A stretch of DNA of 40,815 bases from a virus: positions 1-40,815 of IMG/VR virus record IMGVR_UViG_3300015368_000101; one strand, 5' to 3'. The notes beneath the pieces were generated by a model that worked only from the letters and a program-made list of their open reading frames with translations, made no database searches and was not told where the DNA came from. The position numbers and the translations under genes were made by a program. Below are positions 1 through 40,815 of the stretch, one piece after another; the stretch's first letter is position 1, and each line of letters begins with the position of its first letter.

Positions 1-45
1 ACACTATCCTCTTCGTCGGCAGCGTCAGATGTGTATAAGAGACAG
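1..45 (+). other. Sequencing adapter: Nextera i5 adapter with index (not biological)
   Basis: Bases 1-4 (ACAC), an 8-base index TATCCTCT at 5-12, TCGTCGGCAGCGTC at 13-26 and the Tn5 mosaic end AGATGTGTATAAGAGACAG at 27-45 reproduce the Illumina Nextera i5-side adapter in the correct order. This is untrimmed library sequence. Phage DNA begins at 46. Confidence 0.98.
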
Positions 46-134
46 GTATATGATAATGCAAACATAAATATGCATATCAATACTGTTGTGATGATTATCA
101 AGGCAATGCCTATGTATAATTCAAGTTTTTTCAT
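46..134 (-). CDS. Truncated small membrane protein (N-terminus only)
   Basis: Reading leftward from the ATG whose complement lies at 132-134, the frame is open for 29 codons up to the adapter. The peptide starts MKKLELYIGIALIIITTVL and continues with a further hydrophobic run to about residue 28. This is one strong membrane helix preceded by two lysines, as in a holin, a spanin or another phage single-pass membrane protein. It points the same way as the gene at 1057-1470, so it would belong to the leftward block. The C-terminus is missing because the contig ends here. The family cannot be named. Reality of the gene is moderately likely, given the clear start and coherent hydrophobic pattern. 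Confidence 0.45.
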
Positions 135-1010
135 AAGTGTAATGTGTTAATTGGTTGATTAATAATGTGTTGTGTAAATATATATCGCCTTTGGTTAATA
201 TTAAAGGCTAATAACAGAGATATATATTATTTAATATTTATGTTAATGATGTAAGTCCAGAACAGAATCCCTATTGTAAAGTGTATAACTCTATTATGTA
301 TATATTTATGTCTAAACATAACATGTTCTCTACCTATACCTATAGTGAAACCTATAGAGCTATAGTTTGTAATCCAATATGTTTTCATTATATAATGATT
401 AAAGCGAATATACAGCCTAATGTTGCCTCAGCTTATATATTCTAATGTATTCATATGCAACAAATAATGTATTGGATAACCCATCTTTTATGGATAGATT
501 GTTTAAACACCCAACCCTTATACAGTGTAGTTTATCCTAATACAAATCCCTCTGCACTCAAATGTAGCTGTTCATGTACATTTACTCAAAGCAATTACAA
601 TGTATCTCTACATAGTCCTGAGCACTACATCTGTCTATCCTTGGGAAATAGAAATGGTGCATTATGTAGTTCTAATATACATTATAATGATAGAAGTATC
701 AAAGTTCCAGACAAACCCATCAACCTTATACCATATATTATTAAAGACAACAAGATCATCCTTGTAAGGAATATGTTGAACATCATCTAATGTATATGTA
801 AACTTTCTATCATCATAACATCTTACATCTATTGTCATATAATTGTTATTTAATGCTATATATATTTATATTGAATAGCATGATTTATTGATGTTGTTCT
901 AATGGGTTGAAAGCAGGTTATGTACCTACACCTATTCTCATTCTTACAGAGAACTTGTTGATAATCAGTGTGTTATGCCCACCCTAAAGCCTTCAGCCCA
1001 CCCATATATA
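135..1010. other. Long AT-rich stretch without a convincing gene
   Basis: About 870 bp separate the truncated leftward peptide from the terminator at 1016-1051. No frame on either strand reads like a protein. The only long one, 455-790 on the plus strand, encodes a Cys/Ile/Asn-rich peptide with no domain-like pattern. Visible structure is limited to short hairpins: GCCTTT at 187-192 with AAAGGC at 203-208, and AAATGTA at 560-566 with TACATTT at 577-583. Several CTATAG-type palindromes lie at about 340-365. No tRNA-like cloverleaf was found. It may hold leftward promoters or small RNAs. Confidence 0.5.
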
Positions 1011-1015
1011 TAATA

Positions 1016-1051
1016 AAGAGAGCAATGTTCTTTGTAGAACACTACTCTCTT
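1016..1051 (-). terminator. Intrinsic terminator of the leftward gene
   Basis: AAGAGAG at 1016-1022 pairs with CTCTCTT at 1045-1051. Inside it, GTTCT at 1027-1031 pairs with AGAAC at 1036-1040 around a 4-base loop. Read leftward, the hairpin starts 6 bases after the TAA stop of the 1057-1470 gene and is followed by a T/A-rich tail (TTTATTAT), the usual form of a Rho-independent terminator. Confidence 0.7.
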
Positions 1052-1056
1052 ATTAA

Positions 1057-1470
1057 TTACAAGCTAATTGCGATTAATGATTTAATCTTATCTTCTGTAA
1101 GAGCTTCTACTTTGTACTCTTCAACAGTGATGTCATCAGCATTAAAGCTGATTCTGCTTGTTGCATTGTCAGGCTTGTTGATTTGGTTGTAAACTTCACC
1201 TGCAGCACTAACTTGTTCTTTGATTTCAAAGCCCATTAATTGGTTCAATGAAATCTCTTTACTTCTAACACCGTCACTAACAGGTTGAGAACAAGTAATT
1301 TGTTCTTCACTTCCATCAGCTTTGATTAAGTAAGCAACTAATCGTCTGTCTGTTGCAGCATAGTTAAGAGGATTGAACTCAATCTTTCCACCTTTACCTA
1401 ATACATCTGTAACTCTTCCTAATGAAGCAATTGGTGCACGTGCTTCTCGTACTTTGAAATTTAACGCCAT
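1057..1470 (-). CDS. Small conserved-type phage protein, function unknown
   Basis: A leftward gene of 137 residues starting MALNFKVREARAPI and ending with a TAA just before a terminator. The composition is that of a soluble, mostly beta protein with a short acidic/hydrophobic C-terminal helix (residues about 115-137). There is no membrane segment, cysteine cluster or catalytic motif I recognise. It is the first gene of the leftward block and faces the rightward packaging operon across a 1.1-kb control region. In crAss-like phages the two divergent gene blocks meet in such a region. I do not recognise the family. A ssDNA-binding or decoration role would be a guess. Confidence 0.75.
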   Translation of the reverse strand: MALNFKVREARAPIASLGRVTDVLGKGGKIEFNPLNYAATDRRLVAYLIKADGSEEQITCSQPVSDGVRSKEISLNQLMGFEIKEQVSAAGEVYNQINKPDNATSRISFNADDITVEEYKVEALTEDKIKSLIAISL

Positions 1471-1610
1471 TTTGTTTTAGCTTTAATTGTGAATAAAAAA
1501 TATTAATGTGTTCAAAGGGTTAAGACTGGTTGAGGGTTATGACAGGGTGTGGTCTCAAAAATCTGTTTTCTGAACTCTGCTTTAAGAATTCAATTTGACC
1601 ATTCGGAGCA

Positions 1611-1671
1611 AGGGGAGCACCCCCAACCTCCCAATTTGCACAGGGGGTTGTGATGTGGTGTGGACTCCCCT
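1611..1671. other. GC-rich long imperfect hairpin
   Basis: Three nested stems line up on a common axis. AGGGGAG (1611-1617) pairs with CTCCCCT (1665-1671), CACC (1618-1621) with GGTG (1657-1660), and CAACCTCC (1624-1631) with GGGGGTTG (1643-1650), with one G-U wobble, around an 11-base loop. The region is strikingly GC-rich for this genome. There is no T-tract on either side, so it is not an ordinary terminator. It lies about 140 bases upstream of the leftward gene's start. Confidence 0.6.
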
Positions 1672-1898
1672 CACTTCCATAAAAGGGGTTTGTAAAATTG
1701 GAAAAAAAATTTTGTAAAACGTTCCTTGTGGAACTATGGACTTAATTGCTTAACAACCAATAAGTTAGATGTGTTTAATGTTAATTGTCCAATGGGCCCA
1801 TGTTAAATGTTTGCATGAATTTTTCCAAATTCTTCATGCACCCATTTTTATACCCACAGTGTTAATTGCACCCATAAATTAAAAATTGCCCTTATTTT

Positions 1899-1930
1899 TT
1901 GTAACATATTTATATAGTTATTTGTTACAA
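1899..1930. repeat. Inverted repeat TTGTAACA / TGTTACAA
   Basis: Perfect 8-bp arms at 1899-1906 and 1923-1930 with a 16-base AT spacer. The spacing places the arms about two helical turns apart, compatible with an operator for a dimeric regulator. It lies directly next to another inverted repeat at 1934-1961. Confidence 0.6.
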
Positions 1931-1933
1931 GAG

Positions 1934-1961
1934 TGTCACAGTTTTTCAAATATTTGTGACA
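1934..1961. repeat. Inverted repeat TGTCACA / TGTGACA
   Basis: Perfect 7-bp arms at 1934-1940 and 1955-1961 with a 14-base spacer. It is arranged in tandem with the 1899-1930 palindrome, three bases away. The pair looks like two adjacent regulator-binding sites. The regulator is unknown. Confidence 0.6.
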
Positions 1962-2027
1962 AGACTTCCAGGTTTGGCAGCTTTTCACTACTGAGATTGT
2001 CAAGTTTTTTATATCAAAAACTGGACA

Positions 2028-2069
2028 TTTGGCAAGTTATATATTGACTATATTCTGCCAAAAGTCAAT
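2028..2069. repeat. Two overlapping, mutually exclusive inverted repeats
   Basis: TTTGGCA at 2028-2034 is complementary to TGCCAAA at 2056-2062. ATTGACT at 2043-2049 is complementary to AGTCAAT at 2063-2069. The two hairpins interleave, so as RNA only one could form at a time. A further TTTGGCAG at 1973-1980 can also pair with CTGCCAAA at 2055-2062. Confidence 0.5.
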
Positions 2070-2086
2070 TTATAGCTTTACATTAG

Positions 2087-2121
2087 TTTACATATTGTCA
2101 AGCTATTGCTTTACATATTGT
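2087..2121. repeat. Direct repeat TTTACATATTGT, two copies 23 bp apart
   Basis: Identical 12-mers at 2087-2098 and 2110-2121, with a partial copy (CTTTACATT) at 2076-2084. The regular spacing of about two helical turns suggests binding sites, either for a regulator or for the phage's own RNA polymerase. This is inference. Confidence 0.55.
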
Positions 2122-2186
2122 TGTACATTATCAACAGCCTAGCCTTTGACTGTATGATATATACAACATTAGTATATGTTTTTGCG

Positions 2187-2334
2187 TATAATGTACGACA
2201 TACCAGCCATGTTATATCCATTGACATATAATGTCCCTTATAACACCCAATAGGGTATAATATTGTCCCTTTTATGACACATTATACCTTGTGGGGTATA
2301 ATTATAATATGTTGTTGTGCCTATATTATAATAT
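2187..2334. repeat. Cluster of TATAAT-centred direct repeats and a palindrome
   Basis: TATAATGT occurs at 2187-2194 and 2227-2234. A longer unit, TATAATGTCCCTTATAACAC (2227-2246), recurs imperfectly at 2256-2280. ATTATACC (2281-2288) and GGTATAAT (2295-2302) form a palindrome with a 6-base loop. ATTATAATAT is repeated at 2301-2310 and 2325-2334. The repeats could be promoter elements or iterons. Confidence 0.5.
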
Positions 2335-2350
2335 CCTGTCATTCGAGAGT

Positions 2351-2359
2351 TTATCCACA
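2351..2359 (+). promoter_or_regulatory. Single perfect DnaA-box sequence
   Basis: TTATCCACA matches the strong bacterial DnaA box exactly and lies beside the repeat cluster. Only one copy is present in the control region, and the same 9-mer also occurs by chance in a coding sequence at 20555-20563, so the call is weak. Confidence 0.3.
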
Positions 2360-2512
2360 TTTTAAAAATAAATTTGTTTATATCCTAAAGACACCATTAC
2401 CTTTGGGGTGTGTGGGTGGGGAAGGAGAATAGGGCTTAGGTTCTTCTAAATACACCAATGAGAAAAATAGAGGATAATATAGCAATAAGTTTATGAATAA
2501 TTAAAATAGTTA

Positions 2513-2543
2513 TTTGAAGATCAATGGAATACACCTACCTTTG
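2513..2543 (+). promoter_or_regulatory. Bacteroidota-type promoter of the packaging operon
   Basis: TTTG at 2513-2516, a spacer of exactly 19 bases, and TACCTTTG at 2536-2543 match the Bacteroidota primary sigma consensus TTTG-N19-TAnnTTTG at every specified base. Transcription would begin near 2550, only a few bases before the ATG at 2556, so the first gene would be nearly leaderless. Confidence 0.75.
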
Positions 2544-2555
2544 TTCTAATTATAT

Positions 2556-2912
2556 ATGGAACCAACAAACAAAATAATAGTACAGAAGCTTAAGAAGCAA
2601 GTGACAGATAGTTATGCTGCTGCTGAGAAGTATTATAGTTTGCTGTCAGCTGTTAATGATTTAAAGCTTACAACTAGGGAGATACAGCTTATAGCCTTTA
2701 CAGCTATAAAGGGAAACATCTCCTATGCCAACATTAGGGAGGAGTTCTGCAAGAGATACAACTCCTCGCCCCCTACGATTAATAATATGATAAGTAAGCT
2801 GAAGCGTATAGGGGTGTTTATAAAGGATGGCAGTAAGATAAAGGTGAATCCAATTATTGTTCTTAATTTTGATAAGGACATTACATTACAAATTAATGTG
2901 ATACATGGATAA
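2556..2912 (+). CDS. Winged-helix-like DNA-binding protein, first gene of the packaging operon
   Basis: The protein has 118 residues. After a charged N-terminal helix (residues 1-30), residues about 38-95 read like a winged helix-turn-helix: a first helix at LTTREIQLIAF, then INNMISKLKRIGVF as recognition helix and turn, then a beta wing with a GSKIKVNP strand pair. The small basic make-up suits DNA binding. It starts 12 bases after a consensus promoter and overlaps the next gene by 8 bases. Genes of this size next to an IHF-like gene and upstream of terminase recur in crAss-like phages as I know them. It could be a regulator or a DNA-recognition component of packaging. The exact role is not visible. 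Confidence 0.8.
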   Translation: MEPTNKIIVQKLKKQVTDSYAAAEKYYSLLSAVNDLKLTTREIQLIAFTAIKGNISYANIREEFCKRYNSSPPTINNMISKLKRIGVFIKDGSKIKVNPIIVLNFDKDITLQINVIHG

Positions 2913-3258
2913 GCCAATAACAATGTCCGTCAAGGATTTTCTAGTTAGAACATTGGCTGTAAAAATCCTGAAGAGTGAGAAGTTAATTGAAGCTGTAATT
3001 AACCATCAGTTTCAATCTGCTAATGAGGCAATGGATTTAAATAGTAGTGTGGAGGTAAGTGGATTTGGAAAGTTCTTTTTTAATAATAAGAAGGCAGTGA
3101 AAAGGATAGGAGCTTTGAATGCTAAGAAAGGAGCTCTAGAGAAGATAATAGAAAGTGAAGAAACATCAGAACAGAAAAGAAAGTCTTCCACTATCACACT
3201 AGAGAAGACAATAGTTTCTATAAATGAATTAAAATCCAGAACTACATATGAAGATTAA
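2905..3258 (+). CDS. HU/IHF-like DNA-bending protein
   Basis: The protein has 117 residues. The helical N-terminus (about 8-48) is followed by VEVSGFGKFFF at 49-59, the typical HU/IHF segment where the alpha-helical body turns into the beta sheet. In HU and IHF a long beta arm with an R-x-G-R-N-P loop follows, which intercalates DNA. Here the segment after residue 60 is short and lysine-rich (KKAVKRIGALNAKKG) and that proline loop is missing, so it is either degenerate or a different DNA contact. The C-terminal third is charged and helical. IHF-like subunits are a recognised feature of crAss-like genomes. The gene overlaps both neighbours and probably helps DNA architecture during packaging or transcription. 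Confidence 0.8.
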   Translation: MDKPITMSVKDFLVRTLAVKILKSEKLIEAVINHQFQSANEAMDLNSSVEVSGFGKFFFNNKKAVKRIGALNAKKGALEKIIESEETSEQKRKSSTITLEKTIVSINELKSRTTYED

Positions 3259-3559
3259 TTTCTCCCAAGTTTATGAGGGTTGGAAAAACAACCTATTTCC
3301 AGCTAAGGAAATGAGAGCTCATATAAAGAAGATTAGTGAGGAAAGAATGATCATATGTAATGGATGTGATTTAATATCTACAAAACATACATCTATTAGG
3401 CCAGATGTTCATTGTACAAATTGTGGATGTACACTAGCTGCTAAGACAAAATGTTTATCATGTTCGTGTCCTTTGAAGAAATGGGAAGAAGTAATGTCCA
3501 TTGAAGAAGAGGATGCTTTAAAAAAAGAAATTCATGGAAAGCAACGTACCAATGATTAA
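3248..3559 (+). CDS. Small zinc-ribbon protein
   Basis: The protein has 103 residues, with a helical N-terminus (MKINFSQVYEGWKNNLFPAK) and then three closely spaced cysteine pairs: C37-x2-C40, C56-x2-C59 followed by C61, and C69-x2-C72 followed by C74. They can coordinate one or two zinc ions as ribbon or knuckle folds. The C-terminus is acidic. The ATG sits in the recurring leader ACTACATATG (3241-3250), and the gene overlaps the HU-like gene by 11 bases. Position in the operon suggests a nucleic-acid-binding helper in packaging or late transcription. No enzymatic motif is seen. The general layout resembles conserved small crAss-like proteins, but I cannot give it a specific name. Confidence 0.8.
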   Translation: MKINFSQVYEGWKNNLFPAKEMRAHIKKISEERMIICNGCDLISTKHTSIRPDVHCTNCGCTLAAKTKCLSCSCPLKKWEEVMSIEEEDALKKEIHGKQRTND

Positions 3560-3794
3560 AAAAATCCCTTTAGATAACTTCATAGATATACTTATGGACT
3601 TATATAATAAAGGGGTAGATTATATAGATATAACAGGAGTACCAGAAGGGGATGATGAAAGAATGGCTATTACCTTTACATCAGATTATATGATGGAAGG
3701 TGCTGAAGATAATTTTAAAGATTCTCCTAGTATGGACTTTGTGTCTTTAAAGGATGAGAAACTGTCTGAAGAAGACTTAGATCAACTAATATGA
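3552..3794 (+). CDS. Small acidic protein, function unknown
   Basis: The protein is 80 residues when started at the ATG at 3552 (MIKKIPLDNFIDIL), which overlaps the previous gene by 8 bases like its neighbours. An in-frame upstream ATG at 3534 would give 86 residues but a 26-base overlap. The protein is acidic, with an N-terminal helix followed by beta-type segments and a DE-rich tail. It has no recognisable motif. It is part of a chain of overlapping genes and ends in an ATGA junction with the next one, suggesting translational coupling. Confidence 0.7.
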   Translation: MIKKIPLDNFIDILMDLYNKGVDYIDITGVPEGDDERMAITFTSDYMMEGAEDNFKDSPSMDFVSLKDEKLSEEDLDQLI

Positions 3795-4075
3795 GTAAGA
3801 AGAATAACTACCAACAAGCTCTTCATATATTACAAGAACTACATAAGGACTTCCCTACATATAATTTGGGAAGACACTTAGCTACAGCTCTTAGTGATTA
3901 TGGAGATATATGGGGAATAACAGATAAAGAGATAGCTTTTGCTTTAGATAAGTATAAGACTGAGATTGGAATGGATGTTCCACATACAGATGATAAAGAA
4001 CTAGAGAAGATTATAAAAGAGGGAATGGATCTTGATAATATATTAAAAGAGGAAGAAGAAGATGGCAACTATTAA
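3791..4075 (+). CDS. Small helical acidic protein, function unknown
   Basis: The protein has 94 residues and begins at an ATGA overlap with the preceding gene. Sequence features: a basic N-terminus, an all-helical body (YQQALHILQELHKDFPTYN and further), and a strongly acidic C-terminus of glutamates and aspartates at about 84-91. It lies in the conserved stretch just upstream of the terminase genes and is likely co-translated with them. It carries no signal peptide, membrane segment or catalytic motif. It may be a packaging or DNA-binding cofactor, but nothing in the sequence fixes this. Confidence 0.7.
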   Translation: MSKKNNYQQALHILQELHKDFPTYNLGRHLATALSDYGDIWGITDKEIAFALDKYKTEIGMDVPHTDDKELEKIIKEGMDLDNILKEEEEDGNY

Positions 4076-4394
4076 GAAAACTACATATATAAATACAGAG
4101 CTTGAATGGGCTGAGCAACAGCTTGTTTCATGGAAAGCTTATGTTAATGCTAATCCTCTTCATGAGTTAAAAGATAGGATTGAGTGGAAACCTACAGCTA
4201 AAGGAGGAATGTTACCTATGGTAATAGCTAGTATTGAAGCTCAGGGTAAGTTTGTTCAAGAGACTATGAAGAACTATTTAGCTTTAGTTGAGGTGGTTGA
4301 TAAGTTGAGAAGTATGGAAGAAGCTAAAGTGGAGGTTAGAGGTAAAGGAGAACTAGGGGGTCAAGCCAGTGAGTTCTTAAAGAACAGAAAATAA
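4062..4394 (+). CDS. Helical protein upstream of terminase, candidate small terminase subunit
   Basis: The protein has 110 residues and overlaps the preceding gene by 14 bases; its stop codon overlaps the terminase ATG by one base. The sequence is almost entirely helical: a first segment around ELEWAEQQLVSWKAYVNA, a basic middle and a long amphipathic helix (about 63-95, FVQETMKNYLALVEVVDKL). Small terminase subunits of tailed phages are short helical proteins encoded directly before the large subunit, which is the only basis for the suggestion. The usual N-terminal helix-turn-helix is not evident here, so the DNA-recognition role could be played by the 2556 gene instead. Confidence 0.65.
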   Translation: MATIKKTTYINTELEWAEQQLVSWKAYVNANPLHELKDRIEWKPTAKGGMLPMVIASIEAQGKFVQETMKNYLALVEVVDKLRSMEEAKVEVRGKGELGGQASEFLKNRK

Positions 4395-6430
4395 TGGAAC
4401 TACAGAATATAGATTACAAAGACTGGTTTATTAATCAGAAGCGTATTCCTGATAAAGACTCTCAGGAGTGTAAACCATTCTTTGATTTCCATAAAGAATT
4501 ATGTTTAAATGGTGCTATGATGGATGGGGTTTATATTAACCCCTTTTTATATTGGCATCTAAATATATGGCATACAGAAGTGGATGTGATTGATGAGCGT
4601 GGAAGAATATCACAAAAATATGCCAATCCCTTTCTACGTGATAATGAATGGATTGTAACAAACGAAATTGACAGAGCTCAGCAAGATAAAAGGGGCTTAG
4701 TCATTCTAGGTATTAGACGTTTTGCTAAGTCCGTTATTGAAGCTAGTTATATAGCATGGGGAGCCACATTTGATGAAAATAGCCAAAACATCATTGCTGG
4801 TTTGAATGCTCCAGATATTAAACTTATTACAGATAAGATTGATAAGGGTTTGAATTTCATTCCTGAATACTGGAGATGGCAGAGGATTGAAGATAACTGG
4901 AAGAACCAAATCACTTTAGGTATTAAAACCAAGAGTGGTGAACGTATTCCATTTTCTTCTATTCTAATTCGTAACCTTGATGAAGGTAATAATGAAGAGG
5001 CAATTGCAGGTACAAAACCACGTAAATTAATTATAGATGAGATTGGTAAAGGAAATTTTCTTAGAGGTTTACAAGCAGCTATTCCAGGTTTCACTACACC
5101 CTATGGTTGGGGATGTTCTCCAATTCTTACTGGTACTGGTGGTGATATGAAGAAATTTATGGATGCTAAGTCTCTAATGTTTGATGTCGAGAACTTTAAT
5201 TTCCTTACATATAATAATGAGAAAGATGATAAACGTATACATGGATTATTTATCAATCATAAGTATAGAATGGAGGCAAAGGAGGAATCTACACTTGGAG
5301 CATTCTTAAAAGAACCTGCTGATTCTCAATTACATAATATAAAAATGTTAGTATCTAATGCAGAAAAAGCTACAGAGATTACTAATAGAAACTTAGAAAG
5401 ACTTAAGAAAGCTGGAGATAGAGTGGCTTATTTAAAAGAGAAGATGTATTATCCACAAGAAGTAGATGATATATTTTTAAATGAGGATACTAACATCTTT
5501 GATATTGAATCAGCTAAGAGACAGAAGTTTAGACTTCAACAACAAGAAAGAACAGGAACTCCTGTTATTCTAATTCTAGAAGAAGAAGGTGTAAAGCATG
5601 AGTTTACAGACAAACTACCTATTACAAACTTCCCTTTAAAGAATAGTGATAATAAAGATGCCCCTGTTATTATATATGAATTCCCAATACAAAATCCAGC
5701 ATATGGATTGTATGTAGCAGGAGTCGATCCTTATAGACAAGGACAATCAGCATATAGCTCCTCTTTGGGAGCAGTTTATATTTATAAACGAATGCATGAT
5801 ATAACAGGTGAGAAGTATCAAGATATGTTTGTAGCTTCTTATTGTGCAAGACCAGATAATAAGGATCATTGGAATGACCAAGCTAGACTTCTTATTAAAT
5901 ATTATAATGCACGTACACTTTGTGAGAATGATGATATATCTTTTATTGAATATATGAAGAGTAAGGGAGATGCACATTATTTAGAGAGACAACCTGATTG
6001 GCTTAAAGAAATTGTTCCAAATACCACTGTAAAAAGAGATTATGGAATTCATCGTTCAAGTCAGAAAATAATTGACTATCTTCACACTTGTTTAAAGAAG
6101 TATATGGAAGAAGCAATACATATAGAGAAGGATGAGAATGGTGTGGTGATAAGAGAAACATTAGGAGTGAATAAAATATTTGATCCTGTATTGTTAGAAG
6201 AAATTATACAATATAATGATTCAGGTAACTTTGACCGTATTATTGCTGCAGAACTAGCTATTGCTCAAGCAGTTAAGATGGACCCAATCATTGGAAAGGT
6301 GGGAGGATCAGGTGATGAAAGAGTGAAAGCAATGTTCACAAAGAAGAAAGGAAATGTATTATTTACAGAATCAAGAGGAGGAATGTTTGGAAGAACTCCT
6401 AGAAAACATAAAAATAAATTGTTTACATAA
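4394..6430 (+). CDS. terL: Terminase large subunit (DNA-packaging ATPase and nuclease)
   Basis: The protein has 678 residues, typical for crAss-like TerL. The ATPase domain has a Walker A-type loop GIRRFAKS at 106-113, with K112/S113, and a Walker B LIIDE at 212-216, with E216 as catalytic glutamate. The RNase-H-like nuclease domain begins with YVAGVDPYRQG, whose D445 is the expected first metal ligand; a second acidic cluster ENDD lies at 511-514. It motors DNA into proheads through the portal and cuts concatemers. The Walker A loop has alanine where most P-loops have glycine before the lysine. It overlaps the portal start by one base (TAATG). Confidence 0.95.
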   Translation: MELQNIDYKDWFINQKRIPDKDSQECKPFFDFHKELCLNGAMMDGVYINPFLYWHLNIWHTEVDVIDERGRISQKYANPFLRDNEWIVTNEIDRAQQDKRGLVILGIRRFAKSVIEASYIAWGATFDENSQNIIAGLNAPDIKLITDKIDKGLNFIPEYWRWQRIEDNWKNQITLGIKTKSGERIPFSSILIRNLDEGNNEEAIAGTKPRKLIIDEIGKGNFLRGLQAAIPGFTTPYGWGCSPILTGTGGDMKKFMDAKSLMFDVENFNFLTYNNEKDDKRIHGLFINHKYRMEAKEESTLGAFLKEPADSQLHNIKMLVSNAEKATEITNRNLERLKKAGDRVAYLKEKMYYPQEVDDIFLNEDTNIFDIESAKRQKFRLQQQERTGTPVILILEEEGVKHEFTDKLPITNFPLKNSDNKDAPVIIYEFPIQNPAYGLYVAGVDPYRQGQSAYSSSLGAVYIYKRMHDITGEKYQDMFVASYCARPDNKDHWNDQARLLIKYYNARTLCENDDISFIEYMKSKGDAHYLERQPDWLKEIVPNTTVKRDYGIHRSSQKIIDYLHTCLKKYMEEAIHIEKDENGVVIRETLGVNKIFDPVLLEEIIQYNDSGNFDRIIAAELAIAQAVKMDPIIGKVGGSGDERVKAMFTKKKGNVLFTESRGGMFGRTPRKHKNKLFT

Positions 6431-9009
6431 TGGCAATTATAAGGTATACTAAAGACGCTACCATAAGGTATGCATATTTAAACATCTTCCCTGATCAGTT
6501 CAAGACTGATAAGGAGAAGCAAGATGAGAGTTGGGTTAAGAATACAATGGACTACTTTGCAAATAGAGCTTATGCTGAATATGTAAAGAATAGAGATACA
6601 TTTGTTAAAAACTATGATTTGGTAAAAGGTATTCTACGTATGGAAGACTTTTATCAAGAGCCACAGGTTAGAAGCTTCACTGATGTTCTTACATCAGATT
6701 TACAGCTTCCAGCATATGTAAAGATGTATTCAATCATCACTACACCATTAAATGAGTTAGTTGGAGAGATTAGTAAAAGACCAGATTCTTTCAGAGTGAA
6801 AGCATTTGATTCTGATAGTCAATCAGAAGAGCTAGAATTCAAAACAAAAATTCTTCAGGATTATGTTATTGGTCAAGCTAGAGAAAAGATTCAACAAGAT
6901 GCTGCATTAAAAGGAGAAGAACTTAGTGATGAAGATATTCAAAAGATGACATTAAATGAGGTGAAGGATGAACTTGATTCTTACACATCTGTAGCTGAGA
7001 AATGGGCTAATCATATACTTACATCTCAGAAAGCTGAGTTTGTAATGAAGGAGAAATCAGAAGATGCATTCAGAGATTTATTAATATCTTCTAGAGAGTT
7101 TTATCATATCTATGAGGACAACTCTAAACTAGGATTTAATGTAGAGGTAGCCAATCCTAAAAACACTTGGTTCTTAACTACTCCAGATAGAAAATGGATT
7201 TCAGATCCTACAGGTAGAGCACAAGGAGCATATGCTGCTGGTATTGTACAAGTTATGGAGCTATCTGAAATCATTGAAACATTTCCTGACTTAACTAAAG
7301 ATGAGATAGATCACCTAAGAAGTTCACTACAAGATTATGGATTGATTAATGTACGTGAATCTAATTTAGGTAACCCTAATGCTACACCAGGTATTGACTC
7401 TGTACAATATGATACATATGATCCATTAGTTCTACAAACTAGAATGATCATTGAATCTGAAATGAAAGAGAACAATGATGGATTACAAGACTTTTTAGGG
7501 TTAACGTCAAACGTTAGTAGTTTTGGTTATAAGTATGTAACTGTAAGAGCTTATTGGATTTCTAAGAAGAAGATAGGTAAACTTATCTATACAGATGAAA
7601 TGGGTAATGAGCAATCATTACTTGTAGATGAAGATTACAAATCAGGAACTATCCCTACACAAGTATCATTAGAATGGGGATGGATTAACCAATGGTACCA
7701 AGGAGTTAAGATTGGTCCAGACATCTACAATATTAAACCATACAAATTATTAGATTATTGTCCTATTATAGGATTGATTCATGAGGTGAAGAATACAGAA
7801 GCTAAGAGCTTGGTAGATCTTATGAAACCTTTCCAAGTATTATATAATGTATGTATGAACCAGCTTTATAAACTTCTTGAGAAAGAGGTAGGTAAGGTTC
7901 AGCTTATGTCTATTAGACACATTCCTATTCCTAAGGATGGTGATGCTCAAGATGCATTAGACATTTGGGAAATGGAAGCTCGTAATAGAGGAGTTGTATT
8001 TATAGATGATAGTCCTGAGAATTTGAAGAGTCCTTCTAGTTTCAATCAGTTCAGAGATATTGATATGACACGTACTCAGGAGATTCAATCTCGTTATACA
8101 CTTGCTATGCAATTAAAGAATGAGTGTTGGGAATTAATTGGTATGTCTAAGCAAAGACTTGGTTCTGTATCAGCTAGTGAATCAGCCACAGGAACCAATA
8201 CAGCTATTCAACAAAGTTATTCTCAAACAGAACCTTTATTTGTAGCTCATGAATATATATTAGGTCAGCTTTATCAAGCTATTATTGATGCTGCTCAATA
8301 TGTAGAAAGTTCTAAACCACAATCTACAATTTCTTATGTTACATCTAGAGGAGACTCTGCTTTTGTTTCTGTGAATGGTAATGACTTGAAATTCAGAGAC
8401 TTAAAAGTATTCTTAACTAACAGACCAGAAGATAAGAAGATGTTTGAAGAAATTAGAGGATTATCTCAAGCTGTTATTCAGAATGGTGGAAGCTTATATG
8501 ATATCATTGAGTTATACAGCACTAACTCTGTTCGTCAGATGAAGAAAGTATTTAAAGATCTTAAAGAGAAGCAAGATACTATTCAACAACAACAAATGCA
8601 ACAGAAGCAACAAGAGATTGATCAACAAAGATATGCTACTGATGCTCAAATCCAAGAAGCTCAAAGACAACAACAAGAGCAAATGGCTAATGATAACTAT
8701 CAAAAAGAATTGGATAGAATTAGTAAACAAGAGATTGCTACTATTCAAGCTGAGGGTAGAGAGAAGGTGCCATTAGATGTAAATCAAAATGGTGTTCCTG
8801 ATATATTAGAAACTAACAGGTTAGCAAATGAACAAACAAAAGCTTCTAATGATTATAGAACTAAGATGATAGATATTCAAAGTAAGAATAATATAGCCAT
8901 GGAAAAGCTTAAGGTTGAAAGAGAGAAATTAGATAATGAAAGAAAGAATCACAAAGACGATATAGAAATAGCTAAAATTAATGCTAAAGGTAGAAGTAAA
9001 ACTAAATAG
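6430..9009 (+). CDS. Portal protein
   Basis: The protein has 859 residues and directly follows terminase, the classic position for the portal. The body is a mixed alpha/beta structure with the long helices expected for a dodecameric ring at the capsid vertex. From about residue 718 the chain becomes glutamine-rich (IQQQQMQQKQQEIDQQ), then long and highly charged, as a coiled coil or barrel running into the capsid. Within it, residues 783-791 (DVNQNGVPD) match the calcium-binding loop pattern D-x-N-x-N-G-x-x-D seen in thrombospondin type 3 or dockerin repeats. The gene ends in TAG, showing that amber is a normal stop in this phage. Confidence 0.88.
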   Translation: MAIIRYTKDATIRYAYLNIFPDQFKTDKEKQDESWVKNTMDYFANRAYAEYVKNRDTFVKNYDLVKGILRMEDFYQEPQVRSFTDVLTSDLQLPAYVKMYSIITTPLNELVGEISKRPDSFRVKAFDSDSQSEELEFKTKILQDYVIGQAREKIQQDAALKGEELSDEDIQKMTLNEVKDELDSYTSVAEKWANHILTSQKAEFVMKEKSEDAFRDLLISSREFYHIYEDNSKLGFNVEVANPKNTWFLTTPDRKWISDPTGRAQGAYAAGIVQVMELSEIIETFPDLTKDEIDHLRSSLQDYGLINVRESNLGNPNATPGIDSVQYDTYDPLVLQTRMIIESEMKENNDGLQDFLGLTSNVSSFGYKYVTVRAYWISKKKIGKLIYTDEMGNEQSLLVDEDYKSGTIPTQVSLEWGWINQWYQGVKIGPDIYNIKPYKLLDYCPIIGLIHEVKNTEAKSLVDLMKPFQVLYNVCMNQLYKLLEKEVGKVQLMSIRHIPIPKDGDAQDALDIWEMEARNRGVVFIDDSPENLKSPSSFNQFRDIDMTRTQEIQSRYTLAMQLKNECWELIGMSKQRLGSVSASESATGTNTAIQQSYSQTEPLFVAHEYILGQLYQAIIDAAQYVESSKPQSTISYVTSRGDSAFVSVNGNDLKFRDLKVFLTNRPEDKKMFEEIRGLSQAVIQNGGSLYDIIELYSTNSVRQMKKVFKDLKEKQDTIQQQQMQQKQQEIDQQRYATDAQIQEAQRQQQEQMANDNYQKELDRISKQEIATIQAEGREKVPLDVNQNGVPDILETNRLANEQTKASNDYRTKMIDIQSKNNIAMEKLKVEREKLDNERKNHKDDIEIAKINAKGRSKTK

Positions 9010-9011
9010 TT

Positions 9012-9542
9012 ATGTTTGATAAACTGGTTGAACTATTAACCAATTGGTGGATGGAAATAAAGCCAATAGTTATAATCAGAGCTTATGAAGAAGCTGTATT
9101 ACTTAGGTTTGGTATCTTTAAAAGGGTACTCAAACCTGGGTTACACTTTAAAATACCTATGTTTGATGAGGTGATAGATCAGCATGTTGTTGTTACAACA
9201 TTGAGTTTATCAGCTCAGTCATTATACACAAAGGATAAGCAGAATATAGTGGCAAAGGGATTAGTGAAATATAAGATAGCAGATGTTAAAATATTCCTTC
9301 TTGAGGTGTTTGATGCCCAAGATGCTATATCAGATATGTCTCAAAGTATTATAAAAAATGTTATTATGTCTATGACATTAGATGAATGTACAGATGTGGA
9401 ACTTGATAATGCTTTAACTAAAAAAGTAAGGGTGGAAGCTAGGAAGTGGGGAGTTGAGGTTCAACAAGTTACCCTTACAGATCTTGCTCCAATTAGAAGT
9501 TATAGGCTCATAAATGACAACTTTCTTAATAAATTAGATTAG
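9012..9542 (+). CDS. SPFH/Band 7 (stomatin-prohibitin-like) protein
   Basis: The protein has 176 residues. The pattern YEEAVLLRFGIFKRVL followed by KPGLHFKIP (41-49) and FDEVIDQ is the N-terminal signature of stomatin, HflK/HflC and prohibitin proteins. The segment to about residue 165 continues the SPFH fold, with alternating strands and helices and the late EARKWGVEVQQVTLTDL motif. Residues 5-22 are hydrophobic/amphipathic with two tryptophans and could anchor to a membrane. The long C-terminal coiled coil of cellular homologues is missing. It starts two bases after portal and ends in TAG. Cellular SPFH proteins organise membranes and hold proteases such as FtsH; a phage copy could alter host membrane proteolysis, lysis timing or superinfection. 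That role is inference. Confidence 0.85.
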   Translation: MFDKLVELLTNWWMEIKPIVIIRAYEEAVLLRFGIFKRVLKPGLHFKIPMFDEVIDQHVVVTTLSLSAQSLYTKDKQNIVAKGLVKYKIADVKIFLLEVFDAQDAISDMSQSIIKNVIMSMTLDECTDVELDNALTKKVRVEARKWGVEVQQVTLTDLAPIRSYRLINDNFLNKLD

Positions 9543-9661
9543 AGTAAAAAACATTAATGCTATATTATCCTGAATATCAAGCAATATAGTGTTCTATCTC
9601 TTTGCTATTAATTTAACTTAGTATACTTTTACACTTGAAAACCAAATAAATACAACTACAT

Positions 9662-10945
9662 ATGGCTGAGAATTTAGATAACCAATCATTTGGTAACTTT
9701 AGTATTCAAGATACTATGGAAATGGGAATGGGAAACCAAGAGTTGTTAAACGACTTAATGGGTCCAGAAACCTCAACAACTAATCCAGATGATATTCAGG
9801 ACATTAATACTCCTGATAAAACTACAGAACCTGCACCAGCAAAACAAGCTCCTTCTAAAAAGGATGCTCCTGCAGCAGAAACTGATAGTGAAAAGAAAGA
9901 AGAAGCAACTAAATCACTTCAAGATTTCCTTTTAGGAGATGATAAAGAAGATGAAGAGGAAGAAGCAACTTCTGCTCCTACAAAAACTAAAGCTCCTAAA
10001 GCTGAATCAACTACCGAGGAAAACAAGGATAATGAGGAAGAAGGAGATACTCCTGCTGAATCAACTTTTAGTTCTTTATCTAAAGATTTATTCAAATTAG
10101 GTGTCTTTTCAAAAGAAGATGATGAGGATGAAGAACCAATTACAACTCCTGAACAATTCTTAGAGCGTTTCAACTCTGAGAAAAAGAAAGGAGCTATTGA
10201 AGTAGTAAATAACTTCATTGGTCAATACGGAGAAGATTATCAAAATGCATTTGATGCCATATTTGTAAAAGGGGTTAAACCTGCAGACTATTTTGGCACA
10301 TTTAATAAAATACAGTCATTCACTGAGATGGACCTAACTCAAGAGGCGAATCAAATTGCAGTGTTAAAACAAGCTTTAGTTGATCAAGGCTTTGAGCCTG
10401 AGGATGTTACAACTGAAGTTGAAAGACTTAAAAACTACGGAGACCTTGAATCAGTTGCTACAAAGCATCACAAGGTTTTAGTTAAAAGGGAAGCTGCAAA
10501 GCTTCAAGAACTTGAGCAACAAAGGGAAGTACAATTACAACAACAAGCTCAATATAAGCAACAATACACTGCTAATATTCAAAATGTTCTTCAAGATAAA
10601 TTGAAGGCTAAAGAGTTTGATGGTATTCCTTTGAACCCAAAACTTGCTGGTGAACTACAAGATTTCCTGGTTACAGATAGATACAAAACTCCTACAGGAG
10701 AAATGCTTACAGAGTTTGATCGTACTATCCTAGACCTAAAGAGACCTGAGAATCATGAGAAGAAAGTTAAGGTGGGACTTTTACTAAAGATATTAGAAAA
10801 AGATCCTACATTATCTACCATTCAAAAGACAGGTCTTACCAAAAAGTCCAACGAGTTATTTGGTGAGGTGGCTAGACAAGCTCAGAAGAGTGCAATCAAA
10901 TCAGGAAGTAAAACATCAGCAACTTCTAACTCTTGGTTTGTATAA
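9662..10945 (+). CDS. Acidic internal head protein, candidate scaffolding protein
   Basis: The protein has 427 residues. Residues about 40-165 are low-complexity, rich in Glu, Asp, Lys, Pro, Ala and Thr, and predicted disordered. Residues about 165-420 are helical, with a Gln/Glu-rich coiled coil near 275-310 and a basic C-terminus. Position between portal and major capsid protein plus this composition fits a scaffolding or prohead core protein, which guides capsid assembly and leaves or is degraded before packaging. No protease motif is visible. The 119-bp gap before it contains the leader ACTACATATG at 9655-9664 and no good promoter match. Confidence 0.65.
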   Translation: MAENLDNQSFGNFSIQDTMEMGMGNQELLNDLMGPETSTTNPDDIQDINTPDKTTEPAPAKQAPSKKDAPAAETDSEKKEEATKSLQDFLLGDDKEDEEEEATSAPTKTKAPKAESTTEENKDNEEEGDTPAESTFSSLSKDLFKLGVFSKEDDEDEEPITTPEQFLERFNSEKKKGAIEVVNNFIGQYGEDYQNAFDAIFVKGVKPADYFGTFNKIQSFTEMDLTQEANQIAVLKQALVDQGFEPEDVTTEVERLKNYGDLESVATKHHKVLVKREAAKLQELEQQREVQLQQQAQYKQQYTANIQNVLQDKLKAKEFDGIPLNPKLAGELQDFLVTDRYKTPTGEMLTEFDRTILDLKRPENHEKKVKVGLLLKILEKDPTLSTIQKTGLTKKSNELFGEVARQAQKSAIKSGSKTSATSNSWFV

Positions 10946-10982
10946 TACAAATATAAATTAAAAAATTTAAAACAATAAAAAA

Positions 10983-12536
10983 ATGGCAATTCAAACAATT
11001 CCAGGTTTAACTGGTTTTACCTATGCTAGAGTCGCTTCTATGGACAAGCGTGCTGTAGGTAAATTAACAGATTCTAACCACTTGGAAAGCTTTCACTCTA
11101 CTGAGCCAGCAGATTATGATAAGAAAATCATAAGCCTTTACACTCAGAGTTCTCTTTACAGTAATGACTTCTTGGACATGATTAACAAGAGCACTCCTTA
11201 CTATATTGATAATAATAGTGATGCTTGGAAGTGGCAAGTACAAGTTCCGTACAAATTCCCTAAAATCATTGACATCCCTCAAACTACATTAGACTTGGTT
11301 AAGCCAGGTATCGATGGTCAAGAGTTTCAATTGATTATTGACACTAACGAATTCTCTAAGAATGCAATCGTGTCTGTAGGTACTCGTCAGTATGGTCCTC
11401 GTTTCTATGTAACTAAAGATCCTCAACCTTGGAACGTTGGTTACTTATACACTTTCACTTTGGTTACAGACAATCCAGTTGTTGATTTCGTAAGCCCTAT
11501 CTTTTTAAGAATTGGTATCGAATTAGAATTGGTTGATGCTGCTATCGGTGAGTTTGATCAAGATTTATTAGGTCTTCCTCGTTTGGGTGAGCAAATCACA
11601 ATGTTTGAATCTTTAGGTTCTGCATATGGTTATGAGCACAAAATCACTGAGTGGGCTGATGATAAAATGATGAGAGATGCTTCTGGTAAGCCTTTAGATA
11701 TTTTGGTATATGCTCCTCAAAGACGTAACCAATTACCTTTAACTCGTAATGATGTTAAATGGGAACCATTTATTGAGTTCTGGATGCGTAAATCTATGTT
11801 AGAATTAAAAGTTAAGCGTATGATCTGGGCTAAACCAGGTACCGTTAAAACTAATGGTTCTAAGCAAGAATTGAAGAGAACTTCTGCTGGTGTTTACCAC
11901 AGAATGAGAAATAACGGTAACTTAGTTCAGTACAACCGTGGAGAATTCACTGCAAACTTGATTCGTTCTGTGTTTGGTGATTTGTTCTACAGACGTGTGG
12001 ATGTTAAAGATCGTAGAGTTAAAATGTACACTAATGAAGCTGGTTTCGATGTATTCCAACAAGCTTTGAAGAATGATGCATTAAATTCTGGTTTAACTTT
12101 CATGGCTGATTCTGGTAATCGTTACATGCAAGGAGAAGGACAACATATCACTTACAACTTTGCATTTGATGCAATGGTAACTCGTGAGACTGGTCGTGTT
12201 GAACTTATTCACTTGAAAGAATTAGACTTGCCTCAAACTAACTTAGAATTTGGACAAAACAAGAAATCAACTCCAGTATTTATGGTGTTTGATGTATCTC
12301 CAATGTCTGATGGTTCTATGGTTAACAATATCCGTGAGGTAAGAATGAAGGGTGCACCTTCTATGACTTGGGGTTATATTGATGGTACTCGTCACCACTT
12401 AGGCTTTGCTAAGTCTCAAGGTATGAGTTCTGCAAACAAATTCCCTGGTTATGAATTATGGATGAAAGATCGTTGTGATGTATTTATTGAAGATTTGTCT
12501 CGTACAGTCTTGATTGAAGAAATACCACAATTCTAA
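10983..12536 (+). CDS. Major capsid protein
   Basis: The protein has 517 residues, the expected size for a crAss-like HK97-fold capsid protein, and is encoded after portal and scaffold candidate. Its codon use differs sharply from the neighbours: CGT for arginine and C-ending codons such as AAC, TAC and TTC are frequent, where surrounding genes favour AGA and T-ending codons. This points to selection for very high expression. The leader is an A-rich run (ACAATAAAAAAATG) without Shine-Dalgarno. The N-terminus contains GFTYAR (about residues 11-16), which also occurs in the cargo protein at 30633-33119. The protein forms the icosahedral shell. Confidence 0.87.
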   Translation: MAIQTIPGLTGFTYARVASMDKRAVGKLTDSNHLESFHSTEPADYDKKIISLYTQSSLYSNDFLDMINKSTPYYIDNNSDAWKWQVQVPYKFPKIIDIPQTTLDLVKPGIDGQEFQLIIDTNEFSKNAIVSVGTRQYGPRFYVTKDPQPWNVGYLYTFTLVTDNPVVDFVSPIFLRIGIELELVDAAIGEFDQDLLGLPRLGEQITMFESLGSAYGYEHKITEWADDKMMRDASGKPLDILVYAPQRRNQLPLTRNDVKWEPFIEFWMRKSMLELKVKRMIWAKPGTVKTNGSKQELKRTSAGVYHRMRNNGNLVQYNRGEFTANLIRSVFGDLFYRRVDVKDRRVKMYTNEAGFDVFQQALKNDALNSGLTFMADSGNRYMQGEGQHITYNFAFDAMVTRETGRVELIHLKELDLPQTNLEFGQNKKSTPVFMVFDVSPMSDGSMVNNIREVRMKGAPSMTWGYIDGTRHHLGFAKSQGMSSANKFPGYELWMKDRCDVFIEDLSRTVLIEEIPQF

Positions 12537-12543
12537 AAATCTA

Positions 12544-12700
12544 GGGCAAAGGTTAGAACTAATGCTCTACAAATACCGAGAAGAATTGCCCCCCACTCAT
12601 CAAAAGTGGGGGAGTCTTCTCACAATCACAGATGGACATGTACAAGTAAATGCTGTACAGTGTTCCCTTCGATGGGAACCATCTGCAAATAAAACTACAT
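12544..12700 (+). ncRNA. Structured leader RNA between capsid gene and HNH endonuclease
   Basis: The 164-base gap after the capsid gene folds compactly. Helix A: GAGAAGA (12578-12584) with TCTTCTC (12615-12621), enclosing CCCCCACT (12590-12597) with AGTGGGGG (12605-12612) around a 7-base loop. Element B is a three-way junction: CAGATG (12629-12634) with CATCTG (12680-12685), enclosing TGTACA hairpin arms at 12639-12644 and 12654-12659 and GTTCCC (12662-12667) with GGGAAC (12674-12679). GGGCAA (12544-12549) can alternatively pair with TTGCCC (12586-12591), competing with helix A. No T-tract follows, so it is not a simple terminator. Confidence 0.6.
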
Positions 12701-13039
12701 ATGGGTAGGTACAGATCTGTAAATAAAGAAGAATCTATAAAACTCAATAGAAGTAGTTCTAGAGAGGTTTGTAAAAAGAGAAACAGAGAATTTGTAACTG
12801 ATTACTTAAATAATCATCCTTGTGTAGACTGTGGAAACACAGATATAAGAGTTCTAGAATTTGACCACATAAATGATGATAAAGAAGGAAACATATCTCA
12901 TGCAGTAAATAATGCATGGTCTTTAGAAAGACTAACAAGTGAGATAAATAAATGTGAAGTGAGATGTGCAAATTGTCATAGAATTAAAACAATTGAAAGA
13001 AGAAATCAACTTTTTATAAACCAAACAAAAACTACATAA
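12701..13039 (+). CDS. HNH homing endonuclease inserted after the capsid gene
   Basis: The protein has 112 residues from the ATG at 12701. An upstream in-frame ATG at 12650 would lie inside the leader's RNA helices and is rejected. It has a zinc-stabilised HNH (beta-beta-alpha-metal) nuclease core: C41-x2-C44, the LEFDHI motif with D55-H56, and C89-x2-C92 followed by H93. A basic N-terminus could bind DNA. Free-standing enzymes of this type spread by cutting phage genomes that lack them. The sequence AAAACTACAT-ATGGGTA at its start is echoed at 13027-13049 around the next gene's start, suggesting an insertion that copied local start-site DNA. It does not interrupt a conserved gene visibly. 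Confidence 0.88.
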   Translation: MGRYRSVNKEESIKLNRSSSREVCKKRNREFVTDYLNNHPCVDCGNTDIRVLEFDHINDDKEGNISHAVNNAWSLERLTSEINKCEVRCANCHRIKTIERRNQLFINQTKTT

Positions 13040-13042
13040 AAA

Positions 13043-14011
13043 ATGGGTAAGATAGGAAAAATCTCCACTTTAAAGAAGGAGTATAACAATTCTCAGTTAC
13101 AAACTATGCAAGGTGGACTTGCTCTTAAAGGCTTTACAAGAATTCCTGGTACAGGAGTTTTTAAGTATCCTTATAAAGAACTTGATGGACAGTACAGAAC
13201 AGGCTTAGATGCTAGTGCTGCATACATCAGAAGAATACAAGATCCAACTGAAAGAGAGTTAGAAATTGAAAGAGTTACTAATTTACGTAAAAGATTAGAA
13301 GCTGCTTTAGGTGATATTGATTTAGGTCCAAGATCTCAATTTTGGAACTATGGTTTATCAACTTCTTCAGATGACATGTTACATGTGCAAGCTGTTAAAT
13401 TATTAGATGGTGATAACTATTTTGATTTTAGTAATCCATCTCAAGAATTAGCCTTTGCTTGGTTAAGAGTTCATCCAACAATTGCTTCTAGCTATCAAGC
13501 TTGGGAGCGTGGTGAATATCCAGCAGATACACAATTCTATGTAGCAGATGATGAGATTGAAAATGCAGTGATATTTAAGAAGAAGCAATTAATAAATAGA
13601 GCTATTATTAAGTTTGATGCAATGTCTGCAGAGAAGAAACGTAAGGTGGCTAGATTATTAGGATTACCAGTAAGTGAAGATTCTAGAGAAGACATGGTAT
13701 ATAATCAAGTGGATAACCTATTAAAACAAACAGAATTCAAGAATGGTAAACATCAAGGTTTAAATCCTGTACAGGTATTTGGCCAGTTTGCAGACATGAA
13801 GGAAAACTTACTCCATATTAAAGATTTAGTAAAACAAGCTATAACTCACTCTATATATCGTGTAAAACCTAATGGTAAAATTACTGAAGGAGAAAATGAG
13901 ATAGCTAAAGATGAAGAGGATTTAGTGAAGTTCTTAATAGATGAAGATAACCAAGATGCGTTATTAACATTAGAAGGCAAATTGAAAAGCAAAAAATTAG
14001 CATCGATATGA
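13043..14011 (+). CDS. Structural-block protein, function unknown
   Basis: The protein has 322 residues and starts MGKIGKISTLKKEYN behind an A-rich leader. It is mixed alpha/beta with a helical, charged C-terminal half (about 175-322); no signal peptide, membrane segment or cysteine motif. It lies between the capsid gene and a connector-like gene, and its stop overlaps the next start (ATGA at 14008-14011), so both are probably made together. By position it should be a head or neck component or an assembly factor. I recognise the overall crAss-like synteny but not a named family. Confidence 0.7.
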   Translation: MGKIGKISTLKKEYNNSQLQTMQGGLALKGFTRIPGTGVFKYPYKELDGQYRTGLDASAAYIRRIQDPTERELEIERVTNLRKRLEAALGDIDLGPRSQFWNYGLSTSSDDMLHVQAVKLLDGDNYFDFSNPSQELAFAWLRVHPTIASSYQAWERGEYPADTQFYVADDEIENAVIFKKKQLINRAIIKFDAMSAEKKRKVARLLGLPVSEDSREDMVYNQVDNLLKQTEFKNGKHQGLNPVQVFGQFADMKENLLHIKDLVKQAITHSIYRVKPNGKITEGENEIAKDEEDLVKFLIDEDNQDALLTLEGKLKSKKLASI

Positions 14012-14739
14012 TCCCAGTAGATAGTTTATTATATAAAATAGATCAGAAACTAAATAAACTATCAACTAACGAGCATCAACAGATTCAATTAGAAGATAAA
14101 GTTTTAGCTCTGAATGAGGCCCAAATTAAAATGGTCAAGCAAAAGCTTGATGGTCCAGCCACTCCAAGTACACTTGGTTTGGATGCTTTCAGAAAGCGTT
14201 ATGAAGATCTTCAGAAACTGATTGAAAACTATGAAGATCATCCTTTGCCCTTGGTACCAACTAATCCTCAGTTACATCAGTGGACTGCAGATTTAACAGG
14301 AATTACACCAGCATATATGTTCTACATGGACTCATATGTTGTGGCAGATAAAGGTAGATGTGTAGATAGAACTATATGGATTAATAGAGAGTTAGTAAAA
14401 CATGGAGATATTCCTGTTATTATAAACAACACTCACTATAGACCATCATTTGAATATCAGGAGACATTTAGTAACATCAATACAAACCAGATAATGGTTT
14501 ATTCAGATGGTACCTTCACTCCAAAGATATTATATCTATCTTACTTAAGATACCCAAGATATATAGATAAAGTGGGATATGTTCACTTCGATGGAACAGA
14601 TTCTATAACCACAGATTGTGAACTTGCTATGTATCTAGAAGATGAGTTAGTAGATTTAACAGTTGAGAACTTAGCAATGTACACAGAGAATGCTCCAGCT
14701 GTACAAGCTGCTGAAGTTAGAATAAGAACAAACGAGTAA
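14008..14739 (+). CDS. Probable head-tail connector (ring) protein
   Basis: The protein has 243 residues. A helical N-terminus (about 1-75) is followed by a beta-rich central part and a C-terminal segment with YLSYLRYPRYIDKVGY, then DCELAMYLEDELVDLTVENLA as a long acidic helix. A beta sandwich ending in a helix with an aromatic YPRY-type strand recalls neck adaptor proteins that stack below the portal in podoviruses. The gene is translationally coupled to 13043-14011. The assignment is by shape and context. It could equally be a head-completion protein. Confidence 0.55.
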   Translation: MIPVDSLLYKIDQKLNKLSTNEHQQIQLEDKVLALNEAQIKMVKQKLDGPATPSTLGLDAFRKRYEDLQKLIENYEDHPLPLVPTNPQLHQWTADLTGITPAYMFYMDSYVVADKGRCVDRTIWINRELVKHGDIPVIINNTHYRPSFEYQETFSNINTNQIMVYSDGTFTPKILYLSYLRYPRYIDKVGYVHFDGTDSITTDCELAMYLEDELVDLTVENLAMYTENAPAVQAAEVRIRTNE

Positions 14740-14768
14740 TTTTTTTTTCAAAATTTAAATAAAACAAA

Positions 14769-15905
14769 ATGGATTTTTCATTAACCACACTCTTTGTGGT
14801 GCCAGTAGGAAACACTCTACCTAGCACTGGATCCACACAAGACTTAACAGCAGGACAATTTGGTTTCTTTACCAATACCTATGCTGTAGCAACTGCAGGT
14901 AATATTGCAGCTGCCCCTTATTTTTATGCCGCTCAAGGTAGAGTAAACACATATTTGCAAGGTAGCAAAAGATCTGATAAGATCTCTGCTTCTAATGTAA
15001 CTGAATGGTACAGTGTTACAGGAAATCCTGTAGCTGCTAATCAAGTAACTGAAGTAGGTAATTTCACTGTTAAACCAGGAGAAATTATCACTTTAACTTT
15101 ACGTGCTCATTCTTCTTATATTGATACTTTGTACTTCAATGGTTTCACTCGTTCAGTAACAGTTAATGCTCCTTGCTTAGCTTGTGGTGAGAACCCTTGT
15201 GGAGATGTTGATGTTCCTCAATTAATTGATAATTTAATTTATCATTTAGAGTTGAAAGCCCCAGGTAACAACCCTGACAACATTTCTTTTAGTACTTTCT
15301 ATCAATTCCAAAGAGTTGGTGACGATCAAAATGCTAAATTAGTTATTAGCGGTAAGCCTTTAACTGTTTATGGACAACCTTGTGACGTTGCTGCTGATCC
15401 TTGGGAGTACGATCGTATGTGGTTCAGAACCTTCATTTTTGCTGGTCCTGCTACAACTGCTGACTTTATTGTTGCTGATCCTTGTAACATGGTAGCTGAG
15501 CCTGTAATCACTCAACGTTCTTCTTATGTTTCTGGTACTTCTGCTGAGATTCAACAATTAGAAAAGAATTTCTATAGTTATCAAGCTGGATATTTGAAGC
15601 ATTTATACAGAATGGTTGGTTACAACGAAAACTTTGAAAGCTGGGTAACTGGTGGTACAACTTACGATACCTACTATATTAAGTTTAATACTTATGATAA
15701 ATCAGCTTACCAATGGGGTGACTATATTTATGAAGATTCTACAGTGATTATTGCTGTTCCTCAAAATTTAAGTGCAGGTATTTTAGCTGTATTAACACCA
15801 GCATTAGGTGCTCCAGTTGATGACAGTGGTCCAATCACTTCTACTACAAGTACTACAACTACTATATGGCCAAGTACTTCAACAACTACTACTTTGATTC
15901 CTTAA
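14769..15905 (+). CDS. Abundant virion structural protein with Thr-rich tail (capsid auxiliary or tail candidate)
   Basis: The protein has 378 residues and is beta-rich. A cysteine cluster CLACGENPC lies at about 137-145. The C-terminal 30 residues are Thr/Ser-rich (TSTTSTTTTIW and TSTSTTTT), like linkers in three other tail genes here. Codon use resembles the capsid gene (CGT arginine, C-ending codons), implying high copy number, so a capsid auxiliary/decoration or major neck-tail protein is likely. The start follows a T-run and an A-rich leader. A terminator lies 26 bases after the stop, so the head operon ends here. Confidence 0.65.
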   Translation: MDFSLTTLFVVPVGNTLPSTGSTQDLTAGQFGFFTNTYAVATAGNIAAAPYFYAAQGRVNTYLQGSKRSDKISASNVTEWYSVTGNPVAANQVTEVGNFTVKPGEIITLTLRAHSSYIDTLYFNGFTRSVTVNAPCLACGENPCGDVDVPQLIDNLIYHLELKAPGNNPDNISFSTFYQFQRVGDDQNAKLVISGKPLTVYGQPCDVAADPWEYDRMWFRTFIFAGPATTADFIVADPCNMVAEPVITQRSSYVSGTSAEIQQLEKNFYSYQAGYLKHLYRMVGYNENFESWVTGGTTYDTYYIKFNTYDKSAYQWGDYIYEDSTVIIAVPQNLSAGILAVLTPALGAPVDDSGPITSTTSTTTTIWPSTSTTTTLIP

Positions 15906-15931
15906 AAAAAAGGGTAGTATCATATTAACCT

Positions 15932-15981
15932 ATGCCAGAGGGTGAGAGGATGAATCTCAAATCCTCTGGCATTATTATTTT
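15932..15981 (+). terminator. Intrinsic terminator of the head operon
   Basis: ATGCCAGAGG (15932-15941) pairs perfectly with CCTCTGGCAT (15963-15972); inside, TGAGA (15943-15947) pairs with TCTCA (15955-15959). A T-rich tail (TATTATTTT) follows. The hairpin contains the first in-frame ATG of the next open frame, which makes that ATG an unlikely start. Confidence 0.75.
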
Positions 15982-15988
15982 AAATAAG

Positions 15989-16546
15989 ATGACTTTAGAT
16001 TTCCTAGTAATAAATACGTATTCTACTAAAACATTGGGTATAGCTGACATATCAATATATGACACTACTCCTCCTAATGTTTCTGCTCCTACTATGCAGA
16101 TTAGTATTCCTGGATTCTCTACTCCTGTCTCTCTTCCATTTAGACCAAATGATTTTAATGTATATAATTCTATTATGTTAGGATTAAGTCCATTTCCTGC
16201 AACCACTCCTTTACCAGATGGTATATATGGTTTAAAATATTCAGTGGCTCCTGCTGCTACAAATTTTGTAGAAAAGAACTTCATGCGTACAGAAGTGATC
16301 CAAGAAAAGTTTGATGGTGCATTTATGAAACTGGATATGATGGAATGTGATTCAGCTATTAGAACACAATCAAAGGTTCAGTTAAGTAGTATAGATTTCA
16401 TGATTCAAGGTTCTATTGCTGCAGCTAATAACTGTGCTATAGATACAGCAAACAAACTATATGTTCAAGCAAATAGACAATTAGATTATTTCTTAACCAA
16501 CAACTGTGGTTGTTCTGGTAACAACTATATAAATAACTTCTATTGA
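15989..16546 (+). CDS. Beta-rich structural protein, function unknown
   Basis: The protein is 185 residues from the ATG at 15989 (MTLDFLVINTYSTKTL). Upstream in-frame ATGs at 15932 and 15950 lie within the terminator hairpin and are rejected. The first 100 residues alternate short hydrophobic strands with proline-rich turns (ISIPGFSTPVSLPF), like a beta sandwich. The rest is helical and ends NNCGCSGNNYINNFY. It is followed after one base by a mini zinc-ribbon gene and precedes the tail-fibre genes. It probably takes part in tail or fibre attachment, but no family is recognised. Confidence 0.65.
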   Translation: MTLDFLVINTYSTKTLGIADISIYDTTPPNVSAPTMQISIPGFSTPVSLPFRPNDFNVYNSIMLGLSPFPATTPLPDGIYGLKYSVAPAATNFVEKNFMRTEVIQEKFDGAFMKLDMMECDSAIRTQSKVQLSSIDFMIQGSIAAANNCAIDTANKLYVQANRQLDYFLTNNCGCSGNNYINNFY

Positions 16547-16547
16547 T

Positions 16548-16691
16548 ATGGCAAACTGTAGAAACTGTGGCCTTAAAGTAGGCTGTGGTTGTCAATTAAT
16601 TAATGGCTTATGTTCAGCATGTAATTACAAGTTGAAACAAGCATCTCAAAGAATTAAACATGTTATCTCCAAGATTAACCGATTGTTATGA
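16548..16691 (+). CDS. 47-residue mini zinc-ribbon protein
   Basis: A very short gene. Its product begins MANCRNCGLKVGCGCQLING and continues with LCSACNYKLKQ. It has two Cys pairs, C4-x2-C7 and C22-x2-C25, plus C13 and C15, enough for one zinc site, then a basic amphipathic helix. The start lies one base after the preceding stop, and the 3' end overlaps the next gene by 32 bases. The dense, well-spaced cysteines make a chance frame unlikely. Similar tiny CxNCG proteins are encoded in other Bacteroidota phages, to my recollection. The function is unknown. Confidence 0.65.
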   Translation: MANCRNCGLKVGCGCQLINGLCSACNYKLKQASQRIKHVISKINRLL

Positions 16692-16926
16692 TAGTGCCAG
16701 TATCCCTGCACTATTATCTGATATAGATGAACGCTTAACTTACTGGGCTAATATTCAGTATAATAATTTAGTATTTTCACTAAACTATTATATTCCAGGA
16801 CAAGTGATAGGCGACTTATTAAATTATAAACAAATATTAACATATAAGCTTTGTAATCCATTTTACTGTGAACCTTATACAGTACAAATGATTGCTAGTA
16901 AAGTGAAGTTGTTAATTTATAAATAA
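16660..16926 (+). CDS. Small protein, function unknown
   Basis: The protein has 88 residues, starting MLSPRLTDCYDSASIPALL. It is helical, with aromatic-rich segments (LTYWANIQYNNLVFSLNYYI) and three cysteines. The start lies inside the end of the mini zinc-ribbon gene (32-base overlap). It ends 8 bases before the tail-collar fibre gene. No membrane helix is clear. It may be a fibre chaperone or an adaptor; nothing in the sequence decides this. Confidence 0.65.
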   Translation: MLSPRLTDCYDSASIPALLSDIDERLTYWANIQYNNLVFSLNYYIPGQVIGDLLNYKQILTYKLCNPFYCEPYTVQMIASKVKLLIYK

Positions 16927-16934
16927 ACTGAAAA

Positions 16935-18041
16935 ATGTCTTGTACAAGTTGTTATAACGGATGTGTTACTGTTACTCCTGATGAATGTGTTAGGTATACA
17001 GGTCTAAGTATCCCAGCATTAAATATCTCTACAGGAGATACATTGAAGCATGTAGAGCAAATGATTACAGATAAACTTGTACCATTATTAACTGGTATAG
17101 GAGATGCAATCACTTTAGCTTCACCAGATGTGTGTACATTAATTACTGGTCATATTACAGCAGGATTAACTCATAATTCTCAAGATTGGATTAAAGCTCT
17201 ATCTAGAGGAGCCTGTGATTTACAAGCACAGATATTAGCAATTGATGCTATACTAGATACATTAAATGCTGATTATACTATTGGTTGTCTTACAGGTGTA
17301 ACTGCTTCTTCTGATACTCATGATATTTTACAAGCTAGTATAAATAAATTATGTGCAACTGCTGCAGGATTAACTGCTCTAAGTCTTGATGTAAGTACAA
17401 ACTATGTAAAGCTTGCTGATTTAAACACTCTGATTGCTGCTTATATAGCTGGTACAAGTGGAGGTAGTTCTAATCAACAATATTTAAAAATGATTCCTTA
17501 TACAGCTATGGAATACTATGGACCTATTACTAATTTTGATGGTACAGGTGCTGGTATTTCTACATTAGGTTGGTATAAGGTTTATTTATGTAATGGAAAT
17601 AATGGAACTCCTGACCATAGAGGTAGAGTAGGAGTTGGTGCTGTAAACAATGTTCCTGGTGGAGTATTAAATCCTGCTGTAGATCCTCTTTTTTCTGGTA
17701 ATCCAAATTATAGTGTTTATGATGTAGGTGGTGCAAATACAGTGGCATTAAATGTTTCACAATTACCAAGCCATTCACATAATACATCTGCTACTTCTAT
17801 TGCTAATGTAATTGATCCTGGACATAGTCACTATTTTAACTATCTTAATAAAGGTGGTGGAGATGGTTCAAATGTATTTGGTAGTGAAAATGGTCTATCT
17901 AATAAAGCTACAACTACTTCTGTAACAGGTATATCTGTAGATATCACTACAAATGTAACTATTCAAGCAACAGGAAGTGGTTTAGGTCATGCTAATATAC
18001 AACCTGTTTTAGCTTGTAACTATATAATGTATATTCCTTAA
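16935..18041 (+). CDS. Tail-collar domain short tail fibre, probable receptor binding
   Basis: The protein has 368 residues. The N-terminus (about 1-185) is helical and Cys-containing, likely the trimeric shaft or attachment part. The C-terminal half is a phage tail-collar/short-fibre domain: GWYKVYLCNGNNGTPDHRGR near 211-230, GGANTVALNVSQLPSHSH, and the closing GHANIQPVLACNYIMYIP at the extreme C-terminus, all diagnostic of T4 gp12-like tips. The His-x-His motifs (SHSH, GHSHY) are those that bind metal on the three-fold axis in gp12. It starts the host-recognition block and is followed by other fibre genes. Confidence 0.88.
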   Translation: MSCTSCYNGCVTVTPDECVRYTGLSIPALNISTGDTLKHVEQMITDKLVPLLTGIGDAITLASPDVCTLITGHITAGLTHNSQDWIKALSRGACDLQAQILAIDAILDTLNADYTIGCLTGVTASSDTHDILQASINKLCATAAGLTALSLDVSTNYVKLADLNTLIAAYIAGTSGGSSNQQYLKMIPYTAMEYYGPITNFDGTGAGISTLGWYKVYLCNGNNGTPDHRGRVGVGAVNNVPGGVLNPAVDPLFSGNPNYSVYDVGGANTVALNVSQLPSHSHNTSATSIANVIDPGHSHYFNYLNKGGGDGSNVFGSENGLSNKATTTSVTGISVDITTNVTIQATGSGLGHANIQPVLACNYIMYIP

Positions 18042-18060
18042 TATTATAAATCAACAATAA

Positions 18061-19053
18061 ATGTGTCAACCTAGCGATCCTTGTTATAGTGCATTTTATC
18101 AACCAAATGAAAATCTTGGTTGTAATAATTGCGAAACTGATTCAAATCACGTAGAATATATTGGACCTAACTTACCTAACTCAGGAGTTCACAATGGAGA
18201 TTGTTTAACTACTGCTTTAGAGAAGATAGATGAGGCTATTGGTTCAGGTCCTGTTGGGCATAATGGTACCTCAGGAACTTCTGGTTCTTCTGGACATAAT
18301 GGCTCATCTGGTACATCTGGAGCAGTTGGTGCTACTGGTACTTCTGGTACTTCTGGTTCTAGTGCTACATCTGGTCATAATGGAACTAGTGGTGTGTCTG
18401 GAACTAGTGGTGTGTCTGGAACTAACGGAACAAATGGTTCTTCTGGTCGTAATGGGTCAGGTGGAACAAGTGGTTCTGATGGATCTAGTGGAAGCTCTGG
18501 AACTTCTGGTTCTACTGGTTTTTCTGGTTCATCTGGTTCATCTGGTATATCTGGTACATCTGGTACCACTGGAACAGATGGTTCATCTGGTACTTCAGGT
18601 CATGATGCCACTGCTGGTACATCTGGTTCTTCAGGATCTTCTGGATCTTCTGGTTCTAGTGGATCTGGATTTACAGCTATCTCTCCAGCAACTGCAGGAG
18701 CAATAGTTATATGTACTAATGCAAACTCTGGATATACAAATTCAAGTGTGTATGTAAGTGGTAATACAATATATGCAGATGCATATTATCAAAACTCTGA
18801 CGAAAGACTTAAAGATATAATTACAGCTATTCCATCAAATAATATAGAAACTGTAGCATTTACCTGGAAAGATGAAGAAAGAGATAACAAAATTCATTGG
18901 GGATATATTGCTCAAGAGGTACAGAGTGTACTACCAGATGCTGTAGAAGAAAAACAAGATGGCTTCTTAGTAGTGGATTATATACAAGTACATAGCTGGA
19001 AGATTGCACAATTAGAAAAACGTATTGCTGAATTAGAAGCTAAATTAAAATAA
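18061..19053 (+). CDS. Collagen-like fibre with self-cleaving S74 chaperone domain
   Basis: The protein has 330 residues. It has an N-terminal attachment domain (1-65), a collagen-like stretch of Gly-x-y triplets (about 66-204, mostly GTS, GSS and GHN), a short beta region, and a C-terminal intramolecular chaperone of the peptidase S74/endosialidase type (about 240-330). The Ser-Lys dyad is S246 and K251 in NSDERLKD, spaced five residues apart as in characterised members. Further signatures are WGYIAQEVQSVLPDAV and a final coiled coil IAQLEKRIAELEAKLK. The chaperone drives trimer formation and then cuts itself off next to S246. It lies with other fibre genes and is probably a receptor-binding or side fibre. 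Confidence 0.9.
   Translation: MCQPSDPCYSAFYQPNENLGCNNCETDSNHVEYIGPNLPNSGVHNGDCLTTALEKIDEAIGSGPVGHNGTSGTSGSSGHNGSSGTSGAVGATGTSGTSGSSATSGHNGTSGVSGTSGVSGTNGTNGSSGRNGSGGTSGSDGSSGSSGTSGSTGFSGSSGSSGISGTSGTTGTDGSSGTSGHDATAGTSGSSGSSGSSGSSGSGFTAISPATAGAIVICTNANSGYTNSSVYVSGNTIYADAYYQNSDERLKDIITAIPSNNIETVAFTWKDEERDNKIHWGYIAQEVQSVLPDAVEEKQDGFLVVDYIQVHSWKIAQLEKRIAELEAKLK
18256..18669 (+). repeat. Collagen-like coding repeats
   Basis: About 415 bp of imperfect 9-bp units (variants of GGTACATCTGG and GGTTCTTCTGG) encode the Gly-x-y region. Such tracts vary in length by slippage or recombination and also create spurious long frames on both strands. Confidence 0.9.
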
Positions 19054-19054
19054 T

Positions 19055-20593
19055 ATGAGTTGGTCAGGACTGGCAGATAATGAATGTATCTCATTTAATA
19101 ATTTACAAGATGCTGTTAATAATGGTGTCTTTACTGCTATTGCTGGTATCCCAGCTAGTACCCAACAAATTACCAAAGCTCATGCTCAGTCTGAAATAGT
19201 AATACCTAATCCAAGTTATCCTCCTTACGCAAACAAACTTAGTAATCAATTACTTGTAAAAAATGATTTATATTCTACTGGTAATGTAACTTTAAGTCCT
19301 CAGTATGGAATGTATTTTAGTGGAATAAGTGGAACAGGATTTCCTTCTTTTTCATATCCTGTTACTAATATGCAAGTAGCAACTTATACTAATTTAATTC
19401 CTGCTCAAACTCTTGCTATTAGTTTAAATGGAACTAGAATTATCACTCCATTAAATTTATCAGTATATGTTGGAAATACATTAGTAAGTTGTCAAAATAT
19501 TACAAGTAATGGATCACAAACAAAGTATGTTACAATACCAGATATTTATTCTGCACAATATTTATACATAGCAATAGATTCAGGAGGTTGTGGTGGACCT
19601 ACTCCTCCAAATTTTACTAACACAAGTTTTTCTGCAGTATCTGTAAATAGAGGATCTGGTCAGTATATGGTTGCTGGAAATTCTTTCATAAGTCAAAGTG
19701 GTCAATTTTATACTGGATATATATATTATTCTACAAACTATGGAGCTACTTGGACACAGATAAGTCTTTCTGGATATTGGTTAAAAATAGAATCATCTGA
19801 CAATGGTCAATATGTTATAGCTATTGATTATAGTGGTTATGCTTATTTATCATCTGATTATGCTGCAACCTTTACAAAAATAACTTCTATAGGTCAACCA
19901 GGAGGTGTAGGTAGTTGGGCTGATGCTGCTTTATCAAATGATGGTAGATATCAATTAATGGCTGGAAATAATATAAATTCATCTAATGATTCTGGTATTT
20001 ATTGTTCTCTTGATTATGGTGCTAGTTGGAGTATTGTATATGCTAGTGCATATGATACATATGGTAGTTGTGCAATGAGTGCAAATGGTCTTTTCTTAGT
20101 GGGTGGAGGAGCAGGAGGTTCATCTCTTATACTTCGTTCAACAGATTATGGTGCATCATGGAACACTGTTTATAGTGCTCTATATGGGTCATCTGTAAAT
20201 GATATGAAAATAACTGCATCAAGTGGTTGGGTATTAGCTTCAAATTCTGGTACAGCTTATGATGGATTTTATTTGATTAAATCAAGTGATTCAGGTGCAA
20301 CCTTTACACAAATAAATGGAGGATCAGCCAAAAATTCTTGGATGAGAGTTGCAATTAATAATACAGTATCAGGCTTAGCTTTATATTATCTTGGAGGGAC
20401 AGGTACTTCTTATATTCAACAAGTTACAGGATCAGGTCCAGTATTTATGGGTACAGTAAGTAACTTAAATACTAGTGGTGTTAAAAACTGGCATGCAGTA
20501 GCTTGTTCAGATAATGGAACATATATCCTTGCAGGAGAAAGATATGGACTATACTTATCCACAAATGGTGGAAGTAGTTTTAATCAATTATAA
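19055..20593 (+). CDS. Asp-box (BNR) beta-propeller tail adhesin
   Basis: The protein has 512 residues. The N-terminal part (1-185) begins MSWSGLADNECISFNNLQDA and is probably the virion attachment region. The C-terminal part has six Asp-box/BNR motifs of the form S-x-D/N-x-G-x-x-W/F: STNYGATW (226-233), SSDYAATF, SLDYGASW (318), STDYGASW (362), SSDSGATF (410) and STNGGSSF (502), each closing a blade of a beta propeller as in sialidases. No sialidase active-site arginine triad is evident, so it is more likely a glycan-binding adhesin than an enzyme. It starts one base after the collagen-like fibre gene. Confidence 0.85.
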   Translation: MSWSGLADNECISFNNLQDAVNNGVFTAIAGIPASTQQITKAHAQSEIVIPNPSYPPYANKLSNQLLVKNDLYSTGNVTLSPQYGMYFSGISGTGFPSFSYPVTNMQVATYTNLIPAQTLAISLNGTRIITPLNLSVYVGNTLVSCQNITSNGSQTKYVTIPDIYSAQYLYIAIDSGGCGGPTPPNFTNTSFSAVSVNRGSGQYMVAGNSFISQSGQFYTGYIYYSTNYGATWTQISLSGYWLKIESSDNGQYVIAIDYSGYAYLSSDYAATFTKITSIGQPGGVGSWADAALSNDGRYQLMAGNNINSSNDSGIYCSLDYGASWSIVYASAYDTYGSCAMSANGLFLVGGGAGGSSLILRSTDYGASWNTVYSALYGSSVNDMKITASSGWVLASNSGTAYDGFYLIKSSDSGATFTQINGGSAKNSWMRVAINNTVSGLALYYLGGTGTSYIQQVTGSGPVFMGTVSNLNTSGVKNWHAVACSDNGTYILAGERYGLYLSTNGGSSFNQL

Positions 20594-20602
20594 TAAACCA
20601 AT

Positions 20603-21181
20603 ATGACAGTAACAATAACTCTTACCCTAGCAGGATCTGATACAGGCCCTTTTAATCTTTACTCAGATGAGAATGGATATACAACTCCATTTCAAACAGG
20701 AGTAGCTAAAAGTTTATTAGTAGCAGGATTTACAACAGGAACAGTTCCTGATGGTACTTCTATAATAAGAGTTACTTCTGAAGGAGTTTGTGGAAATCAT
20801 ATAGATCTTAATATTATAGGTAATACCACAACTACCACTAGTTCTACTAGTTCTACAACCAGTACAACATCTAGTACAACATCTAGTACAACAACACCAA
20901 ATCCTTATTCAGTGACATTAGCTGAAATAGCATTTCATGCAGGTACTGATGGATGTAGTCTTGGTACAATATTAAGAATATTCTTAAATAATGCTGATTA
21001 TGCATTGTTTGTTGCTAATGGTAACTCATTTGCAGGCTTAGGGGGAGGAGCTGTTACTACTTGTACAGCTATTGCTAGAGACCATTTAGGTAATCCTATA
21101 ACTGACTATCTATTTGATAATGCTAATATTTGTTGGAAACTTACTACTGGTAATTTTAGATATAATGATCATCAGTGTTAA
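20603..21181 (+). CDS. Two-domain tail protein with Thr/Ser-rich linker
   Basis: The protein has 192 residues. An N-terminal beta domain (1-75) is joined by a Thr/Ser-only linker (about 76-98, TTTTTSSTSSTTSTT) to a C-terminal domain (100-192) with four cysteines. The N-terminal domain clearly resembles the start of the 29770-30633 protein: both share AG-x2-TGPF, then L-x2-G-x-T, a D-x2-T-x-I segment and S-x-G-x-C. It is therefore a reused module. It is the last gene of the adhesion block and is followed by a strong terminator. It is probably a minor tail or adhesin component. Confidence 0.7.
   Translation: MTVTITLTLAGSDTGPFNLYSDENGYTTPFQTGVAKSLLVAGFTTGTVPDGTSIIRVTSEGVCGNHIDLNIIGNTTTTTSSTSSTTSTTSSTTSSTTTPNPYSVTLAEIAFHAGTDGCSLGTILRIFLNNADYALFVANGNSFAGLGGGAVTTCTAIARDHLGNPITDYLFDNANICWKLTTGNFRYNDHQC
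20824..20903 (+). repeat. Thr/Ser linker microsatellite (ACT/AGT/ACA triplets)
   Basis: Near-tandem triplets include three copies of a TCTAGTACAACA-like 12-mer and encode only Thr and Ser. Related tracts occur at 15838-15896, 28468-28500 and 29688-29712, each at a domain edge of a virion protein. Confidence 0.8.
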
Positions 21182-21191
21182 TATAAAATAT

Positions 21192-21256
21192 CAAAAACCC
21201 TGTTTGTTGGTTTACAGGGAGTCCCCTGGGGTTTCTACCCTGGGGGTTTTTGTTTT
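21192..21256 (+). terminator. Strong intrinsic terminator closing the adhesion block
   Basis: CCCCTGGGGT (21223-21232) pairs over 10 bp, with two G-U wobbles, with ACCCTGGGGG (21237-21246) around a TTCT loop and is followed by TTTTTGTTTT. Upstream, CCCTG (21198-21202) can pair with CAGGG (21215-21219), and CAAAAACCC (21192-21200) can alternatively pair with GGGTTTTTG (21244-21252). Confidence 0.85.
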
Positions 21257-21304
21257 AGCTCTAATTAGATTGATTAATCTATATAATCAAATTAGTTAAT
21301 TAAA

Positions 21305-21337
21305 TTTGGTGAATATCAAAAATATTCCCTATCTTTA
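21305..21337 (+). promoter_or_regulatory. Probable Bacteroidota-type promoter for the tail block
   Basis: TTTG (21305-21308) and TATCTTTA (21330-21337) lie 21 bases apart, close to TTTG-N19-TAnnTTTG with one mismatch in the last base. It sits between a strong terminator and the ATG at 21364, where a new transcription start is needed. Confidence 0.5.
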
Positions 21338-21363
21338 CAGTAATTTTAACTAAACTTAACCGT

Positions 21364-22614
21364 ATGTCTGAAAACCAATTGCTTTTAGAACAGCTTGAGC
21401 AAATGTTGCATTGGAAGAAATCAAAGAAATACTATGCTGAAAAGCTAGGAATTACAGAGGCTGAAGTAGATGAGTTACTGCTAGATATTAGGAAAAGAGA
21501 GAATATTGAAGATACTGCAGAGATTGGAAACTATATAGCAGACCTAGAAGATAGAGTGGTTAAGTTCACAGAGGATATAACTAAAGGTACAGGAGAGCTA
21601 GTCCTAAATACAAAAGATGAAATTAAGAGTCTAGATGAGCTAATTGAGAAGTGTAAGATAGATATAGACAAGTGGGAGATAACTAAATACGTACAGAATT
21701 ACTGGGGAAATGGAGAAACACCTCATTGGCAAGTAAAAGCCTGGTTAGGGAAGAAGTCTACAGAACAAGTTTTTCAAGATGCGTTTGTAGACTTTTTAGC
21801 TTCATATAAGCCTGTAAGTCAAGAGATTATGAGTCCTAAGATTGACTTTGACAAACCAAAAGGTATGTTAGTCATCAATAAACAAGACTCTCACTTAAAC
21901 AAATATGATATAGATGGTAATAATGATGTTACTAATAGACTAGCTCATATAATGTACAAAGTGGAGCTTATAGCTAACCAAGCTCAGCTCTCAAATAACT
22001 TAGACCAAATTACATATATCATTGGATCTGATGAGTTCAATAGTGAATACACTGGTATGACTACAAAAGGAACTCCTCAAACAAACACTCATACATATCA
22101 TACTTCTTTTGAATATATATGTGGACATGAGATTTTGATGATTACAATGTTATTACAATATGCTGAACGTGTAAAAGTTATATATGTAGCAGGTAATCAT
22201 GATGAGTTTGTAGGATGGCATATGGTAAATTGGTTACAAACCTACTTTAGAAATACAGAGAGACTGACATTTGATTGTTCTCCTAAGTATAGAAAGTATA
22301 TAAGCTATGGTCAATCAGCATTAATGTTTAATCATGGAGATGCTATTAAACCTGCAAAGCTTGCTGGATTATTTCCAATAGAATATAGAGAAGGATGGTC
22401 TTACCATGATAAATTCTACATATTTACAGGAGACAAACATCATGAAGTAAGTCATGATTTTAATGGTATTAAGTTTTACCAGATCCCAGCATTTTCAAAT
22501 GCTAAGAGTCTATGGGATGATAAGAATGGTCACACAATGTCTAAAGCAGAAGTTACAGGCTTCTTAATAGATGAAGATGAAGGAATAACAAATATATTCA
22601 AACAGTATTTATAA
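21364..22614 (+). CDS. Calcineurin-like metallophosphoesterase with N-terminal helix-turn-helix
   Basis: The protein has 416 residues. The N-terminus (about 15-45, YYAEKLGITEAEVDELLLDI) looks like a helix-turn-helix. A helical segment follows to about 160. The catalytic domain carries the full metallophosphoesterase motif set: D175-x-H177 in NKQDSHLNKYD, GSDE at 221-224, GNHD at 277-280, NHGD at 323-326 and GDKHH at 356-360, which bind two metals. The nearest cellular analogues with this arrangement are SbcD/Mre11-type nucleases and related phosphodiesterases. Such enzymes are known in crAss-like genomes. Substrate is not visible; DNA end processing is plausible. It opens the third rightward operon and overlaps the next ATG by one base. 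Confidence 0.88.
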   Translation: MSENQLLLEQLEQMLHWKKSKKYYAEKLGITEAEVDELLLDIRKRENIEDTAEIGNYIADLEDRVVKFTEDITKGTGELVLNTKDEIKSLDELIEKCKIDIDKWEITKYVQNYWGNGETPHWQVKAWLGKKSTEQVFQDAFVDFLASYKPVSQEIMSPKIDFDKPKGMLVINKQDSHLNKYDIDGNNDVTNRLAHIMYKVELIANQAQLSNNLDQITYIIGSDEFNSEYTGMTTKGTPQTNTHTYHTSFEYICGHEILMITMLLQYAERVKVIYVAGNHDEFVGWHMVNWLQTYFRNTERLTFDCSPKYRKYISYGQSALMFNHGDAIKPAKLAGLFPIEYREGWSYHDKFYIFTGDKHHEVSHDFNGIKFYQIPAFSNAKSLWDDKNGHTMSKAEVTGFLIDEDEGITNIFKQYL

Positions 22615-23330
22615 TGGCAACATTAAGAAAAATGGTCTCAGATATTCGTGGTATGAACAAACTCATATCTACAGATAACCTTATTACAGATAGGGTGATT
22701 GCTTCTGAAATCAGAGTTAACACACAATTATTAGTAAAACGTGAGGCAAACCTCAGAAAGCTTTGGGCTACTGACACTGTATTTACAACTATTCCTTGTA
22801 TGGAACTAGTTGAAGTTCCTATTTCAGAATGTTGTAATTATACAGATCCATGTACAGTTGCAAGAACTGTATTTAAACTTCCTCGTATTTCTGAAGGAAA
22901 TTATCAATACCTTATTCAAGGTGTTTGGTCAATTAATGCAATGGGAGGACAAGGTAAGAAATTAAAAGAAGTTACAATCAATAGATATTTAAACTTATTA
23001 CAACTTCCTATTATTAAGAAGCAAGAATACTATTGGATAGCAAATGAATATCTATATGTAAACAATCCTAACTTGAAATCAGTTAGAATGGCTGCATTCT
23101 TTGAAGAAGATGTACCAAATGATTTAATGTATCCAGAATGTGGATGTGGCAATGTTGAATATGATTTAACTGAATATTGCTTAAATCCATTAGATAAAGA
23201 ATATGCTTGCCCTGGTTATTTAGAACAACAAGTGCTAGCAATGACCAATCAAAAGTTACTACAGACATACTTTAAAATTGACGATGATAAAACAGCAGAT
23301 GTCAAAGATGATCAAGTAAGTAAAGTGTAA
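22614..23330 (+). CDS. Probable connector/tail structural protein
   Basis: The protein has 238 residues and begins MATLRKMVSDIRGMNKLIST. A helical N-terminus (1-55) is followed by a beta-rich region with Cys clusters (CMELVEVPISECC near 62-74 and CGCG near 175). The C-terminus (about 205-238) is acidic and helical. It overlaps the metallophosphoesterase stop by one base and is followed after two bases by another small gene. I recognise it as a typical crAss-like neck-region protein by layout, likely one of the ring proteins below the portal. There is no motif that proves it. Confidence 0.6.
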   Translation: MATLRKMVSDIRGMNKLISTDNLITDRVIASEIRVNTQLLVKREANLRKLWATDTVFTTIPCMELVEVPISECCNYTDPCTVARTVFKLPRISEGNYQYLIQGVWSINAMGGQGKKLKEVTINRYLNLLQLPIIKKQEYYWIANEYLYVNNPNLKSVRMAAFFEEDVPNDLMYPECGCGNVEYDLTEYCLNPLDKEYACPGYLEQQVLAMTNQKLLQTYFKIDDDKTADVKDDQVSKV

Positions 23331-23332
23331 AC

Positions 23333-23809
23333 ATGCGTATAAAGATAGATTGGAGAAGCTCCAGTAAGGAAAACTACAATAATTTCTGCAAAAAAAATCC
23401 CACTATTAAAATTACATTTGATGAGTGGAGAAACATTATATATCTATATAATGAATCTTTCAAGAATTATATTTTAGAAACAGGAGAGAAAGCTAAGCTT
23501 CCATTTGGATTTGGAGAGTTTTCAATCAATAAAAAGAAAAGAAAGAAACTAAAAGATGTAGATGGTAAAGAATATGTTAACTTACCAGTTGATTGGAAAA
23601 GAAGTAAAGAGAAGGGTAAAATAATATACAACTTTAATTATCACACAGAAGGTTATTTCTTTGGCTGGATGTGGTTCAAAGAAACAGCTAGACTAAAGAA
23701 TATAAATCTTTGGTATTTTAAACCTACTCGCACAACCTCTAGGTTACTTTCACATTATATAAAAACAGACGATAAGTATCAACATATATACAGAGAGTGG
23801 AAGAAATAA
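23333..23809 (+). CDS. Small basic protein conserved in the tail block, function unknown
   Basis: The protein has 158 residues and is strongly basic, with many Lys, Trp and Tyr. It has LPFGFGEFSINKKKRKK (about 56-72), then an aromatic segment with YFFGWMWFKETARLK and a basic C-terminus. The charge suggests contact with DNA or RNA. It sits between two probable connector genes and immediately precedes the inserted HNH gene. It may be a DNA-contacting neck or assembly factor, or a regulator. No named family is recognised. Confidence 0.7.
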   Translation: MRIKIDWRSSSKENYNNFCKKNPTIKITFDEWRNIIYLYNESFKNYILETGEKAKLPFGFGEFSINKKKRKKLKDVDGKEYVNLPVDWKRSKEKGKIIYNFNYHTEGYFFGWMWFKETARLKNINLWYFKPTRTTSRLLSHYIKTDDKYQHIYREWKK

Positions 23810-23810
23810 T

Positions 23811-24245
23811 ATGAAAAAGAAAATAACAGAACGTAGAAGTTCTCCAGAATATAAAGTTTGGAATAACTTTAAAACTAGATGTTTTAATCCAAATACTCCA
23901 AACTATCATAGATATGGAGGAAGAGGAATTACTGTTTGTGATAAGTGGTTAAATTTTGAAGGTTTTTTAGAAGATATGGGAAAAAGACCATCAAGTTTAC
24001 ATTCTTTAGACAGAATAAATAATGATGGAAATTACTGTAAAGATAATTGTAGATGGTCAACTAAAGCAGAACAAGTTAGAAATAGAAGTTGTAATATTTA
24101 TATTATATACAACAATGAAAAAAGAATTTTAAAAGATATTGCAAAAGATGTTGGACTAGATTATCAACTAATTAAAAGAAGATTAGATAAGGGAGTTAAT
24201 ATAGATACAGCAATAAGAAAAGATTTAAAACACGTTAGATTATGA
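23811..24245 (+). CDS. Second HNH homing endonuclease with C-terminal helix-turn-helix
   Basis: The protein has 144 residues. The segment YKVWNNFKTRC and RYGGRGITVCDKWLNFEGF (residues 14-52) followed by SLDRINNDGNYCKDNCRW (65-82) and EQVRNR is the characteristic layout of phage HNH endonucleases of the YGGRGI type, with the H64/D67 region and N-x-C-x-W in the active site. Residues 103-144 (ILKDIAKDVGLDYQLIKRRL) form a helix-turn-helix for site recognition, as in other intron- or intergenically encoded enzymes. It begins one base after the 23333 gene and ends with an ATGA overlap with 24242, so it is inserted into an operon without breaking a frame. It differs in type from the HNH at 12701. 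Confidence 0.88.
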   Translation: MKKKITERRSSPEYKVWNNFKTRCFNPNTPNYHRYGGRGITVCDKWLNFEGFLEDMGKRPSSLHSLDRINNDGNYCKDNCRWSTKAEQVRNRSCNIYIIYNNEKRILKDIAKDVGLDYQLIKRRLDKGVNIDTAIRKDLKHVRL

Positions 24246-25213
24246 GTTATTATTACAAGTACAACTTTGTCTCTCCTCAACCAATCTATGCAACTGTTAA
24301 GGAAGAGTTAAAAAGTTATTTTGATACAGGTGCAGTGGATGATTTGCTGTTTCCTACTTATTTAGACAAATGTTTAAAGAAGTTAGGTAGAGCAACTTAT
24401 GTTATTTCTGAAGAGATTCTTCATATGAATGACTTTGAATCTAGACTTCCTGATAACTTCTATGCTGTAAGAGAAGCTTGGATGTGTACAGAAATACCAT
24501 CTAACTATCCTTATCAAACAGCTAATTCATTCTATTCTCAAGCATCCTCACAGACAACTATTCAAGTATCTCCATATATAAGTGGAACTGTACCATGTAC
24601 TAATCCACAATGTACTACAGGATGTCCTTCATGTATGCCTGAGCTTATTCAAGCTGTATATAAAACTAATCAACAAGTTGCTAGAGGATATAGAAATGAA
24701 TACTTACTTAAGCCAGGTAATATATCTGTAAGAAAGAACTGTGATGTAGAATATACTAATGCTTGGGAGTTTTATGTTCCACCTCCACCAATCCATGAGT
24801 TCACTCCAGGTTCTGCTAGCTATGACTCATTTGATATTAGAGATAATAAATTTGTTACCAACTTTAGAGAAGGTACAGTTCATTTGATATTTTATGCTAC
24901 AGAGTATGATGAAATAGGTAATCAATTAGTTCCTGATAACTATCGTATTAGAGAATATGTTGAGCACTTTATTAAATATAAAGTGTTTGAAACATTAACT
25001 AATCAGTTAACAGATGAAACCTTTGCTCAGTTACAACAGAAACTAGGATATTACAAAAGTTTGTCTGATGAAGCTTTCATCATGGCTGATATTGAAATCA
25101 AGAAACAAGATCCTTGGACTAAACAAAGAAGGATTAAGAATGACTTGAATAGATTCAATATGTATGAATTACCTAATAGATCTTATAACGCATACGGTTG
25201 GGGAAGAAACTAA
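24242..25213 (+). CDS. Probable head-tail connector/ring protein
   Basis: The protein has 323 residues. Helices near 18-60 (KEELKSYFDTG, YLDKCLKKLGRATYV) are followed by beta strands, a Cys cluster C119, C124, C128, C131 (a possible metal site or disulfide loop), and then a long C-terminal helical part (about 245-310) with YVEHFIKYKVFETL and ELPNRSYNAYGWGRN at the end. The layout of an adaptor with helical ends around a beta core suits proteins that stack between portal and tail. It directly precedes the giant tail protein gene, from which it is separated by 9 bases. Its ATG overlaps the HNH stop. Confidence 0.6.
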   Translation: MSYYYKYNFVSPQPIYATVKEELKSYFDTGAVDDLLFPTYLDKCLKKLGRATYVISEEILHMNDFESRLPDNFYAVREAWMCTEIPSNYPYQTANSFYSQASSQTTIQVSPYISGTVPCTNPQCTTGCPSCMPELIQAVYKTNQQVARGYRNEYLLKPGNISVRKNCDVEYTNAWEFYVPPPPIHEFTPGSASYDSFDIRDNKFVTNFREGTVHLIFYATEYDEIGNQLVPDNYRIREYVEHFIKYKVFETLTNQLTDETFAQLQQKLGYYKSLSDEAFIMADIEIKKQDPWTKQRRIKNDLNRFNMYELPNRSYNAYGWGRN

Positions 25214-25222
25214 TAATTAACT

Positions 25223-28200
25223 ATGGCTGAAGAACAACAACAAGGACCACTTAGACAAGAGTATAATCTTGGTAGAATTGGTTTAAATATGGATTCAACC
25301 GTAAATCAGGTTGAGAAAGGTAAGCTTACTTATGCCTTAAATGCTGCATTGGAAAACTTTGATGCTAATTCTGTTAACTATCAGAATGAGCAGGGAAATA
25401 CCTTTTGCCTACAATTTCCTGATGGTTATCAACTTATTGGTACACACTTTATTCAAGAACAAAGCAAACATATATTCTTCTTAGCAAATTCTTTAACAGG
25501 AGGTTCTGAAATAGGATATATGGTTAATAATGATTGTGTTTATCATCAATATATTAATGGAGATTGTCTTAATTTTAATATAGAATATCCAATTCATAAA
25601 GCTGTACATAAGATTACAAACTGTACAACAGAGGTATATTGGACAGATGGTCTTAATCCTAGAAGATTTATAGATTTAAATAATCCTCCACTTACTACAA
25701 TTTATCCAGATGGAGTTATTTGTAATCCTGAAACACTTCCTGTAATTGATTGTAATAAATTAAGTATTCAGCCTAATTTTAATATTCCACAACTATCAAT
25801 TAATAGTATTCTTAATGGTGGAGCTTTAATAGCTGGAACATATCAGTTTGCCATTCAATACTGTAGTGCTCTAGGAGATGCTTACACTTCTTACTATTCA
25901 GTAACCAATCCTACACCTATTGCTAATCCTCAACTTACCACAAATGATTTTAACTATCCTGTGGGTAAATCAATTGCAATAGATGTTAGTAATATAGATC
26001 TTACAGGGTATTTTGAATATTATAACTTGGCTGTTATTAAAACTATAAATGGTGCTAGTGCTGTTTCATTGGTAGGAACATATTTTATTGATGGTGCTAC
26101 TAAACAAATAGTTTATTCAGGTCAAGATGTAACAGCTATTACACTTTCCACTGCAGATATAATTGAGAAGTTTCCTTATTATGATATTGCTCAAGATATA
26201 ACATCAGTTCAAGATTTATTAGTATGGGATAATCTTACTTCTATAGATAGAGTGAATTATCAAAAGATTGCTAATCAAATTGAACTTGCATGGGAAACTT
26301 GGAGAATCCCTTCTACAGAAAACTATGCTGATTCATTAAATGCTGCTAATCTAAGAGGCTATCTTAGAGATGAAATATATCCATTTGAGATTGTTTTCTT
26401 ACTTAGAAATGGTAAACAAACAGATGGTTTTCATATTCCTGGTAGAAAAAAGAATGGTAATGAAGCTCATCCAGATGTAACAAAAGCTAGTAATGCTGAC
26501 TATATTGGATCAGGAACAGTTGCTCCATATTGGAAAATATACAATACAGGAGCTCTAACAGACTATTCTCCTCAATATGCAGCTGCTGTAGATAAGAAAA
26601 CTTACAAAGGACCTTATCAATATGGTGAATTTGCTTATTGGGAATCTACAGAACTTTATCCATGTAATACAGATGTATGGGGAGATCTTGCTGATACTCC
26701 TATTAGACATCATAAGTTTCCAGATGTATCTGTAAGTCCTATTTTTGAAACACCAACAATTGTATATTCTGGTAATCAAATAGTACCAGTGATGCAAAAT
26801 GATGCTGTATTTCCAATTGGTGTTAAAATAAACTCAGAACAAGTTTTTGAATTAATACGTCAATCTTCTCTTACACAATATGAGAAAGATCAAATTGTTG
26901 GATTCAAGGTAGTTAGAGGAGATAGAAGCACTAATCAATCTGTTGTAGCAAAAGGTATATTAAGAAATGTTGGTACATATTCAAGAGAAGGAACTTCTTA
27001 CTACTACCCTAATTATCCTTATAATGATTTAAGTTCTGATCCATTCTTATTAGCACAAAATAATGCTTATAACTCACAATGTGTTACTTATAGTATATCA
27101 GCAAGTATTGCTGGTTCAGTTCAATATACTAATTGTAATACAGGCGAAATAGCAGTGAGAACTTTTACTAGTAATGAAATATTTAATTTATGTTCTGTAA
27201 CACTTCCTGTTGTAACAACAGGAATAGCTACTATTACAAATATAAGCGGTACATCTTATGTATTAACCTGTTATGATATTACTTACACGGAGTTTAATTA
27301 TACAGATGCTCTTACACAACAACTTACTAATATTTATGTTTATCCAGGTAATCCAATAAATGTAAACTCTGTTACATTACCTAAAGTAGTAGGAGGATCA
27401 AACAAAGCTAGTGTAACAATAAATAACAATAATAAGAATACAATATGTTATCCATCTAATTTAACTGGGTTTTCTGATAATTCTTCTAAATATAGATATG
27501 TATTTAATTCACCAGAAACTTCTTTTGGACAACCTACATTAGGTAATGTTCTTAAGATAGAGAATGCAATTTTTGGTGCTGGTAAAGCTCATTTTGTACA
27601 AGTTAAAAAGAATGCTCAATATAAACTAGTAAGTGAAAGTGCACAAGTAGATGCTTTGAACTCAAGCTATAATATTGCTATGACTACAGGTACACTTGAT
27701 GCAACAGCAATGTTTACAGCTTTTCAAGCATACTTACAACTTTATATAAATGGTATTACTAGAAGAAACTATGCATATTCATTTAACTCTATAGCTAGTT
27801 ATGATTATGGAGTAGCTGTAGATAATGGCTTAGGAATAAAACAAAGAGAACTTGATATTTATCAATATCTTATTCCTGGTGTAGAATCAGTTGGTGATGA
27901 TCTTACAATAAACAACTGGCAAAGAGAATCTTCTGTTTATTTAAAGACAGCAGGAACTACTCCTCTTCCATATGTAAATCAAACACCTAATCTTCTTAAT
28001 AATGGAATACCTGAGATTTCTGATACATCAAGATTTACTATATCAGAAAATGGTAATTGTGCTACTCCAGAAGATCAAAAAGATATTAAGGTGGTATCCT
28101 ATTATGGATCTATCAAGAATATAATTGCTGACCAATGGGGACAAATGTATTCTTATAATACAATTGATACAGGATTTCAAAAGCTTATTACAACAGTAGG

Positions 28201-29758
28201 TACAGATGAAACTATATTTGGTGGAGATACATTTATTGGTAAGTTTGCATTAAAAACCAAACTTCCTTTCTTTATTGATAATAGGGTGGGAGCTCCTGAT
28301 GACAGTGATGTTTATTATGATGAAATAGGTAATGTGGCTTATCCACAATACTGGCATTCTTCTAGATCTATTTTAAGTGATTATCAAGCAGGAAAGACAA
28401 ATCTTAAAAATATTATATCAGTTAAAGCTCATTACTTTGACTGTCCTAATAATCCAGCAATTGGAAGTACAACTACAACTACAACTAGTACAACTAAAGA
28501 TTTGACTGGAACTGTAACTGTAAGTACAACAAATGCTTATTATGATGGTAAGTTCTATTTATTTGCATATGGTATACCATATTTCTATGTAGAATCTTCT
28601 ATCAATACTGATTTACGTCAAGCATTTAACAATCAAGAAGGAGACTTCTATCCTCATGTGAGCTCTGGTATTCCTGACAACTGGTTACAACAATCTTTTG
28701 TTCCTATTGCTTTTGATAATACATATACATATAATGTTACGTTCTCTAAGCAAAATAAAGAAAACTATTTCTCTCATTTGCCTGTAGATTGGAAACCTAA
28801 TAATTGTTATACATACTATCCATTTAGAGTTATATATTCTGAACAACAATCATCTAATCCTAGTACAAGAGTTAATAGCTGGTTAAACTATGCACCTATT
28901 TCTTTCTTTGACTTTCCAGAAAACTTTGGTAAGTTAGTTTCTTTAGATGGTATTCAGAATAAATCTATTCTAGCTAGATTTGAGAATAAGTCATTGTTAT
29001 ACAATACATTGTTAACAATGAATACAAGTAATCCTCAAGCTGCTTATTTGGGTAATCCTTCATTGTTTGGTAATCCTCCAGTAGATTTTGCTGAAACAAA
29101 TCTTGGATATGTAGGTACACAGAATAAGTTCTTATTAAAGATTCCTCAAGGACAAATTACAATAGATGCTAAAAGAGGTCAGATATTTTTGATATCATTA
29201 AGTATGTATGGTAAATATGTTCCTGAAGATATCACTGGATTTGGTTCTGGTGTGAATAGATTTATTACAGATCACTTACCATTTGAGATACTTAGATATT
29301 ATGCTAATGCAGATGTAGATAACCACTTTAATGGTATAGGTGTACATGGTGTATATGATAGTAAGTATGATAGAGTGATTATCAGTAAGTTAGATTACAT
29401 TCCTCAATTAGCTTATGTAGGAGTTATTAAATATGATAGTGATCTTAAGAAGTTTTATATAAATAAGACTTATGGTTCAACAGTGCTTAGACAATATGTA
29501 AATCTTACAGATCCTAAATACTTCTGTAATAAGTCTTGGACTTTATCATTTAATGTAAATACAAAAAGTTGGGTAAGCTTTCATAGTTATATACCTAACT
29601 TCTATATAGCAGAAAACAATATATTCTATTCTGGTTTAAATGAGGGATGTGATTTACATGCAATAGCTGTACAAGAGCTTCCTAATCCAACCACTACAAC
29701 CACTACAACAGTTATATTAAATTGTAATTTGAGTGGTAATGCAGTTTATGTTTCTTAA
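25223..29758 (+). CDS. Giant tail stabilisation (muzzle-type) protein
   Basis: The protein has 1511 residues. The N-terminus (LRQEYNLGRIGLNMDSTVNQ) is of the kind found in tail stabilisation proteins of crAss-like phages. The body is almost all beta, with many Tyr, Asn and aromatic strand repeats, as in a large propeller or multi-sandwich tube. A Thr-rich spacer TTTTTTSTT (about residues 1083-1091) marks an inserted module, and the C-terminus ends with NPTTTTTTTVILNC and a short hydrophobic tail. Its size and place after the ring genes make it the likely distal tail/muzzle that controls release of cargo proteins and DNA. The next gene starts 11 bases later and could be a split-off part of it. 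Confidence 0.75.
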   Translation: MAEEQQQGPLRQEYNLGRIGLNMDSTVNQVEKGKLTYALNAALENFDANSVNYQNEQGNTFCLQFPDGYQLIGTHFIQEQSKHIFFLANSLTGGSEIGYMVNNDCVYHQYINGDCLNFNIEYPIHKAVHKITNCTTEVYWTDGLNPRRFIDLNNPPLTTIYPDGVICNPETLPVIDCNKLSIQPNFNIPQLSINSILNGGALIAGTYQFAIQYCSALGDAYTSYYSVTNPTPIANPQLTTNDFNYPVGKSIAIDVSNIDLTGYFEYYNLAVIKTINGASAVSLVGTYFIDGATKQIVYSGQDVTAITLSTADIIEKFPYYDIAQDITSVQDLLVWDNLTSIDRVNYQKIANQIELAWETWRIPSTENYADSLNAANLRGYLRDEIYPFEIVFLLRNGKQTDGFHIPGRKKNGNEAHPDVTKASNADYIGSGTVAPYWKIYNTGALTDYSPQYAAAVDKKTYKGPYQYGEFAYWESTELYPCNTDVWGDLADTPIRHHKFPDVSVSPIFETPTIVYSGNQIVPVMQNDAVFPIGVKINSEQVFELIRQSSLTQYEKDQIVGFKVVRGDRSTNQSVVAKGILRNVGTYSREGTSYYYPNYPYNDLSSDPFLLAQNNAYNSQCVTYSISASIAGSVQYTNCNTGEIAVRTFTSNEIFNLCSVTLPVVTTGIATITNISGTSYVLTCYDITYTEFNYTDALTQQLTNIYVYPGNPINVNSVTLPKVVGGSNKASVTINNNNKNTICYPSNLTGFSDNSSKYRYVFNSPETSFGQPTLGNVLKIENAIFGAGKAHFVQVKKNAQYKLVSESAQVDALNSSYNIAMTTGTLDATAMFTAFQAYLQLYINGITRRNYAYSFNSIASYDYGVAVDNGLGIKQRELDIYQYLIPGVESVGDDLTINNWQRESSVYLKTAGTTPLPYVNQTPNLLNNGIPEISDTSRFTISENGNCATPEDQKDIKVVSYYGSIKNIIADQWGQMYSYNTIDTGFQKLITTVGTDETIFGGDTFIGKFALKTKLPFFIDNRVGAPDDSDVYYDEIGNVAYPQYWHSSRSILSDYQAGKTNLKNIISVKAHYFDCPNNPAIGSTTTTTTSTTKDLTGTVTVSTTNAYYDGKFYLFAYGIPYFYVESSINTDLRQAFNNQEGDFYPHVSSGIPDNWLQQSFVPIAFDNTYTYNVTFSKQNKENYFSHLPVDWKPNNCYTYYPFRVIYSEQQSSNPSTRVNSWLNYAPISFFDFPENFGKLVSLDGIQNKSILARFENKSLLYNTLLTMNTSNPQAAYLGNPSLFGNPPVDFAETNLGYVGTQNKFLLKIPQGQITIDAKRGQIFLISLSMYGKYVPEDITGFGSGVNRFITDHLPFEILRYYANADVDNHFNGIGVHGVYDSKYDRVIISKLDYIPQLAYVGVIKYDSDLKKFYINKTYGSTVLRQYVNLTDPKYFCNKSWTLSFNVNTKSWVSFHSYIPNFYIAENNIFYSGLNEGCDLHAIAVQELPNPTTTTTTTVILNCNLSGNAVYVS

Positions 29759-29769
29759 AATAATAATAA

Positions 29770-30633
29770 ATGTCTAAAGTAGTAATAGTAAAATTAACAG
29801 CAGCTGGAAACAGAACAGGACCATTCACGATTTTGGATAATCTAGGTGATGTCTTAGGTGTAGATATATCTAAGGAAGATCTTATTGATGGATATACAGT
29901 GAGTGTTTCTGATAGTGTTACTACAATTATATTACAATCCACTGGTAAATGTCATACAGTATTGGAATTACCTATAGGAGCACTTACACAAGAAGAGATA
30001 GCTGCCATTGAATTTGTGCCTACTAATACAGCCACTATATGGAAACATCTATATTCTTCAACTATATATAACACATATTATGATAATATAGAACCGTTCA
30101 TTCTAGAATATCCATTTGCATATCAATCATATGATGAAATATTACAGAATGTAAAAGACTATACCAGAGCTATTAAGTATCTTCCTAGTACTAATGGAGC
30201 ATATAATGATAACTCAGCTATAGAAATTAATGGCTATTTTAATAAAGCTATTCTATATAATGGTCAACAATGTTCTGGTTTGTTAAACTTGGTTCCTAAA
30301 CCATTGCGTAACTTACAATCATATATGAGCTATCCTATATACAACACTGATAGTAAAACAATCATGTATGCTAAGTCAGATGGTTTCTATCAATATAATA
30401 CTTTCTGGGGATTAGTTAAAGATAAAACCGTACCTTTGTTCCTAACCAGTTGTGAGTCTTTATCTATTGATAAAGTGTTAAATCAAGCTAACATGGATTA
30501 TGGTAAACGTTCATATAAAAAAGAACCTTTAAGAGCTAAGTTCTTGAAGGTCAGACATATACTAGATGACAAATCTGATTTGCATTTAATTAGTGGATTC
30601 ATTGTTACACCTGCTGAAATTTCATTTAAGTAA
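29770..30633 (+). CDS. Tail protein with shuffled N-terminal module, possible partner of the muzzle protein
   Basis: The protein has 287 residues. Residues 1-70 match the N-terminal domain of the 20603-21181 protein (AGNRTGPF against AGSDTGPF, followed by similarly spaced L-x2-G-x-T and S-x-G-x-C motifs). Residues about 85-287 form a second, mixed beta domain with FILEYPFAYQSYDEIL and a basic C-terminal segment ending in IVTPAEISFK. It follows the giant tail protein by 11 bases and overlaps the next ATG by one base. It may be a separate tail tip component or the detached C-terminal part of the muzzle protein. Confidence 0.65.
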   Translation: MSKVVIVKLTAAGNRTGPFTILDNLGDVLGVDISKEDLIDGYTVSVSDSVTTIILQSTGKCHTVLELPIGALTQEEIAAIEFVPTNTATIWKHLYSSTIYNTYYDNIEPFILEYPFAYQSYDEILQNVKDYTRAIKYLPSTNGAYNDNSAIEINGYFNKAILYNGQQCSGLLNLVPKPLRNLQSYMSYPIYNTDSKTIMYAKSDGFYQYNTFWGLVKDKTVPLFLTSCESLSIDKVLNQANMDYGKRSYKKEPLRAKFLKVRHILDDKSDLHLISGFIVTPAEISFK

Positions 30634-33119
30634 TGGTTAAGTGGTTAAAAAAATATGACAATGGTGGACCTATTAATGGTCCTAAAGTTCCTCCAATCAA
30701 GTTGAATGGTACAGAAGTGTATGAGCATGGAGAAGATAGTGCTACAGCAGATAAGTTAGAGAATGGTGTAAATCCAACTGACTTAACTCAAAAAGGAATT
30801 AAGTATGCAAAGCAAATAGGTAAACAAGCTGCTCAACAAGGAAAGAAAGCTGTTATATCTAGTGATATACAGAGAGCTAAAGAAACAGCAGATTTAATGG
30901 CTAATGAAGCTGGTATGCAACATACCACATCTCCATTACTTAGAACATGGGATATAGGTGAATATGATGGAGCTCCTGAAGGAAGTTTCAAAGAGAAACA
31001 ATGGGTAAAGAATCCTAACACTGTTGTCCCTGGTGGAGAACCATTTAGTAACTTTGCTCAAAGAATGGAGCAAGCTTATGATATGGTTAAGAAAGCTCCT
31101 GCTAGTGATGATATAATTACACACAGTAAGGTGACAAGAGCATTTAAAGCTCTAGAATCAACAGGTGGACAATGGACAGATAAAACTACCAAAAAGTTCT
31201 CAGACCTCAAGGATGAGCCTAAGAAAGAGAATGGGGGCTGGTTAAATAAATATGAGCAAGGTGGAATGGTATTAGAAAAGATTCATGATAACTATGGTAA
31301 ACAGAGTAACTATAATGATGCTAAAGCTTCTACAGGTCCTGGATTTGTAGGACTTGGTTATGGTGCATCTAACTGGAAGTCTCCAGCATGGGGAGGACAG
31401 TTTCAGAATGGTGGTAGTTTACATAATAAAGCATGGGTAGATAGTGTTAATAATGCTAATATGGATAAGGATTTTGTACAAAGATATTATGCTAAAAATA
31501 ATCCTCCTGCTCCAATACATTTATCACAAACTCCAAGTGGTGAAATGTCTACTCACTATATGGCTGATGCTGATAATATGGTTTTTCCTACAGTGGTAAA
31601 TCCTAAAACATTTAATCCATTAGATGTCTACACTCAACCTGGAAATTTACAATACTTAGATAAGCCAGGACCAGTAGTTGATAGAAAAACAGCTGTTGAT
31701 TATGCTAGACATACAGGAGAGTATATTAATTTTAAAAATGAACAAGATGCTCAATGGTATGCAAATAATGGATATAAGAAAGGCACAGGTGTATTAAATA
31801 GTATTGACAAAGGTAAAGCTTATAATAATCCTAAATACCAAATGGGTGGAAGTATGCCAGGTGCTGTAGGATTCACATACGCACGCACAGCTGGCTCAGC
31901 TCCTGCTAATGGTAAGTATACTAAGAAGACAAAAGCAAGTGCTCAGAATGGCAAGGAAATGAGTTTCTATCAGAATGGACTAGACTTCACTCCTAAGAGT
32001 ATTAGTAAAAATGGTTCTGTAATTGAAGATGACATGGGTCAATGGGCTCACCCAGGTGAGATAACAAGAATCAATTCTAATAATATTACAATGGAAGGAG
32101 TTGATTATCCTGTACTTGGTGTATCTGATACAGGACATCAACAAATGATGTATCCTGATCAACACTATAAGTTTGAAGGTAAGAAGGTTACAGAATACCC
32201 AATGGCTCAGGATGGTGAGAATATTAGTAAAAAGTTAAAAGAACAAGCTGAAGAGTTCTTAGCTAAAAGAAATGCTAATAGACCTACAATGTCTCAATAT
32301 ACTCCTAAGAAGGGAGAAGCTGAAAGATTAGAAAAAGAGAAAGCACAAAGAAGAGAAGAAAATTCTGCATTATTAAATAGAGCAGCAAGTTCTAAATATG
32401 CAGCTAATGCTATGAACAATCTTGTTGAACCTATGTTAGCTATAGAGGCTGGAATTGGTGGAGGTAAATTAATTAAAGCAGGAGCAGAAACAGCAGGTAA
32501 ATATCTTACAGAAGAAACAGCTTTAAAAAATGCTTATAAGTTAAATCCTTATGCATTTAAAGCAAACCCAGAAGCTTATTATAGAATGATAGGTAAAGAA
32601 GGATATGCAGATGCTTTAGAGAGTGGTGTAGTTAGACCTCCAATAGGATCAGGTCATACAGAAGCATACTATAACAAAGGATATCCTTTAGATACAAGAC
32701 TTAGAGATGCTACTGGAAGAGCAGGATATGAAGGACCTTACATGACAGAAGTGAAAGGAAATAAAGACTTATTTGTAGATGAGAATGTAGCAGCTTATAC
32801 AGGACCTATGTTTGATGATCCAGTTGTTTATTCAAAAGAACCTATATCTATATCTAATCCTAATGTTAAGTTATATAAAGAAAATTGGTTAAAAGGATAT
32901 AAAGAAGTTCCTAAACCAACTAGTACACAACAAGTTACAAGAGGACCTATTAATTGGTGGGAAGAACCAGGATTCATGAAAAGAAATCCAAACTTCAATC
33001 CTGAAGCATATGTAAATAGTCCTTTAGGTAATCCAAATGCTTCAAGAGATATTCCTAAAGGAATGGAACCTAGATTATCTAAAGATGAAAATGGTGGTTG
33101 GCTAAATAAATATAAATAA
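30633..33119 (+). CDS. Multidomain cargo protein with degenerate histidine-phosphatase domain
   Basis: The protein has 828 residues. Residues about 25-175 resemble the phosphoglycerate-mutase/histidine-phosphatase fold: EHGED (31-35) at the place of the catalytic R-H-G, SSDIQRAKETA (77-87), PLLRTWDIGEYDG and THSK (163-166). H32, R81 and H164 are kept, but the first arginine is E31. The motif xNGG/xQGG recurs (for example 9-12, 199-202, 209-211, 258-261), twice inside GGWLNKY. A segment near 300-390 (STHYMADADNMVFPTVV, EYINFKNEQDAQWYANN) is typical of phage internal proteins. Residues about 640-770 (YYRMIGKEGYADAL and later) may be an ADP-ribosyltransferase-like fold; this is weak. It is probably packed in the virion and ejected. 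Confidence 0.72.
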   Translation: MVKWLKKYDNGGPINGPKVPPIKLNGTEVYEHGEDSATADKLENGVNPTDLTQKGIKYAKQIGKQAAQQGKKAVISSDIQRAKETADLMANEAGMQHTTSPLLRTWDIGEYDGAPEGSFKEKQWVKNPNTVVPGGEPFSNFAQRMEQAYDMVKKAPASDDIITHSKVTRAFKALESTGGQWTDKTTKKFSDLKDEPKKENGGWLNKYEQGGMVLEKIHDNYGKQSNYNDAKASTGPGFVGLGYGASNWKSPAWGGQFQNGGSLHNKAWVDSVNNANMDKDFVQRYYAKNNPPAPIHLSQTPSGEMSTHYMADADNMVFPTVVNPKTFNPLDVYTQPGNLQYLDKPGPVVDRKTAVDYARHTGEYINFKNEQDAQWYANNGYKKGTGVLNSIDKGKAYNNPKYQMGGSMPGAVGFTYARTAGSAPANGKYTKKTKASAQNGKEMSFYQNGLDFTPKSISKNGSVIEDDMGQWAHPGEITRINSNNITMEGVDYPVLGVSDTGHQQMMYPDQHYKFEGKKVTEYPMAQDGENISKKLKEQAEEFLAKRNANRPTMSQYTPKKGEAERLEKEKAQRREENSALLNRAASSKYAANAMNNLVEPMLAIEAGIGGGKLIKAGAETAGKYLTEETALKNAYKLNPYAFKANPEAYYRMIGKEGYADALESGVVRPPIGSGHTEAYYNKGYPLDTRLRDATGRAGYEGPYMTEVKGNKDLFVDENVAAYTGPMFDDPVVYSKEPISISNPNVKLYKENWLKGYKEVPKPTSTQQVTRGPINWWEEPGFMKRNPNFNPEAYVNSPLGNPNASRDIPKGMEPRLSKDENGGWLNKYK

Positions 33120-33139
33120 ACCATATATAAAAGTTCGAT

Positions 33140-36091
33140 ATGAAAGATCAAATATTAAAAATTGCTAAAGTAAAGTCTGAAAAGGAATTCTATCGTAAGT
33201 ACCCATCAGAGGAAGCATTTATGAAAACTCATGGTAAAGCATTTAAAAAAGCTGAAATGGGAAGAAAAATGGTAAACACTCAGTTACATCAACTGACTGA
33301 TTTTGGTAATCCTCCTATAGCACAAAATGGAATTAACTTTAGTGATTTAATGACTAATGCTGGTGCTAAGAATGCTGGTATGAGTGCACAAGCATACACT
33401 GCTGCTCAACAAAAGCAACAACAAGCTCCAGCTTCTGGAGGTGGTCTTGGAGATATGATTGGACAAGTTGCAAAGATGGCTCCACAGATTATGGATGCTA
33501 TAGGTAAGAATGGTAAGAAGATAAAGAAAGCTCAAGTTGGTTGGTTAGGTGGTGGAGCTACTTCTAATCCATCAACAGGAATGATTGATAGTGCAAGTGG
33601 TACAGTTAGTAAAACACAAACAGATGCTTTAGGGTTTGCTGATAAAGCTCCAGGTGCTGGTGGGTTTGATTATGCTGGTGCTGCAATGGGAGCAATAGGT
33701 GCTGCTCCACAAATTATAGCTGGATTCCAAAAGATAGGTCAACAAAATGATGATATTAAAAAAGCTAATCAATCTGCTCAACTTAGTCAAGTAACAGCAT
33801 CTGCTGCTGAATCAAGACCTGAACAAATGAAACGTAAATATGTTAGACCTGAAGATCAAATGGTACAACCTGGACAATTAGGTAATCCTCAAGGATCAGG
33901 AACAAACTTTTTAAGTGCAGCTAACGGTACAATGATAGGTGGTAATCCAACACAGGTACAAAATACATATGCTCCTACAGGAGATTTATATGGTGATCTT
34001 GGATATGAGCCATTAAATGATAGCAATCCTAAACAGTTTGCATATGGTGGTGGTATTCATAAAGCAGAGTTTGGTGATTACTTCCAAGATTCAGGTCAAG
34101 CTGAAATAGGTGGTGCTGCAGGTCAAGCTATAGGTACAGCATTCTTTGGACCTCTTGGAGGAATGGCAGGAAAGCTTTTAGGTAATGTTGCTGGTAATTT
34201 ATTAGGTGGTGCTGATGATATGAATAAACTTCATAGATATCAAGATGCTACACAACAAAATACACAAAGAGCTGCGTTTGCATCTGGAGCTAATGCTCTT
34301 CATGCACAAAATTCAGCAAATATGGAAGATGGTGGATGGATGAGTCATGACTGGCAGCCACAAGTGATTACACATTTTGGTGATATGAATGTATCTCAAG
34401 TACATAGCTTTGCTCATCAAGGAATGGATTCATTAAGAGCTGGTGGTCATTTAAAAGAATATACACCTCCTAGTGCAGAAGCTATGTTTACAGGAAGACC
34501 TGATATGGCTTTAGGTGGTGAGTTACAATCTCATTGGGGGGGTGGGTTAGAAACCCTATCTCAAAATCCTTATGATGCTAGTGAAATTATTATGCCTAAA
34601 GGAAACTCTCATGATGAATCAGATGGTAAAGGAAGAACAGGTATTGGTATTACATATGGTAAGAATCCTGTAGAGGTGGAAAGAAATGAACCAATGGTTA
34701 AAATGCAAGATGGTGGTAATCAAAATAGCTTGGTTGTATTTGGTAATATGATAGAAGATGAAAGTGGTAAAAAGTACAAAGTGTTAGCTAAGGATATAGC
34801 TAATAGCAATAATAAACAAACCAAAATTAAAGATAAAGCTACAGCAAATGCAAGTCAATATCAAGGACATACACCATATGACCAATTTAAAATGAATAGT
34901 GCTATGGCTACATTAACTGGAGCAGATATGAAATTACAACAAAACTCTATGAAATTAAAAGACCTTGCTGGTAAACAAAATGCTATTCTTGATACAGCAG
35001 AAGAACATGGCTTAGATTCTGATTCTTTAGCTAAGGGTAAAATCAAACAAGCTAAGAAAGGTGCTAAAATTATTAAAGCAGAAGATGGTATTCAACCTGT
35101 ATCAGGAAATGGTATTGGTGCTCAAGCTGTTGGTATAGATCAACCTACATTCTTTACTCCTACATCCTCTAGTGCATCTGACATATTTAATGACTATGCT
35201 GGTGGTATTCCTTCTGATAGTACATCTGCTAATCAACCAGCTAATGGTCCTGGATTTGGTCAAAAAGCATGGGACATAACAAAGAAAGTAGGTAAAGTTA
35301 TTGGAAAAGGAGCTAATTCTCCATTAAGTCAAGCTGCATTATCTGCAGCTATGCCATTCTTAAGACCTACAAATCAAAGACCTTTAGATCCTAGTCAGAC
35401 ATATCCTGAGATGATGGCATTAGCATTGAATCAACCTGAAGCTGTTAAAGCTCAGACATTCCAACCAATGTTAAAAGACCAACCTTCTAGAATCTCTTTA
35501 CAAGATCAAATTAATACAATAGATAGTCAAACTAGAGCTGCTATAAGAGCTATGGGAAATAATCCTGCTGCTCAAGCTCAAATACAAGCTAATGCTATTG
35601 ATGCTAAGAATAGAGTGCTAGGAGAACAGTTTAGAATGAATCAAGGAGCAGCTGATCAAACATATGCAGCTAATAGAGCTACATTAAATGATGCTCAGTT
35701 GAAAAATTTACAAATCCTTGATAATCAATATACTAGACAATCTGAAGCTAGCTCTAAGACCAAACAACAAGCTATTGAAATTGCTAAATCTCTTGCTGCT
35801 AAGAAATTACAAAATCAAATGGAGAATCGTGATCTTGCTATCAAAGAGAACTTATACAATTATAGATTCTCTCCAAGTGGTGTAGCTTACAATGTTAATG
35901 ATCCTTATCAATTCAACTTAGCTGGTACTGGTAATTCTAACTCTGGGAGACAACAAGCTCCTGCAGGATTTAAATTCTTATATGATGCTGCAGGCAATGT
36001 AGAAGATATGAAGAAAGAAAAAGCTGCTAAGAGTGGTGCTAAACTTAAAGCTAGAAATGGTGCTATTGTAAAAGCTATGAAATCTCTCTAA
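33140..36091 (+). CDS. Giant internal virion (cargo) protein
   Basis: The protein has 983 residues, rich in Gly, Ala, Gln and Asn. Glycine-zipper-like segments (AAMGAIGAAPQIIAG, AAGQAIGTAFFGPLGGMAGKLL near 335-355) could insert in membranes. The NG/DGG motif recurs: AQNG about 61-64, MEDGGW about 395, MQDGG about 522, AEDG about 647 and ARNG about 971. A helical Gln/Ala-rich region lies at 780-900. Such proteins in crAss-like phages sit in the tail or capsid and are injected with the DNA. The gene follows the 30633 gene by 20 bases and ends before a hairpin and a new promoter. Confidence 0.7.
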   Translation: MKDQILKIAKVKSEKEFYRKYPSEEAFMKTHGKAFKKAEMGRKMVNTQLHQLTDFGNPPIAQNGINFSDLMTNAGAKNAGMSAQAYTAAQQKQQQAPASGGGLGDMIGQVAKMAPQIMDAIGKNGKKIKKAQVGWLGGGATSNPSTGMIDSASGTVSKTQTDALGFADKAPGAGGFDYAGAAMGAIGAAPQIIAGFQKIGQQNDDIKKANQSAQLSQVTASAAESRPEQMKRKYVRPEDQMVQPGQLGNPQGSGTNFLSAANGTMIGGNPTQVQNTYAPTGDLYGDLGYEPLNDSNPKQFAYGGGIHKAEFGDYFQDSGQAEIGGAAGQAIGTAFFGPLGGMAGKLLGNVAGNLLGGADDMNKLHRYQDATQQNTQRAAFASGANALHAQNSANMEDGGWMSHDWQPQVITHFGDMNVSQVHSFAHQGMDSLRAGGHLKEYTPPSAEAMFTGRPDMALGGELQSHWGGGLETLSQNPYDASEIIMPKGNSHDESDGKGRTGIGITYGKNPVEVERNEPMVKMQDGGNQNSLVVFGNMIEDESGKKYKVLAKDIANSNNKQTKIKDKATANASQYQGHTPYDQFKMNSAMATLTGADMKLQQNSMKLKDLAGKQNAILDTAEEHGLDSDSLAKGKIKQAKKGAKIIKAEDGIQPVSGNGIGAQAVGIDQPTFFTPTSSSASDIFNDYAGGIPSDSTSANQPANGPGFGQKAWDITKKVGKVIGKGANSPLSQAALSAAMPFLRPTNQRPLDPSQTYPEMMALALNQPEAVKAQTFQPMLKDQPSRISLQDQINTIDSQTRAAIRAMGNNPAAQAQIQANAIDAKNRVLGEQFRMNQGAADQTYAANRATLNDAQLKNLQILDNQYTRQSEASSKTKQQAIEIAKSLAAKKLQNQMENRDLAIKENLYNYRFSPSGVAYNVNDPYQFNLAGTGNSNSGRQQAPAGFKFLYDAAGNVEDMKKEKAAKSGAKLKARNGAIVKAMKSL

Positions 36092-36101
36092 CTAATTCAG
36101 T

Positions 36102-36140
36102 TATACCAAATTAACAAAATCTATTATTGCTCTTGGTATA
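36102..36140 (+). terminator. Weak hairpin after the cargo gene, possible terminator or operator
   Basis: TATACCAA (36102-36109) and TTGGTATA (36133-36140) are perfect 8-bp complements with a 23-base loop, followed by an A/T-rich TATTATATTTT. The right arm overlaps the -33 position of the promoter at 36133-36163, so the palindrome could be an operator instead. Confidence 0.4.
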
Positions 36141-36163
36141 TATTATATTTTAAATTACATTTG
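36133..36163 (+). promoter_or_regulatory. Probable Bacteroidota-type promoter before the second cargo gene
   Basis: TACATTTG (36156-36163) matches TAnnTTTG perfectly. Nineteen bases upstream is TTGG (36133-36136), a three-quarter match to TTTG when shifted by one base. The ATG at 36178 follows 14 bases later, the same near-leaderless spacing as the promoter at 2513-2543. Confidence 0.55.
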
Positions 36164-36177
36164 CTAATTCTATTATT

Positions 36178-38904
36178 ATGGCTTCATTTACTGATCAAAT
36201 ATCAACCTTTAACCCCTACATCCAACAGCTTCCCACAGAAGCTATGGTGCAAGTTGGCATGCAAAAGCAGGCTCAATATAACCAGGGTGTGCAAAAAGTT
36301 CAAGGCTACATTGATAATGTAGCTGGAATGGATGTATTGCGTCCTCAGGATAAAGAATATATGCAATCTAAACTTAATGAATTAGGTAACAATCTTAAGA
36401 GTGTAGCTGCTGGAGATTTCTCTAATCAGCAATTAGTTAACTCTGTGGGGGGTATGGCTACAAATATTGTTAAAGATCCTATAATTAAAGCTGCTACATA
36501 CTCTGCTAGTTTGGATAAAAAGAATCTAGCTCAAATGGAAGCTGATAGAAAAGAAGGTAAATTGGCTTCTCAAGATGAATGGTTATATACTAAACAACGT
36601 AATGCTTATCTTTCAAATGATAAGTTAACTGATGAAAAGGGAAATCCTATAATGCTTAATTCTCAGTATGAAAAAACTGTAGATGCTGATAAGATTATAG
36701 CAGATCAGTTAAAGATGGTTGAGAATGGTAAGTATACAGCAGAACAAATATTTGTTACAAATTCAGATGGTACTATTCAAAAGGATATAAATGGAGTTCC
36801 AAAACTTTCTGAATACACTGTGAAGACAATTAAAGAAGGTAAACTTCCTCAGAATGTAATAAGTGCTATTCAAACTGCTATGGATAGACCAGACGTACAA
36901 AAAGCATTAGCTGTTAGAGGAATGTATGAATATAGAGGATATGATAATGCAGAAGAGTTTGCAGGGTATTTAGGCAATCAAGCTTTAGCAGCAAACAAAG
37001 ATCTTTTAACTAGTTTGAATGCACAGAAAATGGACTATCTTAAAAAAGCCAATTCTGCAAGTAACTCAGATGAGAAAGGATCATATGAGCTTTTAGCTAG
37101 TAAAATGGATGATAAGATAAATAATATAAATAAAGAAGCAACTAATCTTCGTGATATTTATAAACAATATGGTGATAGAAATTTAGATGCATTAAAAGCT
37201 TCTATATATCAAAAGAAGATTACAAGTAACTATTTGAATATGTTTAATCCTTCTATAAGTGAAACTTATGAGAAGAGTGCTCCTTATGAAGCTCATCAAC
37301 AAACAATCAAACAAGCTTTTGATATAACTGCTAAACAAGCAGAGATTGCTATTTCTCAAGGTAATTTAGCTGTAGCTAAAGGTCATTTAAAAATAGCTGG
37401 AAGAGCTCAAGATTTAGCTGAAAAGAAGTTTGAAAAAGAATATTCAGATGCTCCTGTTCTTCCTCAACTAGAACCAATTGCTGGACAATTCCCTGCATAT
37501 GCTACATTCTTAACTAAGACAAAAACTGATAGTGATCTATATGATGACACTAAAAGAAACTTTGTTCAGAACTATTATTTAGCATTACATCATAGTCAAG
37601 GAGAAGGTGATGATAAAAAAATCATAGCAGAATTTAATAAACAAGTTGCAGATAATCCTAGATTCTTAGATCAACAAGTTGACATAGCTAAAGACGCAGT
37701 TACTAAAAATCAAAATAGTACATATTATGCAGGTCTTGTACAACAACTTCCTGCACTTAATGCTGCTCAAAGACAGGTACAAGTGAATGCTCATAAAATA
37801 GAAGAGTTAGAAAAAGATCCTAGAGTGGCAGCAACTAGTGGTGATATAAAACAATTTGAATCAAAGTTGGGTGGTAATAGATCAGTTAGTATTGAAGAAC
37901 CACAAGGTTTCTTTTCACCATTAAATCCATTTAGTACTCCTACTAAAAAGACTTTTAATATCACTCCTAATGATTTATTAAATATTGCCACTGGAGCAAA
38001 TCTTCCTGCAGGCACAGATGTAAATGCTAATAAATTAGTTGATAATGCTAGACAAGCAGTAGAAGCTAAATTTGGAATGCCTTTTTCTCATATAAGACAA
38101 CAGTTCTATGGATATAGAAGTGAAGATGGTGGAATTACTCCTGCTACTATAGATCCTGCTACTAGATCTGCATTAGATGCTGCTACAAAAATGATAACCT
38201 CAGGTGCACATAGAGAAAACATAGCTGCAAAAGAAGCTGTGTTAAAAGATAAGATGATTACTGCTGGTACTCAAGGATTTGAGGTTTATGGTGAAAATGC
38301 AAAAGAACCTGAAATAAAATCTACAAATCAAAGAATAAAAAGTGTATTAAGTAAATATAATGGTGTTATGGATACATCTCCTTTTGATGCTGCTCTTGCA
38401 GGACCAGAAGCAGATAGAGATAAAACTAAATTAAAAGTTAATTATAATCCTGAAGCAGATCCTAGAGAAGCATGGACATTAAGTTTATTTGAATCTGGTA
38501 AATTACAAAAAATACTTCCTATAGCAAAAGTTGATGCAACTTATATAAATTCAAATATTGCTGCACAACCTACACCATCTCAAACAGTACAACAAATGAA
38601 ATGGGGGAATGGATCAACTAACTCTCAATATCCTGATCCAACTAATCCTAATGCATATAAAACAGCTTGGTATCCTAGTAATACTTTTTCAGATCAAGGA
38701 AGACCAGATATAGTTGGTGCTGATATTAAAGATCATGGTACTGGACGACCAACTGTTTGGTTTTATCAAACAGATGCTAGTGGTAAAATTACACCTATTC
38801 CTTTTAATGGTAACTTTGTTAATACAGATGCTGCAGAAACATTTGTAAAATTGATGGATGCTACATTATTAAATCAAGTGGTTCCTGTAAAAAATAAAAA
38901 ATAA
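36178..38904 (+). CDS. Giant internal virion (cargo) protein with helical body
   Basis: The protein has 908 residues and begins MASFTDQISTFNPYIQQLPT, followed by MQKQAQYNQGVQKVQ, which I recognise as the start of crAss-like internal proteins. It is mainly alpha-helical to about residue 560, with long charged helices and Ala/Gln/Lys-rich stretches, then a more beta-rich C-terminal half. No signal peptide or enzymatic motif is visible. It has its own promoter and is followed after two bases by the next cargo gene. Like its neighbours it is expected in the virion and to move into the host with the genome; catalytic function is unknown. Confidence 0.75.
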   Translation: MASFTDQISTFNPYIQQLPTEAMVQVGMQKQAQYNQGVQKVQGYIDNVAGMDVLRPQDKEYMQSKLNELGNNLKSVAAGDFSNQQLVNSVGGMATNIVKDPIIKAATYSASLDKKNLAQMEADRKEGKLASQDEWLYTKQRNAYLSNDKLTDEKGNPIMLNSQYEKTVDADKIIADQLKMVENGKYTAEQIFVTNSDGTIQKDINGVPKLSEYTVKTIKEGKLPQNVISAIQTAMDRPDVQKALAVRGMYEYRGYDNAEEFAGYLGNQALAANKDLLTSLNAQKMDYLKKANSASNSDEKGSYELLASKMDDKINNINKEATNLRDIYKQYGDRNLDALKASIYQKKITSNYLNMFNPSISETYEKSAPYEAHQQTIKQAFDITAKQAEIAISQGNLAVAKGHLKIAGRAQDLAEKKFEKEYSDAPVLPQLEPIAGQFPAYATFLTKTKTDSDLYDDTKRNFVQNYYLALHHSQGEGDDKKIIAEFNKQVADNPRFLDQQVDIAKDAVTKNQNSTYYAGLVQQLPALNAAQRQVQVNAHKIEELEKDPRVAATSGDIKQFESKLGGNRSVSIEEPQGFFSPLNPFSTPTKKTFNITPNDLLNIATGANLPAGTDVNANKLVDNARQAVEAKFGMPFSHIRQQFYGYRSEDGGITPATIDPATRSALDAATKMITSGAHRENIAAKEAVLKDKMITAGTQGFEVYGENAKEPEIKSTNQRIKSVLSKYNGVMDTSPFDAALAGPEADRDKTKLKVNYNPEADPREAWTLSLFESGKLQKILPIAKVDATYINSNIAAQPTPSQTVQQMKWGNGSTNSQYPDPTNPNAYKTAWYPSNTFSDQGRPDIVGADIKDHGTGRPTVWFYQTDASGKITPIPFNGNFVNTDAAETFVKLMDATLLNQVVPVKNKK

Positions 38905-38906
38905 AG

Positions 38907-40796
38907 ATGGCTGATCAACTTCCTGATAATACTCCTCCTTCAACTTTAGGCATTGACTTACCAAGTGTTAGTGAACAGGCAACTCCTGCTCCTGAAACTT
39001 TTGAACAATTTAAGAGTGGTATAGTTAATTTAGGAGGCCCTGAAATTAAGGTGCCACCTATTCCTGGTATTGGAGGGAATCCTGGTGCTGATGATAAACC
39101 AAAACTTACAGCTTTACAACAAGCTTTAATGATAGCTAATTCTACAAAAGACTCATCTAAATATGCATATGATGTTTCTGAGCTTTCTGATAGATATAAA
39201 ACTGTTCTTCCAGATGTAAATAATGAATACTTACATCATGAAGGTCAAACTTCAATGGATAGAATTGGGAATGCTGCTGTTAACTTAGTAGCAAAAACTG
39301 CTGGATATTTAACACAAACAGCTGGGTTTATTGTTGGTGCACCTGCTGCACTTGCTACATGGGATATATCAAATCTTACAGATAACTTTTTAGTTAAAGC
39401 AGGTACTGGAATTACTAAAGGAGTTGAAGATACTAATCCAATATACAAAGGAAAACAATATACAGAAGGAAACATCTGGCAAAAACTTAGTACTACTGAT
39501 TGGTGGTTAAGTGATGGTATAGATAGAGCTGCATTAACTGTAGCTACAATTGCTCCAGGATTTGCTGAAACAAGAGGACTTGGATTATTTGGTACATTAG
39601 CAACAGATGCAGCTGAAACAGGAAGTGCTGTAAAAGCTACAGGTGTAGCTACTAAACTTATAGAGAGTGCTATGGCAAATCCTCAAGAGTTTGGTGCAAT
39701 GGGAAAACTATTCTCAAAAGGACTTTATAAAGCTGCTGCAATGGGAGGAGTAACAGGAGAGGCTGCTACTACTAATTTAATGAGATCATTAAATGCTGCT
39801 GAGTTATTTGGAATGGGTGTTGTAGGGCAAAGTGGATTAAATGCTAAAGAAGCACAAGAAAGTGTTAAGCAATCTTTATTAGAGCAAAAGGCTCAGGGAT
39901 TAAATAATTTTACAAATGAGCAAATTGAAGAAAGAGCTGCTCAGGCTGCTGTAAAAGGATTCTGGTACACAGCTCCTTTATCATTTGTAAATGAATTAAT
40001 AGAACTTCCAATGTTATTCTCTTCAGTGAGAAATGTAAAAAACTCTTTATTAAATAAAGTGTTTAATCCTGAAACAGGAGAAGTGCTAGCTAATGCGTTA
40101 GAGAAACAAGCTCCTAAATGGTACAATGTAGCTATTAGAGCTGTTGGTACAGGTTTTGAACATGGTCAAAATGAAAGTATGCAAGTGGCTATTGGTAGAA
40201 CACTTGATGAAGAATATGGTGCAAAGAAAGATAAAAGAGGTAGAATAATATCAGGAACTGGCTTAGGAGAAACTGGTGAAACAAGTTCTATATTACAGAA
40301 CTTTGTTGATAACATTAATGATCCTAATGGTCAAAACAATATTGCTTTGGGTACAATCCAAGGTATACTTACATCATTAGTTGGTTATGGTAAAGATATT
40401 AGAACAGGTAGATTTACAAAAGAACTTGCACAAAGAAAAGCTGTATATGATCAAATAACTGAAGCAAAGCTTGATAGAAGATATTATGAAACAGACTTTG
40501 CTCAGAGAGATAGTAATGGTAAAATGATTACTGATGCAAAAGGTAATGTACAATTTGATCAACAAAAGTTAGCAGATGCTGGTTTATCTTTAGCTGGTAT
40601 TACTAAGAATGTACAAGATATGTATGATGCATTACAAGCTGAAAATCATACAAAGGTACAAGAACTTCAAGATAAGAGTTTAGCAGGTTTTGCTTACAAC
40701 TTTCTTAATGATACTAATGGTGTACAGCATTTAAATAATATACTAAAGGTAAAATCTGAACAATTAGCAAATGATTCTAATAGAGCTAATGATATT
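38907..40796 (+). CDS. Large internal virion protein, 3' end cut by the contig edge
   Basis: The frame is open for 630 codons from the ATG at 38907 (MADQLPDNTPPSTLGIDLPS) to the adapter; the stop codon is not in the window. The N-terminus (1-65) is Pro/Gly-rich and flexible. Residues about 110-300 contain small-residue hydrophobic stretches (VNLVAKTAGYLTQTAGFIVG, GFAETRGLGLFGTL, AAAMGGVTGEAATTNL) that could associate with membranes, like pore-forming ejection proteins. The rest is charged and helical. It follows the 36178 gene by two bases and so shares its transcript. In crAss-like phages large RNA polymerase genes usually follow this region. Confidence 0.75.
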
Positions 40797-40815
40797 CTGT
40801 CTCTTATACACATCT
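40797..40815 (-). other. Sequencing adapter: inverted Nextera mosaic end (not biological)
   Basis: CTGTCTCTTATACACATCT is the exact reverse complement of the Tn5 mosaic end found at 27-45. It truncates the last gene and marks read-through into library adapter. Confidence 0.98.

Follow-up and report, generated by a model that had tools for sequence, protein, structure and literature searches.

Organization of the capsid locus

The DNA analysed here, referred to below as the window, is a stretch of 40,815 nucleotides and represents a fragment of a crAss-like phage; the neighbouring genes match portal and virion proteins in PHROG. The gene for the major capsid protein (MCP) is followed by an open reading frame for an HNH endonuclease and then by the next late gene (Table 1). 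The last base of the MCP stop codon is 12536 and the ATG of the HNH gene begins at 12701, leaving a gap of 164 nt that is flanked by two intact genes. The RNA encoded in this gap is the 3′ untranslated region of the MCP message. The A-rich stretch between the fold and the HNH gene is probably a generic translation-initiation sequence lying outside the RNA fold, since the gene at 9662 has a comparable one in front of it. In a preliminary description of the locus, ordinary gaps in this genome were taken to be a few bases long; most are indeed short, but others span 86–182 nt.

The region 791–2555 of the window is long and has no obvious plus-strand gene in the listed set; it contains AT-rich repeats, GC-rich hairpins and a minus-strand open reading frame (1057–1470). 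The end of the contig (40797–40815) reads CTGTCTCTTATACACATCT, which we take to be a Nextera (Tn5 mosaic end) adapter, an assembly artefact.

Table 1. Features of the capsid locus and of the intergenic RNA (positions in the window).
Feature	Position	Strand	Evidence or remark
Major capsid protein gene (MCP)	10983–12536	+	Pfam Crass_capsid, E = 1.5e-25; PHROG major head protein
Domain I, variable 5′ hairpin module, type B (TAGGGC...AAAGGTTAGAACTAAT...GCTCTA)	12542–12569	+	Minimum free energy; closing-stem covariation
Domain II hairpin	12578–12621	+	Outer stem 12578–12584/12615–12621; inner stem 12590–12597/12605–12612
Domain III, three-way junction	12629–12685	+	Covariation
Junction stem P1	12629–12635/12679–12685	+	7 bp, 100% paired
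Junction stem P2a	12636–12638/12661–12663	+	All P2 pairs change on both sides
Junction stem P2b	12639–12644/12654–12659	+	All P2 pairs change on both sides
Junction bulged G	12660	+	
Junction stem P3	12664–12667/12674–12677	+	All pairs change on both sides
Junction loop UUCGAU	12668–12673	+	
Unstructured A-rich initiation leader, ending AACTACAT	12686–12700	+	
Free-standing HNH endonuclease ORF, 112 aa	12701–13039	+	PHROG HNH families, E to 1.2e-24
Next late gene, 322 aa, position of crAss001 gp33	13043–14011	+	Normal downstream neighbour of the RNA

Fold of the intergenic RNA

The gap folds with a minimum free energy of −55.1 kcal/mol, compared with a mean of −32.8 for shuffled sequences (z = −5.71), and none of 200 dinucleotide shuffles was as low. 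Three parts make up the element: at the 5′ end a hairpin of variable type, then a GC-rich hairpin in two tiers, and last a three-way junction that has a bulged G and a loop opening with UUC. The second hairpin and the junction are located where the preliminary description had placed them; the 5′ hairpin, in which 12542–12547 pairs with 12564–12569 (TAGGGC/GCTCTA), is a third folded element that was absent from it. The junction had been drawn with three perfect 6-bp stems. While the junction itself is borne out, the proposed third stem (GTTCCC/GGGAAC) was set aside because it needs C12679 of P1, which is paired with 12635 in 92/92 of the aligned sequences, with several pair types. The competing pairing that had been proposed between GGGCAA and TTGCCC is present in the window but is not conserved: among 77 distinct gaps, it occurs only in the window and in the near-identical locus L001.

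The closing stem of domain I covaries in relatives of the window (TAGAGC/GCTCTA, TAGAAC/GTTCTA). The type B module is found in 11 of the 77 distinct gaps, its closing stem covarying there, and a hairpin with a TARNA loop, mostly of the UCUAAGGA-UAGUA-UCCUUAGA type, was scored in 34 of the 77, instead of or beside the type B module. Hairpin modules 5′ of domain II are exchangeable in many loci, and besides the UAGUA type they include GACACCAAUGGUGU and TAGAGC-AAGGTTAGAACTAC-GCTCTA. L052 and L065 each have more than one such module, and in L110, L123 and L140 the junction is separated from domain II by an additional hairpin-like domain.

Covariation, strand and unpaired bases

The seed alignment comprised 26 sequences; a first MAFFT alignment (A2) was dropped for misplaced gaps in P1, and a cleaner seed (A3) was used. 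Both-side changes are seen in 15 of the 34 pairs of the seed, and 0/500 shuffles were as good. A covariance model made from the seed was then used to align 92 distinct sequences, in which 30 of 33 pairs change on both sides and 95.2% of cells are paired. The double-change cells number 483, compared with 110 ± 11 in shuffles (0/500) and with 30–56 in a slid control, where the partner was moved by 1–3 columns. In domain II all 13 modelled pairs change on both sides, with 95–97% of cells paired. Compensatory changes in the three-way junction, which the preliminary description had named as support for a functional RNA, are found throughout P2 and P3; P1 swaps between CAGATGG/CCATCTG and CAGAGTG/CACTCTG with pairing intact. 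The pairs with the highest mutual information are modelled pairs or their immediate stacking neighbours.

The 92-row alignment was made by fitting to the model, and a pattern including P1 and part of the loop had brought in many of its rows; for this reason a separate count was made of the 37 rows from outside the pattern searches (the capsid-selected loci together with the window, L002 and L003). This subset gives 27 pairs and 182 double-change cells, where shuffling gives 43 on average and 63 at most, and the P1 swap is seen in capsid-selected loci too (L087, L112, L139, L142 and L150). G-U pairs outnumber A-C mismatches by 124 to 42 in the 92 sequences and by 41 to 16 in the MCP-selected subset; the strand of the RNA is therefore that of the MCP mRNA.

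The bulged G is conserved in 89/92 sequences (36/37 in the subset), the UUC of the loop in at least 91/92 (at least 36/37), and the C and A immediately after P1 (columns 166 and 168) in 92/92 (37/37). Such conservation of unpaired bases suggests recognition of the junction by a protein or through a tertiary contact. The element is a conserved structured RNA, with its fold, strand and conservation established.

Conserved unpaired bases are also a property of the HK022 put and EAR RNAs, which are sense-strand, multi-helix RNAs of late or long operons. The RNA described here, likewise multi-helix, sense-strand and present as a single copy inside a long late gene block, could be a recognition RNA of this kind, for modification of the polymerase in processive antitermination or for an RNA-binding protein, as in autoregulation by a virion protein. 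It has no match to a put or EAR family in Rfam, however, and antitermination elements usually lie near the start of an operon, not after the capsid gene; we consider this reading unlikely.

Distribution of the RNA

Loci were fetched by capsid protein alone, free of motif selection, in two sets of 80 that overlap in some contigs; a divergent capsid was the starting point for the second. In 80/80 loci of the first set and 80/80 of the second, the RNA lies in the interval from MCP to the next late gene. A search with the junction alone returned 51 contigs, nearly all of them without HNH, and its matches sit between the capsid gene and the gene that follows HNH in the window. There is one copy of the RNA per genome (14 records of 90–118 kb). 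A second copy suggested by search at window 39953–40044 (E 0.02–0.11, varying with the search) was rejected as a chance match, being located inside coding sequence with 29% GC. A compact, conserved, single-copy RNA might be cut from the late transcript and act in trans as a small RNA, but there is no conserved long unpaired seed and very few unpaired bases are conserved, so that such a role appears improbable.

The fold was not found in crAss001 (positions 1–50000), FpV4, Leptolyngbya phage Lbo-JY46 or eight Lbo-like contigs (L277–L284), nor was the RNA found in bacterial genomes by exact-pattern search. No family of Rfam 15 was matched at gathering score (window and relatives) or at a permissive E-value of up to 10 (window); the hits were at chance level, as for LPR10 with 21 bits where the cutoff is 69. 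A nucleotide search of named phages with the leader gave only short chance matches, and literature searches gave no description of a structured RNA in crAss-like phages, a capsid-linked RNA or a terminator. The RNA belongs to no described family; it is universal in a widespread, uncultured group of crAss-like phages and adds an unlisted family to the known RNAs.

The HNH gene as a separate insert

The preliminary description had tied the RNA to the endonuclease, as a regulator of its expression, a remnant of a self-splicing intron or an RNA partner. The RNA does lie directly 5′ of HNH in the window and in its nearest HNH relatives (L001–L003), which retain the leader with its fold. In 76 of the 80 loci of the first MCP-selected set, however, the RNA is present without HNH; an HNH gene occupies the gap between MCP and the next gene in the other four (L074, L075, L090 and L091), and among all loci a window-type HNH is found downstream of the RNA in 10 of 147 distinct gaps. 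The suggestion of a functional RNA thus stands, with covariation above both controls and presence in every MCP-selected locus, whereas the link to the endonuclease does not.

Comparison of the empty sites in L053 and L076 with the filled sites in the window, L002 and L003 locates the insert after the RNA, at the ATG of the next gene. Where HNH is absent, the A-rich leader comes after the RNA and leads into ACTACAT-ATGGGTAAG, with which the next gene (MGK...) begins. Where HNH is present, it is the HNH gene (MGK or MGR) that starts at this ACTACAT-ATGGG, and the next gene has a further A-rich leader of its own in front of it. In L148 the HNH gene has been deleted to a scar, ATGGGTAAGTTTTTTATAAACCAATAA (MGKFFINQ, then stop), and the RNA is intact. 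In L222 a different and unrelated HNH-type ORF of about 150 aa (CxxC ... HH ... CSNCH) is located before the RNA, between it and the MCP stop. Homologues of the HNH gene lacking the leader, which the preliminary description had itself named as evidence against its proposal, are in effect what the distant relatives represent: none of those in named phages and IMG/VR has such a leader, and the upstream sequence in L005–L019 is different, mostly an overlapping or abutting gene.

The HEARO (OMEGA) RNA of IscB lies upstream of an HNH-containing ORF, an arrangement that the window resembles in having an RNA 5′ of an HNH ORF; here, by contrast, the RNA is independent of HNH and the ORF has only 112 aa. 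The HEARO covariance model matched neither the window (E up to 10) nor the relatives (gathering score), and membership of this class was rejected, as linkage of the RNA to the nuclease gene fails. A group I intron was likewise rejected, with no Rfam intron match and an element placed between two intact genes. A role of the RNA in the service of the endonuclease, whether as regulator, partner or intron remnant, is very improbable: the HNH gene lies outside the RNA system, and the RNA is independent of it. Adjacency alone is accordingly not sufficient to call a structured RNA 'HNH-associated'; the empty sites show the nuclease to be a newcomer.

The HNH gene matches families of free-standing phage HNH homing endonucleases (PHROG 2255, 3106 and 4234), and is sporadic and diverse as these are. 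An alignment of 10 inserts contains a zinc-type HNH sequence (CxxC ... DH ... CxxCH); a search of the PDB with the HNH protein gave nothing useful. The inserts are 49–99% identical to the window HNH while the capsid proteins are at least 92% identical, which is the pattern of a mobile homing-type gene. As judged from its sequence, the gene is an ordinary free-standing homing-type endonuclease that has inserted at the ATG of the next gene, with homing as its predicted activity. The MCP junction seems to be a repeated landing site for HNH genes. The insert in L266 is longer, with an N-terminal helix-turn-helix-like segment (KILQLRSEGKTYKEISEILDCSMSIISYH) that is perhaps a target-recognition domain. 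In the Flavobacterium phage FpV4 (L275) an HNH-annotated gene (5477–6259) is located directly after the capsid gene and is preceded by a promoter-like motif, TATCTTTG.

Other insertions are found at the same place, with a tRNA gene between the RNA and the next gene in L110, L123 (4728–4801) and L218. These bear on the possibility that the RNA is a leader or riboswitch controlling translation of the next gene, a role that would suit the HNH-free loci L053 and L076, where about 27 nt separate the end of the RNA from the start codon. In several genomes HNH genes (about 340 nt) or tRNAs intervene and the RNA is intact, and the A-rich initiation leader is outside the fold. Translational control of the next gene is made less likely by inserts of up to several hundred bases separating it from the RNA, and we regard it as improbable. 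Since HNH genes and tRNAs flank the RNA without destroying it, the RNA need not adjoin the start codon of the next gene.

Transcription signals

In the RNA-bearing part of the 77 distinct gaps there is no T run of five or more, save for the HNH scar in L148, and no Bacteroidota-type promoter pattern. A terminator consensus scan of the plus strand at the element gave no terminator-like site. An intrinsic transcription terminator was rejected on these grounds, no hairpin with a U-run being present on the transcript strand.

In more distant crAss-like phages the equivalent gap often contains one hairpin, from which it follows that an element at the end of the capsid message recurs at this place. 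The hairpins of crAss001 and L280 resemble intrinsic terminators; like the window RNA they include a GC-rich hairpin in the gap between MCP and the gp33 position, but they consist of a single hairpin with a T-tract, whereas the window family combines two to three domains that covary, has a three-way junction and lacks a T-tract. Their presence at the same position would agree with a transcription attenuator, in which domain II or III stops the polymerase part of the time after the capsid gene in a factor-dependent or U-tract-poor manner, as would the pyrimidine-rich UCUUCUC that follows the GC-rich hairpin. That tract, however, takes part in the pairing of the outer stem, which covaries, and a terminator would not need a three-way junction whose loop bases are invariant. 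Together with the lack of T runs and of a site in the consensus scan, this makes an attenuator rather unlikely.

A U-tract terminator does occur elsewhere in the same genome, near 21200. The region 21182–21363 of the window has a strong hairpin, followed by TTTTTG and then by TATCTTTA, a Bacteroidota-type promoter-like motif, and is probably a real transcription boundary.

Possible role in capsid expression

The element is positioned within the late gene block, on the sense strand and directly after the gene for MCP, the protein needed in the largest amount. It represents a new family of capsid 3′-UTR RNAs of crAss-like phages. Our leading interpretation of its role, which we hold tentatively, is that it marks the end of the capsid message and limits decay, read-through into the genes downstream, or both. 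The RNA would block 3′-to-5′ decay of the capsid message, and/or cause the late transcript to be processed, or partly ended, just past the capsid cistron, so that the very abundant capsid protein would have a message that is more plentiful or lasts longer than that for the tail proteins downstream. Control of capsid expression at the level of RNA is indicated, a subject on which the literature searched held nothing. The T7 Tφ and RNase III sites are phage late-mRNA 3′ structures that set mRNA ends and stability; they resemble the present element in being structured RNA at the end of a cistron, but differ from it in fold, and the role here is one that we infer.

Against this interpretation, a stability element rarely needs invariant unpaired bases, for which a protein- or RNA polymerase-binding site is a better fit, and the more distant crAss-like phages examined lack the fold. 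Recognition by a protein or polymerase is a serious alternative to a limit on decay or read-through, precisely because the unpaired bases are invariant. The RNA may in that case be a new phage RNA class whose bulged G and UUC loop are recognised by a phage or host protein or by the late RNA polymerase, forming a processive control element after the capsid gene, shared by a whole environmental clade, that replaces the simple terminator of crAss001; we think this rather doubtful.

An effect of the RNA on the lifetime or ending of the capsid message would also be in keeping with the stoichiometry of the virion. In crAss001 the asymmetric unit contains nine copies of MCP, while the ring proteins, encoded just downstream of MCP, form dodecamers (PMC10172136). 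By analogy, the phages described here may have a similar need for an element that favours the capsid message.
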